Below, one piece after another: positions 1-64,000 of a DNA stretch of 64,000 bases. The translations under genes were made by a program, and so were the position numbers. Below the pieces are notes generated by a model, which made no database searches, had not been told where the DNA came from, and worked only from the letters and a program-made list of their open reading frames with translations. Numbering within the stretch: position 1 is the stretch's first letter; every line of letters starts with the position of its first letter. Origin of the DNA: Agromyces sp. S2-1-8 (GTDB taxonomy: Bacteria > Actinomycetota > Actinomycetes > Actinomycetales > Microbacteriaceae); NCBI RefSeq assembly GCF_021129215.1, contig NZ_JAJOLP010000001.1:186001-250000 (forward strand). Reading direction: 5' to 3'.

Positions 1-1849
1 GCGGCGTGTACTGCACGCGGTCGAATGCGTCGGTCGGTGCCGTGCCGGCCACTTCGAGCGAATCGAAGATCGTGCCGCCGCCGTCGTTGCCGACGATCAC
101 GAGCAGCCGCGGCCGCGCCTCGCCGGCGCCGATCAGCATCGACCCGACATCGTGCAGCAGGGTCAGGTCGCCGATGAGGGCACGGGTCGTGCTCGAGTCG
201 GCAGCACCGCCGCGGGATGCCTCGGCCGAGGCCGCGATCGACCGCTCGACCTGTTCGGCCGCGGCGAGCATGGCGGCGAGCTCTCCGCCCGCGGGCCGAG
301 GCGTGGAATCCGAGTGGGTCGAGGAGCGAGAGGCGGGCGTCTCGGAACCCGGCTGCGGCTGGACTCGAGACGGGCGCTCCTCGACCGGCTCTTCCGCCGA
401 GGCATCCAGCTGGCTCGCGATCGCGATGCCGAGCGCGGTGGCGACCGTTCCGTCGATGCCCGCGAGCCCGCGGTTCGCATGCGCCGCGATGCGGCGGCCG
501 GGCACCGCCCGGTCGGCGTCGCGGATCAACCGCGACGCCCCGAACACGAGCCGGTCGTGCGGCCACGTCGCAGCCCAGACCGCGTCGACGAGCATGCGGC
601 GCGTGATCGGCGCGCGCACCCCGTCGAGCTGGGCGCGCATGAACTCGCGATGCGCCTCGAAGTCGTGCACGTGCCCCGTCTCGTCGATGCCCGGCGAGAC
701 CGGCGGCGGCGCGGTCGGCAGGCCGGCGTCGACGACGATGCGGCTCGCATGCACCCAGCGCCGGACCCAGGCGCGCTCGTCGGGGGTCGGCGATGCGGGG
801 TCGGCGTGCACGGCGCGTTCGAAGCGGCGCACGCGACGGCCCGGGTTGAACCATTCGACGCCCGACGGAGCGACGACGATCGACTCGACGTCGTCGCGCT
901 GCACGAGCGCCGGCACCTCGCGCGACAGCGTCGGATGCCCGAACACGACGACCCGCTGCACCTGGTCGCCGAAGCCGGGCTCGCGCAGCAGCTCGCGGTA
1001 GGCGACGACGAGGTTCGGTCCGAAGTGCGCACCGCTCGTGACCTCGGCGATGAGCGGCCAGTCGCCCGCACGTGCGAACGCCTCGGCCTCGGGGCCGGCT
1101 CCGGCGCCCGCGACGACGACGGTGCGCGGGCCGCGGGCGATGAGGGCGCCGGTGGGGCCGCCCGGGTTTCGAGACGCTCCGACGCCGCTCTCCGACCCGC
1201 TCGAGGCGGCCGGGTTTCGTGACGCTCCGTCGTCGCTCGACGACCCGCTCCACGCCGACGACAGCGGTTCGCGCAGCTGCAGGTTCACGTGCACGGGTCC
1301 GGGCCCGGGGTGCGCGATGATCCCGCCGTCGAGGTCGCGCCCGAGCGCCGCGGCGAGCGCCTCGCGCGCGAGCCGCTCGGCGGCGGCCGCCTCGCCCGGG
1401 GCCCCCTCGGGCGCGGTCACGTCGCGTTCGAGCCGGACCGCTCCCGCGAAGATGCCGGGCTGCATGGTCGTCTGGTTCGAACGGATGCCGCGCATCTCGG
1501 CGGGGCGATCGGAGGTGACGAGCACGAGCGGAACCCCCGAGTGATGCGCCTCGAGCACCGCGGGATGCAGGTTCGCGACCGCCGTGCCCGAGGTCGTCAC
1601 GACGACGGCGGGTCGGCCGGTCTCGACGGCGAGGCCGAGCGCGAGGAATCCGGCGCCGCGTTCGTCGATGCGCACATGCAGGCGCAGCCGGCCGAGCCGC
1701 TCGAACTCGGCGGCGGCGAGGGCGAGTGCCTGCGACCGCGACCCGGGTGCGACGACGACATCGGTGACCCCTGCCGCGGTCAGGGCGTCGAAGAGCGCGA
1801 CCGAGTAGGCGGTGGCGGGGGCGGTCTCGAAACGCTCGCCGGCGCTCAC
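1..1849 (-). CDS. menD: MenD, 2-succinyl-5-enolpyruvyl-6-hydroxy-3-cyclohexene-1-carboxylate synthase (3' end outside window)
   Basis: ThDP-dependent MenD condenses isochorismate with 2-oxoglutarate (decarboxylated) to give SEPHCHC, the first committed step of menaquinone synthesis in the cytosol. The frame is open from a GTG at 1849 to the window edge, giving about 616 visible residues. Recognisable MenD segments are VVAPGSRSQALALA and RIDERGAGFLALG (N-terminal ThDP glutamate region), SDRPAEMRGIRSNQTT, and near the edge ALIGDLTLLHDVGSML and VIVGNDGGGTIFD. The protein is larger than usual: extra low-complexity stretches at about residues 200-228 and 487-511 coincide with copies of a dispersed DNA repeat, and the first residues also lie in a copy. 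It follows the PLDc_N gene by 21 nt and is probably co-transcribed. The GTG start is my choice; no strong ribosome binding site is visible. Confidence 0.95.
   Translation of the reverse strand, partial: MSAGERFETAPATAYSVALFDALTAAGVTDVVVAPGSRSQALALAAAEFERLGRLRLHVRIDERGAGFLALGLAVETGRPAVVVTTSGTAVANLHPAVLEAHHSGVPLVLVTSDRPAEMRGIRSNQTTMQPGIFAGAVRLERDVTAPEGAPGEAAAAERLAREALAAALGRDLDGGIIAHPGPGPVHVNLQLREPLSSAWSGSSSDDGASRNPAASSGSESGVGASRNPGGPTGALIARGPRTVVVAGAGAGPEAEAFARAGDWPLIAEVTSGAHFGPNLVVAYRELLREPGFGDQVQRVVVFGHPTLSREVPALVQRDDVESIVVAPSGVEWFNPGRRVRRFERAVHADPASPTPDERAWVRRWVHASRIVVDAGLPTAPPPVSPGIDETGHVHDFEAHREFMRAQLDGVRAPITRRMLVDAVWAATWPHDRLVFGASRLIRDADRAVPGRRIAAHANRGLAGIDGTVATALGIAIASQLDASAEEPVEERPSRVQPQPGSETPASRSSTHSDSTPRPAGGELAAMLAAAEQVERSIAASAEASRGGAADSSTTRALIGDLTLLHDVGSMLIGAGEARPRLLVIVGNDGGGTIFDSLEVAGTAPTDAFDRVQYTP
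316..388. repeat. Dispersed repeat (TCGAG/CTCGA family), in-frame copy inside menD
   Basis: Two facing degenerate copies of the family (GGTCGAGGAGCGAGAGGCGG... at 316-350 and GACTCGAGACGGGCGCTCCT... at 362-388) lie in the menD reading frame. They sit between the residues matching GIAIASQL and ALIGDLTLLHD, which are almost adjacent in typical MenD proteins. The frame is kept through both copies. Confidence 0.65.
1164..1250. repeat. Dispersed repeat, tandem pair inside menD
   Basis: Two successive copies (GGGTTTCGAGACGCTCCGAC... at 1164 and GGGTTTCGTGACGCTCCGTC... at 1212), each ending in a CGACCCGCTC-like tail, lie in frame in menD at about residues 200-228. They encode a Ser/Gly/Asn-rich loop in which ASRNP occurs twice, once per copy. 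Confidence 0.7.
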
Positions 1850-1861
1850 CGCTCGACCACC
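1823..1861. repeat. Dispersed repeat overlapping the menD start codon
   Basis: A copy beginning GGTCTCGAAACGCTCGCC and ending GCTCGACCACC spans the menD GTG start (1847-1849). The first nine or so residues of MenD and its upstream leader are therefore repeat-derived. Confidence 0.6.
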
Positions 1862-1870
1862 GGGGCGGGC

Positions 1871-2308
1871 TCAGGCATTCGGGCGGCCCGTGGATCCGGG
1901 CTCCCCCGGCTTGTCGGGGTTCTCGGGGTGCGTGCCGGGTTCGGCCTGGTGGCCGGCGTTGCGGCCGTCGGCCGAGGCATCGGGCTCGCCGTCGAGGTCG
2001 GCGAGTTCCGCTTCGAGGCGACGGATCCGCTCTTCCTGTGCCGCGTCGACGCCGAGGCGACGCAGGAAGTCGGCGTCGTCGTCGGGGGCGACCGTGCGGA
2101 GTCGGCCGCTGGGCATGCGTTCGGCGCGGGCGCGGCCGACGAAGAACCAGAGCAGCCCGCCGATCACGGGAATGACGAGGATCACGACGATCCACCATCC
2201 ACGGGCGATGCCCCGGATGCGGGAGCGATCGATCAGGGCGCAGTCGACGACCGCGTAGATCATGAAGATCGCCACGGCGACGACGAGTCCGAAGAGCAGC
2301 CGTGCCAT
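1871..2308 (-). CDS. Small membrane protein with PLDc_N (phospholipase D N-terminal-like) domain
   Basis: This 145-residue protein has two N-terminal membrane segments (about residues 3-25 and 37-60) with the PLDc_N signature GWWIVVILVIPVIGGLLWFFVGR. A charged tail follows, with a coiled-coil-prone stretch (about residues 90-110) and a Pro/Gly/Glu-rich end. No phospholipase catalytic motif is present. PLDc_N proteins are inner-membrane proteins of unknown role. It precedes menD by 21 nt on the same strand, so the two are likely one transcript. The ATG sits 6 nt after a TAGACT -10 box, which supports this start and a leaderless message. It is divergent from the DUF4229 gene. Confidence 0.85.
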   Translation of the reverse strand: MARLLFGLVVAVAIFMIYAVVDCALIDRSRIRGIARGWWIVVILVIPVIGGLLWFFVGRARAERMPSGRLRTVAPDDDADFLRRLGVDAAQEERIRRLEAELADLDGEPDASADGRNAGHQAEPGTHPENPDKPGEPGSTGRPNA

Positions 2309-2314
2309 GCCCCA

Positions 2315-2320
2315 AGTCTA
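2315..2320 (-). promoter_or_regulatory. Leaderless -10 box, PLDc_N-menD
   Basis: TAGACT on the minus strand ends 6 nt before the ATG at 2308, placing the transcription start at or next to the start codon. Confidence 0.55.
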
Positions 2321-2368
2321 TGCTCGCCGGGTCACGGCAGGCTGGGAGTCGCGTGCAGTCTCCGCGCC

Positions 2369-2374
2369 TACACT
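2369..2374 (+). promoter_or_regulatory. Leaderless -10 box, DUF4229 gene
   Basis: TACACT is followed by 6 nt (GTCAGG) and the GTG start at 2381. The 72-bp gap between the divergent genes thus holds two back-to-back leaderless promoters. Confidence 0.6.
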
Positions 2375-2380
2375 GTCAGG

Positions 2381-2689
2381 GTGAAATCCGTACCCGTCTG
2401 GATCTGGTACACGGCCATTCGCGTCGTGCTGTTCGCCGCGCCGCTCGCCGTGCTGCTGATCGCGGGGGTGAACGTGTGGGTGTCGGCGATCGTCGCCGCC
2501 CTGTTCGGGCTGAGCGCATCGCTCATCTTCCTGCGCAAGCCGCGCAACGCGATGTCGAGCGACCTCTACGAGGCGCGCCACCGCGAGAAGCCGCTCGTGC
2601 GCGAGGACGACGCCGAAGAGGACGCGGCGCTCGACGCCGCTTCGCGCGACGCGGATGCCTCGGCCGACGCCGCACGCAAGCCCGAGTAG
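2381..2689 (+). CDS. DUF4229 family small membrane protein
   Basis: This 102-residue protein has two membrane segments (about residues 9-28 and 30-50: AIRVVLFAAPLAVLLIAG, then VSAIVAALFGLSASLIFL). The next segment, RKPRNAMSSDLYEAR, is typical of DUF4229 proteins. The acidic cytosolic tail is rich in Asp, Glu and Ala. Function is unknown; the family is common beside menaquinone genes in actinobacteria. Open frame extends upstream, but the GTG at 2381 with its -10 box 6 nt away is the preferred start. It converges on menA with a 15-bp gap. Confidence 0.85.
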   Translation: MKSVPVWIWYTAIRVVLFAAPLAVLLIAGVNVWVSAIVAALFGLSASLIFLRKPRNAMSSDLYEARHREKPLVREDDAEEDAALDAASRDADASADAARKPE

Positions 2690-2704
2690 CTCAGCCAACC
2701 GGCG

Positions 2705-3709
2705 TCAGAACGCGAGCACGAGCCCCAGTCCGACGCCGTAGACGAGCGCCGTCAGGCTCGTGAGCTGCAGCGCCGTGATGAGTTCGCGCGGCGTCTTCGC
2801 GGTGAGCACGATGAGGCACGCCGGCAGCAGGGCGAGCAGCGCGAACTGCACGAGCCACGCCGTCGGGTAGAAGATCGCGAGGAAGCCGGCGATCGCGAAC
2901 GGCACGAGCGCGAACACGACGAAGAGCACCCTGCCCGCGCGCTCGCCCACGAGCACGGCGAGGGTGCGCTTGCCGGCGAGCTTGTCCTGTGCGACGTCGC
3001 GCAGGTTGTTGGCCATGAGCACGGCGCACGCGAGCAGCCCGGTGCCGACGCCGCCGAGCCACGCCTCGAGGTTGACGGTGAGCGCCTGCACGTACGCCGA
3101 ACCGGCGGTCGCGACGAGGCCGAAGAACACGAACACGAACAGCTCGCCGAGCCCGTAGTAGCCGTACGGGTGCTTGCCGCCGGTGTAGAACCAGGCTGCG
3201 ACGATCGCGACCGCTCCGATCGCGAGCAGCCACCACTGCTGGGTCACGACGACGAGCGCGAGGCCCGCGAGGGCCGCGATCGCGAAGAACGCGAGGGCGA
3301 CGGCGAGCACGTGCTTCGGCTTCGCCGCACCCGACCCGGTGAGTCGTGCTGGGCCGACCCGGTGGTCGTCGGTGCCGCGCACCCCGTCGGAGTAGTCGTT
3401 CGCGTAGTTGACGCCGATCTGCAGCGCGAGCGCGACGACGAGGGCGAGCAGGGCGCGGGCGGGATGCCACGGGCCTTCGGCGATCGCGAGCACGCCGGCG
3501 CCCGTGCCGAGCGCCACCGGGGCGATCGCGAGCGGAAGGGTGCGCAGGCGCGCGCCTGAGATCCAGTCGGCGGCGGTCGCGGGGCCGACCGGCTTCGCCG
3601 CCTCGACGCGGCCGGAGGCCTTCGCGGGGTTTCCCGATCGGCTGTGCGTGCGCGGGCGCTTCGCAGGCTGGTCGGCTGGGGTCATCCGTTGGGGTTTCGG
3701 GCGTGCCAC
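2705..3709 (-). CDS. menA: MenA, 1,4-dihydroxy-2-naphthoate polyprenyltransferase
   Basis: This integral membrane UbiA-family enzyme attaches the polyprenyl chain to 1,4-dihydroxy-2-naphthoate, giving demethylmenaquinone. It has 334 residues. About 45 soluble N-terminal residues are followed by WISGARLRTLPLAIAPVALG and then the first Asp-rich motif NDYSDGVRGTD at residues 104-114, preceded by NYA as in MenA. Eight to nine membrane helices follow, with the second polar region around VAQDKLAGKRTLAVL. The start is a GTG at 3709, 6 nt after a TAGCAT -10 box. It works with menD/E/B/C in this window and is cut off from menE by the MarR/MFS pair. Confidence 0.95.
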   Translation of the reverse strand: MARPKPQRMTPADQPAKRPRTHSRSGNPAKASGRVEAAKPVGPATAADWISGARLRTLPLAIAPVALGTGAGVLAIAEGPWHPARALLALVVALALQIGVNYANDYSDGVRGTDDHRVGPARLTGSGAAKPKHVLAVALAFFAIAALAGLALVVVTQQWWLLAIGAVAIVAAWFYTGGKHPYGYYGLGELFVFVFFGLVATAGSAYVQALTVNLEAWLGGVGTGLLACAVLMANNLRDVAQDKLAGKRTLAVLVGERAGRVLFVVFALVPFAIAGFLAIFYPTAWLVQFALLALLPACLIVLTAKTPRELITALQLTSLTALVYGVGLGLVLAF

Positions 3710-3715
3710 ACGGCC

Positions 3716-3721
3716 ATGCTA
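3716..3721 (-). promoter_or_regulatory. Leaderless -10 box, menA
   Basis: Minus-strand TAGCAT, then GGCCGT (6 nt), then the GTG start of menA. Confidence 0.6.
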
Positions 3722-3751
3722 GTTCGCGCGGCTATGGGGTCGCTCAGCGCA

Positions 3752-3838
3752 GGTCGGTCGAGGAGGCGCGCAGCGCCGGATCGAGACCACGCCGGCCAGG
3801 TGGCCTCGATACGCTCCTCCGTCGCTACTCGACCGACC
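3752..3838. repeat. Dispersed repeat, inverted pair
   Basis: The left copy begins GGTCGGTCGAGGAGGCGCGC and contains GGATCGAGACCAC. The right copy is its near mirror, CCTCGATACGCTCCTCC... ending CTACTCGACCGACC. Together they form a long imperfect hairpin ending 3 bp before the marR stop, so it could also end marR transcription. Confidence 0.75.
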
Positions 3839-3841
3839 GCC

Positions 3842-4288
3842 TCACCGCACGTCCTTCACGACGTCGAGGTATCGCGCGACCACCTCGAGCTCGGCGACGG
3901 TGAACCCCTCGTGCGCCCGCCGCATGCCCTCGAGGATGTCGCGGTACGGGTCGTCGTCGCCGCCCGCACCTGCACCGGCGAGCGCGCCGGGCGCGAGCTG
4001 CACGACCACGCGGCGGCGGTCGGCCGGGTCGTGCGATCGCTCGATGTAGCCCTGCTTCTCGAGGCGGTCGAGCACGCGCGTCGTCGTGCTCGTCGGCAGC
4101 TCGGTCGCCTGGCTGACCTCACCGGCCGTCATGGGTGCGCCGCTGCGGGCGATGAACCCGAGCGCCTGCAGGTCGACGACGTTGATGCCCATCGACCGCG
4201 CGATGCGCTCGTTGCTCATGACCGACGACGCGATGACGAGCTGCATGAGCTCGGAGATGCGCGCGGAGATCTCGGCCTTGCTTGACAT
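3842..4288 (-). CDS. MarR family transcriptional regulator
   Basis: This 148-residue protein carries a winged helix: GAPMTAGEVSQATELPTSTTTRVLDRLEKQGYIERS, followed by DPADRRRVVVQL, the MarR wing with the DxRxxxV pattern. N- and C-terminal helices fit a dimer interface. It is divergent from an EmrB/QacA-type MFS exporter, and the 97-bp gap holds two short palindromes. The usual MarR logic, ligand-released repression of the neighbouring pump, is inferred. The Gly/Ala-rich insert after the wing (AGAGAGGDDD) is unusual but in frame. Confidence 0.9.
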   Translation of the reverse strand: MSSKAEISARISELMQLVIASSVMSNERIARSMGINVVDLQALGFIARSGAPMTAGEVSQATELPTSTTTRVLDRLEKQGYIERSHDPADRRRVVVQLAPGALAGAGAGGDDDPYRDILEGMRRAHEGFTVAELEVVARYLDVVKDVR

Positions 4289-4318
4289 CCCGACGGCACC
4301 CTTCTACTCTCTCCAATG

Positions 4319-4347
4319 TGGGATTATCCCATATCGGAACTATTCCG
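4319..4347. promoter_or_regulatory. Two candidate MarR operators between marR and the MFS gene
   Basis: TGGGATTATCCCA (4319-4331) and CGGAACTATTCCG (4335-4347) are each perfect inverted repeats about an odd centre. They lie 16 bp apart centre to centre in the divergent spacer, which is AT-rich for this genome. A further CGGAAC half-site follows at about 4351. Confidence 0.6.
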
Positions 4348-4385
4348 TTTCGGAACCAAACCCAGCATACGAAAGGACGGCCGCC

Positions 4386-6008
4386 ATGGCCACCGCACCT
4401 CGCCGAGGACTCGCCATCGGCATCCTGCTCTTCGCCTCGTTCATGGACCTGCTCGACGTCACCATCGTGCAGGTCGCCCTGCCGACGATCGGCGCCGACC
4501 TCGAGGCATCCGAATCGCAACTCGAATGGATCGTGAGCGGCTACATGCTCGCCTTCGCGGTCGCCCTCATCACGGGCGGCCGGCTCGGCGACCTGTTCGG
4601 GCGGCGGCGCATCTTCCTCATCGGCATCGGTGGGTTCACCCTCGCCTCTGCCGCCGCGTCGCTCGCCTGGTCGGGCGACGTGCTCGTCGTCACCCGCATC
4701 CTGCAGGGGCTGTTCGCCGCGCTCATGGTGCCGCAGCTGCTCGCCTCGGTGCAGGCGCTGTTCTCGCCGCGCGAGCGCGCGCCCATGTACGGCCTCATCG
4801 GCGGCGTCAGCGGACTCGCCGCGGTCGCCGGCCCCGTGCTCGGCGGGTGGCTCATCGACGCCGACCTGTGGGGGCTCGGCTGGCGCACGGTGTTCCTCAT
4901 CAACATCCCGGTCGGCATCGTCATCTTCGTGCTCGCCGCGATCTTCGTGCCCGAGACCCGCTCGTCGCGGCCGATGCGCCTCGACCTCACGGGCGTGGTG
5001 CTGCTCAGCGCCGTCGTGCTCGCGTTCATGGTGCCGCTCGTCGAGGGGCAGTCGCTCGGCTGGCCGGCGTGGCTGTGGTGGCCGGTCGCCGCCGGCGTGG
5101 CGCTGCTCGGCGTGTTCGTCGTCGTCGAGCGCCGGCGTATGCGCCGTGACGGATCGGCCCTGCTGCCGATGCCGCTCTTCGCCGATCGCGGCTTCTCGGC
5201 CGGCATCGTCACGCAGGCCGCGTTCCAGGGCGCGCTCAACGCCTTCACGCTGCCGTTCATCGTCTACCTGCAGATCGCCCTCGGCTTCGATGCGCTCACC
5301 GCAGGGCTCAACCTGCTCGCCTTCAGCCTCGGCGCGATGGTCGGCACGGGCGTCGTCATCCCGCTCGTCGCGCGGGTCGGCAAGTACCTCGTGACGCTCG
5401 GCGCCGTGACGCTCGCCGCCGGCGTGCTGTGGACGTTCGCGATCGTCGCCGACACCGGCGCCGCGTTCACGGGCTGGGCGGCGGTCTGGCCGATGCTCAT
5501 CGCCGGCATCGGGCTCGCGCTGCTCGTGATCCCGCTCGTCGATGTCGCGCTCGCGACCGTGCCGGTCACCGACGCCGGGGCCGCCTCCGGGGCGTACAGC
5601 ACGTTCCAGCAGCTCGGCGCGGCGGCGGGCGTGGCGATCTCGACGACCGTGTTCTTCTCGATCGTCGGCGACGACTGGAGCCGCGAGCACGTGCTCACCG
5701 CCCTGCAGGCCTCGGTCTGGGTCGCGGTCGCCGGTTTCGCGATCGCCGCCGTCGCGAGCCTGCTGCTGCCCGGGCGGGCCGCCGTGCAGGCCCACCTCGA
5801 CGAGGAGCGCCGGCTCGCCGAGGGCGACGCCGCGATCGAGGCGGATGCCGCGGTCGAGGCGGGCGCCGCGGTCGAGGCGGGCGCCGCGGTCGAGGCGGGC
5901 GCCGCGGTCGAGGCGGGCGCCGCGGTCGAGGCGGGCGCCGCGGTCGAGGCGGGCGCCGCGTCCGCGACGCCGATCGTCGTCGCGACGGGCCCCGCCGTGG
6001 CGGGCTGA
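4386..6008 (+). CDS. DHA2-family (EmrB/QacA-type) MFS drug exporter
   Basis: This proton-driven efflux pump has about 14 membrane helices and 540 residues. Family motifs include LLDVTIVQVALPTIGADL in helix 1 (the DHA2 signature), WIVSGYMLAFA, GRLGDLFGRRRIFLIG (motif A) and the motif C-like GLAAVAGPVLGGWL. The ATG at 4386 follows GAAAGGA by about 10 nt; a longer frame exists upstream but overlaps the operators. The C-terminal tail has a six-fold AAVEAG repeat. It is divergent from, and presumably controlled by, the MarR protein. Substrates cannot be read from the sequence. Confidence 0.9.
   Translation: MATAPRRGLAIGILLFASFMDLLDVTIVQVALPTIGADLEASESQLEWIVSGYMLAFAVALITGGRLGDLFGRRRIFLIGIGGFTLASAAASLAWSGDVLVVTRILQGLFAALMVPQLLASVQALFSPRERAPMYGLIGGVSGLAAVAGPVLGGWLIDADLWGLGWRTVFLINIPVGIVIFVLAAIFVPETRSSRPMRLDLTGVVLLSAVVLAFMVPLVEGQSLGWPAWLWWPVAAGVALLGVFVVVERRRMRRDGSALLPMPLFADRGFSAGIVTQAAFQGALNAFTLPFIVYLQIALGFDALTAGLNLLAFSLGAMVGTGVVIPLVARVGKYLVTLGAVTLAAGVLWTFAIVADTGAAFTGWAAVWPMLIAGIGLALLVIPLVDVALATVPVTDAGAASGAYSTFQQLGAAAGVAISTTVFFSIVGDDWSREHVLTALQASVWVAVAGFAIAAVASLLLPGRAAVQAHLDEERRLAEGDAAIEADAAVEAGAAVEAGAAVEAGAAVEAGAAVEAGAAVEAGAASATPIVVATGPAVAG
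5829..5954 (+). repeat. 18-bp tandem repeat in the MFS 3' end
   Basis: Six near-identical 18-bp units (GCCGCGGTCGAGGCGGGC) at 5847-5954 follow one diverged unit (5829-5846). They encode AAVEAG repeats in the cytosolic tail, and copy number probably varies between strains. Confidence 0.9.
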
Positions 6009-6054
6009 TCCCCACGCGCGGATCCCCGCGCGCGGCCCGCACCCCACCGGTGCG

Positions 6055-6203
6055 CGAGTCGCCGGAACGTGCGCTTCGCCGACCCGGGAATCGCATTTTC
6101 CGGCGAGTCGTGCGACACGAGGCGGGTGGCACGTCAGCACCGCGCGGCGAGTCGCCGAAAGTTGCGCTTCGCCGGGCCGGGAAGCGCACGTTTCGGCGAG
6201 TCG
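6055..6203. repeat. Two copies of a palindromic intergenic repeat (GAGTCGCCGAAA family)
   Basis: Unit 1 (6055-6110) runs from CGAGTCGCCGGAA to TTCCGGCGAGTCG. Unit 2 (6148-6203) runs from CGAGTCGCCGAAA to TTTCGGCGAGTCG. Each is an imperfect inverted repeat about 56 bp long, and the interiors (GTGCGCTTCGCCG / GTTGCGCTTCGCCG) are also related. They occupy the 224-bp gap between the convergent MFS and menE genes and may act as a two-way terminator. Other copies lie at 21704 and 37704. Confidence 0.75.
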
Positions 6204-6232
6204 TGCGCGGGGGGACGGGTTGCGGCGGCGAG

Positions 6233-7489
6233 TCAGCGCGGCGCGGCGGCGAGGGCCGCGAGGGCCCGGCGGTCGGGCTTGCCCGAGGCGAGCAGGGGCC
6301 AGGGGTCGGCGACCACGAGCCGCACGGGCCGGGCGGCGGGGCCGAGGCCCGAGGCATCCGTCGCCTCGCGGAGCCGGCCGAGCTCGAACTCCTCGTCGTC
6401 GACCTCGACGCCCTCCGTGCCGGCGCCCACGACGACCGCCGCCCGCTCGCCCCACTCGGGGTCGGGCACCGCGACGACGACCGCGTCGCCGCATCCGGAC
6501 AGCCGGCGCACCGCGCGCTCGACCTCGCCGAGCACGACCTTCACGCCGCCCGAGATCATGACGTCGTCGGCGCGTCCGCGCACGCGCAGCCGGCCGGTGC
6601 CGGCATCGAACTCGCCGAGGTCGCCCGTGCGGTACCAGCGCACGCCGCGATCGACGACGAACGCCGCCGCGGTGCGCTCGGGGTCGTCGAGGTAGCCGTC
6701 GGCGAGGCTCGAGCCGCCGAGCTCGATCGAGCCGTCGTCGAAGCGGATGCGCGTGTCACCGATCGGCAGCCCGTCGTACACGCACCCGCCCGCGGTCTCG
6801 CTCGAACCGTAGGTGCGCACGATGCGCGCACCGAGCGCGTCGGCCCGGGCCGCGACCTCGGCGCCGAGCGCCTGCCCGCCGACGAGGATCGCGTCGAACG
6901 ACCGCAGCGCCGCCGCGATGAACGCGTCGCGCTCGGCCGCCTCGACGACCCGGCCGAGCTGCACCGGCACGAGCGACGTGTAGTGCGGCACGTCGGGCAG
7001 CATGCGGGCGGATGCCTCGGCGAACGCCGCGGGCCTGAAGCCGCCCCCTCCCCCGTCGCCGACCACGACGGCCTCGGTACCGGCGACGATGCCGCGAACG
7101 AGCACCTGCGCCCCCGCGATGTAGTGACCCGGCAGGGCGAGCAGCCACTGCCCGGGCCCGCCGAGCGCATCGTGGGTCGCGTGCGCGCTCGCCTCGAGCG
7201 CGCCGGCCGACAGCAGCACGCGCTTCGGGCGGTCGGTCGACCCGCTCGTCTCGACCACGAGCGCGACGGCGTCGTCGACCTCGCGGCCCGCGACGCGCGC
7301 CGCCGCACGATCCGGGGCTGCATCTTGGCGGAAATCGTGGGCCATCTCATCCGCCGCCTGCGGGACTGCTCCCCCGGAAGCGGCCGGGCCGGGCACCGGC
7401 CAGACGGCGGGGCCGCCGTCGAGCGCGGCGGTCAGCGCGGCGGTCAGCGCCGAGGCATCCTCGGCCGCAACCTGCACGAGCGGTTTCAT
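6233..7489 (-). CDS. menE: MenE, o-succinylbenzoate-CoA ligase
   Basis: This adenylate-forming enzyme activates o-succinylbenzoate to its CoA thioester for MenB. It has 418 residues. The P-loop is VETSGSTDRPKRV (usually TSGTTGxPK; the second Thr is Asp here), followed by YGSSETAGGCVYDGLP, WYRTGDLGEF and the C-terminal catalytic lysine in ASGKPDRRAL. It is short for the superfamily but normal for actinobacterial MenE. The ATG at 7489 lies 13 nt after the menB stop with GGCGGTGAC upstream; a longer upstream frame overlaps menB and is rejected. Confidence 0.93.
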   Translation of the reverse strand: MKPLVQVAAEDASALTAALTAALDGGPAVWPVPGPAASGGAVPQAADEMAHDFRQDAAPDRAAARVAGREVDDAVALVVETSGSTDRPKRVLLSAGALEASAHATHDALGGPGQWLLALPGHYIAGAQVLVRGIVAGTEAVVVGDGGGGGFRPAAFAEASARMLPDVPHYTSLVPVQLGRVVEAAERDAFIAAALRSFDAILVGGQALGAEVAARADALGARIVRTYGSSETAGGCVYDGLPIGDTRIRFDDGSIELGGSSLADGYLDDPERTAAAFVVDRGVRWYRTGDLGEFDAGTGRLRVRGRADDVMISGGVKVVLGEVERAVRRLSGCGDAVVVAVPDPEWGERAAVVVGAGTEGVEVDDEEFELGRLREATDASGLGPAARPVRLVVADPWPLLASGKPDRRALAALAAAPR

Positions 7490-7502
7490 GTCACCGCCCG
7501 AG

Positions 7503-8441
7503 CTAGAAGTGCCACGGGTACGGCCCCCAGTCGGGGTCGCGCTTCTCGAGGAACGCGTCGCGGCCCTCGACCGCTTCATCCGTTCCGTAGGCGAGCCGGG
7601 TCGCCTCACCGGCGAAGACCTGCTGGCCGACCATGCCGTCGTCGACCGCGTTGAACGCGAACTTCAGCATGCGGATCGCCGTCGGCGACTTCGTGAGGAT
7701 CGTGCGCGCCATCGCGATCGCCTCGCGCTCGAGCTCGGCGTGCGGCACGACCCGGTTCACGGCGCCCATCTCGTAGGCGCGGTCGGCCGAGTACTCCTCG
7801 GCGAGGAAGAAGACCTCGCGCGCGAACTTCTGACCGGTCTGGCGGGCGAAGTACGCCGAGCCGTAACCGGCATCGAAGGAACCCACGTCGGCATCGGTCT
7901 GCTTGAAGCGCCCGTGCTCGCGCGATGCGATCGTGAGGTCGCAGACCACGTGGAGCGAGTGCCCGCCACCGGCCGCCCAGCCGGGCACGACCGCGACGAC
8001 GACCTTCGGCATGAAGCGGATGAGCCGCTGCACCTCGAGGATGTGCAGGCGGCCGACCGCCGCGTGCCCGTGCGGGTCGGCGGTGCCGCCCGCACCGTCG
8101 ACGATCGCGGTCTCGGCGTCGGAGTACTTGTAGCCGTCGCGTCCGCGGATGCGCTGGTCGCCGCCCGAGCAGAACGCCCAGCCGCCGTCCTTCGGGCTCG
8201 GGCCGTTGCCCGTGAGCAGCACGACGCCGATGCGCGGGTTCGTGCGGGCGTCCTCGAGGGCGCGGTACAGCTCGTCGACCGTGTGCGGGCGGAACGCGTT
8301 GCGCACCTCGGGCCGGTCGAACGCGATGCGCGCGATGCGGCCGTCGAGCGAGTGGTGGTAGGTGATGTCGGTGAACGACGCCCCGACCGGAGCCTCGGCC
8401 CACTCGCCCGGATCGAACAGTTCGGAGACCTCGGCGCTCAT
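7503..8441 (-). CDS. menB: MenB, 1,4-dihydroxy-2-naphthoyl-CoA synthase
   Basis: This crotonase-fold enzyme performs the Dieckmann-type ring closure of o-succinylbenzoyl-CoA to DHNA-CoA. It has 312 residues. Typical MenB segments are ITYHHSLDGRIARIAFDRPE, FCSGGDQRIRGRDGYKY, VVPGWAAGGGHSLHVVCDLT (oxyanion hole), DVGSFDAGYGSAYFARQTG with the catalytic Asp/Tyr region, and the C-terminal PDWGPYPWHF. It is the first gene of menB-menE. The ATG is 7 nt after a TAGGCT -10 box, so the message is probably leaderless. Confidence 0.97.
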   Translation of the reverse strand: MSAEVSELFDPGEWAEAPVGASFTDITYHHSLDGRIARIAFDRPEVRNAFRPHTVDELYRALEDARTNPRIGVVLLTGNGPSPKDGGWAFCSGGDQRIRGRDGYKYSDAETAIVDGAGGTADPHGHAAVGRLHILEVQRLIRFMPKVVVAVVPGWAAGGGHSLHVVCDLTIASREHGRFKQTDADVGSFDAGYGSAYFARQTGQKFAREVFFLAEEYSADRAYEMGAVNRVVPHAELEREAIAMARTILTKSPTAIRMLKFAFNAVDDGMVGQQVFAGEATRLAYGTDEAVEGRDAFLEKRDPDWGPYPWHF

Positions 8442-8448
8442 GCACCCA

Positions 8449-8454
8449 AGCCTA
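8449..8454 (-). promoter_or_regulatory. Leaderless -10 box, menB-menE
   Basis: Minus-strand TAGGCT lies 7 nt before the menB ATG. Confidence 0.6.
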
Positions 8455-8543
8455 TTGCGGCGCCCGCCGGCGGGCGGGCCGGCCCGCGAGGCGCTGCCGC
8501 GCGAGGGCTGCCGGCCGCAGCGGGCCGCCGCAGTCGCGCGGTC

Positions 8544-8753
8544 TCAGACGCCGGTGCCCGTCGCCCCGGCGAGCATGCCGCTCACGAGCGCATACGCCGC
8601 CGTGCCCACGGTGAGGACACCCCACGTCAGCGGGATCGCCGCCGCGATGACGACGAGGATGCCGCCGACGCCGATCGCGATGTCGCGCCCGGTCGACTCG
8701 GCGCGCACCTCGGTCGCCTCGAGTCCGAACTCGTCGATTCCGTCAGCGCCCAT
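8544..8753 (-). CDS. Small two-helix membrane protein, unknown
   Basis: This 69-residue protein has an acidic N-terminus and two hydrophobic segments (about residues 27-41, AIGVGGILVVIAAAI, and 45-62, WGVLTVGTAAYALVSGML). No family is recognised. The ATG at 8753 is preferred over an in-frame GTG at 8762, because minus-strand TAGGGT ends 7 nt before the ATG. It lies between menB and menC and is divergent from menC with a 55-bp gap. No function is proposed. Confidence 0.7.
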   Translation of the reverse strand: MGADGIDEFGLEATEVRAESTGRDIAIGVGGILVVIAAAIPLTWGVLTVGTAAYALVSGMLAGATGTGV

Positions 8754-8760
8754 GCGTCCC

Positions 8761-8766
8761 ACCCTA
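8761..8766 (-). promoter_or_regulatory. Leaderless -10 box for the small membrane protein
   Basis: Minus-strand TAGGGT, 7 nt, then ATG. It lies in the 55-bp gap shared with the divergent menC gene, which has its own weak box GAGACT at 8797-8802, 6 nt before ATG. Confidence 0.45.
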
Positions 8767-8808
8767 TTCCCCTGTTCGCGTCAGTCCACCGGATGCGAGA
8801 CTTGGCTC

Positions 8809-9858
8809 ATGCCGTCCGCCGAACGTCCCGCCGCCCCCGCAGCACTCCCGGCGCTCCCCTCGCTCCCCTCGCTCGACGAGCTGCTCGCCACCGCGCGCGT
8901 CGTCGCACTGCCGCTCGTGACGCGCTTCCGCGGCATCGACGTGCGCGAGGCGATGCTCGTCGAGGGGCCCGAGGGCTGGACCGAGTTCAGCCCGTTCGCC
9001 GAGTACGACGACGACGAGGCATCTGCCTGGCTGGCCGCCGCGATCGACTACGGCTGGAACGCTCCGCCGCCCGCCCTGCGCGACCGCATCCCCGTGAACG
9101 CGACAGTGCCCGCCGTCGATCCCGACAGCGTGCCCGCCGTGCTCGCCCGCTTCGCCGGGTGCCGCACCGCGAAGGTGAAGGTCGCGGGCTCCGACCAGAC
9201 GCTCGCGCAGGACGTGGCGCGGGTGCGCGCCGTGCGCGAGGCGCTCGGCCCCGAGGGCCGGGTGCGCGTCGACGCGAACGGCGGCTGGAACGTCGACGAG
9301 GCCGAGCACGCCATCCATGCGCTCGCGCCGTTCGACCTCGAGTACGTCGAGCAGCCGTGCGCGACGGTCGAGGAGCTTGCCGAGATCCGTCGGCGCACGA
9401 AGTACATGGGCATTCCGATCGCGGCCGATGAGAGCGTGCGGCGCGCCGACGACCCGCTCGCGGTCGCCCAGGCGGGCGCCGCCGACCTGCTCGTGATCAA
9501 GGCGCAGCCGCTCGGCGGCATCCGCCGCGCGCTCGCCATCGTGGCCGAGGCCGGCCTGCCGGTCGTCGTGTCGAGCGCGCTCGACACGAGCGTCGGCCTC
9601 GCGATGGGCGCGCAGCTGGCCGCGTCGGTGCCGTCGCTCGAGTTCGACTGCGGGCTCGGCACGGCGTCGTTGCTGGCGGCGGATGTCTCGGCGTCGCCGC
9701 TCCTCGCCGAGGGCGGGTCGATCGCGGTCCGGCGGGTCGTGCCCGACCCCGGGCTGCTCGACCGCTACGCGGCCTCCGAAGAACGGGCCGACTGGTGGAT
9801 GGAGCGCGTCGGCCGATGCCACGAGGTGCTCTCTCGCGCCCACGCCGCCGGAGCGTGA
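8809..9858 (+). CDS. menC: MenC, o-succinylbenzoate synthase
   Basis: This enolase-superfamily enzyme dehydrates SHCHC to o-succinylbenzoate. It has 349 residues. The visible active-site elements are the KxK lysines in TAKVKVAG, the metal ligands in VRVDANGGWN, DLEYVEQPC and IAADESVRR, and the second base lysine in LLVIKAQPLGG. An N-terminal Ala/Pro/Leu-rich stretch of about 25 residues precedes the capping domain. The ATG lies 6 nt after GAGACT. Its stop is 15 bp from that of the convergent merR gene. Confidence 0.95.
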   Translation: MPSAERPAAPAALPALPSLPSLDELLATARVVALPLVTRFRGIDVREAMLVEGPEGWTEFSPFAEYDDDEASAWLAAAIDYGWNAPPPALRDRIPVNATVPAVDPDSVPAVLARFAGCRTAKVKVAGSDQTLAQDVARVRAVREALGPEGRVRVDANGGWNVDEAEHAIHALAPFDLEYVEQPCATVEELAEIRRRTKYMGIPIAADESVRRADDPLAVAQAGAADLLVIKAQPLGGIRRALAIVAEAGLPVVVSSALDTSVGLAMGAQLAASVPSLEFDCGLGTASLLAADVSASPLLAEGGSIAVRRVVPDPGLLDRYAASEERADWWMERVGRCHEVLSRAHAAGA

Positions 9859-9873
9859 GGCCGGGGGGCGCGA

Positions 9874-10236
9874 TCAGCCCGTGATCGTCGCGCGGTCGAG
9901 GTACGCGGTGATCGCGTCGCGGTTCTTCGTGAGGCAGCCGATGCGCTGTTCGAGCTGTGCACGGCGTTCGGCGAGCGACTCGGCGAGCGCGCGCTGGATG
10001 ACCGGCGTCTCGGGATCGGCCACGCTCGCGAGGCACGGGATCATGTCGAGGATCACCGCGGTCGGGATGCCGGCGTCGATGAGGTCGCGCACCTGCCCGA
10101 CCCGCTCGACGGCGCCGTCGGGGTAGTCGCGGTACCCGTTGCTCTCACGCGTCGACGAGATGAGTCCCTGGGCCTCGTAGTAGCGCAGCAGCCGGGTCGA
10201 CACCCCGGTCTGCGAGGCGAGTTCACCGATGCGCAT
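9874..10236 (-). CDS. MerR family transcriptional regulator
   Basis: This 120-residue protein begins MRIGELASQTGVSTRLLRYYEAQGL-like (classic MerR helix-turn-helix), continues with ESNGYRDYPDGAVERVGQVR, and has a C-terminal coiled coil (about residues 75-115). A single Cys occurs in the DMIPCLAS segment and another near residue 101, so this is not the metal-binding pattern of mercury, copper or zinc sensors. It is divergent from an MFS pump with a 59-bp gap holding a near-perfect palindrome. It is probably a drug- or metabolite-responsive activator/repressor of that pump. Confidence 0.9.
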   Translation of the reverse strand: MRIGELASQTGVSTRLLRYYEAQGLISSTRESNGYRDYPDGAVERVGQVRDLIDAGIPTAVILDMIPCLASVADPETPVIQRALAESLAERRAQLEQRIGCLTKNRDAITAYLDRATITG

Positions 10237-10256
10237 GACGCCTCCAAGAAGTCGAC

Positions 10257-10289
10257 TTGACCTTAACACTAGTGTCAAGGTTCGACACT
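10257..10289 (+). promoter_or_regulatory. MerR-type operator/promoter for the MFS gene
   Basis: CCTTAACACTAGTGTCAAGG (10261-10280) is a 20-bp palindrome with a single mismatched pair. It lies between TTGACC (10257-10262, possible -35) and GACACT (10284-10289, possible -10, 6 nt before ATG). The over-long spacer (about 21 bp) centred on the palindrome is the MerR-activated arrangement. Confidence 0.65.
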
Positions 10290-10295
10290 TGCGGC

Positions 10296-11498
10296 ATGGC
10301 TTCTCCGATCACCGCTCCCGCACCCGTCGTCGACGCGCCGTCGCGCACGCGACTCCCCTACAACGGCCTGCTCGCCCTGGCCGCGATCGTGTTCGTCGGC
10401 GTCGTCACCGAGATCATGCCGGCCGGCCTCCTGCCGCAGATGAGCGCCGACCTCGGCGTCACCGAGGCGCAGATCGGATGGCTCGTCGCCGCGTACGCCG
10501 TGACGACGGCCGTGACGGCCATCCCGCTCACCGCGCTGACCCGAGCCGTGCCGCGAAAGCGACTGCTGCTCGCCCTGGTGGTCGGCTTCGCGCTCGTCAG
10601 CGGCGTGACCGCGATCGCCGGCGACTACACGACCATACTCGTGGCGCGCACGATCGGCGGAATGCTCGCCGGACTCCTCTGGGCGATCGCGGCCGGCTAC
10701 GCGATGCGCATGGTCGAGCCCGAGCACTCGGGCCGAGCACTCTCGATCGCCATGGTCGGCACGCCGCTCGCCTTCGCCTTCGGCCTCCCGATCGCCACGA
10801 CCCTCGGCGCGGCGCTCGGCTGGCGCTCGGCGTTCGCCGTGCTCGCGGGCCTCGCGCTCGTGCTCGCCGCGTGGGCCGCGCTCGCGCTGCCCGGGTTCCC
10901 CGGCGAGAAGGCGGGCTCGCGTCCGCGGCTCGGCACCGTGCTGCGTCTGCCGGGCCTTGTCGCCGTGCTGGCGACGACCGCCGCATTCGTGCTCGCGCAC
11001 AACGTCGCGTACACCTACATCGCGCCGCTCACGGTGCCGTCGGGCCTCGACGGACACCTCGACATCGTGCTGCTCGTGTTCGGCGTCTTCGCCGTCGCGG
11101 GCGTCCTCGTCTCGGGCGCGCTGGTCGACCGGCACCTGCGCGCGATGGTGCTGATCGCCGCGGTCGCACTCGGTGCGGCGATGATCGCCATCGGATGCCT
11201 CGCGGCGCAGCCGATCGCCGTGTACGCCGCGGTCGCGCTCTGGGGCATCGCCTACGGCGGAGCACCGACCCTGCTGCAGTCCGCGCCCGCGCGCATCGCC
11301 GGCAGCGCCGCCGATGTCGCCCAGTCGATGGTCGTCGCGACCTGGAACGGCTCGATCGCCGCCGGCGCCTTCATCGGCGGGATCGTGCTCGAGGCCGCCG
11401 GGGTCGCCGCCCTGCCCTGGGTCGCCCTCGTGCTCGTCGCCGTCGCGGCGCTCATCGCGTCGACCTCGCGTGCCGCCTTCGCCCCGCTCCGACACTGA
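10296..11498 (+). CDS. DHA1-type MFS transporter (efflux)
   Basis: This 400-residue protein has 12 predicted helices and resembles the sugar/arabinose or drug efflux (YdhP/NepI-like) group. Segments include VGVVTEIMPAGLLPQMSADLGV in helix 1, IGWLVAAYAVTTAVTAIPL and a motif A-like LTRAVPRKRLL. A charged linker after helix 6 (GFPGEKAGSRPRLG) is typical. It is divergent from merR. The stop codon lies inside a strong terminator hairpin. The substrate is unknown. Confidence 0.88.
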   Translation: MASPITAPAPVVDAPSRTRLPYNGLLALAAIVFVGVVTEIMPAGLLPQMSADLGVTEAQIGWLVAAYAVTTAVTAIPLTALTRAVPRKRLLLALVVGFALVSGVTAIAGDYTTILVARTIGGMLAGLLWAIAAGYAMRMVEPEHSGRALSIAMVGTPLAFAFGLPIATTLGAALGWRSAFAVLAGLALVLAAWAALALPGFPGEKAGSRPRLGTVLRLPGLVAVLATTAAFVLAHNVAYTYIAPLTVPSGLDGHLDIVLLVFGVFAVAGVLVSGALVDRHLRAMVLIAAVALGAAMIAIGCLAAQPIAVYAAVALWGIAYGGAPTLLQSAPARIAGSAADVAQSMVVATWNGSIAAGAFIGGIVLEAAGVAALPWVALVLVAVAALIASTSRAAFAPLRH

Positions 11499-11523
11499 GT
11501 CGCGCTGCGACTCAGTGTCGGAG
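11487..11523 (+). terminator. Perfect 17-bp hairpin overlapping the MFS stop
   Basis: CTCCGACACTGAGTCGC, a 3-nt loop and its exact complement form a stem whose left arm contains the TGA at 11496-11498. There is no T tract, as is common for actinobacterial terminators. Confidence 0.75.
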
Positions 11524-11545
11524 GAGCGCGAACGCAACAGGAATC

Positions 11546-11584
11546 GGTCTCGACACGTTGCTTCGCGCCTCCTCGATCGACGGG
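11546..11584. repeat. Dispersed repeat copy, intergenic
   Basis: It starts CGGTCTCGACACGTTGCTTC and ends CCTCCTCGATCGACGGG, a degenerate member of the GGTCTCGATACGC...CTCGACC family. The remaining 11585-11760 shows no gene. Confidence 0.6.
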
Positions 11585-11770
11585 CTCGGCGCGCGCTCGA
11601 GTCATCATCGGCACCGGTCGAGTCCCCCCGGATTGGGGTGCAGCCTCCGGGCCGAGAACGCTTCGTCTCAGTGCGGGCACCGATGCCACCGACGGCCCCA
11701 CCGGCGACGGTGGAGACCGTGCGTGCGCACTGCGCGTCGCACGACCCGATTTCCACCCGAAGGAGACCAG

Positions 11771-12187
11771 ATGTTCAAGAAGACCATGACCACGATCGGG
11801 GCGGGCGTCGCGCTCGCCGCGGCGGGCGTGCTCGCGAGCGGCACTGCCGCCTTCGCGCACGAGTGCTTCAACCCGAACCGCTCGGAGCAGGGCAACGCGG
11901 GCGCCTCGCACTCGCAGGCCTGGCTGACCGTGCACATCGACGAACTCACCGCCGGACTGCCCGAGGCCGATGCCGAGTGCGTGCTCGACGCGTACGCCGC
12001 CACCGGCGCGCCGACGTCGTTCACGATCATGGTGAAGGGCGCGGTCGGCCAGGACGGCACGATCGCCTCGAACAACCCGCACCCCGAGAAGGCGGGCGAC
12101 GGGTCGGGCATCGACGAGATCTTCGCCGCGCACGGCGCCGACATCGTCGGCAGCTTCGAGGAGTGCGGCGTCCCGATGCCGTTCTGA
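11771..12187 (+). CDS. Small secreted protein, unknown
   Basis: This 138-residue protein has a clear Sec signal peptide (MFKKTMTTIGAG, then a hydrophobic core to about residue 24, then GTAAFA before HECF) and a mature part of about 108 residues with three cysteines. Segments such as AWLTVHIDELTAGLPEADAE and FEECGVPMPF match no family I can name. AAGGAG sits 8 nt before ATG. It stands alone with a strong terminator behind it. It is probably extracellular; no function is proposed. Confidence 0.75.
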   Translation: MFKKTMTTIGAGVALAAAGVLASGTAAFAHECFNPNRSEQGNAGASHSQAWLTVHIDELTAGLPEADAECVLDAYAATGAPTSFTIMVKGAVGQDGTIASNNPHPEKAGDGSGIDEIFAAHGADIVGSFEECGVPMPF

Positions 12188-12206
12188 CGCGCGTGCCTCA
12201 TCCAGG

Positions 12207-12249
12207 CGGCTACGCCTCCGGTGCGTGTGGCGCACCGGAGGCGTAGCCG
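12207..12249. terminator. Bidirectional terminator between the secreted protein gene and pulA
   Basis: A perfect 19-bp stem (CGGCTACGCCTCCGGTGCG and its complement) with a 5-nt loop TGTGG lies between two convergent genes, 20 nt after one stop and 27 nt before the other. Confidence 0.85.
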
Positions 12250-12275
12250 TTCGAGCTATGCGACCGGCGGAGCGA

Positions 12276-18368
<6,093 letters not shown>

Positions 18369-18443
18369 CCTTGACTCCCGATTCCCGGCACGACTCCGTG
18401 CCACCGACACTGCTCGCGAAGGTAGCAGCGCCGCGCACGTTAA

Positions 18444-18457
18444 TGCAAGCGTTTACA
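18444..18457. promoter_or_regulatory. LacI-family (MalR/CcpA-like) operator upstream of pulA
   Basis: TGCAAGCGTTTACA is a LacI-family palindrome with a central CG and the TGNAANCGNTTNCA pattern. It is centred about 80 bp upstream of the amylase-pullulanase ATG. Maltodextrin- or glucose-responsive repression is inferred; no LacI gene lies in the window. Confidence 0.65.
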
Positions 18458-18532
18458 CCATGGATGCCTCAGCGTGACGCGATCGTTGGATTCATGCTGC
18501 TCTCAGTCGTGCAAGCGCTGCCAAGATCGGTC

Positions 18533-18575
18533 GGTTTCGAGTCGCGTCGGCGCTCCGCGTCGACGCGACTCGACC
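18533..18575. repeat. Dispersed repeat copy with internal hairpin
   Basis: It starts GGTTTCGAGTCGCGTCGGCG and ends GACGCGACTCGACC. GAGTCGCGTCG and CGACGCGACTC pair across a 10-nt loop, so it may also terminate the small gene to its right. 18458-18632 holds nothing else recognisable. Confidence 0.6.
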
Positions 18576-18632
18576 AGCGGGGGCCGCTCCGCGTCGGTAT
18601 GCTCGACCGGCGGGTGGCGTTGGCGAAGGCCG

Positions 18633-18860
18633 TCAGAGCAGGCGCGCGTACGCGCCCGCGCGGAACTGCTCCTCACGCAGCCGCCGCGCGTCCTGCCGCA
18701 GCTGGTGCCGGCGCGCGAGCTCCTCGCGGTCGAGCGGTTGCGCGGCGGGGCGCCGGTCTCCGATGCGGATTGCAGCGAGTGCGCGCGTCATCCATCCGGA
18801 CAAGCCCGAGCGGCGCGGGCGGAGTGCCGTGGATGCTGATGCGGCGAGTGCCGTGTTCAT
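18633..18860 (-). CDS. Small basic protein, unknown
   Basis: This 75-residue protein is rich in Arg, Ala and Leu. An N-terminal amphipathic or weakly hydrophobic part (WMTRALAAIRIG) is followed by a charged helix, LDREELARRHQLRQDARRLR, likely a coiled coil. The ATG at 18860 is chosen because AGGGGATC precedes it by 4-10 nt; a longer frame has no such site. It lies downstream of the LAL regulator on the same strand. The family is not recognised and function is unknown. Confidence 0.55.
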   Translation of the reverse strand: MNTALAASASTALRPRRSGLSGWMTRALAAIRIGDRRPAAQPLDREELARRHQLRQDARRLREEQFRAGAYARLL

Positions 18861-18946
18861 GGTGATCCCCTGTCGTTGCCGGTTCCCGCCTTCGCGGGCC
18901 GTGAGACCATCCCACCGCGATGCGATCGTCGGGGAATCGGCAAGCA

Positions 18947-18980
18947 CTACCGAGATCACCGGTAGGCGCTACCGAGATCA
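18947..18980. repeat. Direct repeat CTACCGAGATCA, 22-bp period
   Basis: CTACCGAGATCA occurs at 18947-18958 and 18969-18980, two DNA turns apart and overlapping the 3' end of the LAL gene. The layout suits a regulator site for the small gene at 18860, but that is speculative. Confidence 0.35.
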
Positions 18981-21560
18981 TTCCGACAGCAGATTCCGCT
19001 CCTCCGCGATGCGCACGGCGTCCTGCCGGGACGCGACGCCGAGCTTCGCGAGCACGGCGGCGACGTGGCTGTCGACCGTGCGCACCGACACCACGAGGCG
19101 GTCGGCGATCTCGGCGTTCGTGAGTCCCTCCGCGAGAAGCCGGAGCACCCCGAGCTGCCGCTCGGTGAGTCCCTCCGGGTTGGCGCGGGTGAGGCTCGAC
19201 GGCCCGCGCGGGATGCTCCGGGCGCCCCGGTCCCGGAGCTCCGCCCTGACCCGCCGGGCGAGCGGCACGGCGCCGATGCGATCGAGGACGGCGATCGCCT
19301 CGATGAGATCCGCCTCGTCGGGGCTCTCGGCGAGTGCGGCCGCCTCGTGGTACGGCGCACCCGCCGCTCGCCACAGCTCGGCGGCGCGACGCCACTCGCC
19401 GCGCGCCTGCACGGCGAAGGGATGCGGATCGTCGTCGCCCACCTCGACCTCGTCGCCCGCCCGCCGCAGCAGGTACGCCAGTTCGGCGTGCAGTGCGCGG
19501 GCCTCACGGCGCTCGGCCTCGCCGAACTCGGGGCGGGCGATCGTGCGCGCCGCGTCGGCGTCGCCGCGCAGCAGCGCGGCTTCGGCCCTGGCGGCGGCCA
19601 CAGGGCCGCGCCGCTGCAGCTCGCCGAGCTCCACGGCGAGGTGGTGCGCCTCGTCGAGCAGCTCGCCGGCGCCGTCGTCACCGCGTCGGAGGCGCACGGT
19701 GCCGGCCACCGTGAGGGCGACGCAACGGGCGTGCGGCATGTCGGGTGGCGGCTCGACGAGCGCCAGGGCGTCGTCCCAGCGAGCCCGGGCGAGGTCGAGT
19801 CTCGCCTGTTCCATGCGCTGGTAGGTCGCGAAGCCGATGAACTCCGATCGCTCGGTCAGGTCGAGCGCCCGGGCGAGGTGCTGCTCGGCCTCGTCGAGCC
19901 GGTACTGGTCGAGCAGCGCCCAGACCAGGTTCACGAACGCGCGCGCCGCGTCTTCGATGTCGTCGATCGACAGCGCCGCATCGGCGGCCTCGAGCAGTTC
20001 GCCGACGCCCTCCTCGAGGCCGATGAAGAGCAACCCGGTGCCGTGGTTGTTGAGGGCATGCGACAGCACCCGCCGGTCGCCCGTCTCGCGCGAGATCGCG
20101 ATCGCACGCGCGGCGAGGTCGAGGGCCCGGTGCGTGTCGTGGGCGAGCAGCGCGAGCTGCGCCTCGTTGCTGAGTGCCATCGCGTGAAGGCTCGGGTCGC
20201 CCGCCTCGGCGAGCACCGCGGAGGCCTCGCGGGCGGCGGCCTCGGCGTCGGATCGGTGACCGTCGAACCAGTCGAACCGGGAGAGCCACCGCAGGCTCGC
20301 CCCGAGCCTGCGGGCATCGCCGAGCTCACGACGGAGCGCGACCGCCCGCTTCTGCGCGGTCACCGCCGCACTCGCCGCCCCGATCGTGTACGACTCGATC
20401 GCGAGCTCCTCGTAGAGCTCGACGAGGTCGGCCGGGCGGTACCGATCGGAGTGGGCGAGCGCCGCACGGAAGTGCGCGGCCGACTGCCGATGCGCGCCCG
20501 AGGCCGCGGCATCGCGGGCCGCGCGCGGCGCCCACTCGACGAGCGCATCGACATCGCCCGCCGCAGCCGCGTGGTGCACGAGGCGCGCGGGATCGGCGAT
20601 CCCCACGTCGAGCAGCGCGACGAGCGCCGCGTGCTCGACCTCGATGCGACGCGACGCCGGCAGTCCGTCGACGACCGCCCGCCGGGTCAGTTCGTGGCGG
20701 AAGCGTACGCCGTCGGGGCGGACGTCGAGCAGGCCGCCCTCCTCCGCCGTGCGCAACGCACCTGCCGCGCCGGGCACGAGGCGGGCGAGCAGCACGGGAT
20801 CGACGGAGGACGGCACCACGGCCAGCTGCTCGACATGCTCCTGCGTCAGCGCGTCGAGCCGCCGCAGGCGACCGGTGACGGCGTCGACGACCGTCCGCGG
20901 CACGCCCGATTCGTCGGCCGACGCGACCACCTCGCGCACGAAGTAGGGGTTGCCGGCCGTCGTCTCGAACACGCGGTCGGCGTCGAGTCCGCTGCCGGCG
21001 ATGAGCTCGCCCACGGCGCCCGAGCTGAGCCGGCGGGGCGCGAGCCTCCCGACCCGGTCGCCGTGGCCGAGATCGCCGAGCAACCGGCCCAGCGGGTGGT
21101 CGCGTTCGATCTCGTCGCGATAGGTGATGACGAGCGCCGCGGGCAGGTCGTCGATGCGTCGCGCGAGGTAGCGCAGCGCATCGAGGGTCGCCTCGTCGGC
21201 CCAGTGCACGTCCTCGACGACGAGCACCGTGCCCGAGGCATCCGAGAGCTCGTCGCGGAGGGCGGCGAACACCTCTTCGCGCTCACCGGTGCGGAGCGCC
21301 TCGCCGAGTCGCGGGCCGACCGCGTGCTCGAGGTCGCGCAGCGGCCCGAGCGGCCGGGGTGTCGACATCGCGTCGCACGCGCCGAGCAGCACCCGCACGC
21401 CTCCGGGCGGATCAGCCCGGAGCGCGTTCACGAGACTCGACTTGCCGATGCCGGCCTCGCCGTGCAGCAGCACCACCCGGCCGTGCCCCATCGACGCGTC
21501 GCTCGCGGCGCCGCGCAGTTCGTCGAGTTCTCGATCCCGCTCGAGCAGGTCCCTGCCCAT
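18978..21560 (-). CDS. LAL-type LuxR family regulator with AAA ATPase domain
   Basis: This 860-residue, cytosolic, DNA-binding protein opens with an AAA_16 ATPase: LERDRELDELRG, then Walker A LLHGEAGIGKSSLV (about 32-45) and Walker B TVLVVEDVHWADEATL. A long TPR-like middle (about 330-780) follows. The C-terminal LuxR helix-turn-helix is LTERQLGVLRLLAEGLTN-AEIADRL-VSVRTVDSHVAAVLAKLG (about 805-848). It belongs to the large ATP-binding regulator class that includes MalT. It lies upstream of the amylase-pullulanase on the same strand, so a link to starch use is possible but unproven. No receiver domain is present. Confidence 0.9.
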   Translation of the reverse strand: MGRDLLERDRELDELRGAASDASMGHGRVVLLHGEAGIGKSSLVNALRADPPGGVRVLLGACDAMSTPRPLGPLRDLEHAVGPRLGEALRTGEREEVFAALRDELSDASGTVLVVEDVHWADEATLDALRYLARRIDDLPAALVITYRDEIERDHPLGRLLGDLGHGDRVGRLAPRRLSSGAVGELIAGSGLDADRVFETTAGNPYFVREVVASADESGVPRTVVDAVTGRLRRLDALTQEHVEQLAVVPSSVDPVLLARLVPGAAGALRTAEEGGLLDVRPDGVRFRHELTRRAVVDGLPASRRIEVEHAALVALLDVGIADPARLVHHAAAAGDVDALVEWAPRAARDAAASGAHRQSAAHFRAALAHSDRYRPADLVELYEELAIESYTIGAASAAVTAQKRAVALRRELGDARRLGASLRWLSRFDWFDGHRSDAEAAAREASAVLAEAGDPSLHAMALSNEAQLALLAHDTHRALDLAARAIAISRETGDRRVLSHALNNHGTGLLFIGLEEGVGELLEAADAALSIDDIEDAARAFVNLVWALLDQYRLDEAEQHLARALDLTERSEFIGFATYQRMEQARLDLARARWDDALALVEPPPDMPHARCVALTVAGTVRLRRGDDGAGELLDEAHHLAVELGELQRRGPVAAARAEAALLRGDADAARTIARPEFGEAERREARALHAELAYLLRRAGDEVEVGDDDPHPFAVQARGEWRRAAELWRAAGAPYHEAAALAESPDEADLIEAIAVLDRIGAVPLARRVRAELRDRGARSIPRGPSSLTRANPEGLTERQLGVLRLLAEGLTNAEIADRLVVSVRTVDSHVAAVLAKLGVASRQDAVRIAEERNLLSE

Positions 21561-21703
21561 GGGGTGATCGTGCCCGCAGGCGGCCGACTCCGCAACAGGG
21601 GCGGCCCTGACTCACCCCTGCCCGCCCCTCGAGCCCGAGCCCGAGCCCGCTCGCGCGGGTCCGCGCCACAGTCGCCCGCCGCCTGTCGCCCCTCTTCCTG
21701 CGC

Positions 21704-21759
21704 CGAGTTGCCGAAAAGCGCTGCTCGTGGCGCGATGAGCAGCGTTTTTCGGCAACTCG
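21704..21759. repeat. Palindromic intergenic repeat (GAGTYGCCGAAA family), near-perfect hairpin
   Basis: CGAGTTGCCGAAAAGCGCTG... (23 nt), a 10-nt loop and the reverse complement, with one mismatch that would pair as G-U in RNA. It lies between ccsB and the LAL gene, both on the minus strand, about 75 bp after the ccsB stop. A purine-rich stretch (21770-21833) adjoins it. Confidence 0.8.
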
Positions 21760-21834
21760 CCGCTGAGAGGGAGAGGCGGGGAGGGGCGGAGGGAGAGGCG
21801 GGGAGGGCGGAGGCGTTGAGGGGGGAGGCGGGGA

Positions 21835-22914
21835 TCAGAGACCCGAGTACGCGTGCAGCCCCTTGAAGAACAGGTTGACCACGGTGAAGTTGAACAGCAC
21901 CGTCGAGAAGCCGATGATCGCGAGCCAGGCCGAGCGCGAACCGCGCCAGCCGCGCGTCGCGCGCGCGTGGATGTAGCCGGCGTAGACCACCCAGATGATG
22001 AAGGTCCACACCTCCTTGGTGTCCCAGCCCCAGTAGCGGCCCCAGGCGCGCTCGGCCCAGATCGCGCCGGCCATGAGGGTGAACGTCCAGAGGATGAAGC
22101 CGATGATCGTGACCCGGTAGGCGAGGGTCTCGAGCGTGACCGAGTCGGGCAGCGTCGCGAGGAAGCTCTTCTTCACGGCCTGCGCGCTCGCCACGAGCGA
22201 CTCGCGTCGCGCCTGCATGAGCTGCACGACCGAGAGCGCGAAGCTCAGCGCGAAGAAGCCGACCGACGTCGTCGCCACGAACACGTGGATCACGAGCCAC
22301 GCCGACTGCAGTGCCGGCGGCAGCGGCACGACCGAGACGTAGAAGTTCACCGTCGCGACGCCGAGCAGGATGAGCACGAGCCCCGTGACGAACGTGCCGA
22401 GGAACCGCAGGTCGTGCTTCGCGACCAGCAGCACGACGAGATAGACCGTCGTGATCACGAGCGTGCCGGTGAGCGCGAACTCGTACATGTTGGCCCACGG
22501 CACGCGCTCGGCGGCGATGCCGCGCAGCACGTCGGCGGTGAGGTGCAGCAGCCAGGCGACGACCGTCATCGCGACCGCGACGCGCAGCGCCGGCGAACGC
22601 CCGTAGTCGACGGTCGCACCGTCGTCGACGGCGCTCTTCCAGCGCGAGCGACGGCCTGCGGCGGGCGACCCGGTCGAACCGGATGCCGCGACCGGGGCCG
22701 CACCGGCCGTCGACGCCTTCGCCGCGGCGGCCGCCTGCAGCACGCCGACACGTTCGCCCGTGCTCTCTGCCGAGGCATCCACCGCCGCGTCTGCCGCCGC
22801 CGCGGCCGCAGCACCGCGCTTCGCGAGGTCGATCGCGTACGCGATGAACGCGATCGCGTACACGGCCATCGCCGAGTAGACGCAGAGGACCGAGATTTCG
22901 TCGAGGGAGGGCAC
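21835..22914 (-). CDS. ccsB: CcsB/CcsA-type cytochrome c biogenesis (heme handling) protein
   Basis: With ResB this membrane protein delivers heme across the membrane and ligates it to apocytochrome c (System II). It has 359 residues. An Ala-rich cytosolic loop (about 30-80) is followed by several helices and the tryptophan-rich WWD motif, WGRYWGWDTKEVWTFIIW, which binds heme. Conserved His residues occur in LLHLTADVLRG and VIHVFVATTSVG. It starts with GTG at 22914, 9 nt after the resB stop, and is the last gene of the operon that begins with the histidine phosphatase. Confidence 0.93.
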   Translation of the reverse strand: MPSLDEISVLCVYSAMAVYAIAFIAYAIDLAKRGAAAAAAADAAVDASAESTGERVGVLQAAAAAKASTAGAAPVAASGSTGSPAAGRRSRWKSAVDDGATVDYGRSPALRVAVAMTVVAWLLHLTADVLRGIAAERVPWANMYEFALTGTLVITTVYLVVLLVAKHDLRFLGTFVTGLVLILLGVATVNFYVSVVPLPPALQSAWLVIHVFVATTSVGFFALSFALSVVQLMQARRESLVASAQAVKKSFLATLPDSVTLETLAYRVTIIGFILWTFTLMAGAIWAERAWGRYWGWDTKEVWTFIIWVVYAGYIHARATRGWRGSRSAWLAIIGFSTVLFNFTVVNLFFKGLHAYSGL

Positions 22915-22923
22915 GTGACTACC

Positions 22924-24768
22924 TTACGTCGTGGGTTTCGCGGTGTCGTCTGGGGATTCGGCGGCGGCCGCCGGCACCGGCGCGGCGTCGTCGGCCGCTT
23001 CGGGAACCGGCCCGGCGAGCCGGTCGGCGAACGCGGCGACGGCCTGTTCGAGGTTCGGGTCCTCGCCGCGCGCGAGGCCGGCGAACTCGAGCACGCGGGT
23101 GCCGTCGCGGCGCGTGGCGACCTTCACCCACATGCGGCGGCGCGGCACGAAGAGCGAGAGCAGCAGTCCGCCGAGGATGAGGATCGCGAACACCAGCACC
23201 CAGCCCTGCGTCGGGTCGTGGTGGATGTCGAACGACGCGAACCGCTTGACCGACTGGTCGAACGAGCGGTCGTCGGTCGGCGCGGCGTCGGCCCGGTCGG
23301 CCGCGACCTCGACCGCGGGAGCCGCATCGGTGCTGTCGTCGACGAACTCGACCGTGCCGCGTCCGCCGGGCAGTTCGGTCACCTGCCCGGGCATGAGCTC
23401 GATCGAGGCGACGTCGGTGTTGCGACCGTTCAGCTGCGTCATGTCCGACGGGTCGAGCGTGTAGACCGACGTGGGCTTGCCCGCGTCGATGCCGAGGTCG
23501 CCCTCGTAGACCGTGAGCGACAGCACCGGGTAGACGAGGTCGGGATACGTCGAGGCCGACGCGCCGTTGTCCATCGTCTCCTGCGTCGGGTAGAACAGGC
23601 CGATCATGCCGAGCTGTTCGTCGAGCCCGTCGGTGACCTTGATGACGCCGATCGAGAACAGGTTCGCGTCCTGCGGCAGGAACGGCACCGCGTCGTCGAA
23701 CACGACCTCGCCCGACGGGTCGCGGACGACGACGTGCGGTGCGTAGCCGTTGCCGAGCAGGTAGACGTCGGTGCCGTGGGTGCGCAGCGGGTCGTTGACC
23801 TTGACCGCGCCCTCTTCGAGGGTGCCGTCGCGGTCGGTCACGGTGACGTGCGCGGTGAAGTCGACGGGCTGGCCGAGCGCGTCCTGGTTCTCGGTCTCGT
23901 ACACCGCGTCGAGCTCGCCGAGCGAGAGCTTGTACGGGTCGAGCTCGGCGTCGCTGAAGAACCGGCCGGGGTTGAACGAGTCGAACGCGGCGAGCGTGTT
24001 GACGAACGACTGCCCCTCGACGACGACGCGCTGGCCGGCGAAGCCGAACCCGCCGCCGACGCCGACGGCGACGAGCACGCCGAGCATCGCCGTGTGGAAC
24101 ACGAGGTTGCCGGTCTCGCGCAGGTACCCGCGTTCGGCCGACACGCTCGGGTCGCCCCGCAGTTCGTACGGTTCGACGCGGTACCCCTGCTGCTTCAGCA
24201 GCTTGGATGCCTCGGCCACCGCCGTCTCGGCGTCGACGCCGTCGGGCAGGGCGCGCTCGGTGTAGCCCGCAAGGCGGTTCAGCCGGGCCGGCGTGCGCGG
24301 CGGCCGGGCGCGCAGCGCCTCGAAGTGGTGCTTCGTGCGCGGGATGATGCAGCCGATGAGCGACACGAACAGCAGCAGGTACACGGCCGAGAACCAGGCC
24401 GACGTGTAGACGTCGAACATCTGGAACCGGTCGAGCACCGGCGCGAGGTCGGGGTTGTCGGTGAAGTACTGGGTGACGCCGTTCGGGTCGCTCGAGCGCT
24501 GCGGCACGAGCGAGCCCGGCACCGCGGCGATCGCGAGGAGCAGCAGCAGCAGGATCGCCGTGCGCATGCTCGTGAGCTGTCGCCAGCCGAACCGCAGCCA
24601 GCCGACGAAGCCCAGCTTCGGCTGGGCGATGCCGTCGCCGCGGTCGCCCGGGGCGGGCGCCTTGGGCTCGGGCGAGTCGAAGTGATCGGCGGGGCGCAGC
24701 GGATCGACGCCGTGCGTGTCGTGAGCCGGTCGAGGGCCCTTCCGATCAGAGGACGAGGTCGATGCCAC
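22924..24768 (-). CDS. resB: ResB-like cytochrome c biogenesis protein
   Basis: This 614-residue membrane protein is the heme-delivery partner of CcsB. It has a hydrophilic N-terminus (about 60 residues) and then [21 protein letters not shown]-type ResB helices. The segments [10 protein letters not shown] and [22 protein letters not shown] follow, then [21 protein letters not shown] large extracytoplasmic domain is followed by a last helix ([18 protein letters not shown]) and an acidic tail. The likely start is GTG at 24768, which overlaps the ccdA 3' end by 23 nt, so translation is probably coupled. Confidence 0.93.
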
Positions 24769-25498
24769 TCATCACTCCCTGCAGGTCGCTCATCCACGCG
24801 GTCCAGAGGCCCGACACCATGATCAGTCCGATCACGATGAGCAGGCCGCCGCCGATGAGGTTGATGGTGCGGACATGTCGTCGCAGGAACGCCATCGACC
24901 CCGTCACCCAGCCGAACCCGAGGGCGACGAGGAGGAAGGGAATGCCGAGGCCGATGCAGTACGCGAGGCCGAGCAGCACGCCGCGCCAGACCGACTCGCT
25001 GTTGAGGCTCAGCGCGGACACGGCGACGAGGGCCGGGCCCATGCACGGGGTCCAGCCGAGGCCGAACACGACGCCGAGCAGCGGCGCACCCGCGAGCCCC
25101 GTCGCGGGCCGCCAGCTCGGCTTGAACTGGCGCTGCATGAAGGTGAACTGGCCGATGAACACGAGGCCCATGCCGATGAGCACGACGCCGAGCACGCGCG
25201 TGATCGGGTCCTGCCAGGCGCGCAGCCACGCGCCCGCCGCGCCCGCGAGCGCGGAGTAGATGAGGAAGATCGCCGTGAATCCGGCGATGAAGAGCAGCAC
25301 GCCGAGCAACAGGCGACGGCGGTTGCGTCGTTCGATCGCGGCATCGGCCGAGGCATCCGTGAACCCGCCGATGTAGCCGAGGTAGCCCGGAACCAGCGGG
25401 AGCACGCACGGCGAGAGGAACGAGATGACGCCGGCCGCGAGGGCGATCGGCACCGCGATGAGGAGTTGGCCGCTGAAGACGATCTCGCCGGGCGACAC
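24746..25498 (-). CDS. ccdA: CcdA, thiol-disulfide electron transporter
   Basis: This DsbD-family protein passes electrons from cytosolic thioredoxin across the membrane to ResA. It has 250 residues and six to seven helices. The two membrane cysteines are in [16 protein letters not shown] (C31) and [15 protein letters not shown], the classic CcdA pair. It starts with GTG at 25498, 1 nt after the resA stop, and its end overlaps resB. Together with ResA it reduces apocytochrome c cysteines before heme attachment. Confidence 0.95.
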
Positions 25499-25499
25499 G

Positions 25500-26147
25500 T
25501 CAGTTCTCCTCGAGCAGGCTGTCGACGAGCCCGCGGAGGATCGACGCGTCCTCGAGCTGGCCGAGCACCCGGGCCGCGACGCGGCCCTGCTTGTCGAGCA
25601 CCAGCGTCGTCGGCACTGCGGCGGGCGGAACGTCGCCCGCGAACGCGAGCTGCACGTCGCCGTCGTCGACGTCGAGGATCGAGGGGTACTCGACGCCGTA
25701 GGTCTTCTCGAAGGCGTTGGCGTTGCCGGCCTGGTCGCGCACGTTCACGCCGACGAAAGCGACATCCTCTTCGCCCGAGCCGTAGTGATCGTAGACCTCT
25801 TCGAGGATGGGCGCCTCGACCCGGCACGGCGCGCAGCCCGCGTACCAGAAGTTCACGACCGTGACCTGGCCCTCGGTGTCGGCCGAGTCGAACTCGTCGC
25901 CGTCGGCCGTCTCGCCCGAGAACGCGACGGGCTCGCCGCGCGAGCCCTCGTCGAACTCCGAGATGCTGCCGTCACCGGCGATGTAGTTCTTGCCGCTGCC
26001 CTCGCGGAACTGGTCGGCGAGCGGGTCGCTCGTGCAGCCCGTCAACAGCAGCGCGGTCGCCGCGGCGATCGCGACGATCCCGACCGTCGGTCGAGTAGCG
26101 CCGCGCGCAGCGCGACGCGTATCGAGACCACGTGCACGAACACGCAT
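25500..26147 (-). CDS. resA: ResA/TlpA-like lipoprotein thioredoxin
   Basis: This extracytoplasmic thioredoxin reduces the CxxCH cysteines of apocytochrome c. It has 215 residues. The lipoprotein signal has lipobox LLLTGC (C38), and the thioredoxin site is [10 protein letters not shown] (C105, C108), with the cis-Pro region at AVPTTLVLD. The ATG at 26147 overlaps the phosphatase stop as TGATG, so the genes are coupled. Odd point: residues 5-19 ([15 protein letters not shown]) are encoded by a copy of the dispersed repeat, giving an unusually long Arg-rich n-region before the signal core. Confidence 0.93.
26089..26129. repeat. Dispersed repeat copy inside the resA signal-peptide codons
   Basis: GGTCGAGTAGCGCCGCGCGC... 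to GCGTATCGAGACC, in frame with resA and lying between its ATG and the hydrophobic core of the signal. Confidence 0.75.
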
Positions 26148-26812
26148 CACACCGCACCCACATCCGTCGCCTGCGCGGCGAGTCCCGCCGCGGGATCCGT
26201 GTACCCGACCTCGACGAAGCGGCGTCCGGCGGCACTGCCTGCGGCGCCCTGCATCTCGAGGGTCGTGATGCTCGACAGCGCGCAGCGTCGTCGCCGCGGG
26301 TCGTGCGAGAGTCGGACGCCGGCGAGGTGGCGGTGCACCATCCAGATCGGAAGCTGATGGCTCACGATCACGACGTCGCCGCCGTCGGCTGCGTTCCACG
26401 CGTCCTCGATGGCGGCCATCATGCGCGCCGCGATCGAGCCGAACGGCTCGCCCCAGCTCGGCTCCCAGGGGTTCACGAGCAGACCCCAATTGCGGATGTC
26501 GCGGAGCGCGCCGCCCGGGCCGCGCATGCGCTTGCCCTCGAAGCGGTTCTCGGGCTCGATCACCCGTTCGTCGAGCGTCGGCTCGAGGTCGAACGCGGCC
26601 GCGATCGGCTCGCCCGACTGCTGCGTGCGCTGCAGCGGCGAGGTGATGAGCGCCGAGACGGGGCGACCGCGCGCGACGAGGTCGTCGGCGGCGGTCTTCG
26701 CCATCTCGCGGCCGAGATCGCTGAGCCCGTAGCCGGGAAGACGGCCGTAGAGCACGCCCTGCGGGTTGAACACCTCGCCATGGCGCACGAGATGTATCTG
26801 CTCGGCCGGCAC
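26147..26812 (-). CDS. Histidine phosphatase (phosphoglycerate mutase-like)
   Basis: This 221-residue protein has the phosphohistidine motif HLVRHGEV (His11), the second Arg in LITSPLQRTQQSGEP, a central acidic region (DERVIEPENRFEG) and the second catalytic His in VVIVSHQLPIW. It is the first gene of the cytochrome c maturation operon, a conserved actinobacterial position (cf. Rv0525-Rv0529 of M. tuberculosis), but its substrate is unknown. GTG at 26812 is preferred, because TAGACT ends 7 nt upstream; upstream ATG codons would lie on the far side of that box. Confidence 0.9.
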   Translation of the reverse strand: MPAEQIHLVRHGEVFNPQGVLYGRLPGYGLSDLGREMAKTAADDLVARGRPVSALITSPLQRTQQSGEPIAAAFDLEPTLDERVIEPENRFEGKRMRGPGGALRDIRNWGLLVNPWEPSWGEPFGSIAARMMAAIEDAWNAADGGDVVIVSHQLPIWMVHRHLAGVRLSHDPRRRRCALSSITTLEMQGAAGSAAGRRFVEVGYTDPAAGLAAQATDVGAV

Positions 26813-26819
26813 GGGTTCC

Positions 26820-26825
26820 AGTCTA
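26820..26825 (-). promoter_or_regulatory. Leaderless -10 box for the cytochrome c maturation operon
   Basis: Minus-strand TAGACT, GGAACCC, then GTG at 26812. Confidence 0.6.
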
Positions 26826-26873
26826 GAGAGCCGCATCCTTTGAATCCGCCGAGACCCCGTCGGTCGAGAAGTG

Positions 26874-26908
26874 GGTTGAGTAGGCGCGAAGCGCCGTATC
26901 TCGAAACC
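26874..26908. repeat. Dispersed repeat copy, intergenic
   Basis: GGTTGAGTAGGCGCGAAGCG...CGTATCTCGAAACC. The inner GGCGCGAAGCGCC forms a short hairpin. It lies between the phosphatase promoter and the DyP 3' end; the rest of 26826-27030 shows no gene. Confidence 0.75.
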
Positions 26909-27030
26909 TAGCGCCCGACGGAAGAGGACGCGTTTCGAGGCCACCCGGCCCGCGGAGACCCGATTCGGAGAACGCGACCAGATGACCGCATGACCACACG
27001 GCGGCGTGGGGGAACGCCCTGGAGCGGGTT

Positions 27031-27996
27031 CTACGAGGTGGTCAACCCATCAGCGATCCCCTCCAGCAACTGCAGCGACGGCACGAAGAACGTCGCGCCG
27101 GTGGCGGCCGTCGAGACGTCGAGGATCCGGTCGTGGAACCCCGGCGGGTCTCCGAGGAACATGCGCTGCAGCATCCGTTCGATCACCCACAGGCGGCGGG
27201 TGTACCCGATGAAGTAGGTGCCGTACTCGCCGGCCGCGGGACTCCCGAAGGGCATGTTGTCGCGCAGGATGTCGAACTCGTTGCCGTCGTCGTCGGTGAC
27301 CGTCGCGAGCGTCTTGTGCGCGCGCTGCGGCTCGGTGTCGTCGAGTTCGAGGTCGTCGGCCTTGCGGCGGCCGATCACGGCCTCCTGCTGTTCGGTGGTG
27401 AGCGCGTTCCAGGCGCCGAGGTCGTGCAGGTACTTCTGCACGACGACGTAGCTGCCGCCGGCGAACGCCTCGTCCTCGTCGCCGATGAGGGTCGCGTCGG
27501 CCATGCCGCGCCCCGTCGGGTTCGCGGTGCCGTCGACGAAGCCGAGCAGGTCGCGGGCGTCGAAGTAGCGGAATCCGTTGACCTCGTCGACGACCTCGAC
27601 CGAGTCGCCGAGCTGCTCGAACAGCAGCCGCTCGAACTCGAAGCAGAAGTCGGGGCGTTCGGCGCGGATGTGGAACAGCAGATCGCCCGGCGTCGACGGC
27701 GCCGTGTGCTTCGGGCCTGCGATCGCGGCGAAGGGATGCAGCTCCGCGGGTCGGTCACTGCGGCCGAGCCGATCCCAGGCGCCGGATCCGATGCCGACGA
27801 TGCACGAGAGGTTCGCCCCGAGGTCGCGGAAGCCGACCGACTTGACGAGGTCGTCGATGCCGGCCACGACCTCGAGTGCGGTCTTCAGCTGCTCCGGTGC
27901 CGGGCCGATCGTCACGGTGAGAAAGACGGCCGAACGCGACAGCGGCGCGTCGACCTGCTGCGCGTCGAACGGGACTCGGCGGCCGGTCGTGTCCAT
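27031..27996 (-). CDS. DyP-type heme peroxidase
   Basis: This dye-decolourising peroxidase has 321 residues, no signal peptide and B-type length. The distal motif is LLGFVDGTANP (GxxDG, catalytic Asp155). The proximal heme His is in PQRAHKTLATV (His227), and the distal Arg in FDILRDNMPFGS (Arg245). The usual C-terminal encapsulin-targeting peptide is not evident and no encapsulin gene is adjacent, so free cytosolic action is likelier. AGGGAG precedes the ATG by 6-9 nt. Natural substrates are unknown. Confidence 0.93.
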   Translation of the reverse strand: MDTTGRRVPFDAQQVDAPLSRSAVFLTVTIGPAPEQLKTALEVVAGIDDLVKSVGFRDLGANLSCIVGIGSGAWDRLGRSDRPAELHPFAAIAGPKHTAPSTPGDLLFHIRAERPDFCFEFERLLFEQLGDSVEVVDEVNGFRYFDARDLLGFVDGTANPTGRGMADATLIGDEDEAFAGGSYVVVQKYLHDLGAWNALTTEQQEAVIGRRKADDLELDDTEPQRAHKTLATVTDDDGNEFDILRDNMPFGSPAAGEYGTYFIGYTRRLWVIERMLQRMFLGDPPGFHDRILDVSTAATGATFFVPSLQLLEGIADGLTTS

Positions 27997-28158
27997 CGTG
28001 TGCTCCCTCGTCGGCGACGGTTCCTGCGGTCACCCTACGGCCGGCCGGGCCGACATGTCACGTGTTCTGGTTGCACGCCCGAAGTCCATCGGCAACCCGC
28101 TGAACGCGCCCCGCTCATCGGAAGCGCGCTCGGCGCAGCGTGCGACTCGTAGCTCGTC

Positions 28159-28611
28159 TCAGCCCCGGAGCGCGGGTATGCGCCGCGCCCAGAGTGTGTT
28201 CATGCTGCAGAGGGCGGCTGGAGCAATGACGAAGAGCGGTACGTAAAGACCCAAGCTCATCGGATATCCCCATGGGATCAGGTAGTAGACGGAAAGCGCA
28301 CCCATCGCAGTTCCAAGGCCGACACTGGCTGCCTCGATCCACTCTGCTCGCACGAACAGCCCAACAACAAGGCGAACCAGCGCGCCCAAGCCCGCCACAG
28401 CGGCGCCGATGAAGACTCCGGCGCAGGCTCCGCCGACAGCGAAGAAGGCCGCGATGCCCGCGCCTTGTCGCAGAGCCGCATCGGTGAGAACGAGCGCATG
28501 GAGCAGACCGAACACAGCGCCGAGCAGAAGCCCGCCTACAGCACCGAGCAGAAGCAGCTCAGCGGCCCAGCCGGGTTTCGGTGGAACATAGCGGCTGGAC
28601 TGCACGATCAC
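28159..28611 (-). CDS. Four-helix membrane protein, unknown, atypical composition
   Basis: This 150-residue protein has about four hydrophobic segments, including LLLLGAVGGLLLGAVFGLL, GIAAFFAVGGACAGVFIGAAV and YVPLFVIAPAALC, and no known motif. GTG at 28611 overlaps the preceding stop as GTGA, so it is coupled to the gene upstream. Base use is visibly less GC-rich at third positions than in its neighbours, suggesting transfer. The pair may form one membrane complex. Function is unknown. Confidence 0.7.
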   Translation of the reverse strand: MIVQSSRYVPPKPGWAAELLLLGAVGGLLLGAVFGLLHALVLTDAALRQGAGIAAFFAVGGACAGVFIGAAVAGLGALVRLVVGLFVRAEWIEAASVGLGTAMGALSVYYLIPWGYPMSLGLYVPLFVIAPAALCSMNTLWARRIPALRG

Positions 28612-28916
28612 AGATTCTGCGTCCACGTCATGGGGTTGTCGCGAAGCGTCGAGTTGCGCTGGGCGAGGCCGATGAAGCCGATGGTTCCGAGCAGGACCGG
28701 CGCTGGAACTGTGAGCACCCAGAACGACCCGAGCGTGAGCGTGCCCGCGATGCCTTCCGAGATGAGCCACACGATGATCGGCACGTACATCACGGTCGCC
28801 ACGACGCCGGCCACAATGAGGAAGAGGCGTGCGCGGCGAGCCCGCACCGGAGCGTACTCATCCACCTCGATGTCTCTCGCCCGCTTCTTGCGGCGACGCT
28901 GCCCGCTTGAACCCAT
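28608..28916 (-). CDS. Two-helix membrane protein with basic N-terminus, unknown
   Basis: This 102-residue protein has a strongly basic start (SGQRRRKKRARDIEVDEYAP), then two membrane segments (LFLIVAGVVATVMYVPIIVWLI and LTVPAPVLLGTIGFIGLA). ATG at 28916 follows AGGACGGGATGAG; a start at 28979 would lie inside the large inverted repeat and is rejected. It is co-transcribed with the next gene (GTGA overlap) and shares its atypical composition. Unknown function. Confidence 0.7.
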   Translation of the reverse strand: MGSSGQRRRKKRARDIEVDEYAPVRARRARLFLIVAGVVATVMYVPIIVWLISEGIAGTLTLGSFWVLTVPAPVLLGTIGFIGLAQRNSTLRDNPMTWTQNL

Positions 28917-28946
28917 CTCATCCCGTCCTCTCCGACGCCCGATCGC

Positions 28947-29010
28947 ACTTACAGGATGAGCGGACCACCACTCTCGCATGCGGGGGTGGTGGTCCGCTCA
29001 TCCTGTAAGT
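28947..29010. repeat. Perfect 25-bp inverted repeat with 14-nt loop
   Basis: The left arm starts ACTTACAGGATGAGCGGACC (28947-28971). The right arm is its exact reverse complement (28986-29010), and the loop contains GCATGC. It lies between divergent genes (starts at 28916 and 29117), where a terminator is not expected. It could be a terminator of an unseen small RNA, a MITE-like remnant or an mRNA leader structure. Confidence 0.85.
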
Positions 29011-29024
29011 CGTGCGGCAGGAGG

Positions 29025-29068
29025 GCTTCGATAGGCGTCGACGTCGTCGGCGCTGCTCAACCGACGGG
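29025..29068. repeat. Degenerate dispersed repeat upstream of aspS
   Basis: GCTTCGATAGGCGTCGACGT... to GCTGCTCAACCGAC resembles the GGTCTCGATACGC...CTCGACC family. Confidence 0.4.
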
Positions 29069-29102
29069 AAACCGGCCGAATCGGGCGATCGCCCTGCTCA
29101 AG

Positions 29103-29108
29103 TAGACT
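29103..29108 (+). promoter_or_regulatory. -10 box at the aspS start
   Basis: TAGACT lies 8 nt before the GTG at 29117, giving a leaderless or 1-2 nt leader message. Confidence 0.55.
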
Positions 29109-29116
29109 TTCCCGCT

Positions 29117-30466
29117 GTGAACAACCGCACCCTCGTCAAGAACCTCGCCGCCCTGCCCGACGGCCCCGTCACCGTGTCCGGATGGGTCGAGACGGTTCGC
29201 GATCAGAAGAAGGTGCAGTTCGTCATCCTGCGCGATGAGACCGGGGCCGTGCAGCTCGTGAACCCCGCCACGCGCGAGCTCGACGAGAGCCAGCAGGGCG
29301 ACGCCGAGGCATCCGCCCGCCTGGCGACGACCGAGGCGATCTCGGCCCTCGCGCACGGCTCGTTCATCACCGTGACCGGCGAGCTCAAGCACGACGAGCG
29401 CGTCAAGCTCGGCGGCATCGAGGTGAAGCTCGCCACGCTCGACGTCGTCGCGGCCGCGAACCCCGAGACGCCCATCGCAGCCGACTCGAGCCTCGACAAG
29501 CGCATGGACTGGCGCTTCCTCGACCTGCGCCACCCGAAGCAGAACCTCATCTTCCGCATCCAGACGACGTTCCTGCACGCGCTGCGCGGCGTCTGGGTCG
29601 AGAAGGGCCTCATCGAGATCCAGACCCCGAAGCTCATGGCATCGGCCTCCGAGTCGCGCGCCGAGCTGTTCGAGGTCGAGTACTTCGAGGGCAAGGCGTA
29701 CCTCGCGCAGAGCCCGCAGTTCTTCAAGCAGATGGCGCAGGCCGCCGGCTTCGGCGGCGTGTTCGAGGTCGGCCCCGCGTTCCGCGCCGACCCCTCGTTC
29801 ACGAGCCGCCACGCGACCGAGTTCACCTCGATCGACACCGAGATCAGCTGGATCGATTCGCACGAAGATGTCATGAACCTCCATGAGGAGCTCATGGTCG
29901 CGGGCTTCCAGGCCGTCGTCGACAAGCACGGTGCCGAGATCAAGGAGCTCTTCGACCTCGAGATCCAGGTGCCGTCGCGGCCGTTCCCGCGCATCCCCCT
30001 CGCCGAGGCGAAGCAGATCGTCGCCGACCGCGGCTACGTCATCCCCCGCGCCGACGCCGACATGGACCCCGAGGGCGAGCGCCAGATCTCGGCGTACGTC
30101 AAGGAGACGTACGGCCACGACTTCGTCTTCCTGACCGACTACGCGGCGAGCATCCGGCCGTTCTACCACATGCGGCACGCGGATGACTCGGAGCTGACGA
30201 ACTCGTACGACCTCATCTACAACGGCGTCGAGATCTCGACGGGCGCGCAGCGCGAGCACCGCATCGACGTGCTCGTCGAGCAGGCGCGCGACAAGGGCAT
30301 GGACCCGGAGGAGCTCGAGTTCTACCTCGACTTCTTCCGCTACGGCGTGCCGCCGCACGGCGGCTTCGGCATGGGCCTCGCCCGCGTGCTGATGCTCATG
30401 CTCGACGAGCACTCGATCCGCGAGACGACGTACCTGTTCCGCGGTCCGACGCGCCTGCTGCCGTAG
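29117..30466 (+). CDS. aspS: Archaeal-type aspartyl-tRNA synthetase (likely aspartate--tRNA(Asp/Asn) ligase)
   Basis: This class IIb synthetase has 449 residues. An N-terminal OB fold (VTVSGWVETVRDQKKVQFVILRD, then TGAVQLV) is followed by motif 1 around IQTTFLHALRGVWVEKGLIE. The binding loop is AYLAQSPQFFKQM, motif 2 is VGPAFRADPSFTSRHATEF, and motif 3 is GGFGMGLARVLMLML. It lacks the GAD insertion of the usual 590-residue bacterial AspRS, so it matches the short archaeal form, which is often non-discriminating and paired with GatCAB to make Asn-tRNA. The GTG start is set by the -10 box 8 nt upstream and by the OB-fold start; a longer frame begins in the repeats. Confidence 0.9.
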   Translation: MNNRTLVKNLAALPDGPVTVSGWVETVRDQKKVQFVILRDETGAVQLVNPATRELDESQQGDAEASARLATTEAISALAHGSFITVTGELKHDERVKLGGIEVKLATLDVVAAANPETPIAADSSLDKRMDWRFLDLRHPKQNLIFRIQTTFLHALRGVWVEKGLIEIQTPKLMASASESRAELFEVEYFEGKAYLAQSPQFFKQMAQAAGFGGVFEVGPAFRADPSFTSRHATEFTSIDTEISWIDSHEDVMNLHEELMVAGFQAVVDKHGAEIKELFDLEIQVPSRPFPRIPLAEAKQIVADRGYVIPRADADMDPEGERQISAYVKETYGHDFVFLTDYAASIRPFYHMRHADDSELTNSYDLIYNGVEISTGAQREHRIDVLVEQARDKGMDPEELEFYLDFFRYGVPPHGGFGMGLARVLMLMLDEHSIRETTYLFRGPTRLLP

Positions 30467-30522
30467 TCCCGCGGCAGGCCATCGGCCGGCCGGCGCCGAG
30501 GTCGCGCATCCCCGCGAGCCCG

Positions 30523-30528
30523 TAGGCT
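30523..30528 (+). promoter_or_regulatory. Leaderless -10 box, FGE gene
   Basis: TAGGCT, CGAGTC, then ATG at 30535. Confidence 0.6.
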
Positions 30529-30534
30529 CGAGTC

Positions 30535-31461
30535 ATGGTCGACCTCACCCCGCTCATCCGCATCGAGGGCGGCACGTTCCGCATGGGCTCGAACGAGTTC
30601 TACGCCGACGAGACGCCCGTGCACGAACGGGAGGTCGACGCGTTCGAGCTCGAGCAGCACCCCGTGACGACCGAGCAGTTCGCGGCCTTCGTCGAGGCGA
30701 CCGGCTACGTGACCGTCGCCGAGCGACCGCTCGACCCCGCCGACTTCCCGGGTGCCGACCCCGCCGACCTCGTGCCGGGCGGCCTCGTGTTCACGCCCAC
30801 CTCGGGCCGGGTCGACCTGCGCGACTGGCGCCAGTGGTGGCGGTGGGGCGCGGGCGCGAGCTGGCGGCATCCCTTCGGCGCCGACGGCCCCGACGCGCTC
30901 GCCGAACACCCGACGCACCCCGTCGTGCAGGTCAGCTTCGAGGATGCCTCGGCCTACGCCGAGTGGGCCGGCCGACGCCTGCCCACCGAGGCCGAGCTCG
31001 AGTACGCCCACCGGGGTGGCCTCGACGGCGCGCGCTTCGCATGGGGCGACGACGAGACTCCCGACGGCGAGGTCATGGTGAACCGCTGGCAGGGGCACTT
31101 CCCCTACGAGACGAGCGTGGGCTGGGCCGGCACCTCGCCCGTGAAGACGTTCGCGCCGAACGGCTACGGCCTCTTCGACGTGGCCGGCAACGTGTGGGAG
31201 TGGACGACCGACTACTACACCCCCCGCCACATCGTGCCGGGCACCGAGGCCGACGCGGTGGACGCTGGGGCCCGGCCGAACCTGCTCGCCGCGGCGTCGG
31301 CCGAGCCCGGTTCGCGCATCCCGCGGCGCGTGCTGAAGGGCGGCTCGCACCTCTGCTCGCCCGAGTACTGCCTGCGCTACCGCCCCGCCGCCCGCTCGCC
31401 GCAGGCCGACGACACGGCCACGACGCACATCGGCTTCCGCTGCGCCCGCACCGCCGGCTGA
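30535..31461 (+). CDS. Formylglycine-generating enzyme (sulfatase-modifying factor)
   Basis: FGE oxidises the active-site Cys of type I sulfatases to formylglycine, using O2 and copper. It has 308 residues and the full FGE-sulfatase fold: GGTFRMGSNEFYADETPVHE at the start, VVQVSFEDASAYAEWAGRRLPTEAE (split here as one continuous family motif), GYGLFDVAGNVWEWTTDYY, and the catalytic loop KGGSHLCSPEYCLRYRPAAR with Cys274 and Cys279. It is convergent with a SulP-HAD-sulfatase set whose sulfatase carries the CxPxR target. Leaderless start at 30535. Confidence 0.95.
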   Translation: MVDLTPLIRIEGGTFRMGSNEFYADETPVHEREVDAFELEQHPVTTEQFAAFVEATGYVTVAERPLDPADFPGADPADLVPGGLVFTPTSGRVDLRDWRQWWRWGAGASWRHPFGADGPDALAEHPTHPVVQVSFEDASAYAEWAGRRLPTEAELEYAHRGGLDGARFAWGDDETPDGEVMVNRWQGHFPYETSVGWAGTSPVKTFAPNGYGLFDVAGNVWEWTTDYYTPRHIVPGTEADAVDAGARPNLLAAASAEPGSRIPRRVLKGGSHLCSPEYCLRYRPAARSPQADDTATTHIGFRCARTAG

Positions 31462-31489
31462 TTCGATCGACCGCGCCCGGCGGGCGTCG

Positions 31490-33133
31490 TCAGCTGCCCG
31501 AACCCTCCGACGACCTCGCCGAGACCGCTTCGTCGAGCGTCGGGTAGACGCGGCCCGCCGCCTCGAGCCCGGCGAACCAGCGCCCGCGGCGTGCCGCGGC
31601 GGCGCCGTCCTCGGGGACGTCCGCGACGCGCAGCTCGACGCCGTCGCCGGCGAGCTCGCGGTCGAGCTCGGCGAGCCCGTCGAGCACGGTCACCGACACC
31701 ACGTCGAGCCGGGTGAGCTCGAGGGCGACCGCGGTGACGCCGGCGCGCGCCCGCACCGCGTCGAGCACGGCGTTCTCGTAGGCGAGCACGTTCGCGGTGT
31801 ACATCGGCCCGAGCAGGCGCACCGGCAGCACGCCGTCGCGCGCCTCCCCCACGCGCACCCGCACCCGGTTGAGCTCGCGCAGGATGACGACCATCGTCGC
31901 GATGATGCCGACGGCGACCGCGAGCAGCAGGCCCGCAGTGAGGCCGACGACGGCCGTCGACACCGCGATCCAGAAGTCGTTGTGGCTGATCCGCCAGAAC
32001 CTGGCCAGCGAGCCGAAATCGATCAGGCCGACCACCGCGACGAACACGAGCGAGGCGAGCGTCGCCTGCGGCAGCAGGCTCAGCACCGGGCCGAGGAAGA
32101 GCGCGACGAGCACCGCGAGCACGACCGTCACGAGCGTCGACAGCTGGGTTCGCGCGCCCGCCCCCTGGTTCACGGCGCTCTGCGAGAACCCGCCGGCGGA
32201 CGGCAGCACCTGGAAGAACGATCCCACGGTGTTCGCCGCCGCCGTCGCGAACAGCTCTTGGTTGCTGTCGATCTGCGGCTCGCCCTGTCGGCGGATGCCG
32301 CGCGCCACCGCCGCCGACTCGAGGAACGCCATGATCGCGATCGCGCAGGCGCCCGGCAGCATCGGCAGCACGTTCGCGAACGTCGGCAGCTCGAAGGGCG
32401 GGAAGCCCTGCGGCACGGGGGCGATGAGCTCCACGCCCTGCTGTTCGATGCCGGTGAACGCGACGAGCAGGATGCCGGCGGCCACCACGATGAGCGGCGC
32501 CGGCACCCTCGGCAGGAACGCCTTCATGAGGAACATCGCCGTGATCGAGGCGACCGAGAGCAGCACGGTCGTCACGTGCGCCGACGGCAGCGCCTCGAGG
32601 GCGGCGAGGAACGAACTGAAGAATCCCTCGCCCGACACGTCGGAGGTCTCGCCGAGCAGCTTCGGCAGCTGCCCGACCGCGACCGTCGCCCCGACGCCGA
32701 TCTGGATGCCGACGATCGTCGCCTGCGAGATGTTCTCGACGAGCGAGCCGAGCTTCGCCGCACGGGCGATCAGCAGGATCAGCCCGACCATCAGCGTCAG
32801 CGCGATGAGGTCGGGCACCGGGTCGTCCGAGCCGGCTGCGACCCCCGCCGACACGAGCGTCGTCGCCGTGAGCGTCGCGATCGTCGACGTCGTCGACACG
32901 CTCATCGCCCGCGATCCGCCGAGCATCGCGTACACGAACATCGGCACCATGCAGGTGTAGAGGCCGAGCTGCACCGGCAGGTTCGCGATCGTGGCGTAGG
33001 CCATCGCCTGCGGCACGACGACGGCGCCCGCCGAGAGCCCGGCGATGAGGTCGGCGCCGAGCCAGCGGCGCTGATACCCGGCGAGCGTCGGGAAGAGCCG
33101 GAACCGTCGGGTCGCGTGGGCGGTCGTGCTCAC
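31490..33133 (-). CDS. SulP family anion (sulfate) transporter with STAS domain
   Basis: This 547-residue membrane transporter has SulP N-terminal motifs (LIAGLSAGAVVVPQAMAYA, LPVQLGLYTCMVPMFVYAMLG) and about 12-14 helices. A cytosolic STAS domain (about 430-530) contains LELTRLDVVSVTVLDGLAEL. Substrate by family is sulfate, bicarbonate or another anion; the sulfatase context favours sulfate. GTG at 33133 lies 4 nt after the HAD stop, so the two are coupled. Last gene of the sulfatase-HAD-SulP transcript. Confidence 0.9.
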   Translation of the reverse strand: MSTTAHATRRFRLFPTLAGYQRRWLGADLIAGLSAGAVVVPQAMAYATIANLPVQLGLYTCMVPMFVYAMLGGSRAMSVSTTSTIATLTATTLVSAGVAAGSDDPVPDLIALTLMVGLILLIARAAKLGSLVENISQATIVGIQIGVGATVAVGQLPKLLGETSDVSGEGFFSSFLAALEALPSAHVTTVLLSVASITAMFLMKAFLPRVPAPLIVVAAGILLVAFTGIEQQGVELIAPVPQGFPPFELPTFANVLPMLPGACAIAIMAFLESAAVARGIRRQGEPQIDSNQELFATAAANTVGSFFQVLPSAGGFSQSAVNQGAGARTQLSTLVTVVLAVLVALFLGPVLSLLPQATLASLVFVAVVGLIDFGSLARFWRISHNDFWIAVSTAVVGLTAGLLLAVAVGIIATMVVILRELNRVRVRVGEARDGVLPVRLLGPMYTANVLAYENAVLDAVRARAGVTAVALELTRLDVVSVTVLDGLAELDRELAGDGVELRVADVPEDGAAAARRGRWFAGLEAAGRVYPTLDEAVSARSSEGSGS

Positions 33134-33137
33134 GTGT

Positions 33138-34061
33138 TCAGCCCTGGGGGAAGATGCGGGTCCAGTCGCGCTTCACGCTGACGACCGCGTACCCGTTGGC
33201 GGATGCCTCGGCGAGCACCTTCTCGGCGCCCTTGTCGTACGGGATGTCGCCGCGATCGGTGTCGTCGTCGTGGTGCACGACGAGGGCGAACCCGCCGCCC
33301 TTGCGGGTGAAGTCGAGCATCGCCTGGTCGCCGTTCGAGTTGCCGCCGGCGAAGAGCGGGCGGCGGCCGATGCGGCTCCAGATGCGCACCGGCTTCTCGG
33401 GGCCGTCGTCGAAGACGTCGAGACCGGCGGCGTAGCGGACCTCGTGCGTCTCGGGGTCGTACGAGAGCCCGAACGCCGAGCCGACGACCCGCTCGGGCGG
33501 GATGCCGTAGTTCTGCTGCGTCATCGGGCGCATGAAGTCGCGCTCGCCGCCCGAGACGATGTACACCGAGAACCCGTGCGCCTCGAGGTAGCGCAGCAGC
33601 TCGACCATCGGCGCATAGACGGCGTCGGCGTACGGGGTGCCGAGGGTGAGGTGCTTCGCCGTCGCGTAGAACTCGGTGACCGAGGTCGCGTAGTCGTCGA
33701 CGCTCATGCCGGCGGTCACGCCGACGAGCGCGCCGATGAGGACCTTCAGGTCGCGGTCGTCGCCCGCGTAGTGCTTGTCGATCGCGCCGCCGAGCCACGC
33801 GAAGTCACCGGTCACCGCCGCCTTGTACGGCTGCTCGTCGGCGAGCGACGGGTCGGCCGCGGCCTGGGTGCGCCACTGCTCGACGATGTAGTGCAGCTGC
33901 GTCGGCATGGGCTTCTCGCTCCACAGCGTGCCGTCGTTGTCGAAGACGGCGACGCGCTCCGACTCGGGCACCGCGTCGGGGCCGGTGGTGACGCGTTCGA
34001 CGAAGTCCACGATCGCCGCACGGGTCGGAGTGTCGGCCCACGAGGGCAGTTCGTTCGGCAT
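33138..34061 (-). CDS. HAD-superfamily hydrolase (phosphatase-like)
   Basis: This 307-residue cytosolic protein has HAD motif I, VAVFDNDGTLWSEK (DxDGT variant with the second Asp in DND), motif II, VYIVSGGERDF, a Lys/Arg region, and motif IV near LFAGGNSNGDQAML. The cap insertion lies about residues 80-150. It resembles phosphoserine phosphatase-like and acid phosphatase-like HADs; the substrate is unknown. ATG at 34061 follows GAGAGGATTCCC. It sits between a sulfatase and a SulP gene, so it may act on the desulfated product or a related phosphoester. Confidence 0.85.
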   Translation of the reverse strand: MPNELPSWADTPTRAAIVDFVERVTTGPDAVPESERVAVFDNDGTLWSEKPMPTQLHYIVEQWRTQAAADPSLADEQPYKAAVTGDFAWLGGAIDKHYAGDDRDLKVLIGALVGVTAGMSVDDYATSVTEFYATAKHLTLGTPYADAVYAPMVELLRYLEAHGFSVYIVSGGERDFMRPMTQQNYGIPPERVVGSAFGLSYDPETHEVRYAAGLDVFDDGPEKPVRIWSRIGRRPLFAGGNSNGDQAMLDFTRKGGGFALVVHHDDDTDRGDIPYDKGAEKVLAEASANGYAVVSVKRDWTRIFPQG

Positions 34062-34136
34062 GGGAATCCTCTCGAAACGCGGAACGGGGGCGCGAGGCAT
34101 CCGCACCCCCGTTCCGCCATTCTGGCAGCGGGCCGC

Positions 34137-36458
34137 TCAGTCGCTCGCGAGCTTCGCCGCGAATTCCTTCTCGACATCGATGTAGTGATCGTCGGCCACG
34201 TCGTACACGACCTCGTGGATCGTGCCGCCCGTGAATTCGAACCGGTTCGGGTACGACGCGGTGACGGTGTCGCCCGAGTCGTAGCCGACGCTCAGGCCCT
34301 CGCCGGTCAGTGCGTACCGACCGAGCTGGGTGCGGATCTGTCGTGAGCCGACGGCCTGGTCGTCGACGTAGAGCGTCAGCTCCCCGAGCGCCTCGCCGTG
34401 CTCGCCGTTGCCCTGCTTCTCGAACCCGACGCCGACGAGGTGCCGGCCTGCCGCGGGCAGATCGGTCGAGAGGCGCTGCTCGGGCGGAATCCCGAGGAAG
34501 TTGTACACGAACGACAGCTTGCCGTCCTGCGCGTAGAGGCTGTACCCGCCGAACCGCGACCCCTGCGCGACGATCACGCCTTCGGTCTCGCCGGTGAGAT
34601 CGACGTCGGCGATGATCTTGAACGACACCTGCTGGGTGCGGGCGGCGAGCTGCTCCTGCACCTCGGTGGTGCCCGGGTAGTAGGTGTACCGGCCGTCGAC
34701 CGGCACCGGGCGGTGGTACTCGTGCTCGATCAAGTCGGCGACACCGAGGTCGTTCAGCGGCAGCACGTCGTACTTCTTCGCCTCCGACAGCCAGAGCGCC
34801 TTCAGCTCCTCGAGCTTCTCGGGGTACTGCTCGGCGAGGTCGTGCGCCTCGGCACGATCCTCGTCGACGTGGAACAGCTGCCAGCGGTCCTCGTCGAAGT
34901 GCCCGAGGCCGATCGGGATGGGACCGTGCTCGGCGACCGCCTTCCACCCCTTGTGCCAGATCCCGCGGGTGCCGAGCATCTCGTAGTACTGCGTCTCCTT
35001 CGCGGTCGGCGTGTCGGGGGCATCGAAGGAGTAGTTCATCGCGACGCCGGGCATCGGCGTCTGCTCGACCCCGTCGACGACCGCGGGGGCCTCGACGCCG
35101 CATGCCTCGAGGATCGTCGGAACGATGTCGATGCAGTGGTGGTACTGGCTGCGCACCTCGCCTTTGGCGGCGATGCGTGCGGGCCAGCTGATGACCAGGG
35201 GGTCGGCGGAACCGCCCGCGTACGAGTAGCGCTTGAACATGCGGAACGGGGTGGAGAACGCGGCCGCCCAACCGGTCGGATAGTGGTTGTAGGCCTCGGG
35301 TCCGCCGAGCTTGTCGATCATGGAGAGGTTCTGCTCGATGTCCTCGGGGTAGCCGTTGAAGAACAGGTTCTCGTTGATCGATCCGTTCGGGCTTCCCTCA
35401 CCGGAGGCGCCGTTGTCGGCGGCGTAGATGATGAGCGTGTTCTCGAGCTGGCCCGACTGCTCGAGGTGGTCGATGACCCGGCCGATCTGGGCGTCGGTGT
35501 ACTCGGAGAACCCGGCGTACACCTCGGCAGTGCGCGAGAAGAGCGCCTTCTCGGCGTCGCTGAGCTCGCTCCACGGACGCACGGAATCACCGGGCGAGAA
35601 GGTGCCCTCGGTCATCGGGTTGAGCTCGGTGAGCTCGGTGCCCTCGGGCAGGATGCCGCGCTCGACCATGCGCGGCAGCACCCACTCGCGGTACGCCTCG
35701 TACCCGTCGTCGAACTTGCCCTTGTACTTGTCGATGTACTCCTGGGGCGCGTGGTGCGGCGCGTGGTTCGCGCCGGGGCAGAACCACAGGTACCACGGCT
35801 TGTCGGGGTCGGACTGCTTCGTGTCGCGGAGCATCCGGATCGCCTGGTCGGCGAGGTCCCTCGAGAGGTGGTAGCCCTCTTCGGGCGGATAGGGCTGGTC
35901 GATGTAGTGGTTGTCGACCGCGAGGTCGGGGTACCACTGGTTCGTCTCGCCACCGATGAAGCCGTAGAACCGGTCGAAGCCATGGCCGAGCGGCCACTCG
36001 CTGCGGTTCGAGCCGCTCGAGATCGCGTTGACCGGCACGTTGTGGTTCTTGCCGACCCAGAACGTCGACCATCCGGCGTCGCGGAGGATGCGCGCGATCG
36101 ACGCGTTCGACTTCGGGATGTGGCCGTTGTAGCCGGGGAACCCGACCGCTGATTCGGAGATGGTCGCGAAGGCATTCTGGTGATGGGTCCGCCCGGTGAG
36201 GAAGCTCGACCTCGTGGGCGAGCACAGTGCGGTCGTGTGCCACTGCGAGTAGGTCAGCCCGTTCGCCGCCAGCCGGTCGAGCGTCGGCATCTCGATGCGA
36301 CCGCCGTACGGCGACCACGCCGCGAGGCCGGTGTCGTCGAACAGGATGACGAGGACGTTCGGGGCACCGTCTGGCGCCTTCTGCTCCTCGTACGCCTCCC
36401 AGTCGGGTGTCGAGTCCCGGATGTCGAGTTCGATCCTGCCCCTGAATTCTCGTGCCAC
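34137..36458 (-). CDS. Type I (formylglycine) arylsulfatase-like sulfatase
   Basis: This 773-residue protein has no signal peptide and hydrolyses sulfate esters, probably in the cytosol. Metal ligands are in VLVILFDDTGLAAWSPYGG (Asp41, Asp42), and the FGly site is TTALCSPTRSSFLTGRTHH (Cys79, consensus CxPxR). Later ligands are in IIYAADNGASGEGSPNG (Asp-Asn pair). The C-terminal 200 residues form a beta-rich domain, as in AtsA-type actinobacterial sulfatases (about 780 residues). GTG at 36458 follows GGAGGGGAGC. It heads a sulfatase-HAD-SulP set facing the FGE gene that should activate it. Confidence 0.95.
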   Translation of the reverse strand: MAREFRGRIELDIRDSTPDWEAYEEQKAPDGAPNVLVILFDDTGLAAWSPYGGRIEMPTLDRLAANGLTYSQWHTTALCSPTRSSFLTGRTHHQNAFATISESAVGFPGYNGHIPKSNASIARILRDAGWSTFWVGKNHNVPVNAISSGSNRSEWPLGHGFDRFYGFIGGETNQWYPDLAVDNHYIDQPYPPEEGYHLSRDLADQAIRMLRDTKQSDPDKPWYLWFCPGANHAPHHAPQEYIDKYKGKFDDGYEAYREWVLPRMVERGILPEGTELTELNPMTEGTFSPGDSVRPWSELSDAEKALFSRTAEVYAGFSEYTDAQIGRVIDHLEQSGQLENTLIIYAADNGASGEGSPNGSINENLFFNGYPEDIEQNLSMIDKLGGPEAYNHYPTGWAAAFSTPFRMFKRYSYAGGSADPLVISWPARIAAKGEVRSQYHHCIDIVPTILEACGVEAPAVVDGVEQTPMPGVAMNYSFDAPDTPTAKETQYYEMLGTRGIWHKGWKAVAEHGPIPIGLGHFDEDRWQLFHVDEDRAEAHDLAEQYPEKLEELKALWLSEAKKYDVLPLNDLGVADLIEHEYHRPVPVDGRYTYYPGTTEVQEQLAARTQQVSFKIIADVDLTGETEGVIVAQGSRFGGYSLYAQDGKLSFVYNFLGIPPEQRLSTDLPAAGRHLVGVGFEKQGNGEHGEALGELTLYVDDQAVGSRQIRTQLGRYALTGEGLSVGYDSGDTVTASYPNRFEFTGGTIHEVVYDVADDHYIDVEKEFAAKLASD

Positions 36459-36603
36459 GACGTGCTCCCCTCCGAACGGTGGGGAGCAGACCCGTGCCCC
36501 CCGCTCGTCACCCTAGCCACGGGCACCACGGTGCGCCACAGAATAGCGGCGGACTCGGAGTGATGAGGCACGCTCAACACGGCGCCCCGCGATCTGGGTG
36601 CGC

Positions 36604-36873
36604 TCAGGCCTTCGCGCAGATCGCCGTCTTCAACCGCACGGGGTCGACGCGCCAGTAGTCGTGCACCTCGCCGTCGATGAGCAGCACCGGGATCTCCTCC
36701 GCGTACCGGTTGCGCAGCGCCTCGTCGTCGAGGATCGACTGCTCGTCGAGGGCCACGTTGCGCGAGGCATCCTTCTCGAACTCGGCCATGACCGCCTGCA
36801 CGACCTCGCGCGCGTCGTCGCAGAGGTGGCAGCCGGGCTTGCCGATGAGGGTGAGCTGGATGTCTCGGGCCAT
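36604..36873 (-). CDS. Glutaredoxin-like (DUF836) thiol protein
   Basis: This 89-residue protein has the N-terminal thioredoxin-fold strand and active site LIGKPGCHLCDDAREV (Cys15, Cys18) and a cis-Pro segment, EEIPVLLIDGEVHDYWRVD. It is typical of the small glutaredoxin family near bS22 in actinobacteria. A cytosolic redox role is inferred. ATG is 6 nt after TACGAT, a likely leaderless gene. Confidence 0.9.
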   Translation of the reverse strand: MARDIQLTLIGKPGCHLCDDAREVVQAVMAEFEKDASRNVALDEQSILDDEALRNRYAEEIPVLLIDGEVHDYWRVDPVRLKTAICAKA

Positions 36874-36879
36874 GGCTCG

Positions 36880-36885
36880 ATCGTA
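36880..36885 (-). promoter_or_regulatory. Leaderless -10 box, glutaredoxin gene
   Basis: Minus-strand TACGAT, 6 nt, ATG at 36873. Confidence 0.5.
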
Positions 36886-36952
36886 CGTCGCCGAAGACAG
36901 CGAAAAGCGCCGAACCCCGAAGGGCTCGACGCTCAGCTGCAGTCGCGAGCGA

Positions 36953-37051
36953 CTACTTCTTGTTGCGACGCTGGTGGCGCGTCTTGCGAAGAAGCTTGCG
37001 GTGCTTCTTCTTCGCCATGCGCTTGCGACGCTTCTTGATGACGGAACCCAT
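36953..37051 (-). CDS. bS22-type 30S ribosomal microprotein (AURKAIP1/COX24 domain), 32 residues
   Basis: This extremely basic 32-residue protein starts MGSVIKKRRKRMAKKKHRK and ends RHQRRNKK, the hallmark of the actinobacterial AURKAIP1/COX24 family. In mycobacterial ribosome structures it is seen as bS22 on the small subunit. ATG at 37051 has TGAGGT about 5 nt upstream. It is too short for most gene callers, and its AAG-rich codons stand out. It lies between the glutaredoxin-like gene and the acetyltransferase. Confidence 0.92.
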   Translation of the reverse strand: MGSVIKKRRKRMAKKKHRKLLRKTRHQRRNKK

Positions 37052-37155
37052 CAGAACCTCACAGAGAAAGATCGTGCCGGCCGCGCGTGCCGCAGCCGAA
37101 GGCAGAAAGCCTCGGAGTAGTCTAGCCGATTCCCGAAGCGTTCTCGTTCACCCGC

Positions 37156-37161
37156 TACCGT
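37156..37161 (+). promoter_or_regulatory. Leaderless -10 box, GNAT gene
   Basis: TACCGT, CGAGTG, then ATG at 37168. Confidence 0.5.
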
Positions 37162-37167
37162 CGAGTG

Positions 37168-37677
37168 ATGCACAGCCCCGACTTCGTGATCCGTTCGACG
37201 ACCGCCGACGACTGGCAGGCGGTGCGCGCACTGCGCCTCGAGATGCTGCGCGACTTCCCGATCGCGTACGGCGAGACGCTCGAGCACGCGCTCGACGTCG
37301 ACGAGGCGGGGTGGCGGCTGCGCGCGGCACGCGGCGAGCACACCGACCAGGCGGTGCGGGTCGCGATCGACGGAGCCAGGTGGGTGGGCACGATGGCCGG
37401 CTACATTCCGGATGCCGCGACCGGGCCCATGCTCGTCGGCGTCTACGTCGCTCCCGGGTACCGCGGCGACGCCGCGGGCGTCTCGCGGGCGCTGCTCGAA
37501 TCGGTCGAGCGGTGGGCGCTCGGCTTCGCCGACACCCTGCGGCTCGAGGTGCACGAGACGAACGCGCGGGCCATCCGCTTCTACGAGAAGCTCGGCTTCA
37601 CGTTCACCGGCCGCGACCGCCCGTACGAGCTCGCCCCCGGCGGCCTCGAGCTCGAGATGATCAAGCCGCTCCGCTGA
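37168..37677 (+). CDS. GNAT family N-acetyltransferase
   Basis: This 169-residue protein has N-terminal VIRSTTADDWQAVRALRLEMLRDFP and a core strand, ARWVGTMAGYI. The acetyl-CoA loop is VYVAPGYRGDAAGVSRALL (Q/RxxGxG/A type), and the C-terminal signature is LEVHETNARAIRFYEKLGF, where NxxAxxFYxxxGF is diagnostic. Acceptor substrate unknown. ATG at 37168 is chosen over the adjacent GTG at 37165 because the -10 box then lies 6 nt away. Confidence 0.9.
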   Translation: MHSPDFVIRSTTADDWQAVRALRLEMLRDFPIAYGETLEHALDVDEAGWRLRAARGEHTDQAVRVAIDGARWVGTMAGYIPDAATGPMLVGVYVAPGYRGDAAGVSRALLESVERWALGFADTLRLEVHETNARAIRFYEKLGFTFTGRDRPYELAPGGLELEMIKPLR

Positions 37678-37703
37678 CGCCGAGCACGCCCATCCTCAGC
37701 CGG

Positions 37704-37759
37704 CGAGTCGCCGAAAAGTGCTCCTCAGCGCTCGCCGAAGAGCGTCTTTTGGCGACTCG
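37704..37759. repeat. Palindromic intergenic repeat (GAGTCGCCGAAA family)
   Basis: CGAGTCGCCGAAAAGTGCTC ... GAGCGTCTTTTGGCGACTCG, an imperfect inverted repeat between two convergent genes (stops at 37677 and 37795). Same family as 6055, 6148 and 21704. Confidence 0.8.
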
Positions 37760-37794
37760 ATCGTGTGGGGGGCGTGGGCGGGGCCGGGACGGAC

Positions 37795-38292
37795 CTAGGG
37801 GGCGACGAGGGGAACGACGAGGGGAACGACGAGGCCCGCGCACGCGGCGGCGGAGGCGAGCCAGCGCACGTGGTTCCAGGCGAGCCACGCCGCGCGAAAC
37901 TCATGCCAGGCCGCGGCGAGAGCTGCGGCATCCGCCTCGGGAACGGCGGCCAGGCGGTTGTTTCGCGGAACGTTCGCGCCCGCGGTGACGCCGACCGCAC
38001 CGGCGACATAGACGATTGCAGCCGCGATCACCCACCACGTCGCGTCGGCGAGCTGGCCGACGAACCCGAGCACGACGAGCACCACGAGCACGAGCCCCGT
38101 GCCGAAGAGCGCGAGCATGAGCGGCGGGCGCGGCGCCGTCACGTTGATCTCGCGCATCGCCCGGGCGGCGTCGGCGGGCGGCAGTCGATCGAGCCCCTGC
38201 ACGACGAATCCCGAGAATGCGAAGAAGACGCCCGAGACGGTTCCGGTGCCGACGATGCCGACGACGATGAGGACGGTGGCGACGATGCTCAT
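37795..38292 (-). CDS. DUF1772 (anthrone oxygenase-like) membrane protein
   Basis: This 165-residue protein has four hydrophobic segments. Family-typical elements are GTVSGVFFAFSGFVVQGLDRLP near the start, the NVPRNNRLA loop (usually NVPxNNxLA) and the C-terminal WNHVRWLASAAACAGL (WxxWNxxRT-like). Function is uncertain; fungal relatives are anthrone oxygenases. A short PLVV repeat ends the protein. A CAGACT box lies 6 nt before the ATG. Confidence 0.85.
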   Translation of the reverse strand: MSIVATVLIVVGIVGTGTVSGVFFAFSGFVVQGLDRLPPADAARAMREINVTAPRPPLMLALFGTGLVLVVLVVLGFVGQLADATWWVIAAAIVYVAGAVGVTAGANVPRNNRLAAVPEADAAALAAAWHEFRAAWLAWNHVRWLASAAACAGLVVPLVVPLVAP

Positions 38293-38298
38293 CGGGAC

Positions 38299-38304
38299 AG
38301 TCTG
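38299..38304 (-). promoter_or_regulatory. Leaderless -10-like box, DUF1772 gene
   Basis: Minus-strand CAGACT, 6 nt, ATG at 38292; weaker first base than the other boxes. Confidence 0.4.
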
Positions 38305-38382
38305 GCGGAAGTTGCCCGAATCCCGGGCCTTGCGACGCGCGCCGGCGCACGTTGCACGACCGCCGGGGTCGGGAGGCTACGG

Positions 38383-38811
38383 CTACTTGCGCTTGACGAC
38401 GGCGGTGACCTGGTGCGCGGTCTCGGCGAACGCCTTGCCGATCTTCGAGGCGAAGGCGAGCTGATCGTCGTTCAGCGCCACCTCGTGCGAGTCGGCGCCG
38501 GCCAGGGTCGCGGCATCGGCCGCGGCATCGGATGCCGTGAACGGAATGAGCCAGTCTTCGATCGTCTCGAGCGGCGCGCGGTCGAGGCGGTAGTACCGGT
38601 GCTGGCCCTCTTCGCGCACCGCGACGAGGCCCGACTCGCGCAGCACCTTGAGGTGCTTCGAGACCGTGGGCTGGCTCGTGCCGAGCGCGGCGACGATCTC
38701 GGAGACGCTGATCTCCCCGCCGGACTGCGGCACCGTCGTCTCGCGCTCGAGCAGCACGGCGAGGATGTCTCGCCTGGTCGCGTCCGCCACGACGTCGAAG
38801 ATGTCAGCCAT
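38383..38811 (-). CDS. ArsR-type winged-helix regulator
   Basis: This 142-residue protein starts MADIFDVVADATRRDILAVL, followed by the helix-turn-helix ISVSEIVAALGTSQPTVSKHLKVLRESGLV and wing VREEGQHRYYRLD. No ELCVCDL metal motif is present, so it is probably not a metal sensor. The C-terminal extension (about residues 95-142) is helical. It lies 90 bp upstream of the DUF1772 gene on the same strand and may regulate it. The start is set by TACCCT 6 nt before the ATG. Confidence 0.9.
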   Translation of the reverse strand: MADIFDVVADATRRDILAVLLERETTVPQSGGEISVSEIVAALGTSQPTVSKHLKVLRESGLVAVREEGQHRYYRLDRAPLETIEDWLIPFTASDAAADAATLAGADSHEVALNDDQLAFASKIGKAFAETAHQVTAVVKRK

Positions 38812-38817
38812 GCCCCA

Positions 38818-38823
38818 AGGGTA
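38818..38823 (-). promoter_or_regulatory. Leaderless -10 box, arsR-type gene
   Basis: Minus-strand TACCCT, 6 nt (TGGGGC), ATG at 38811. Confidence 0.5.
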
Positions 38824-38883
38824 GTCATTCGGGGCGGGGAGTACCATGACACTCGCGCCGGGTAGGGCTGACGAGGGGGGTCG

Positions 38884-40329
38884 ATGCGCGCACAGCGGGT
38901 GAGCCGCCTCGGTCGAGTCGACCGGCGTTCGTGGCTCGGGCGTCTTCGCGACGGCGTCGACGCGTTCATGAAGAGCTCGCCGTCGCGCTTCGCGATCGTC
39001 GTGTTCGCGGCGCTCATCCTGCTGTTCACGGTGCTCTTCTCACTGCCGATCGCGCGTGCCGGCGAGGCATCCTCGGCGCCGCTCTACGATGCGCTCTTCA
39101 CGGCCGTCTCGGTCATCTGCGTGACCGGCCTCGCGACGGTCGACATGGCGACCTACTGGTCGCCGTTCGGCCACGCGCTCGTCTACATCGGCGTCAACAT
39201 CGGCGGTGTCGGCGTGCTGACGCTCGCGACGACGCTCGGCTTCGTGATCTCGCGCCGGCTCGGGCTGCGGGCGAAGCTGATGGCCGCGAGCGACACCAAC
39301 CCGTCGCGCATCCACGTCGGCCCGGTCGCCGAGCGGCAGGCGGTGCGACTCGGCGAGGTCGGCGGACTGCTCTTCACCGTCGCGGTCAGCGCGTTGGTCA
39401 TCGAGGGCGTCATCGCCGTCGCGCTGCTGCCGAGCATGCTCGCGGCGGGCTACGACGGCTGGCATTCGATCTGGTACAGCCTCTACTACTCGGCGATGGC
39501 GTTCACGAACACGGGCTTCTCGCCGAACCCCGGCGGGCTCGAGCCCTTCGTCGACGACTACTGGATGCAGACGATGCTCATGCTCGGGGTGTTCCTCGGC
39601 GCGCTCGGCTTCCCGGTGATCTTCGCGCTCGCCCGCGCCTGGCGCACCCCGCGCAAGTGGAGCGTGCACGTCAAGCTCACCCTCACCACGACGACGATCC
39701 TCCTCGTCGCCGGCGCGGCGATGTTCCTGCTGCTCGAGCACGCCAACCCGAAGACGTACGGTCACCTCGACGCGGGGCCGACGATCTTCCAGTCCCTCTT
39801 CATGTCGATGATGACGAGGTCGGGCGGCTTCGCGACGATCGACATGCACGACCTGTACGGGTCGAGCCAGCTCGTCAGCAGCATGCTCATGTTCATCGGC
39901 GGCGGCTCGGCGTCGACCGCGGGCGGCATCAAGGTGACGACGCTCGCCGTGCTGTTCCTCGCCGCCTTCGCCGAGGCGCGCGGCGCCCCCTCGATGGAGG
40001 CGTTCGGCCGGCGCATCCCCCGCGACATGCTGCGCCTGTCGGTGAGCGTCGTGCTGTGGGGCGCCACGATCGTGGCGGTCGCGTCGATCGCGATCCTGCA
40101 GATCACGAAGGCGCCGTTCGAGAACGTGCTCTTCGACGTCATCTCCGCGTTCGCGACGTGCGGCCTGTCGACGGGGCTCACCGCCGACCTGCCGCCCGAA
40201 GGCGTCTACGTCATGGCCGCGACGATGTTCATGGGCCGTGTCGGCACCGTGACCCTCGCCGCGGCACTCGCCGCGAGCCAGCGCCGCCAACTGTTCAAAC
40301 GACCGGAAGAGAGGCCCATCGTTGGTTGA
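38884..40329 (+). CDS. TrkH/KtrB-type potassium uptake channel
   Basis: This 481-residue membrane subunit moves K+ (and possibly Na+) down the membrane potential. Four pore loops with selectivity glycines are visible: SVICVTGLATVD, AMAFTNTGFSPN, IGGGSASTAGGIKVT (with SMMTRSGGFATID before it) and FATCGLSTGLTADLP. A basic 30-residue N-terminus precedes helix 1. GAGGGGGG lies 3-10 nt before the ATG. It overlaps the gating subunit gene by 8 nt. Length and pore motifs fit KtrB as well as TrkH. Confidence 0.93.
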   Translation: MRAQRVSRLGRVDRRSWLGRLRDGVDAFMKSSPSRFAIVVFAALILLFTVLFSLPIARAGEASSAPLYDALFTAVSVICVTGLATVDMATYWSPFGHALVYIGVNIGGVGVLTLATTLGFVISRRLGLRAKLMAASDTNPSRIHVGPVAERQAVRLGEVGGLLFTVAVSALVIEGVIAVALLPSMLAAGYDGWHSIWYSLYYSAMAFTNTGFSPNPGGLEPFVDDYWMQTMLMLGVFLGALGFPVIFALARAWRTPRKWSVHVKLTLTTTTILLVAGAAMFLLLEHANPKTYGHLDAGPTIFQSLFMSMMTRSGGFATIDMHDLYGSSQLVSSMLMFIGGGSASTAGGIKVTTLAVLFLAAFAEARGAPSMEAFGRRIPRDMLRLSVSVVLWGATIVAVASIAILQITKAPFENVLFDVISAFATCGLSTGLTADLPPEGVYVMAATMFMGRVGTVTLAAALAASQRRQLFKRPEERPIVG

Positions 40330-40990
40330 CAAGATCAGGCACGACGCCCCGGTGCTCGTGATCGGCCTCGGCCGGTTCGGCGCCGCCACCGCCGGCCAGC
40401 TCGACCGGCTCGGCCGCGAGGTGCTCGCCGTCGACACCGACGAGAACCTCGTGCAGAAGTGGTCGGAGCGGGTCACCCACGCCGTGGTCGCCGACGCGAA
40501 GTCGATCGACGCCCTCAAGCAGATCGGCGCGCAGGACTTCTCGATCGCCGTCTGCGCGGTCGGGTCATCGATCGAGGCGTCCGTGCTCATCACCGCGAAC
40601 CTCGTCGACCTCAAGATCCCCCAGATCTGGGCGAAGGCGATCTCGGCGTCGCACGGCAAGATCCTGCAGCGCATCGGCGCGAACCACGTCATCTACCCCG
40701 AGCGCGAGGCCGGCGAGCGCACCGCCCACCTCGTGTCGGGCCGCATGCTCGACTTCATCGAGTTCGACGACGACTTCGCGCTCGTGAAGATGTACCCGCC
40801 GAAGCCGATCCGCGGCAAGAACCTCACCGAGTCGGGCGTGCGCTCGAAGTACCGCGTGACGGTGGTCGGCGTGAAGAGCCCGGGCAAGCCGTTCACGTAC
40901 GCGACCGAGAACACGGTCGTGTCGAACCACGACCTGATCATCGTGTCGGGCACCGAGGGCGACATCGAGAAGTTCGCGGCGCTCGAGTAG
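40322..40990 (+). CDS. TrkA/KtrA regulatory subunit (RCK domain)
   Basis: This 222-residue cytosolic gating ring subunit has a Rossmann nucleotide site, VLVIGLGRFGAATAGQLDRLG (three glycines), then VLAVDTDENLVQ with the acidic residue at the end of strand 2 that holds ribose. A TrkA_C domain follows (about 138-222). The likely start is TTG at 40322, 8 nt before the end of the channel gene, with GAGAGGCCC upstream; no in-frame ATG or GTG gives a complete first strand. It is co-translated with the channel subunit. Confidence 0.92.
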   Translation: MVDKIRHDAPVLVIGLGRFGAATAGQLDRLGREVLAVDTDENLVQKWSERVTHAVVADAKSIDALKQIGAQDFSIAVCAVGSSIEASVLITANLVDLKIPQIWAKAISASHGKILQRIGANHVIYPEREAGERTAHLVSGRMLDFIEFDDDFALVKMYPPKPIRGKNLTESGVRSKYRVTVVGVKSPGKPFTYATENTVVSNHDLIIVSGTEGDIEKFAALE

Positions 40991-41037
40991 GCGGGGGGCG
41001 GATGCCTCGGAGTGGGACCGCGCGGCGACAGGGCGGT

Positions 41038-41074
41038 GGTCTCGATACGGCGCTTCGCGCCTCCTCGGCCGACC
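41038..41074. repeat. Dispersed repeat copy, intergenic
   Basis: GGTCTCGATACGGCGCTTCG...CTCCTCGGCCGACC, close to the family consensus. It lies after the K+ uptake operon and could help end it (GGCGCTTCGCGCC hairpin). Confidence 0.8.
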
Positions 41075-41105
41075 GGGAACCCTCCCGTTAGTGTTCCGTT
41101 AGGGA

Positions 41106-41136
41106 GATTCACAAATTTGTGAATCAGGCGTAGCAT
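41106..41136 (+). promoter_or_regulatory. Promoter with a perfect 20-bp operator palindrome, ABC exporter operon
   Basis: GATTCACAAATTTGTGAATC (41106-41125) is a perfect palindrome overlapping the -35 TTCACA (41108-41113). A 17-bp spacer leads to -10 TAGCAT (41131-41136), 7 nt before the ATG at 41144. Strong repression by a dimeric winged-helix protein is expected; the best candidate is the regulator at 43745. Confidence 0.8.
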
Positions 41137-41143
41137 CGCGCTC

Positions 41144-42097
41144 ATGACGACAGTGATCAGCGCCAGCGGCCTCGAGAAGCGATTCGGCCGCACCGTCGCG
41201 CTCGACGGTCTCGACCTCCAGGTCGACGCCGGCGAAGTGCACGGATTCCTCGGCCCGAACGGCGCAGGCAAGTCCACCACCATCCGCATCATCCTCGGCC
41301 TCGCCCGGGCGTCGGGCGGCTCGGCCGCGCTCTTCGGGCAGGACCCGTGGAAGCACGCCGGCGAGCTGCACCGGCGCGTCGCGTACGTGCCGGGCGACGT
41401 CAGCCTCTGGCCGAACCTCACGGGCGGCGAGGCGATAGACCTGCTCGCCCGCCTCCGCGGCGGCACGCACGACAAGGCCGGCTACGCCGCGCGCAAGCAG
41501 CGCCTGCTCGAGGTGTTCGACTTCGACCCGCGCAAGAAGGGCCGCGCCTACTCGAAGGGCAACCGGCAGAAGGTCGCCCTCATCGCCGCGTTCGCGACAT
41601 CGGCCGAGCTGTACATCCTCGACGAGCCGACGAGCGGCCTCGACCCGCTCATGGAGCAGGTGTTCAACCGCGAGATCGCGCGCGTCTCCGCCGAGGGCGC
41701 GACCGTGCTGCTCTCGAGCCACATCCTCTCCGAGGTCGAGGAGCTCTGCGACCGGGTGAGCATCATCCGTGCGGGCAAGACCGTCGAGTCGGGCACGCTC
41801 GCAGAGCTGCGCCACCTCACCCGCACCGAGATCGCGTTCGCGGCCGACGGCGTCGACCCCGCGACCCTCGCCGCCGAGGTCGACCGCATCCCCGACGCGC
41901 ACGACCTCCTCATCGATCACGGGCGGGTGAGCTTCACGGTCGACAGCGACCGGGTGACCTCGGTGCTGCCCGAGCTCGCCCGCCTCGACGTGCACGGCCT
42001 GACCGTCTCGCCGCCGTCGCTCGAAGAGCTCTTCCTGCGCCACTACGGCGACGAACTCCGCGAGCGCACGGATGTCTCGGAGGAGGCGCTGGCATGA
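41144..42097 (+). CDS. ABC transporter ATP-binding protein
   Basis: This 317-residue ATPase has Walker A FLGPNGAGKSTTIRI, a signature helix YSKGNRQKVALIAAF (variant of LSGGQ), Walker B LYILDEPTSGLDP and H-loop LSSHILSEVEEL. The DrrA-like C-terminal extension (about 220-310) includes PSLEELFLRHY. It pairs with the ABC-2 permease that overlaps it by ATGA. Probably exports a hydrophobic drug or antibiotic; the substrate is unknown. Leaderless start. Confidence 0.93.
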   Translation: MTTVISASGLEKRFGRTVALDGLDLQVDAGEVHGFLGPNGAGKSTTIRIILGLARASGGSAALFGQDPWKHAGELHRRVAYVPGDVSLWPNLTGGEAIDLLARLRGGTHDKAGYAARKQRLLEVFDFDPRKKGRAYSKGNRQKVALIAAFATSAELYILDEPTSGLDPLMEQVFNREIARVSAEGATVLLSSHILSEVEELCDRVSIIRAGKTVESGTLAELRHLTRTEIAFAADGVDPATLAAEVDRIPDAHDLLIDHGRVSFTVDSDRVTSVLPELARLDVHGLTVSPPSLEELFLRHYGDELRERTDVSEEALA

Positions 42098-43716
42098 GCA
42101 CCCTCGGCACGCTGCTCAGGCAGCGACTGCGCCGCGACCGCCTGCAGCTCGCCCTCTGGATCATCGGCATCGGCGTGCTCGCCTACGGCTCGATCGCCGC
42201 CGTGCTCGACACCTACGGCGACGAGGCGGAGCGCACCCAGATCCTGCAGCTCGCGACCGCGAGCCGCACGATCCTCGTGTTCCGCGGCACGCCGAACGGT
42301 ACCGATCTCGGCGCCTTCAGCTTCTTCGAGCTGTTCGCCTGGCTCGCCCTCATGGGCGGGCTCATGAGCACCTTCCTCGTCACCCGGCACACCCGCGCGG
42401 AAGAGGAGCAGGGTCGAGCCGAGCTCATCGCCGCGACCCCTGCCGGCCGGGTGAAGCCGACCGTCGCGACGCTCATCCACGGCGTGGTCGCCAATCTCGT
42501 GCTCGGCGTCGTCGTCGCACTCGCGTTGATCGGCGCGGGGCTCGAAGCCGAGGGCTCGTGGGTGACGGGCGCGGCGATGGCAGCGACGGGCATCGCGTTC
42601 GTCGCGATCGGGCTGTTCGCCGCCCAGCTGTTCCGCACGTCGCGCGGGGCGAACGGCGCGGGCGTCGCGGTCGTCGTGGGGGCGTACCTGCTGCGCGGCA
42701 TCGGGGATGCCGCGGGCACGCCGTCCGACGACCTGCTGCACGTGACCCCGGCCTGGCCGAGCTGGCTCTCGCCCATCGGCTGGGGGCAGGCGACGGGCGC
42801 GTTCGTCGAGAACGAGCTGTGGCCGCTCCTGCTCGCGCTCGGCGTCTCGGTGGTGCTCGTCGCGATCGTGTTCGCGCTGCAGTCGGTGCGCGACCAGGGC
42901 GCGAGCCTGCTGCCCGGCCGCAAGGGGCGCGCGTCGGCGAGCTGGGCCCTGTCGAGCTCGTTCGGGCTCGCCTGGCGGCTCAACGTCTCGACGCTCATCG
43001 CGTGGGCCGTCGGCGCGGCCGTCGCCGGGCTCACCGCGAGCTCGCTGTCGGGGCTCATCGACGAAGTCAGCGGCGACGTCCCGCAGGTCGTCGACACCCT
43101 GCAGGCCGCCCTCGGCGGCGGGGCGACGCTCGAGCAGGCGTTCATCGCGATGTTCCTCAGCATCATCGGCATCCTCGCCGCGTGCTGCGCCGTGCAGGTC
43201 GCGATCCGCGCCCGCCAGGAGGAGGCGCACGGCACCGCCGAACAGGTGCTCGCGACGCCGGTGCCGCGCATGCGATGGCTGCTCGAGTACTGGCTCGTCG
43301 GCGTGCTCGTGATCGTGGTCGTGCTCGCCGCGGCCTGGCTCGGCGGGCTCGCCGGTTCCGGTGCGTCGAACACCCCGTCGGACCTGGTGCCGCTCATCTC
43401 GCAGGCCGCCCTCGCGCAGCTGCCCGTCTCGCTCGTCTTCCTCGGCCTGACCCTGCTCGTGTTCGCGCTGCTGCCGCGGTGGACGATCGGCCTCGGCTGG
43501 TCCATCGTCGGCGTCGCCGCGATCGTCGGCGTCTTCGGTCCGCTGCTCGGCGCGCCCGACTGGATGGTCGACCTCTCGCCGTTCACCCACTCGCCGGTGC
43601 CGACCGGCGACGACATCGACTGGTCGGGCGGCTTCTGGATGATCGCGATCGGACTCGTCGCCGCGGCGCTCGCGGTCGTGTCGATGCGGCGGCGCGAGCT
43701 CGCCTCGGGCGCCTGA
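42094..43716 (+). CDS. ABC-2 type exporter permease (polyketide-antibiotic exporter class)
   Basis: This 540-residue membrane protein has about 12 helices in two six-helix halves. Segments are LALWIIGIGVLAYGSIAAVLD at the start and ELFAWLALMGGLMSTFLVTRHTRAEEEQGRAEL, with the same EE-(Q/A)-GxxE pattern recurring in the second half at ARQEEAHGTAEQVLATPV, a sign of internal duplication. It overlaps the ATPase gene by 4 nt. The family includes the tetronasin-type exporters. Confidence 0.9.
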   Translation: MSTLGTLLRQRLRRDRLQLALWIIGIGVLAYGSIAAVLDTYGDEAERTQILQLATASRTILVFRGTPNGTDLGAFSFFELFAWLALMGGLMSTFLVTRHTRAEEEQGRAELIAATPAGRVKPTVATLIHGVVANLVLGVVVALALIGAGLEAEGSWVTGAAMAATGIAFVAIGLFAAQLFRTSRGANGAGVAVVVGAYLLRGIGDAAGTPSDDLLHVTPAWPSWLSPIGWGQATGAFVENELWPLLLALGVSVVLVAIVFALQSVRDQGASLLPGRKGRASASWALSSSFGLAWRLNVSTLIAWAVGAAVAGLTASSLSGLIDEVSGDVPQVVDTLQAALGGGATLEQAFIAMFLSIIGILAACCAVQVAIRARQEEAHGTAEQVLATPVPRMRWLLEYWLVGVLVIVVVLAAAWLGGLAGSGASNTPSDLVPLISQAALAQLPVSLVFLGLTLLVFALLPRWTIGLGWSIVGVAAIVGVFGPLLGAPDWMVDLSPFTHSPVPTGDDIDWSGGFWMIAIGLVAAALAVVSMRRRELASGA

Positions 43717-43744
43717 CCCGACCTTGGACTGGAAGAATCGAAGG

Positions 43745-44233
43745 ATGGCACGCGACGAGCAGGCACTGAGCACGGCGGTCGAGCAATCGGCCGCCGTGCT
43801 CACGGCCGCCGGCTTCCCGAAGATGCCGGCGCGCGTGCTGATGGCGCTCCTCGTCGCCGACGAGGGCGGGCTCACCGCCGCCGAACTCGGCGAGTCGCTC
43901 GGCGTGAGCGCCGCCGCGATCTCCGGCGCGGTCAGGTACCTGCGCTCCCTCGGCATCATCCACCGGATGCCGCATCCGGGCAGCCGGCGCGAGCGCTGGG
44001 AGATCTTCGACGACGCGTGGTACACGGCGCTCGCCGGCAAGAACTCGGTCTACGGCACCTTCGCCGAGACCGCCGCGCAGGCGATCGACGCGATCGGCGA
44101 CCCCGAATCCGCCGGTGCCCGGCGCACGGGCGAGATGGTCGCGTTCTTCCGCTTCATCGAGGGCAAGATGCCCGAGCTCCTCACCGAATGGGAGGCGCTG
44201 CGCGCCGCCTCCGCTTCGGCCCCGGTCGAGTAA
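43745..44233 (+). CDS. GbsR/MarR-type transcriptional regulator of the ABC exporter
   Basis: This 162-residue protein has the winged helix GFPKMPARVLMALLVADEGGLTAAELGESLGVSAAAISGAVRYLRSLGIIHRMPHPGSRRERWEI (here described as one domain, about residues 23-88) and an all-helical C-terminus ending EGKMPELLTEWEAL. This layout is common for self-regulators of ABC drug exporters. It is the third gene of the operon, 28 nt after the permease. The perfect palindrome at 41106 is its probable operator. Confidence 0.85.
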   Translation: MARDEQALSTAVEQSAAVLTAAGFPKMPARVLMALLVADEGGLTAAELGESLGVSAAAISGAVRYLRSLGIIHRMPHPGSRRERWEIFDDAWYTALAGKNSVYGTFAETAAQAIDAIGDPESAGARRTGEMVAFFRFIEGKMPELLTEWEALRAASASAPVE

Positions 44234-44381
44234 GCAGGGCGTAGGCACCGCGCAGGGCGGGCGTTAGGGGTCCGTGAGGATCGGCCGCGAGGCATCCCGG
44301 GCGGTGTTGCATCGGGGGTGCAGCGCAGGGGCGCTGCCCGCCGCCGCGTGAGCGGGGCGGATCCCGAACCCTGGAGTCTCC

Positions 44382-44465
44382 GTGCTCGACATCGTCTACC
44401 TCCTCGGCATCCTGGCCGTGTTCGTGGTCGTCGGCCTCATCGCCAAGGGGGTCGAGAAGCTGTGA
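44382..44465 (+). CDS. 27-residue single-helix micro-ORF upstream of kdpF
   Basis: GTG at 44382 opens a 27-codon frame that begins [18 protein letters not shown] and ends KGVEKL: one membrane helix with a basic tail. It overlaps kdpF by GTGA (4 nt), a translational coupling that suggests it is real. CTGGAG lies about 6-11 nt before the GTG. Shape and size resemble KdpF but the sequence differs. It may be a second small subunit of the Kdp complex or a regulatory micropeptide. 44234-44381 upstream has no other gene and must hold the kdp promoter. Confidence 0.7.
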
Positions 44466-44551
44466 TCGTGTTCGAGCTCCTCGCCGCCGCGCTGGGCGTC
44501 GCCGCCGTCGTCTACCTCGTGGTCGCACTCGTGAAACCCGAGCGCTTCTGA
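44462..44551 (+). CDS. kdpF: KdpF, small stabilising subunit of the Kdp ATPase
   Basis: This 29-residue single-helix protein contains [20 protein letters not shown] and ends VKPERF, the typical KdpF ending. It stabilises the KdpABC complex in the membrane. Its stop overlaps the kdpA start as TGATG, and its GTG overlaps the micro-ORF stop. Confidence 0.9.
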
Positions 44552-46224
44552 TGGCGGCCCTCCTCGCCGTCGCGCAGGCGGCGACCCTCGCACTCGTCCT
44601 CGGCCTGCTGTACCGCCCGCTCGGCGACTACATGGCCCGCATCTACACGAGCGACCGCGACCTGAAGGTCGAGCGCGGCCTGTACCGCCTGATCGGGGTC
44701 GACCCCCGCGGCGAGCAGTCGTGGCCCGCGTACCTGCGCGGGGTGCTCGCGTTCTCGCTCGTCGGGCTGCTGCTGGTCTACGCGCTGCAGCGCATGCAGG
44801 CCGTGCTGCCGTACTCGCTCGGCCTGCCGGCCGTGCCCGAGGGGCTCGCCTTCAACACCGCCGCGTCGTTCGTCGCGAACACGAACTGGCAGTCGTACTC
44901 GCCCGAGCTGACGATGGGCTACACCGTGCAGCTCGCGGGCCTCGCGGTGCAGAACTTCGTCTCGGCCGCCGTCGGCATCGCGATCGCCGTCGCCCTCGTG
45001 CGCGGCTTCGCGCGACGCGGCTCGGCGACGATCGGCAACTTCTGGGTCGACCTCGTGCGCGGCGCGTTCCGGCTGCTGCTGCCCCTCTCGATCGTGGGCG
45101 CGATCGTGCTCGTCGTCGGTGGCGTCGTGCAGAACTTCAACGGGTTCACCGAGGTCTCGACCCTCGCCGGAGGCACCCAGCAGCTGCCCGGCGGCCCCGT
45201 CGCGAGCCAGGAGGTCATCAAGCTCCTCGGCACGAACGGCGGCGGCTTCTTCAACGCGAACTCGGCGCACCCGTTCGAGAACCCGACCGCGTGGACCAAC
45301 CTCTTCGAGGTCGTGCTCATGCTCGCGATCCCGTTCGCGCTCCCCCGCACATTCGGCCGCATGGTCGGCTCGAACCGGCAGGGCTACGCGATCCTCGCGG
45401 TCATGGCGACGCTCTACGTGGTCTCGCTCGTGACCCTCAGCGCGCTCGAGGCGGCCGGCAACGGCACGGCGCCGCAGCTCGCCGGCGCCGCGATGGAGGG
45501 CAAGGAGGCGCGCTTCGGCATCTTCGGATCGACCCTGTTCGGCACGACCTCGACGCTCACCTCGACCGGCGCCGTCAACTCGATGCACGACTCGTTCACC
45601 GCCCTCGGCGGCATGATGCCGATGCTCAACATGATGCTCGGCGAGGTCGCCCCCGGCGGCGTCGGCTCGGGCCTCTACGGCATGCTCGTGCTCGCGGTCA
45701 TCGCGGTGTTCATCGCCGGCCTGCTCGTCGGCCGCACCCCCGAGTACCTCGGCAAGAAGATCGGCCCGCGCGAGATCAAGCTCGCGAGCCTCTACATCCT
45801 CGTGACGCCGACGCTCGTGCTCGCGGGCACCGCGCTGAGCTTCGCGATCCCCGGCGTGCGGGAGGACGTCGAACACGTCTCGATCTGGAACCCCGGCGTG
45901 CACGGCATGAGCGAGGTGCTCTACGCCTTCACGAGCGCGTCGAACAACAACGGTTCGGCCTTCGCGGGACTCACCGCGAACACGCCGTGGCTGAACACCG
46001 CGCTCGGCGTCGCGATGCTGCTCGGCCGGTTCGTGCCGATCGTGTTCGTGCTCGCGCTCGCCGGCTCGCTCGCCGCGCAGCGGAAGGTGCCCGAGACCGC
46101 CGGCACCCTGCCGACCTACAAGCCGCAGTTCGTCGGTCTGCTGGTCGGCGTCACCGTGCTCATCACGGCCCTCACCTACTTCCCCGTGCTCACGCTCGGA
46201 CCCCTCGCAGAAGGACTCAGCTAG
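44551..46224 (+). CDS. kdpA: KdpA, potassium-binding/translocating subunit
   Basis: This 557-residue membrane protein, of normal KdpA length, selects K+. Four pore-loop regions are visible: [57 protein letters not shown] and [19 protein letters not shown]. It is coupled to kdpF at TGATG and lies 2 nt before kdpB. K+ held by this subunit is delivered through KdpB. Confidence 0.97.
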
Positions 46225-46226
46225 TC

Positions 46227-48470
46227 ATGTCGCTCACCACCGCCTCGCACGGTTCGGATGCCTCGGCCTCCGCCGGCGCGACCGAAGAGCACCACCCGCA
46301 CCCGCACCCGAGGCCGAAGGCCCCGTTCGGTCTGCGCCAGCTCGTCACCGCCCTGCCGGGCGCGCTGCGCAAGCTCGACCCGCGGCAGATGTGGCGCAAC
46401 CCCGTCATGTTCCTCGTCGAGGCCGGCGCCGTGCTGACGACGGCGCTCGCGATCGCCGAGCCCTTCCTCGGGGGGCCGGGCACCTCTGGCGGCAGCGCCG
46501 TGCCGCCGAGCTTCACCTGGGCGATCGCCGCCTGGCTGTGGCTGACCGTGATCTTCGCGAACGTCGCCGAGGCGGTCGCCGAGGGCCGGGGCAAGGCGCA
46601 GGCCGACACCCTGCGCAAGACCCGCATGTCGACGATCGCACACCGCGTCGACGCGTACGACGAGGTGTCCGACGCCCTGGCCGAACGCAGCGCCCCGACC
46701 GACGTCTCGTCGGCGGACCTGCGGCTCGGCGACCTCGTCGTCGTCTCGGCCGGCGAGCTCATCCCGGGCGACGGCGACATCGTGCAGGGCATCGCCTCGG
46801 TCGACGAGTCGGCCATCACGGGCGAGTCGGCACCGGTCGTGCGCGAGTCGGGCGGCGACCGCTCTGCCGTGACGGGCGGCACCCGGGTGCTGAGCGACCG
46901 CATCGTCGTGCGCATCACCTCGAAGCCCGGCGAGACCTTCGTCGACCGCATGATCGCCCTCGTCGAGGGCGCCGCCCGGCAGAAGACGCCGAACGAGATC
47001 GCGCTGAACATCCTGCTCGCGAGCCTGTCGATCGTGTTCGTCGTGGTCGTGCTCACGCTCAACCCGATCGCCTCGTACGCGGCGTCGCCGGTCAGCATCA
47101 CCGTGCTGGTCGCCCTGCTCGTGTGCCTCATCCCGACGACGATCGGCGCCCTGCTCTCGGCGATCGGCATCGCCGGCATGGACCGCCTCGTGCAGCGCAA
47201 CGTGCTCGCGATGTCTGGCCGCTCGGTCGAGGCCGCGGGCGACGTCACCACGCTGCTGCTCGACAAGACCGGCACGATCACCTACGGCAACCGCCGGGCG
47301 AGCGAGTTCGTGCCGATGCCCGGCATCGACGAGGCCGAGCTCGTGCGGGCGGCGGCGCTCGCCTCGCTCGCCGACCCCACCCCCGAGGGGTCGTCGATCG
47401 TCGAGCTCGCCGCAAGCCGCGGCTGGGCCCCCGCGCCCCGAGGCTCCGCGCAGCGCGCCAGCGATGCGTGGAGTGGGCGTGGGGACCGGTTCGAAGCGGC
47501 GCCCGAGGGCGAGGTCGTGCCGTTCACCGCGCAGACCCGCATGTCGGGGCTCGACCTGGCCGACGGCACGATCCTGCGCAAGGGCGCGGGCTCGGCCGTG
47601 ACGGCCTGGGTCGAGGCATCCGCCCCGATCGACCGTGCGACGGCCGGCGAACTCGCCCGGCGCGTCGACGCGATCTCGGCCGGCGGCGGCACCCCGCTCG
47701 TCGTCGCGGTGCACGAGCCGGGGTCGGCACCGCGTCTGCTCGGCGTCGTGCACCTCAAGGACATCGTGAAGGACGGCCTCGTCGAGCGGTTCGCCGAGCT
47801 GCGCGCGATGGGCATCCGCACCGTCATGATCACGGGCGACAACCCGCTGACCGCGAAGGCCATCGCCGCCGAGGCGGGCGTCGACGACTACCTCGCAGAG
47901 GCCACCCCTGAGGACAAGCTCGCGCTGATCCGCCGCGAACAGGAGGGCGGCAACCTCGTCGCGATGACCGGCGACGGCACGAACGACGCTCCCGCGCTCG
48001 CGCAGGCCGACGTCGGCGTCGCGATGAACACGGGCACGTCGGCCGCGAAGGAGGCCGGCAACATGGTCGACCTCGACAGCGACCCGACGAAGCTCATCGA
48101 CATCGTGCGCATCGGCAAGCAGCTGCTCATCACGCGCGGTGCGCTCACGACGTTCTCGATCGCGAACGACGTCGCGAAGTACTTCGCGATCATCCCGGCG
48201 ATGTTCGCGGGCGTGTTCCCGGGACTCGAGGCGCTCAACCTCATGCAGCTGCACTCCCCCGCGTCGGCGGTGCTGTCGGCGATCGTGTTCAACGCGATCG
48301 TGATCGTCTTCCTCATCCCGCTCGCACTGCGCGGCGTGAAGTACCGACCCGGCGACGCGAGCTCGATCCTCAGCCGCAACCTGCTCGTCTACGGACTCGG
48401 CGGCATCATCGCCCCGTTCATCGGCATCAAGCTCATCGACCTCGTCATCAGCCTCATCCCGGGCTTCTAG
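46227..48470 (+). CDS. kdpB: KdpB, P-type ATPase subunit
   Basis: This 747-residue ATPase energises K+ uptake. Motifs are [13 protein letters not shown] (TGES actuator loop with the regulatory Ser), [18 protein letters not shown] (helix M4), [12 protein letters not shown] (phosphorylated Asp), [11 protein letters not shown] and [18 protein letters not shown]. It is longer than the usual 680-690: about 35 extra N-terminal residues with a His/Pro run ([12 protein letters not shown]), and about 15 extra residues before EVVPFTAQ ([15 protein letters not shown]) in the nucleotide-binding domain. Confidence 0.96.
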
Positions 48471-48488
48471 GCCGAAAGGAACATTCGC

Positions 48489-49103
48489 ATGGCCTCCACC
48501 CGCACCACCCTCCGCACCCACTGGGTCGCGCTCCGCGCGATGCTCGTCTTCACCCTCGTGCTCGGCGTCGCGTACACCGCCCTCGTCACCGCGATCGGCC
48601 AGCTCGCCCTGCCCGCCCGGGCGAACGGCTCGCTCGTGCACGACGCCGCCGGCGAGGTCGTCGGCTCGTCGCTCATCGGGCAATCGTTCGCGGATGCCTC
48701 GGGCGCGCCCCTGCCCGGGTGGTTCCAGCCCCGACCGTCGGCGGCCGGAGACGGCTACGACGGCGGCGCGTCGAGCGGCAGCAACCTCGGCCCCGAGAAC
48801 CCCGACCTCGTCTCGGCGATCGGCGAGCGCCGTTCGCGGGTCGCCGCGGCCGACGGCGTCTCGCCCGACGCGGTGCCCGCCGACGCCCTCACGGCCTCGG
48901 GCTCGGGTCTCGACCCGCACATCAGTCCCGAGTACGCGCGCCGGCAGGTCGCCCGCGTGGCCGAGGTGCGCGGTCTGCCCGAGGCCGAGGTCGCGAAGCT
49001 CGTCGACGCCCACGTGCAGGGGCGCGACCTCGGCTACCTCGGCGACGAGACCGTGAACGTGCTCGAGCTCAACCTCGCGCTCGCAGCGCTGGTGGGAGAC
49101 TGA
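48489..49103 (+). CDS. kdpC: KdpC, chaperone-like subunit
   Basis: This 204-residue protein has one N-terminal membrane helix (MLVFTLVLGVAYTALVTAIG) and an extracytoplasmic domain with LIGQSFADASGAPLPGWFQPRPSAA (typically split), SSGSNLGPENPDL, and the C-terminal ISPEYARRQVARVAEVRGL. GAAAGGA lies about 10 nt before the ATG. It increases nucleotide affinity of KdpB in the E. coli system. Confidence 0.96.
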   Translation: MASTRTTLRTHWVALRAMLVFTLVLGVAYTALVTAIGQLALPARANGSLVHDAAGEVVGSSLIGQSFADASGAPLPGWFQPRPSAAGDGYDGGASSGSNLGPENPDLVSAIGERRSRVAAADGVSPDAVPADALTASGSGLDPHISPEYARRQVARVAEVRGLPEAEVAKLVDAHVQGRDLGYLGDETVNVLELNLALAALVGD

Positions 49104-49107
49104 CCAC

Positions 49108-51630
49108 ATGAAGCGGGGGCGATTGCGGGTGCTGCTGGGTGCCGCTCCCGGCGTCGGCAAGACCTACACCATGCTCGAGGAGGGCAGGCGACTCGTCGGC
49201 GAGGGGCACGACGTCGTCGTCGGCTTCGTCGAGACGCACGGGCGGCGCGCGACCGCCGACATGGCCGAGGGGCTCGAGATCGTGCCCCGACGCGCGATCG
49301 AGCACCGGGGCGTGACCCTCGACGAGATGGACCTCGACGCGGTGCTCGCGCGCCGGCCCGAGGTCGCCCTCGTCGACGAGCTCGCCCACACGAACGCCCC
49401 CGGCTCGCGCCACGCGAAGCGCTGGCAGGACGTCGAGGAGCTGCTCGACGCCGGCATCGACGTCGTCTCGACCGTGAACACGCAGCACATCGAGTCGCTC
49501 GGCGACGTCGTGCTGCAGATCACGGGAGTGCCGCAGCGCGAGACCATCCCCGACCGGGTGCTGCGCGCCGCCGACCAGGTCGAGGTCGTCGACCTGTCGC
49601 CGCAGGCCCTGCGCGACCGGCTCTCGGGCGGCCTCGTCTACCCCGCCGAGCGCATCGACGCCGCGCTGTCGAACTACTTCCGGCTCGGCAACCTCACCGC
49701 GCTCCGCGAGATCGCGCTGCTGTGGCTCGCCGACGAGGTCGACCAGGCGCTCAAGAAGTACCGGGCCGAGCACGGCATCGACCGCAAGTGGGAGGCGCGC
49801 GAGCGCGTCGTCGTCGCGCTCACGGGCGGACCCGAGGGCGAGACCCTGCTGCGCCGCGGCGCCCGCATCGCCGCCCGCGCGTCGGGCGGCGAGCTCATCG
49901 CCGTGCACGTGACGAACCCCGACGGCATGCGGGCGAGGCATCCCGGCGCGCTCGACGCCCAGCGCACGCTCGTCGAGCAGCTGGGCGGCACGTTCCACCA
50001 GGTGGTCGGCGAGGACGTGCCGCGTGCGCTCGTCGAGTTCGCGCGGTCGATGGACGCGACGCAGCTCGTCATCGGCGTCAGCCGCCGGTCGCGCCTCGCG
50101 GCCGCGTTCTCACCGCCGGGCATCGGCGCGACGGTGATCCGCGAGTCCGGCGACATCGACGTGCACATCGTGACCCACGCCGCAGCCGGTGCTGCGGTCT
50201 CGCTGCCCCGGCTCGCGCGCGGCGCGCTCGGCCGCACGCGGCTCGTGATGGGATTCGTCGTGGCGCTCGTCGCGGGGCCGCTGCTCAGCTGGGTGCTGAC
50301 GCGCTTCCACACCGAGTCGTCGATCACGAGCGACGTGCTCGCGTACCAGCTGCTCGTCATCGTCGTCGCACTCATCGGCGGCATCTGGCCGGCCCTGTTC
50401 GCGGCCGTGCTCTCGGGCCTCACGCTGAACTTCCTCTTCATCGAACCGCTCTACACGCTCACGATCGCCGAGCCGCGCCAACTGCTGGCCCTCGTCTTCT
50501 ACGTCGCCAACGCGCTGCTCGTGAGCTACGTCGTCGACCAGGCCGCCCGCCGCACCCGAGAGGCGCGGCGAGCGGCCGCCGAGTCGCAGATGCTCGCGAC
50601 CATGGCCGGCAGCGTGCTGCGCGGCGAGGACGCCCTGCAGGCGATGGTCACCCGCACGCGCGAGGCGTTCGGTCTGACGGGCGTGCGGCTCCTGGTCGAC
50701 GGCGAGCCGGTCGTCGCCGACGGCGAGCCCTCGAACGACGATCGCGTCACGCTGCTGCCCATCGCCGACCGCGCCGTGCTCGAGCTGCACGGACACGACC
50801 CCGATACCTCGGAGCGGCGCCTGCTGCAGGTCATCGCCACCCAGATGGATGCGGCCCTCGAGCACGGCGCGCTCGCCCGTGCCGCCGAGACCGCCGACGC
50901 GCTCGCCGAGACCGACCGGGTGCGCTCGGCGCTGCTCGCCGCGGTCGGGCACGACCTGCGACGACCGCTCACCTCTGCCTCGGCCGCCATCAGCGCGCTG
51001 AGGTCGGCCGAGGTACGGCTGCCCGACGACGAGCGGCAGGAGCTGCTCGACACGGCCGCCGAGAGCCTCGACTCGCTCGCCGAGCTCGTCACGAACCTGC
51101 TCGACGTGAGCCGCGTGCAGGCCGGGGCGCTCGCGGTGCGGCTCGCACCGGTGGAGGCGGCCGACGTCGTGTTCCCCGCACTCGACGAGCTCGGGCTCGG
51201 GCCGGGCGAGGTCGAACTCGATCTCGCCGACGATGCGCCGCAACTGCTCGCCGACGCGGGCCTGCTGCAGCGCGTCGTCGTGAACCTGCTCGCGAACGCG
51301 GTGCGGCACTCCCCCGTGGGTGAGCGGGTGCGGCTCGCGGCGTCCGGATTCCGCGGTCACGTGCAGTTGCGCATCGTCGACCGGGGTCCGGGCATCCCGC
51401 CCGAGCGCCGCGACGAGGTGTTCACACCGTTCCAGCGGCTCGGCGACACCGACAACGAGACCGGGCTCGGACTCGGACTCGCCCTGTCGAAGGGGTTCGT
51501 CGAGGGCATGGACGGCACACTGGAGGTCGAGGACACACCGGGCGGTGGACTCACGATGGTGGTCACCCTGCCGGCCGTGACCGCCGACCGCGACGCCCGC
51601 CCACCCGCGACACCCGAGGAGGCGCGATGA
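49108..51630 (+). CDS. kdpD: KdpD, K+/osmotic sensor histidine kinase
   Basis: This 840-residue protein begins with the KdpD domain: Walker A LLGAAPGVGKTYTMLEEG, EVALVDELAHTNAPGSRHAKRW and VVSTVNTQHIESL. A universal-stress-like domain follows (about 230-350). Four membrane helices then lie at about 375-480, including GGIWPALFAAVLSGLTLNFLF. After a GAF-like part comes the HisKA site LAAVGHDLRRPLTSASAA, and then ATPase boxes NLLANAVRHSP, DRGPGIPP and GLGLGLALSKGFVEGM. It phosphorylates KdpE and overlaps it by ATGA. Confidence 0.96.
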   Translation: MKRGRLRVLLGAAPGVGKTYTMLEEGRRLVGEGHDVVVGFVETHGRRATADMAEGLEIVPRRAIEHRGVTLDEMDLDAVLARRPEVALVDELAHTNAPGSRHAKRWQDVEELLDAGIDVVSTVNTQHIESLGDVVLQITGVPQRETIPDRVLRAADQVEVVDLSPQALRDRLSGGLVYPAERIDAALSNYFRLGNLTALREIALLWLADEVDQALKKYRAEHGIDRKWEARERVVVALTGGPEGETLLRRGARIAARASGGELIAVHVTNPDGMRARHPGALDAQRTLVEQLGGTFHQVVGEDVPRALVEFARSMDATQLVIGVSRRSRLAAAFSPPGIGATVIRESGDIDVHIVTHAAAGAAVSLPRLARGALGRTRLVMGFVVALVAGPLLSWVLTRFHTESSITSDVLAYQLLVIVVALIGGIWPALFAAVLSGLTLNFLFIEPLYTLTIAEPRQLLALVFYVANALLVSYVVDQAARRTREARRAAAESQMLATMAGSVLRGEDALQAMVTRTREAFGLTGVRLLVDGEPVVADGEPSNDDRVTLLPIADRAVLELHGHDPDTSERRLLQVIATQMDAALEHGALARAAETADALAETDRVRSALLAAVGHDLRRPLTSASAAISALRSAEVRLPDDERQELLDTAAESLDSLAELVTNLLDVSRVQAGALAVRLAPVEAADVVFPALDELGLGPGEVELDLADDAPQLLADAGLLQRVVVNLLANAVRHSPVGERVRLAASGFRGHVQLRIVDRGPGIPPERRDEVFTPFQRLGDTDNETGLGLGLALSKGFVEGMDGTLEVEDTPGGGLTMVVTLPAVTADRDARPPATPEEAR

Positions 51631-52322
51631 GGATCCTCCTCGCCGACGACGACGAGCAGCTGCAGCGCGCCCTGCGCATCACGCTCGCCGCGAGGGGGTA
51701 CGACGTGCTGCACGCGCGCGACGGCGCCGAGGCCATCGACCAGGCGGCCAACGGGCACCCCGATCTCATCCTGCTCGACCTGGGCATGCCGAAGGTCGAC
51801 GGCATCGACGTGATCCGTGCCGTTCGGGCGTGGTCGAGCGTGCCGATCCTCGTGCTGTCAGGGCGTACCGACTCGGGCGAGAAGGTCGAGGCGCTCGACG
51901 CCGGTGCCGACGACTACGTCACGAAGCCGTTCGCGATGGACGAGCTCCTCGCCCGCATCCGTGCGCGCTCGCGCCGGCCGGCCGACGACGGCGACGGGGC
52001 GGCCGTGCATCGGGTCGGCGAGCTGAAGGTCGACCTCGCCGCCCGGGTCGTGCGGCCCGTCGCATCCGAGGGCGGCGGCCGCGAGGCATCCGTTCGCCTG
52101 ACGCCGACCGAGTGGCGGCTCCTCGAGCTGTTCCTCAAGCACCCCGGGCGGCTGCTCACGCGCGAGATGCTGCTGAGCGAGGTGTGGGGCCCGTATCACG
52201 CGAACGACGCCGGATACCTGCGGCTCTACGTCGCGCAGCTGCGGCGCAAGCTCGAGCCGGTGCCGTCGGAGCCCCGCCACTTCCTCAACGAACCGGGCCT
52301 CGGGTACCGCTTCGAGCCGTAG
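51627..52322 (+). CDS. kdpE: KdpE, OmpR-type response regulator
   Basis: This 231-residue protein has a receiver with the acidic cluster ILLADDDEQLQ, phospho-acceptor Asp in LILLDLGMPKVDGIDV, Ser/Thr in ILVLSGR and Lys in YVTKPFAMDELLARI. A winged helix follows (LTPTEWRLLELFLKHPGRLL, YLRLYVAQLRRKLEP). It activates kdpFABC at low K+. An acidic/Gly linker with a GEASV-like insert joins the domains. ATGA overlap with kdpD. Confidence 0.96.
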   Translation: MRILLADDDEQLQRALRITLAARGYDVLHARDGAEAIDQAANGHPDLILLDLGMPKVDGIDVIRAVRAWSSVPILVLSGRTDSGEKVEALDAGADDYVTKPFAMDELLARIRARSRRPADDGDGAAVHRVGELKVDLAARVVRPVASEGGGREASVRLTPTEWRLLELFLKHPGRLLTREMLLSEVWGPYHANDAGYLRLYVAQLRRKLEPVPSEPRHFLNEPGLGYRFEP

Positions 52323-52407
52323 GCGACGTCGGGTCGTCGGCAGCGCACGCGCCGGATCGCGCGTTGATCCCCGCCCGACCAGCTGGGATCGTCCCTCCGG
52401 TGAACGC

Positions 52408-52476
52408 GGCCACACGGCCACACGGCCACACGGCCACACGGCCACACGGCCACACGACCACACGACCACACGACCA
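52408..52476 (+). repeat. 8-bp minisatellite (GGCCACAC)6(GACCACAC)2
   Basis: Six units of GGCCACAC run from 52408 to 52455, then two of GACCACAC and a partial unit. It lies in the 264-bp gap between kdpE and the LLM gene, which otherwise shows no gene. There are no spacers, so it is not a CRISPR array. Confidence 0.9.
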
Positions 52477-52586
52477 GTGATGCGAACCCGCCGCCGCTCG
52501 TCACCCGCGCCCTACCTCCGACGGAGTACGCGCAGTGTCGCCGCCGGGCGGATGTGCGGCCGGCGCGGCTCGCGCAGGATCGAGGC

Positions 52587-53396
52587 ATGACCCACCACTC
52601 CTTCCGATTCGGCGCCGTCGTCGGGCGACGCGGCACGGCGGCCGTCTGGGGCGCCACTGCGCGCGAGCTCGAGCAGGCGGGCTTCTCGTCGCTGCTCGTG
52701 CCCGACACGCTCGGTACCGCCTCCCCGTTCCTCGCACTCGCGGCCGCCGCGACGACGACCGAGCGGCTGCACCTCGGCACGTGGGTGCTCGCCGCGCCCC
52801 TGCGGTCGGCGGCTGCCGTCGCACGCGAGGCGTCGACCCTGCACGAGCTCGCGGGCGGGCGATTCGAGCTCGGCCTCGGCGCGGGGCGCCCCGGCGGCGA
52901 GCACGACGCCCTCCGGCTCGGCGTCGACTGGGGTGCGCCCGGCCGGCGCGTCGACGCGGTCGAGCGGGCGCTGATCGCCGTGCACGCCGAGCTGCCGGAC
53001 CTGCCGGTCGTGATCGCGGGCAACGGCGACCGGATGCTGCGCCTCGCCGGCGCCCATGCGCGCACGCTCGCCCTCGCCGTGCCGCCGACCGCGACGGTCG
53101 ACGAGGTGGCCGCGCTCGCGACCCGCGCCCGGGATCGGGCGGGCACCGACCTCGAGATCGCGCTGCAGATCGCCGGCGTGGGCGAGTCCCTGCCCGAGTG
53201 GCTGTCGACGCGGCTCGGGCTGACGCCCGAAGGGCTGCGCGAGGCCGACGCGGCGGCCCTCCTCTCGGGCGACGTCGACCGCGACGCCGCCCACCTCGAG
53301 CGGCTGCGGGAGGTCGCCGGCGTCTCGTACGTCACGATGTCGCACGAGCACGCCGCCGTGCTCGGCCCGCTCGTCGCGAGGCTCGCCGGCCGCTGA
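52587..53396 (+). CDS. LLM-class flavin/F420-dependent oxidoreductase
   Basis: This 269-residue luciferase-like TIM barrel starts with FRFGAVVGRRGTAAVWGATA and continues ARELEQAGFSSLLVPDTLG. Then come LHLGTWVLAAPLRSAAAVAREASTL and LAGGRFELGLGAGRPGGE, the F420/FMN-binding motif of the LLM family. Substrate unknown. CAGGAT lies 6 nt before the ATG. It stands alone, convergent with the DUF402 gene. Confidence 0.87.
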   Translation: MTHHSFRFGAVVGRRGTAAVWGATARELEQAGFSSLLVPDTLGTASPFLALAAAATTTERLHLGTWVLAAPLRSAAAVAREASTLHELAGGRFELGLGAGRPGGEHDALRLGVDWGAPGRRVDAVERALIAVHAELPDLPVVIAGNGDRMLRLAGAHARTLALAVPPTATVDEVAALATRARDRAGTDLEIALQIAGVGESLPEWLSTRLGLTPEGLREADAAALLSGDVDRDAAHLERLREVAGVSYVTMSHEHAAVLGPLVARLAGR

Positions 53397-53420
53397 CGGC
53401 TGCCGACGTCCGCCGCGGCG

Positions 53421-53981
53421 CTATCCGAACGCGGGCAGTGCGGCGAGCGCGGCGAACCACGCCGCCGCGGTCGCGCCGTCGAACGGCGGTTCGCGGCGCC
53501 GCACCGCCCCGAGCACCCCGTCGGCGTCGGCACGCACCCGCGCCACGAGCTCGGAGGGGTAGCCGAAGCGCACCGAATGCTCGGCGAACTCCTCCTCGTC
53601 GTCGATGAACGCAGCCTCGCCGTCGCGTTCGACCACGTCGAGGTCGAGGTCGACGTACGCGACCGTGAAGCCCGAGGCATCCGCGCGCCATTCGGGCACC
53701 GTGGCGAGGTCGACGTAGGTGCCGAGTCCGCGCGGATGCCCGAGGTTGAAGGCCGGCACCCAGCCCGCCGGCGTGACGAGCGTGAGCGACGGCCAGTCGG
53801 CCGTGAACTCCGCGCCCGGCCGCGCGAATCGCGTGCCCGGCGGGAAGCCGATCCATCCGCCGTGCTCGTCGGCGCCGAGCCAGACGCCGTCGAACGCCCA
53901 GTGCGGCGAGCCGTCCCACTTCGTTGCACGCACGCGCACGGTGTCGCCCGACCGGCGCCCGGTCATCGATGGGACGTCCAT
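53421..53981 (-). CDS. DUF402 domain protein
   Basis: This 186-residue protein carries a beta-barrel DUF402 domain. The central acidic cluster AYVDLDLDVVERDGEAAFIDDEEEF (about 110-135, quoted as a region) holds the metal-binding Asp residues seen in this family, some members of which are nucleoside di/triphosphate hydrolases (Ntdp-like). That activity is possible here but unproven. The ATG is 6 nt after TACGGT; longer frames upstream are rejected. Confidence 0.82.
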   Translation of the reverse strand: MDVPSMTGRRSGDTVRVRATKWDGSPHWAFDGVWLGADEHGGWIGFPPGTRFARPGAEFTADWPSLTLVTPAGWVPAFNLGHPRGLGTYVDLATVPEWRADASGFTVAYVDLDLDVVERDGEAAFIDDEEEFAEHSVRFGYPSELVARVRADADGVLGAVRRREPPFDGATAAAWFAALAALPAFG

Positions 53982-53987
53982 CCGACC

Positions 53988-53993
53988 ACCGTA
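53988..53993 (-). promoter_or_regulatory. Leaderless -10 box, DUF402 gene
   Basis: Minus-strand TACGGT, 6 nt (GGTCGG), ATG at 53981. Confidence 0.5.
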
Positions 53994-54101
53994 GCGCCGG
54001 GGAGAACCCGGGCGCGGGCGCCGCCGACGCCATGTCCGGAACTCGCCGGACACCCGGTGCGCGGCCCGCGAGGCTGGAGTCCCAGACCAGGAAGGCCGCC
54101 C

Positions 54102-54782
54102 ATGGGAACCGTGACCTCGCTCGACGCCCACGCGCATGGCACCCGGCATGCGTCGATCGCGCCCGCGATCCTCTACTTCGGCAGCCAGGTGTCGCTGCTC
54201 TCGACCGTCGACGAGGAGGGGCATCCGAATCTCGCGCCGAACTCGTCGGTGTGGTGGCTCGGCCAGACCGCGATGCTCGGCGTCGCGGCGCGCAGCCAGA
54301 CGGGCCGCAATCTCCTGGCGAACGGCGAGGCGGTGATCAACCTGCCCTCGATCGCCGGCGTCGACGCGGTCGACCGGCTCGCCCTCACGACCGGCCGCAA
54401 TCCGGTCCCCGACCGAAAGGCTGCGGCGGGCTACCGGCACGTGCGCGACAAGTTCGCCGAAGCGGGTGTGCGGCCGATCGCGGCCGAGACGGTCGCGCCC
54501 CCGCGCGTGGCCGAGTTCCCCGTGCACCTGGAGGGGCGGGTCGTCACGATCCACCCGATGGGCGGCGCGGCGACCACGGCGGAGGCGAGCCTGCTGGCGG
54601 TCGAACTCGGCATCACCCGTGTGCACGTGGTCGAGTCGCTGCGGATGCCCGGCCACGCCAACCGCATCGACCCCGGGCGCTGGCGGCCCCTCATGATGAA
54701 CTTCCAGCGGTTCTTCGGACTCGGCGACGAGACGATGCCGTCGCGCCTCGCGAGCATCGACGAGGAGTGGTACCGCGGCTGA
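54102..54782 (+). CDS. Flavin reductase-like (FMN-binding split barrel) protein
   Basis: This 226-residue protein has the split-barrel pattern AILYFGSQVSLLSTVDEEGHPNLAPNSSVWWLG (early strands, about residues 22-55), then LGVAARSQTGRNLLANGEAVINLPS, the FMN-binding segment of the Flavin_Reduct family. A C-terminal part with RMPGHANRIDPGRWRPLMMNF follows. It probably reduces FMN or acts as a flavin-dependent oxidoreductase; substrate unknown. AGGAAG lies about 9 nt upstream of ATG. Confidence 0.82.
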   Translation: MGTVTSLDAHAHGTRHASIAPAILYFGSQVSLLSTVDEEGHPNLAPNSSVWWLGQTAMLGVAARSQTGRNLLANGEAVINLPSIAGVDAVDRLALTTGRNPVPDRKAAAGYRHVRDKFAEAGVRPIAAETVAPPRVAEFPVHLEGRVVTIHPMGGAATTAEASLLAVELGITRVHVVESLRMPGHANRIDPGRWRPLMMNFQRFFGLGDETMPSRLASIDEEWYRG

Positions 54783-54825
54783 GCCCGCCGGCGCGCACCG
54801 GCGGGCTCAGCCGCGAGGCATCCCG

Positions 54826-56736
54826 TCAGCTCAGCTCGGCGACCGCGCGGCTCGCCTCGTCGACGGCGGCGTGCGTGTAGCCGAACGCCTGGGCGTCGGA
54901 GTTCGCGATCGTGATGTTGCCGTGCCGACGACGCGCGGCCTGGAACGGCTGCTGCTCGAGCGGGCCGAAGATCGCGGGGTCGGCGATCGAGTTGTACTCG
55001 TAGGCGTAGCCGTGCGACCAGCGGTTCACGGTGATCGCAGCGATGTCGCGCTTCGCCTCGAACCCGAAGCCGCCGAGCGAGCGCTGCATGAGATCGCGGA
55101 TGTCTCGTTCGAAGTCCGCGAACGTCACCTGCAGCAGCTCGCGGCGACCGGCCTTGTGCTGGTCGCGGGTGATGCGCTCGCCCGGCAGGTTCGGCGTCTT
55201 CGACAGCGTGACGACGATCGGCTCCTCGGGGTCGCGCGCCGACCGGTAGCCGCCCTGGTCGGTCGGGGTGGCGAGGCCGAGGCTGTCCCAGAAGTGGTTG
55301 TACGGCGTGACCCGCGAGACGCCGGCGTCGGCGAACGCGGTCCAGTTCTTCACCGCGACGCGGGCGTAGACGAGCGGCACCTTCACGCCGTAGCGCATCG
55401 CCTCGACCTGCTCGGCGGGCAACCCGTCGACGATGTACGACGAGACCGCGTTCCAGCACGCCATGACGACGTGCTTCGCCTCGACCCGGTACGCCGTGCC
55501 GCCGTTGACGTAGTCGACGTCGATCGGCCCGCTCGTCCCGGCGCGGTGGCGCACGGCGGTCGCCATGCTGTTGAGGCGGATGCGGACCGGCGACTTCGGG
55601 TGGTCGAGCAGCGCGTAGTTGGCCGAGGCGCCGATGATGCTCTCCTGCGTCTGCACGCCGCCGAACGCCTGCGGGACGAGCCGAGAGACGAGCAGTCGCG
55701 ACACGGTCGCGCCGCCGTCGGGGAAGTAGTACAGCTCCTCGTCGGTCGTCGTGAGCGACATCGCCGGTGTCCGGCCGATGCCGGGATACGGTTCGGGGCT
55801 CAGCCCGAGGCCGCCGAAGCCCGGATAGCCGACGCCCCAGCAGTCGCCGGCGGGCACGGCCTCGATACCGGCGCCCCACAGGCCGTGCGGGCGCTTCTGG
55901 TAGTAGACGAGGGCCTCGTCGCCGACGCCGACGAGATTCTGCAGGTACTCGCGGTAGGTCATGCGGGCGAGCGCCTGCTTCTTCTCGGCATCGCTGAGCC
56001 CGGGCAGCACGTCGTCGTCGAACGTCTCGATGCGCATGATGTCGTCGCGGGCCTGCTGCGAGAGCGGCAGGCGTGACACGAGCGACGCGGTGGACTCTCC
56101 CGGCGCCCGCCGCAGGAAGGTGTCGGCGCCGAACGACTCCTCGGGGAAGAAGTAGCCGTTCGTGAGCCCCATCGATCCGTAGAGGCCGGTGTCGACGCCC
56201 TCCGCGAGCTCCGCGAAGTCGATGCCGAGGTCGTCCATGAGCTCGAGCGACGGCGCGTTCCAGGTGTCGGGGCTGTCGAGGTTCACCATTCCGCCGTTGC
56301 TGAGCAGGGTGCGCCCGCGCACCGAGAACTCGTTGCGGTGCTGGTGGCCGCCGAAGTCGGCGAGCGCCTCGACCACGAGGATGCGCGCCTCGGCACCGAA
56401 CCGCTTGCGGTAGAAGTGGGCGGCCGCGAGCCCGCTCACCCCGCCGCCCACGACGACGAGGTCGTACGCCTCCCCCGTGCGCTTGGGCGTGCCGAAGTCG
56501 GCGCCGCCGAACGTCGCGCCGTGCCCGGCCTGTCGAGCCGAGTCGGTCTGCCCCACGAGCCCCGTCTGCCGCGGCCGGCTCGCCGCCGCATGCCCGCCAC
56601 CCGCCTGGGCGTGCGCCGCCCCGCCGGGCACCGCGGTCAGCGCCGCCGCGCCGGCCGCGACGGCCATGCCGTTGAGCAGGTCGCGCCGGCTGATGCCCGC
56701 CGACATCCCGAGTTCTTCATCTCCGTGCTTCGCCAT
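54826..56736 (-). CDS. Tat-exported FAD-dependent amine oxidase / spermidine dehydrogenase-like enzyme
   Basis: This 636-residue protein has a Tat signal (ISRRDLLNGMAVAAGAAALTAV, twin Arg at 17-18) followed by AHA. The FAD-binding fold is DLVVVGGGVSGLAAAHFYR (about 92-110). The segment DFGGHQHRNEFSVRGR, with HRNEF after the second strand, resembles SpdH-type spermidine dehydrogenases, as does SNGGMVNLDSPDTW. C-terminal flavin contacts lie near ITIANSDAQAFGY. It is probably extracytoplasmic. ATG at 56736 follows AAGGGG. A good -35/-10 pair lies 72-101 bp upstream. The exact amine substrate is not certain. Confidence 0.8.
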   Translation of the reverse strand: MAKHGDEELGMSAGISRRDLLNGMAVAAGAAALTAVPGGAAHAQAGGGHAAASRPRQTGLVGQTDSARQAGHGATFGGADFGTPKRTGEAYDLVVVGGGVSGLAAAHFYRKRFGAEARILVVEALADFGGHQHRNEFSVRGRTLLSNGGMVNLDSPDTWNAPSLELMDDLGIDFAELAEGVDTGLYGSMGLTNGYFFPEESFGADTFLRRAPGESTASLVSRLPLSQQARDDIMRIETFDDDVLPGLSDAEKKQALARMTYREYLQNLVGVGDEALVYYQKRPHGLWGAGIEAVPAGDCWGVGYPGFGGLGLSPEPYPGIGRTPAMSLTTTDEELYYFPDGGATVSRLLVSRLVPQAFGGVQTQESIIGASANYALLDHPKSPVRIRLNSMATAVRHRAGTSGPIDVDYVNGGTAYRVEAKHVVMACWNAVSSYIVDGLPAEQVEAMRYGVKVPLVYARVAVKNWTAFADAGVSRVTPYNHFWDSLGLATPTDQGGYRSARDPEEPIVVTLSKTPNLPGERITRDQHKAGRRELLQVTFADFERDIRDLMQRSLGGFGFEAKRDIAAITVNRWSHGYAYEYNSIADPAIFGPLEQQPFQAARRRHGNITIANSDAQAFGYTHAAVDEASRAVAELS

Positions 56737-56807
56737 GTCAGACCCCTTCGTCGTCCACTTCGTCTGCGTCGTCCGATGTCCGCGAGCCCGTGGCCCCGCG
56801 TGTCCGC

Positions 56808-56837
56808 AGGCTAACGAGCGGGTTCGACGAGGGTCAA
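56808..56837 (-). promoter_or_regulatory. Promoter of the Tat-exported oxidoreductase
   Basis: Minus strand: TTGACC (56832-56837), 18-bp spacer, TAGCCT (56808-56813). This gives a leader of about 65 nt with its own ribosome site, unlike the leaderless genes nearby. Confidence 0.6.
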
Positions 56838-57012
56838 GGATTTCGTTGAACAATCTGCGAAGTCGGTCGAACTCGTCTGTCGCCGACCGACGATCCGACG
56901 GAATCCGCAGCGGCGACGCAGCCGCGATGCCGCGCGGATCGTCGTCGCCCGCATGTCCCGTCCGTTCGCTCGACATCCCGGCGCGGGCGGGCCGGATGCG
57001 AGGATTGAACCC

Positions 57013-58182
57013 GTGGACTGTTCGTACTTCGACGCCGGGCGCTGTACCTCGTGCGCGCTCATGGGCCGACGGTACGACCTCCAGCTCGCCGACAAGCAGG
57101 CGCACGCCGAAGCGCTGCTCGCGCCGTTCGGCGTCGGCCACTGGGAGCCGCCGGTCGCCAGTCGCGAGGACGCCTACCGCAACAAGGCGAAGATGGTCGT
57201 CGGCGGCACGGTCGACGCTCCCACGATCGGCATCCTCGACGCCGACGGCTACGGCATCGACCTGCAGGCGTGCGGCATCTGCTCCGACGGCCACCGGGCG
57301 GCGTTCCCCGTGCTCGCCCGCTTCATCACCCTCGCCCGTATCACTCCGTACGACGTACGCCGTCGCTCGGGCGAACTCAAGCACCTCATCGTCACCGAGT
57401 CGCCCGACGGCGAGCTCATGGTGCGCTTCGTGCTGCGCTCGACCGAGCCGGTCGCCCGCATCCGCAAGCACCTGCCGACGCTCCTCGCCGAGCTGCCGAA
57501 CGCGCGCGTCGTGACCGCGAACGTGCTGCCCGAGCACAAGGCGGTGCTCGAGGGCGAGCACGAGATCGTGCTCACCGAGGCCGAGACACTGCCGATGCGG
57601 CTCAACGACGTGACGATGCACCTGCGCCCGCAGAGCTTCTTCCAGACCAACACCGCGATCGCGGCCGCGCTCTACGCCGAGGCCCGCACCTGGATCCGCG
57701 ACCTCGCCCCCGACTCGGCGTGGGACCTCTACTCGGGCGTCGGCGGGTTCGCCCTGCACATCGCCGGCGCAGCCGGCTCGGCGAGCACCGCGGGCTCGGC
57801 CGACGGCGCGGGCCCTGCGGTCACGGGCATCGAGACGAGCGTCGAGGCGGTCGCGAGCGCCGAGTTGAGCAGAACGGATGCCGCGCTCTCACGCCTCCGG
57901 TTCGCCGCGGGCGACGCGACCGACTTCGCGCTTCGCGCGCGGCCCGCCGACGCCCCCGACCTCGTCATCGTCAATCCGCCCCGGCGCGGCATCGGCCCCG
58001 AGCTCGCGCACTGGCTCGAGGCATCCGACGTGTCGCACGTGCTGTACTCGAGCTGCAACGCCGCCTCGCTCGCGAAGGACCTCGCGGCGATGCCGTCGCT
58101 GCGGCCGGTGCGGGCGCGCGTGTTCGACATGTTCCCGCAGACGACGCACTTCGAGGTGATGGTGCTGCTCGGGCGGCGCTGA
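57013..58182 (+). CDS. rlmC: RlmC-like 23S rRNA (uracil-C5) methyltransferase
   Basis: This SAM-dependent RNA m5U methyltransferase has 389 residues. An N-terminal Fe-S cluster motif, VDCSYFDAGRCTSC (Cys3, 11, 14), plus Cys90 in QACGICSDG match RlmC (RumB, m5U747). SAM-binding and target segments follow: SFFQTNTAIA, WDLYSGVGGFALHIAG, VIVNPPRRGIGPELA and the catalytic Cys in LYSSCNAASLAKD. The GTG at 57013 is chosen because the Fe-S Cys follows at once; GAGGAT lies 7 nt upstream. An Ala/Gly/Ser insert lies in the SAM domain. Confidence 0.9.
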   Translation: MDCSYFDAGRCTSCALMGRRYDLQLADKQAHAEALLAPFGVGHWEPPVASREDAYRNKAKMVVGGTVDAPTIGILDADGYGIDLQACGICSDGHRAAFPVLARFITLARITPYDVRRRSGELKHLIVTESPDGELMVRFVLRSTEPVARIRKHLPTLLAELPNARVVTANVLPEHKAVLEGEHEIVLTEAETLPMRLNDVTMHLRPQSFFQTNTAIAAALYAEARTWIRDLAPDSAWDLYSGVGGFALHIAGAAGSASTAGSADGAGPAVTGIETSVEAVASAELSRTDAALSRLRFAAGDATDFALRARPADAPDLVIVNPPRRGIGPELAHWLEASDVSHVLYSSCNAASLAKDLAAMPSLRPVRARVFDMFPQTTHFEVMVLLGRR

Positions 58183-58214
58183 CCGGATGCCGCCGGTCTC
58201 GCGCCGCGACCGCG

Positions 58215-59795
58215 TCACTTCGAGGTCGAGTGGCCGCCGGGCGGACTCGGCATCGAGGCCCGATCCCTGGCCTCCGCGATCGCGACGATCAGGTTCTGCA
58301 TGCCGGCGAAGATGATGCCGTGGAACGGGAGGATCGCCCACCAGTAGAGGCGTCCGGTCAGGCCCTTGGGGAAGTACACGGCCCGCTGGGTGTACCGGGA
58401 ACCGCCGCCGTTGGGTTCGCAACGCAATTCCAGCCACGCGCGGCCCGGCAGCTTCATCTCGGCGCGGAGCCTGAGCAGGCGTTCTTCCTCGCAGGCCTCG
58501 ACCCGCCAGAAGTCGATCGCGTCGCCGACGGCGACACGCGTTCGGCTGCGACGCCCGCGCGCGAGGCCGACACCGCCGACGAGCCGGTCGGCCCAGCCTC
58601 TGAGCGACCAGAGCAGCGGCGTCGAGTACCACCCGTTCTCGCCGCCGATGCCGGCGATCACCGACCACAGCGCCGCGACGCTCGCGGAGGTCTCTCGCGA
58701 TCGATCGTCGGTGTACACGGTGCGACCCGCCCAGTCGGGGTCGCTGGGCAACGGGTCGCTCGGCGCCTCGGGCACCTTGGCATCGAGCCAACTCGTCTCG
58801 ACCTCGTCGTTCTCGACGCGGCCGAGCGCCAACGACACCGCCTCCCGATACGGCGTGAGCCCGCCCGGCGGCGGCGGGATGAGCGCATCGATGTCGTGGT
58901 TCTGCATGACGCAGTCGTTCTGCAGCGACTCGACCAGCGGTCGTGCCAGCGCACGAGGTATCGGGGTCACGAGGTCGACCCAGTGCGATGCGAGGCTCGG
59001 CGTGAGGACCGGGAGTGCGGCGATCCCGCGCTGCGGCAGGCCCGCTTCGATCGCATAGCCGTTCATCATCTGGCCGTACCGCCACACGTCCGGGCCGCCG
59101 ATGTCGAGCGTCCGGTTCACCACGGCCGGGAGGTGCGCAGCGGCGAGGAGGTAGTAGAGCACGTCGCGTACCGCGATGGGCTGGATGAAGTTCCTGACCC
59201 ATCGGGGGGCGGGCATGTACGGAAGCACCTCGGTGAGATGGCGGATCATCTCGAAGGATGCCGACCCCGACCCGATCACGACCCCCGCTTGCAGGGCCAC
59301 GGTCGGCACTCCGGAACCGAGCAGGATCTCTCCGACCTCCACTCGGGAACGCAGGTGGTCGGAGAGCTCCGCGCCCGGCGGGTGCAGACCACCCAGGTAC
59401 ACGATGCGGCGGACGTTCGCGTGACGTGCCGCCCGTGAGGCGACCAGCGCCACCCTGCGATCGAGGTCCGCGAATCGCCGGCCGCTCGTCATCGAGTGGA
59501 TGAGGTACCACACGACGTCGACGTCCTGCATCGCACGACCGACGACGTCGGCGTCACGGGCGTCACCGACGACCACGTCCACGTCGGAGCCCCACGCGAA
59601 AGCCGCCAACCGCTCGGGGCTGCGCACGAGGACCCGCACGCCGTAACCGGCCGCGAGAAGTCGCGGCACGAGCCTCCCGCCGATGTACCCCGTCGAGCCC
59701 AGGACCAGCACCCGCTCGGCGGTGCCGTCGCCGCGCAGGCGTGACCGCAGTGCGGGTTCGCGCCCCGTCGGTGCCGTCAGGGCGTCAACGCTCAT
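58215..59795 (-). CDS. SDR-type NAD(P)H-binding protein fused to DUF2867
   Basis: This 526-residue protein has an atypical SDR N-terminal half with VLVLGSTGYIGGRLVPRLLAAG (GxxGxxG at 33-39), VDVVVGDARDADVVGRAM and VVWYLIHSM. The C-terminal DUF2867 (about 330-515) has AVGDAIDFWRVEACEEERLL, AEMKLPGRAWLEL and YFPKGLTGRLYWWAILPFHGIIF, as in the DUF2867 (YbjT-like) group. Function is unknown; lipid or quinone-related roles have been guessed for the family. Convergent with rlmC. Confidence 0.85.
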   Translation of the reverse strand: MSVDALTAPTGREPALRSRLRGDGTAERVLVLGSTGYIGGRLVPRLLAAGYGVRVLVRSPERLAAFAWGSDVDVVVGDARDADVVGRAMQDVDVVWYLIHSMTSGRRFADLDRRVALVASRAARHANVRRIVYLGGLHPPGAELSDHLRSRVEVGEILLGSGVPTVALQAGVVIGSGSASFEMIRHLTEVLPYMPAPRWVRNFIQPIAVRDVLYYLLAAAHLPAVVNRTLDIGGPDVWRYGQMMNGYAIEAGLPQRGIAALPVLTPSLASHWVDLVTPIPRALARPLVESLQNDCVMQNHDIDALIPPPPGGLTPYREAVSLALGRVENDEVETSWLDAKVPEAPSDPLPSDPDWAGRTVYTDDRSRETSASVAALWSVIAGIGGENGWYSTPLLWSLRGWADRLVGGVGLARGRRSRTRVAVGDAIDFWRVEACEEERLLRLRAEMKLPGRAWLELRCEPNGGGSRYTQRAVYFPKGLTGRLYWWAILPFHGIIFAGMQNLIVAIAEARDRASMPSPPGGHSTSK

Positions 59796-60035
59796 TCCCC
59801 AACACCTCCCGGAGCACGGGCCTCAGCGTCTCGCGAAGCCGTCGACACCCGGCGGACTCCGCGTCCTGCCCGCTCGATGCCCATCATCCACCTTCATCCG
59901 GGCGCAGCCAACCGAGCTCGGAGTCTGCGGAAGGATGGCGAAGCGACGTGCACCCGGCGCGCGCCCCGGCGTCGTCGGCCCCGCAATCCCTTCCGGCGAA
60001 TTCACCCCTGTTCAGGTGTTTCATTCCGAATCGGC

Positions 60036-60066
60036 TATACTGGAAGGTCACGCGAAAGGAGGTGAC
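60036..60066 (+). promoter_or_regulatory. Strong promoter and perfect Shine-Dalgarno site
   Basis: TATACT (60036-60041) is the best -10 in the window and is followed by AAAGGAGGTGAC just before the ATG at 60067. The contrast with the leaderless neighbours suggests a highly translated gene. 59796-60035 shows no gene. Confidence 0.65.
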
Positions 60067-60303
60067 ATGCGAAGGATCGGAATCATCCCCACGACCGTCA
60101 TCGTCGCGGTATGGGTGTTCTTCATCGGCTTCACGTTCGGCTACCTGAACGAGCTCGAGGCCGGCACGACGACGGCGACGAACGCCGGGCTGCTCTCCGG
60201 AGCTGCCGCCCTCGCGCTCGGTGCCGCCACGTACCTCGTGGTCAAGCTCGTGCGCGCCGTGACCCACGCACGCCGCGGGCACGACGCGAAGCACGCGGGC
60301 TGA
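60067..60303 (+). CDS. Small two-helix membrane protein, unknown
   Basis: This 78-residue protein has helices at about residues 7-25 (IPTTVIVAVWVFFIGFTFG) and 43-64 (LLSGAAALALGAATYLVVKL) and a basic His-containing tail (RAVTHARRGHDAKHAG). No family recognised. The strong promoter and ideal ribosome site argue that it is real and well expressed. Confidence 0.75.
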   Translation: MRRIGIIPTTVIVAVWVFFIGFTFGYLNELEAGTTTATNAGLLSGAAALALGAATYLVVKLVRAVTHARRGHDAKHAG

Positions 60304-60395
60304 GGCCCGGGCGGTCGACGGCGCTGAGCGCCCGACCGCGCCTCATCGGCCGGGGAGCGATGGTCGCTTCCCGGCCGATCTGCGTCTCGGGGTGC

Positions 60396-61688
60396 TCAGC
60401 GGGTCGCGCCCGCCCGCGCCAGGCAGAACCGCCGCACCGGCTCGGTCGGCACGAGCCCGGCGAGCTCGGCGTACTGCGCCGACGCCTCGGCGCGACGCCC
60501 GGTGCGCCAGTCGAGGTCGGCGAGCGCGAGCCTCGCGTCGACCGCCGCATACGGTGCCGAGCCCTCGGCGAGCGCGCGCAACTCGCTCGACACCCTCCGC
60601 AGCACGGCCGTGCGCTCCCCCGACGGCGAGGCGAGCAGCGCCCGGTGCAGTTCGGCCGACAGCCGCGCAACCGTCACCGACGGTGCACCCCACACCCGTT
60701 CCAGCGCGCGGTAGAAGCCGACGACCCGGTCCCAGTCGGTCGCGGCGAAGCTCGGCGCAGTGCTGTGCAGGCCCGCGATGGCGGCCTCGAGCACGAACCT
60801 CCCGTCGCCGCGATCGGCCGCGGCCGCCGCGTCGTCGAGGCCGGCCTCGATGAGCCGGCGGTCCCACAGCCGACGGTCGACCTCGTCGAGCGGCAGGGCC
60901 GCGCCCGCCTCGTCGAGTCGCCCCGGCCGGCGGGCGAGGCCCAGTCGGATCACCGCTCGCAGCCCCCGCACCTCGGCGTCGTCGGGATACTCGGCGACGA
61001 GCGCGTCGGCGATCGACAGCGCCTGCCGGCCGAGGTCGTCGAACGGCGTCTGCGGGTCGAGCACGTCGCGGTGCGCGACCGTGAACATGCCCGCGACGCT
61101 CGCGAGCACGACGGGCAGCCGCACCCGCCGCTCGGGCGCCTCGGGAACGTGGAACCGCCCGCGCGCCTCGGCGAGCGCGTGCTTCGCGCGCGTCAGCCGG
61201 GCGGCCGCGGCGGAGGGCTGCACACCGAGGTGGGCGGCGATGCGCGGCACGTCGAGCCCGCAGACCAGCCGCAGCGCGAGCACGAGCCGCGCCTGCTCGG
61301 TGAGTGCGGGATCGCACGCCACGAACAGGAGGGCGAGGCGGTCGTCGAGCGCGCCGCTCGAGAGCGGCCCGTCGATCGAGGATGCCTCGGCCGAGGCATC
61401 CTCGTCGGTGGCCGTCGCCTGTTCGGCGGCGACCCGCTCGGCGTGGCGCTGCTCGGTCGCGGCGCGACGGCGATCGTCGATGAAGGCGCGCTTGCCGACC
61501 GCGATGCACCACGCGGCGAGCGAGCCGAGCGGCGGACCGTCGCCGGCCCGGGCGACGGCCCTCGCGACGGCCTCGGCGGCGTACTCCTGCGCGTCGTCCA
61601 CGCTGCCCGTGTAGGCGGCGAGGGCGCGCACGATCCGCGGCCAGGCGTCGACGAAGTCCTCGCCGAGGCCGGCGACCGACTCGCTCAC
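60396..61688 (-). CDS. ECF42-type RNA polymerase sigma factor with C-terminal TPR-like domain
   Basis: This 430-residue protein has sigma region 2 at its start (LGEDFVDAWPRIVRALAAYTG, DDAQEYAAEAVARAV, CIAVGKRAFIDDRRR) and region 4 (RLALLFVACDPALTEQARLVLALRLVCGLDVPRIAAHLGV in parts, about 115-160). A DUF6596/TPR-like C-terminal extension of about 230 residues is the mark of ECF42, whose members lack an anti-sigma factor. GTG at 61688 overlaps the stop of the DGPF gene as GTGA, and DGPF genes are the known ECF42 partners. The linker between regions 2 and 4 is Ala/Asp/Glu-rich and includes a double copy of the GATGCCTC motif. Confidence 0.92.
   Translation of the reverse strand: MSESVAGLGEDFVDAWPRIVRALAAYTGSVDDAQEYAAEAVARAVARAGDGPPLGSLAAWCIAVGKRAFIDDRRRAATEQRHAERVAAEQATATDEDASAEASSIDGPLSSGALDDRLALLFVACDPALTEQARLVLALRLVCGLDVPRIAAHLGVQPSAAAARLTRAKHALAEARGRFHVPEAPERRVRLPVVLASVAGMFTVAHRDVLDPQTPFDDLGRQALSIADALVAEYPDDAEVRGLRAVIRLGLARRPGRLDEAGAALPLDEVDRRLWDRRLIEAGLDDAAAAADRGDGRFVLEAAIAGLHSTAPSFAATDWDRVVGFYRALERVWGAPSVTVARLSAELHRALLASPSGERTAVLRRVSSELRALAEGSAPYAAVDARLALADLDWRTGRRAEASAQYAELAGLVPTEPVRRFCLARAGATR
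61381..61400. repeat. Perfect palindrome made of two GATGCCTC motifs
   Basis: GATGCCTCGGCCGAGGCATC lies inside the sigma-factor linker codons. It is the only place seen where the over-represented octamer occurs head to head. Confidence 0.7.
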
Positions 61689-62074
61689 GAGACGGGGAAC
61701 ACCTTGCGCCACTCGATGTGCCCGCCGGTGGGCACGAGGGCGGCGATCTGCCGGGCGAGCTGCTCGTCGTCGGTCTCGACGAGGTAGTAGCCCGAGACCA
61801 CCTCGGTCGTGTCGGGGTAGGGCCCGTCGGAGTAGACCGCGTCGTCGAGCACCCGGTCGCCGTCGCCGGGGGTGACCCGCCCGCCGTGCCGCGCGTTCTG
61901 CAGGGCGGCACCGCCGACGAGGCGGGCGCCGAGCTTCACGACGGCCTCCTGGAAGGCCTTGTGCGCGGGGAAGTTGTTCTCGGGGTCGCCGCCGGGCACG
62001 CCGCCGCCCCCGTTCAGGAACGCGTCCGAGTCCCAGTCGGGCTCGTGGATGAGGTACATGTACGTGTCGGTCAT
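61685..62074 (-). CDS. DGPF/YCII-related protein (ECF42 partner)
   Basis: This 129-residue protein has the signature VYSDGPYPDTTEVVSGYYLV (about 80-99), which gives the DGPF family its name, after an N-terminal strand TYMYLIHEPDWD. It is thought to act with ECF42 sigma factors and has a ferredoxin-like YCII fold. AAGGAG lies 7 nt before ATG at 62074. GTGA overlap with the sigma gene. Confidence 0.92.
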   Translation of the reverse strand: MTDTYMYLIHEPDWDSDAFLNGGGGVPGGDPENNFPAHKAFQEAVVKLGARLVGGAALQNARHGGRVTPGDGDRVLDDAVYSDGPYPDTTEVVSGYYLVETDDEQLARQIAALVPTGGHIEWRKVFPVS

Positions 62075-62170
62075 GGCGTCTCCTTCGTCGGCCCTTTCGG
62101 GCACGTGACGACGTTCGTCACACCATGGTGACGAACTCGGCCGCTCGAAATCGACACCCGGCCGTGAAAC

Positions 62171-63538
62171 TCAGAGGTTCGCCGTGAGGCGCGCGAGCTC
62201 GGCGAGCCGGTCGGCCCGGTCGCGCGGCGCACCCGGCACCCCCGGCCGCTGCTGGTCGGGCCGCGGCCCCGAGGGCGGCCGGTAGGCGACACCCCGCGCA
62301 TCGAGCCAGGCGAGATACCCGGGCAGCCGGGCGGCGAAGTCGTCGGGGTCGACGGGCCCGCCGTTCCAGGCGACCTCGGCGAACGCCCCGAGCCGCGGGA
62401 ACACCGCGTAGTCGAGCCGATCGCGACCGTCGAGATGCTCGCACCAGACGTTCGCCTGCACGCCCGCCACGCGGTCGGCGAACCAGGCCGGCGACTCGGC
62501 GGGCACGGGGTCGAAGGTGCCGACGTCCTCGACCGACAGCACGGTGCCGACCGGGATCGGCTCCTCGGGCAGGTCGGACTGCCGGTAGTCGAGGTAGGTC
62601 CACAGGTCGGGGCACAGCACGACGTCGTGCCCGAGCCGCGCGCCCAGCTCGGCGCCGACCGGCCCGCGCCACGACGCCACGATCGCGTCGGGTGCGGGGT
62701 CGCGGCCCTCGAGCATCTCGTCCCAGCCGACGACCCGGCGGCCGTGGCCGCGTACGCGGTCGGCGATGCGCGCGAGGAACCACGACTGCAGCTCCTCCTC
62801 GGTCGTGAGCCCGCGCTCGGCCATGAGCTCCTGCGTGCGCGGGTCGGCCCGCCAGCGATCCTTGCGCACCTCGTCGCCGCCGATGCCGATGAACTCGGAG
62901 TCGAACACCTCGCACAGCTCGTCGAACACGGTGCCGACGAACTCGAGCGTCGCGTCGTCGACGTTCAGCACCTCGTCGCTGATGCCGAACCGCGGCCACG
63001 GCTCGGCGACGCGCTCGCTCACGGCCTCGGCGCCGCCGACCCCGAACTCGGGATACGCGGCGAGGATCGCCTGCGCGTGCCCCGGCACGTCGATCTCGGG
63101 CACGATGCGGATGCCTCGCGCCGCCGCGAATCGCACGAGCCCGCGCAGTTCGCCATGGGTGTACCAGCCCTCGTGCGGAACCCCGTCGAGCGTCGAGTGC
63201 GGCCCGTGGCCGAGCTGGGTCTGCGAACGCCGTCCGCCGACCTCGGTGAGGCGCGGGTAGGCGCGGACCTCGAACCGCCAGCCCTGGTCGTCGGTGAGGT
63301 GCAGCTGGAGCACGTTGATGCGGTGCGCGGCGAGCAGGTCGATGAACCGCTCGAGATCGGCCACCGGCCGGAAGCGCCGGGCGACGTCGAGCATGACGCC
63401 GCGCCACGCGAAGCGCGGCTCACCCTCGAGGCGGAGGCCGGCGGCGGTCGAGTCGGCGCGCAGCGCCGTCTCGAGACCCTCCCCGACGTGGTCTCGAAAC
63501 GCTCCTCCGTCGCTCCTCGACCGACGCCCCACGGTCAC
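62171..63538 (-). CDS. GH20 beta-N-acetylhexosaminidase (catalytic domain only)
   Basis: This 455-residue enzyme should release terminal GlcNAc/GalNAc from chitin- or peptidoglycan-like oligosaccharides. The domain starts at FAWRGVMLDVARRFRPV and shows INVLQLHLTDDQGWRFEV, GIRIVPEIDVPGHAQAIL and the catalytic pair FIGIGGDEVRKD (Asp222, Glu223). Later come VVGWDEMLEG and VQANVWCEHL. No signal peptide and no N-terminal GH20b domain are present. GTG at 63538 overlaps the proC stop by 4 nt. The first 35 or so residues come from two copies of the dispersed repeat, so the original start may have been changed by insertion. Confidence 0.9.
   Translation of the reverse strand: MTVGRRSRSDGGAFRDHVGEGLETALRADSTAAGLRLEGEPRFAWRGVMLDVARRFRPVADLERFIDLLAAHRINVLQLHLTDDQGWRFEVRAYPRLTEVGGRRSQTQLGHGPHSTLDGVPHEGWYTHGELRGLVRFAAARGIRIVPEIDVPGHAQAILAAYPEFGVGGAEAVSERVAEPWPRFGISDEVLNVDDATLEFVGTVFDELCEVFDSEFIGIGGDEVRKDRWRADPRTQELMAERGLTTEEELQSWFLARIADRVRGHGRRVVGWDEMLEGRDPAPDAIVASWRGPVGAELGARLGHDVVLCPDLWTYLDYRQSDLPEEPIPVGTVLSVEDVGTFDPVPAESPAWFADRVAGVQANVWCEHLDGRDRLDYAVFPRLGAFAEVAWNGGPVDPDDFAARLPGYLAWLDARGVAYRPPSGPRPDQQRPGVPGAPRDRADRLAELARLTANL
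63446..63524. repeat. Dispersed repeat, inverted pair in the GH20 5' codons
   Basis: GGTCGAGTCGGCGCGCAGCG... (63446-63478) and GTGGTCTCGAAACGCTCCTC... ending CCTCGACCGAC (63488-63524) face each other. Both are in frame with the GH20 gene, right after its GTG. Confidence 0.8.
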
Positions 63539-64000
63539 GCGCCGGCCGCCAGCTCGCGGGCACGTGCGAGCGCGGCGTCGGTCGCGCGGTCGAACGTTTG
63601 CTTGAGCGACGCCTCCTCGAGCACGGCGACCGCGCGCTCGGTGGTGCCCTTCGGGCTGGTCACCCGGCGACGCAGCTCGGCCGGCTCCTCGCCCGCGTCG
63701 GCGAGCAGCTCGCTCGCACCGCGGAACGTGCCCTGCACCATGGTCGCGGCCTGCTCGGGCGTGAAGCCCTTGTCGATCGCCGTCGCCGTGAGCTGCTCGA
63801 TGAGGTAGAAGACGTACGCCGGCCCCGAGCCCGAGATCGTCGACAGCGCGTCGAGCTGCGACTCGGGCACGACGAGCACGTCGCCGACGGTCTCGAAGAG
63901 CGCGACCGCGAGGGCGAGGTCGTCGTCGCTCGAGCGGGTGCCGGGCGAGACGCCGGTCACGGCGCGCCCGACGACGGCCGGGGTGTTCGGCATCGTGCGG
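63535..64000 (-). CDS. proC: ProC, pyrroline-5-carboxylate reductase (5' end outside window)
   Basis: This enzyme is the last step of proline synthesis, reducing P5C with NAD(P)H. The visible C-terminal 154 residues begin inside the conserved VRTMPNTPAVVG. They contain the dimer/active-site signature STISGSGPAYVFYLIEQL and TSPKGTTERAVAVLEE. The stop overlaps the GH20 GTG start, so the two genes are coupled. Start lies beyond 64000. Confidence 0.95.
   Translation of the reverse strand, partial: RTMPNTPAVVGRAVTGVSPGTRSSDDDLALAVALFETVGDVLVVPESQLDALSTISGSGPAYVFYLIEQLTATAIDKGFTPEQAATMVQGTFRGASELLADAGEEPAELRRRVTSPKGTTERAVAVLEEASLKQTFDRATDAALARARELAAGA

Follow-up and report, generated by a model that had tools for sequence, protein, structure and literature searches.

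The menD gene of Agromyces sp. S2-1-8, which belongs to vitamin K biosynthesis, carries copies of a short palindromic repeat at three sites. This is very probably a REP-like element dispersed in Agromyces, with copies inside genes being kept where they are in frame and fall in tolerant loops, so that the encoded peptides would be passive and MenD would remain functional. The element would have entered menD in its start region, in the linker that follows the first domain (loop 1) and in the turn ahead of the conserved GDLTLLHD block (loop 2).

The menD gene and its repeat units

The gene lies at the beginning of the 64-kb stretch of DNA analysed here (the window). Its product was identified as MenD by TIGR00173 (329.2 bits against a curated cut-off of 244.2; E=4.8e-98), and its nearest named relatives were from Agromyces. 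It is single-copy, a second match being a 33% similarity to a region of another enzyme. The repeat was described by a covariance model (R1) trained on 23 copies, several of them from menD itself; membership of the training set is given in Table 1. Four menD matches were returned by the whole-genome search with R1, while the fifth, the degenerate unit of loop 2, came from a search of 208 kb. An earlier note, made from the letters of this DNA, had placed the repeat at three sites of menD, and this was borne out by R1 matches at the start, in loop 1 and in loop 2. The tandem pair with its two ASRNP peptides is present as described there, a 48-nt direct repeat (D3) underlying its first unit, and the reading frame, which was said to be kept, is open across both loops.

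Table 1. Position of menD, its start region and the repeat units in the window
Feature	Position	Strand	Reading or class	R1 score	E-value	R1 training set
menD CDS	2-1849, cut by window start	-	GTG at 1849-1847; full ORF of 661 codons from GTG			
Upstream ORF, 145 aa	1871-2308	-	stop overlaps ancestral menD ATG (ATGCCTGA)			
Orphaned ancestral start	ATG 1878-1876; ORF 1846-1878	-	MPEPAPVVER and stop (10 codons)			
Unit at menD start	1823-1858	-	gives GTG and first residues MSAGERFET	21.6 bits	0.0066 (whole genome)	outside
Loop 1, unit 1 of tandem pair	1213-1245	-	SSSDDGASRNP	32.1 bits	1.5e-6	outside
Loop 1, unit 2 of tandem pair	1165-1197	-	SESGVGASRNP	40.3 bits	2.0e-9	inside
Loop 2, unit opposite to gene	317-349	+	GSETPASRSST	42 bits	4.9e-10	inside
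Loop 2, degenerate unit facing 317-349	361-386	-	VEERPSR	21.8 bits	2.9e-4 (208-kb search)	outside
Two facing units	3756-3788 and 3802-3834	+ and -	classed not in-gene	R1 match		
Single unit	18533-18575	-	classed not in-gene	R1 match		
Single unit	26089-26129	+	classed not in-gene	R1 match		
Two facing units	63446-63478 and 63490-63522	+ and -	classed not in-gene	R1 match		

Sequence, copy number and placement of the element

The repeat is an imperfect hairpin in which the arms GGTYGAGGAGCG and CGTMTCGARACC are separated by a spacer of 9-19 nt, giving units of 33, 35 or 41 nt (23 aligned copies, 22 of them distinct); the arm-to-arm spacing is at least 9 nt in all 23. As aligned here, the CGTC/CGTA motif sits in the 3' arm beside the loop and not at the terminus of the unit. 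The stem columns of the aligned copies are paired in 94.5% of cells. Compensatory changes altered 12 cells on both sides, compared with 3.8 in shuffles, and none of 500 shuffles reached 12; one example is T-A to C-G at column pair 4/40. Further pair types showed no excess in the stem (8 versus 8.5 in shuffles). The claim of a hairpin is based on this covariation, because the folding energies of four single copies were unremarkable (z -1.23 to 0.55).

The genome-wide search accepted E up to 0.1 and scored 150 candidates, so that its counts are lower bounds. At least 113 R1 matches in at least 92 clusters were found in Agromyces sp. S2-1-8. Among the matches listed, the commonest unit lengths were 33, 41 and 35 nt (47, 16 and 10 of 113, respectively), the range being 27-60 nt, and 16 of the 92 clusters were facing '+-' pairs. 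Counted per 0.4 Mb along the chromosome, the clusters of the matches listed numbered 12, 8, 13, 23, 6, 5, 2, 1, 10, 11 and 1 (the last bin being short); they are scarce at about 2.4-3.2 Mb. Six relatives contained between at least 80 and at least 154 matches each (E up to 0.01). Across the Microbacteriaceae the element was detected in 74 of 199 genomes and 40 of 85 genera (E up to 1e-6), a patchy distribution which suggests repeated loss or transfer.

The element is mainly extragenic and is depleted in genes, as expected of a REP. Thirteen of the 92 clusters among the matches listed were in genes, versus 722 of 1000 random places that were called coding (Fisher 2e-28), and 79 of 92 were outside genes versus 278 of 1000, the 1000 control positions being drawn from the 64-kb window only. 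A cluster was called in-gene by a codon-usage test, which gave 11 of 92; the menD start, which was uncalled, and LigD of Agromyces sp. S2-1-8, missed on the threshold (0.06 vs 0.1), were added by hand.

The element may move by transposition. Since the Y1/RAYT transposase (PF01797) was absent from all 60 Agromyces genomes, with the control positive in 5 of 14, a candidate mover is missing. No target-site duplication was obvious by eye at MurB or at the menD start.

The covariation of the stem, the location of most copies outside genes and the 16 facing pairs would also fit copies that act as DNA or RNA hairpins, in chromosome structure, mRNA decay or recombination, with any change of protein a tolerated side effect. 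We regard this as unlikely: the degeneracy of several menD copies in this genome speaks against their being maintained there, and the window contained no Rfam match at gathering threshold.

Repeat units in other genes

Units were found in frame in the genes for MurB, a GH38 alpha-mannosidase, a GH42 beta-galactosidase, an NAD-kinase-like protein, a DUF222/HNH protein and LigD. The in-frame unit of MetH occupies residues 336-349. It falls between two Pfam domains, the homocysteine S-methyltransferase domain (up to residue 327) and the pterin-binding domain (from residue 376). A RecF-like protein gave a weak match (19.2 bits), and a good unit is present at the equivalent position in A. cavernae. 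Among the 13 clusters counted in genes, the match in TsaD (20.8 bits) is probably due to chance, and another is in an ORF of 942 aa at 3636144 that has no Pfam match and may not be a gene.

MurB and LigD each had a match in 59 genomes, and in each case 30 of these were examined at the level of the locus. The MurB insert is absent in genome G049, where the match to the gene is 54 nt shorter and 92% identical, while A. cavernae and A. humatus have units of their own in the same loop. In LigD, R1 matches occurred in the corresponding stretch of 14 of 30 loci, and translation placed them in linkers at 6 of these, a further locus being placed by its peptide; both inserts of G049 lie between Pfam domains. 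The interdomain linkers of LigD thus seem a recurrent landing place across Agromyces. Sixty regions of three relatives had 14 of 90 clusters in genes, including those for a RecF-like protein, LigD, an ABC-type ATPase and a prolyl oligopeptidase; the regions were picked from the best-scoring matches listed and are a non-random sample, and clusters less than 200 nt from a region end were excluded. An ORF of 986 aa in A. cavernae has three tandem DGRSAPSSTHS peptides, which look like another expansion of the element.

Predicted structure and selection

AlphaFold2, run on 56 aligned sequences (48 ORFs from Agromyces and 8 loci from outside the genus), predicted the structure of MenD with a mean pLDDT of 80.9 and a pTM of 0.82. 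The fold is that of MenD, the best Foldseek matches being MenD of M. tuberculosis with a TM by target of about 0.8. Segments of three or more residues with pLDDT below 50 were found only at residues 1-3, 205-230 and 486-519, which are the three repeat sites. The model is consistent with loops that are disordered, but in these poorly aligning stretches low pLDDT may come partly from the thin alignment.

Purifying selection acts on the gene but much less on its loops: dN/dS for core and loops was 0.105 and 0.594 against G049, 0.176 and 0.714 against A. italicus, and 0.146 and 0.987 against A. lapidis. The protein is presumably made and active.

Recurrent hits in the same loops, as seen in MenD, MurB and LigD, could mean that the inserts were recruited for a function at the protein level, for example regulation or assembly. 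This is quite improbable, as the loop sequences differ between species and their dN/dS is 0.6-1.0, units in other genes of the three relatives use all three frames and both orientations, and A. lapidis has no recognisable copies.

The menD start region

In five relatives that were checked, the stop codon of the upstream gene overlaps an ATG (ATGCCTGA) that is in frame with menD and starts it. Between this ATG and the conserved N-terminus there are 62 nt in Agromyces sp. S2-1-8, 24 nt in G049 and 27 nt in A. italicus; the region is thus 38 and 35 nt longer, respectively, and the ancestral ATG has been thrown out of frame. Its short ORF ends in a TGA that overlaps the GTG borne by the repeat (GTGA, 1849-1846). 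This GTG is the first start codon past the upstream in-frame stop, and none other was seen before the conserved N-terminus. The GTG within the repeat is therefore probably the sole plausible menD start remaining, at which translation would restart, and the start of menD in Agromyces sp. S2-1-8 would depend on a repeat. The start region of A. lapidis is also long (63 nt) and is in frame without an R1 match.

MIRU repeats of mycobacteria are an actinobacterial repeat at an overlapping stop/start junction. They differ from the Agromyces element in sequence and length, and the menD start is the only site here that resembles them.

An assembly error or a pseudogene, with the frame kept by chance or by an indel, would most likely concern this start insertion: the additional 35-38 nt are not a multiple of 3, and if one base of the insert had been missed, the ancestral ATG would be in frame with menD. 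The explanation as a whole is nevertheless very improbable, given the single-copy gene with a core dN/dS of 0.11 and the two loops, where a frameshift is unsupported, both being in one open frame in 56 of the 56 aligned ORFs; at the start insertion, however, the assembly may be wrong by one base, which would give another reading.

MenD loops across Agromyces

The genus set comprised 60 Agromyces genomes, the source genome included, of which 56 MenD ORFs were used; G011, G020 and G050 were dropped for having distant matches only, and G040 because its gene was split over contigs. The 56 loci had 45 R1 matches (E up to 0.05), 29 of them within the ORF. Twenty-six of these 29 were in loops 1 and 2, which constitute 11.6% of the ORF; the binomial value of 1e-21 for this concentration overstates independence, as the 29 matches share descent. 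Loop 1 contained 15 matches in 9 genomes and loop 2 contained 11 in 6 genomes. Of the remainder, two mutually overlapping matches were at the start, in Agromyces sp. S2-1-8 only, and one was in the core, where at 16.5 bits it is probably a chance match. The carriers form a clade of Agromyces sp. S2-1-8, G049, A. italicus, A. cavernae and A. humatus, with Agromyces sp. Soil535, L037 and the pair L021/L028 outside it. In the single-gene tree, several deep nodes of which are weakly supported, A. lapidis is nested inside the first clade and has no match in either loop.

The inserts had been said to separate conserved blocks that are nearly adjacent in ordinary MenD. This fails for loop 1, which is 42 residues long here and about 36 in MenD of M. 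tuberculosis. Loop 2 is a large insertion, of 73 residues compared with about 13 in M. tuberculosis (the two M. tuberculosis lengths were counted on the alignment). Loop 1 was slightly longer in carriers (39-53 and 99 residues versus a median of 39 in non-carriers; p=0.013), so that some copies may have replaced sequence and not lengthened it. Loop 2 was clearly longer in carriers (median of 19 in non-carriers; p=0.002). Only about 23 of its 73 residues are accounted for by the repeat units (317-386), and its predicted helix (from residue 521) resembles sequence of A. lapidis and A. soli that has no repeat match. In A. lapidis, loop 2 has 68 residues and no R1 match; together with the long start region of that species, this indicates that length alone needs no repeat. 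Relatives without an R1 match carry other residues in both loops, and the possibility raised in the earlier note, that they share the same residues without repeat-like DNA, found no support.

Decayed arms of the repeat were searched for by PWM in the match-free loops of 47 (loop 1) and 35 (loop 2) genomes. There was no overall excess (KS p=0.36 and 0.69), three loop 1 and four loop 2 genomes falling below p=0.05, which gives no support to the view that every long loop derives from an old repeat.

All 12 opposite-strand units in MenD loops use the GFET frame. A frame preference due to selection was considered and rejected, as units in other genes use all frames. Shared ancestry is the simpler reading of the uniform frame, and the differing inner sequences of units that share a frame in menD of different species might be due to gene conversion between copies. 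In loop 1 of A. humatus, which has 99 residues, four GGLRS and six SRNP units lie close by, a tandem micro-expansion inside the gene.

Convergence of GC-rich low-complexity linkers on repeat-like sequence, with no insertion, would agree with loops that are long and variable even without a match (medians of 39 and 19 residues) and with the PWM result, but is scarcely credible beside the many loop copies at E 1e-14 to 1e-6, their near-consensus DNA, like that of intergenic copies, the near-consensus 33- to 41-nt units in loops of A. italicus, A. cavernae and G049, the shorter orthologs at the menD start and MurB, and the recurrence in unrelated genes.

Proposed origin of the inserts

Our preferred reading, insertion of a REP-like element with survival in tolerant places, would proceed as follows. 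A palindrome found in Microbacteriaceae, REP-like, usually 33-41 nt long and often present as two facing units, is scattered through Agromyces genomes, and most gene-borne copies would be purged. For a copy to survive, the inserted length would on balance have to leave the reading frame intact or, as at the menD start, a new start codon would have to rescue it; the encoded peptide would also have to lie in a loop or linker tolerating much change. The peptides (ASRNP, GFET, VEER and similar) would serve as passive spacers in an enzyme that remains functional.

A wider reading, which we consider possible but rather doubtful, is that REP insertion, tandem micro-expansion and decay form a continuing source of new loop sequence in presumably essential enzymes, with repeated hits in the same loops, and that a repeat captured the menD start, leaving a leader of 10 codons and a restart at the GTG. 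The lack of an excess of arms in match-free loops counts against such a continuing source. As a warning for annotation, variable loops in Agromyces enzymes can be the remains of mobile elements.

Relation to known repeats

REPs are described as palindromes of about 14-40 nt with a common consensus that are mostly extragenic (PMC12306157) and of high copy number (PMC3733652). The Agromyces element is likewise a short palindrome with consensus arms, high in copy number and mostly extragenic. The RAYT/IS200-type Y1 transposase whose presence in the genome marks a REPtron was not found in the Agromyces genomes.

Intragenic REPs of the GTAG and CGTC families were reported in BMC Genomics in 2013 (PMC3733652). 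As described in that report, they resemble the Agromyces element in being palindromes of 20-40 nt, mainly intergenic and often dimers, of which a minority lies in ORFs, sometimes at two sites per gene. They sometimes occur at about the same site in orthologs, as in recB of two Xanthomonas, which may be compared with the Agromyces loops, and CGTC REPs seem, by the same account, to have no dedicated transposase (PMC3733652), just as no RAYT was found in Agromyces. The CGTC REPs differ in their loop of 4-5 bp (PMC3733652), the arms of the Agromyces element being 9 nt or more apart, and the Agromyces element is without the GTAG tag of the GTAG REPs. Actinobacteria are missing from the phyla listed for the two families in that paper (PMC3733652). 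No report of the Agromyces family was found in the open-access literature, which is weak evidence of absence; judged by title and abstract, the papers listed for sequence words of the element look unrelated. That REPs and RPEs occur inside genes is established, and the actinobacterial family in Agromyces seems not to have been described in the literature searched.

The earlier note had likened the menD inserts to the protein-coding palindromic elements of Rickettsia (RPEs). The parallel holds in kind, as both are multi-copy palindromes inserted in frame in conserved enzymes, here in low-confidence loops and with shorter orthologs, but the two are not the same family, the Agromyces element being REP-like with units of mostly 33-41 nt. 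According to PMC3767692, RPEs too lie within pre-existing ORFs with the frame intact, and orthologs differ in repeat content at the same locus, as in Agromyces. They are described there as solvent-exposed in the protein. The Agromyces inserts are predicted with very low confidence. RPEs are 100-150 bp and belong to Rickettsia and Wolbachia (PMC3767692), whereas the Agromyces units are mostly 33-41 nt and occur in a GC-rich actinobacterium. Protein-coding palindromic repeats are thereby brought to a GC-rich actinobacterial genus with 60 comparable genomes. This comparison could test whether inserts are passive or recruited, and it allows a test of the question posed for RPEs, namely an insertion hot spot versus one old diverged insertion (PMC3767692).
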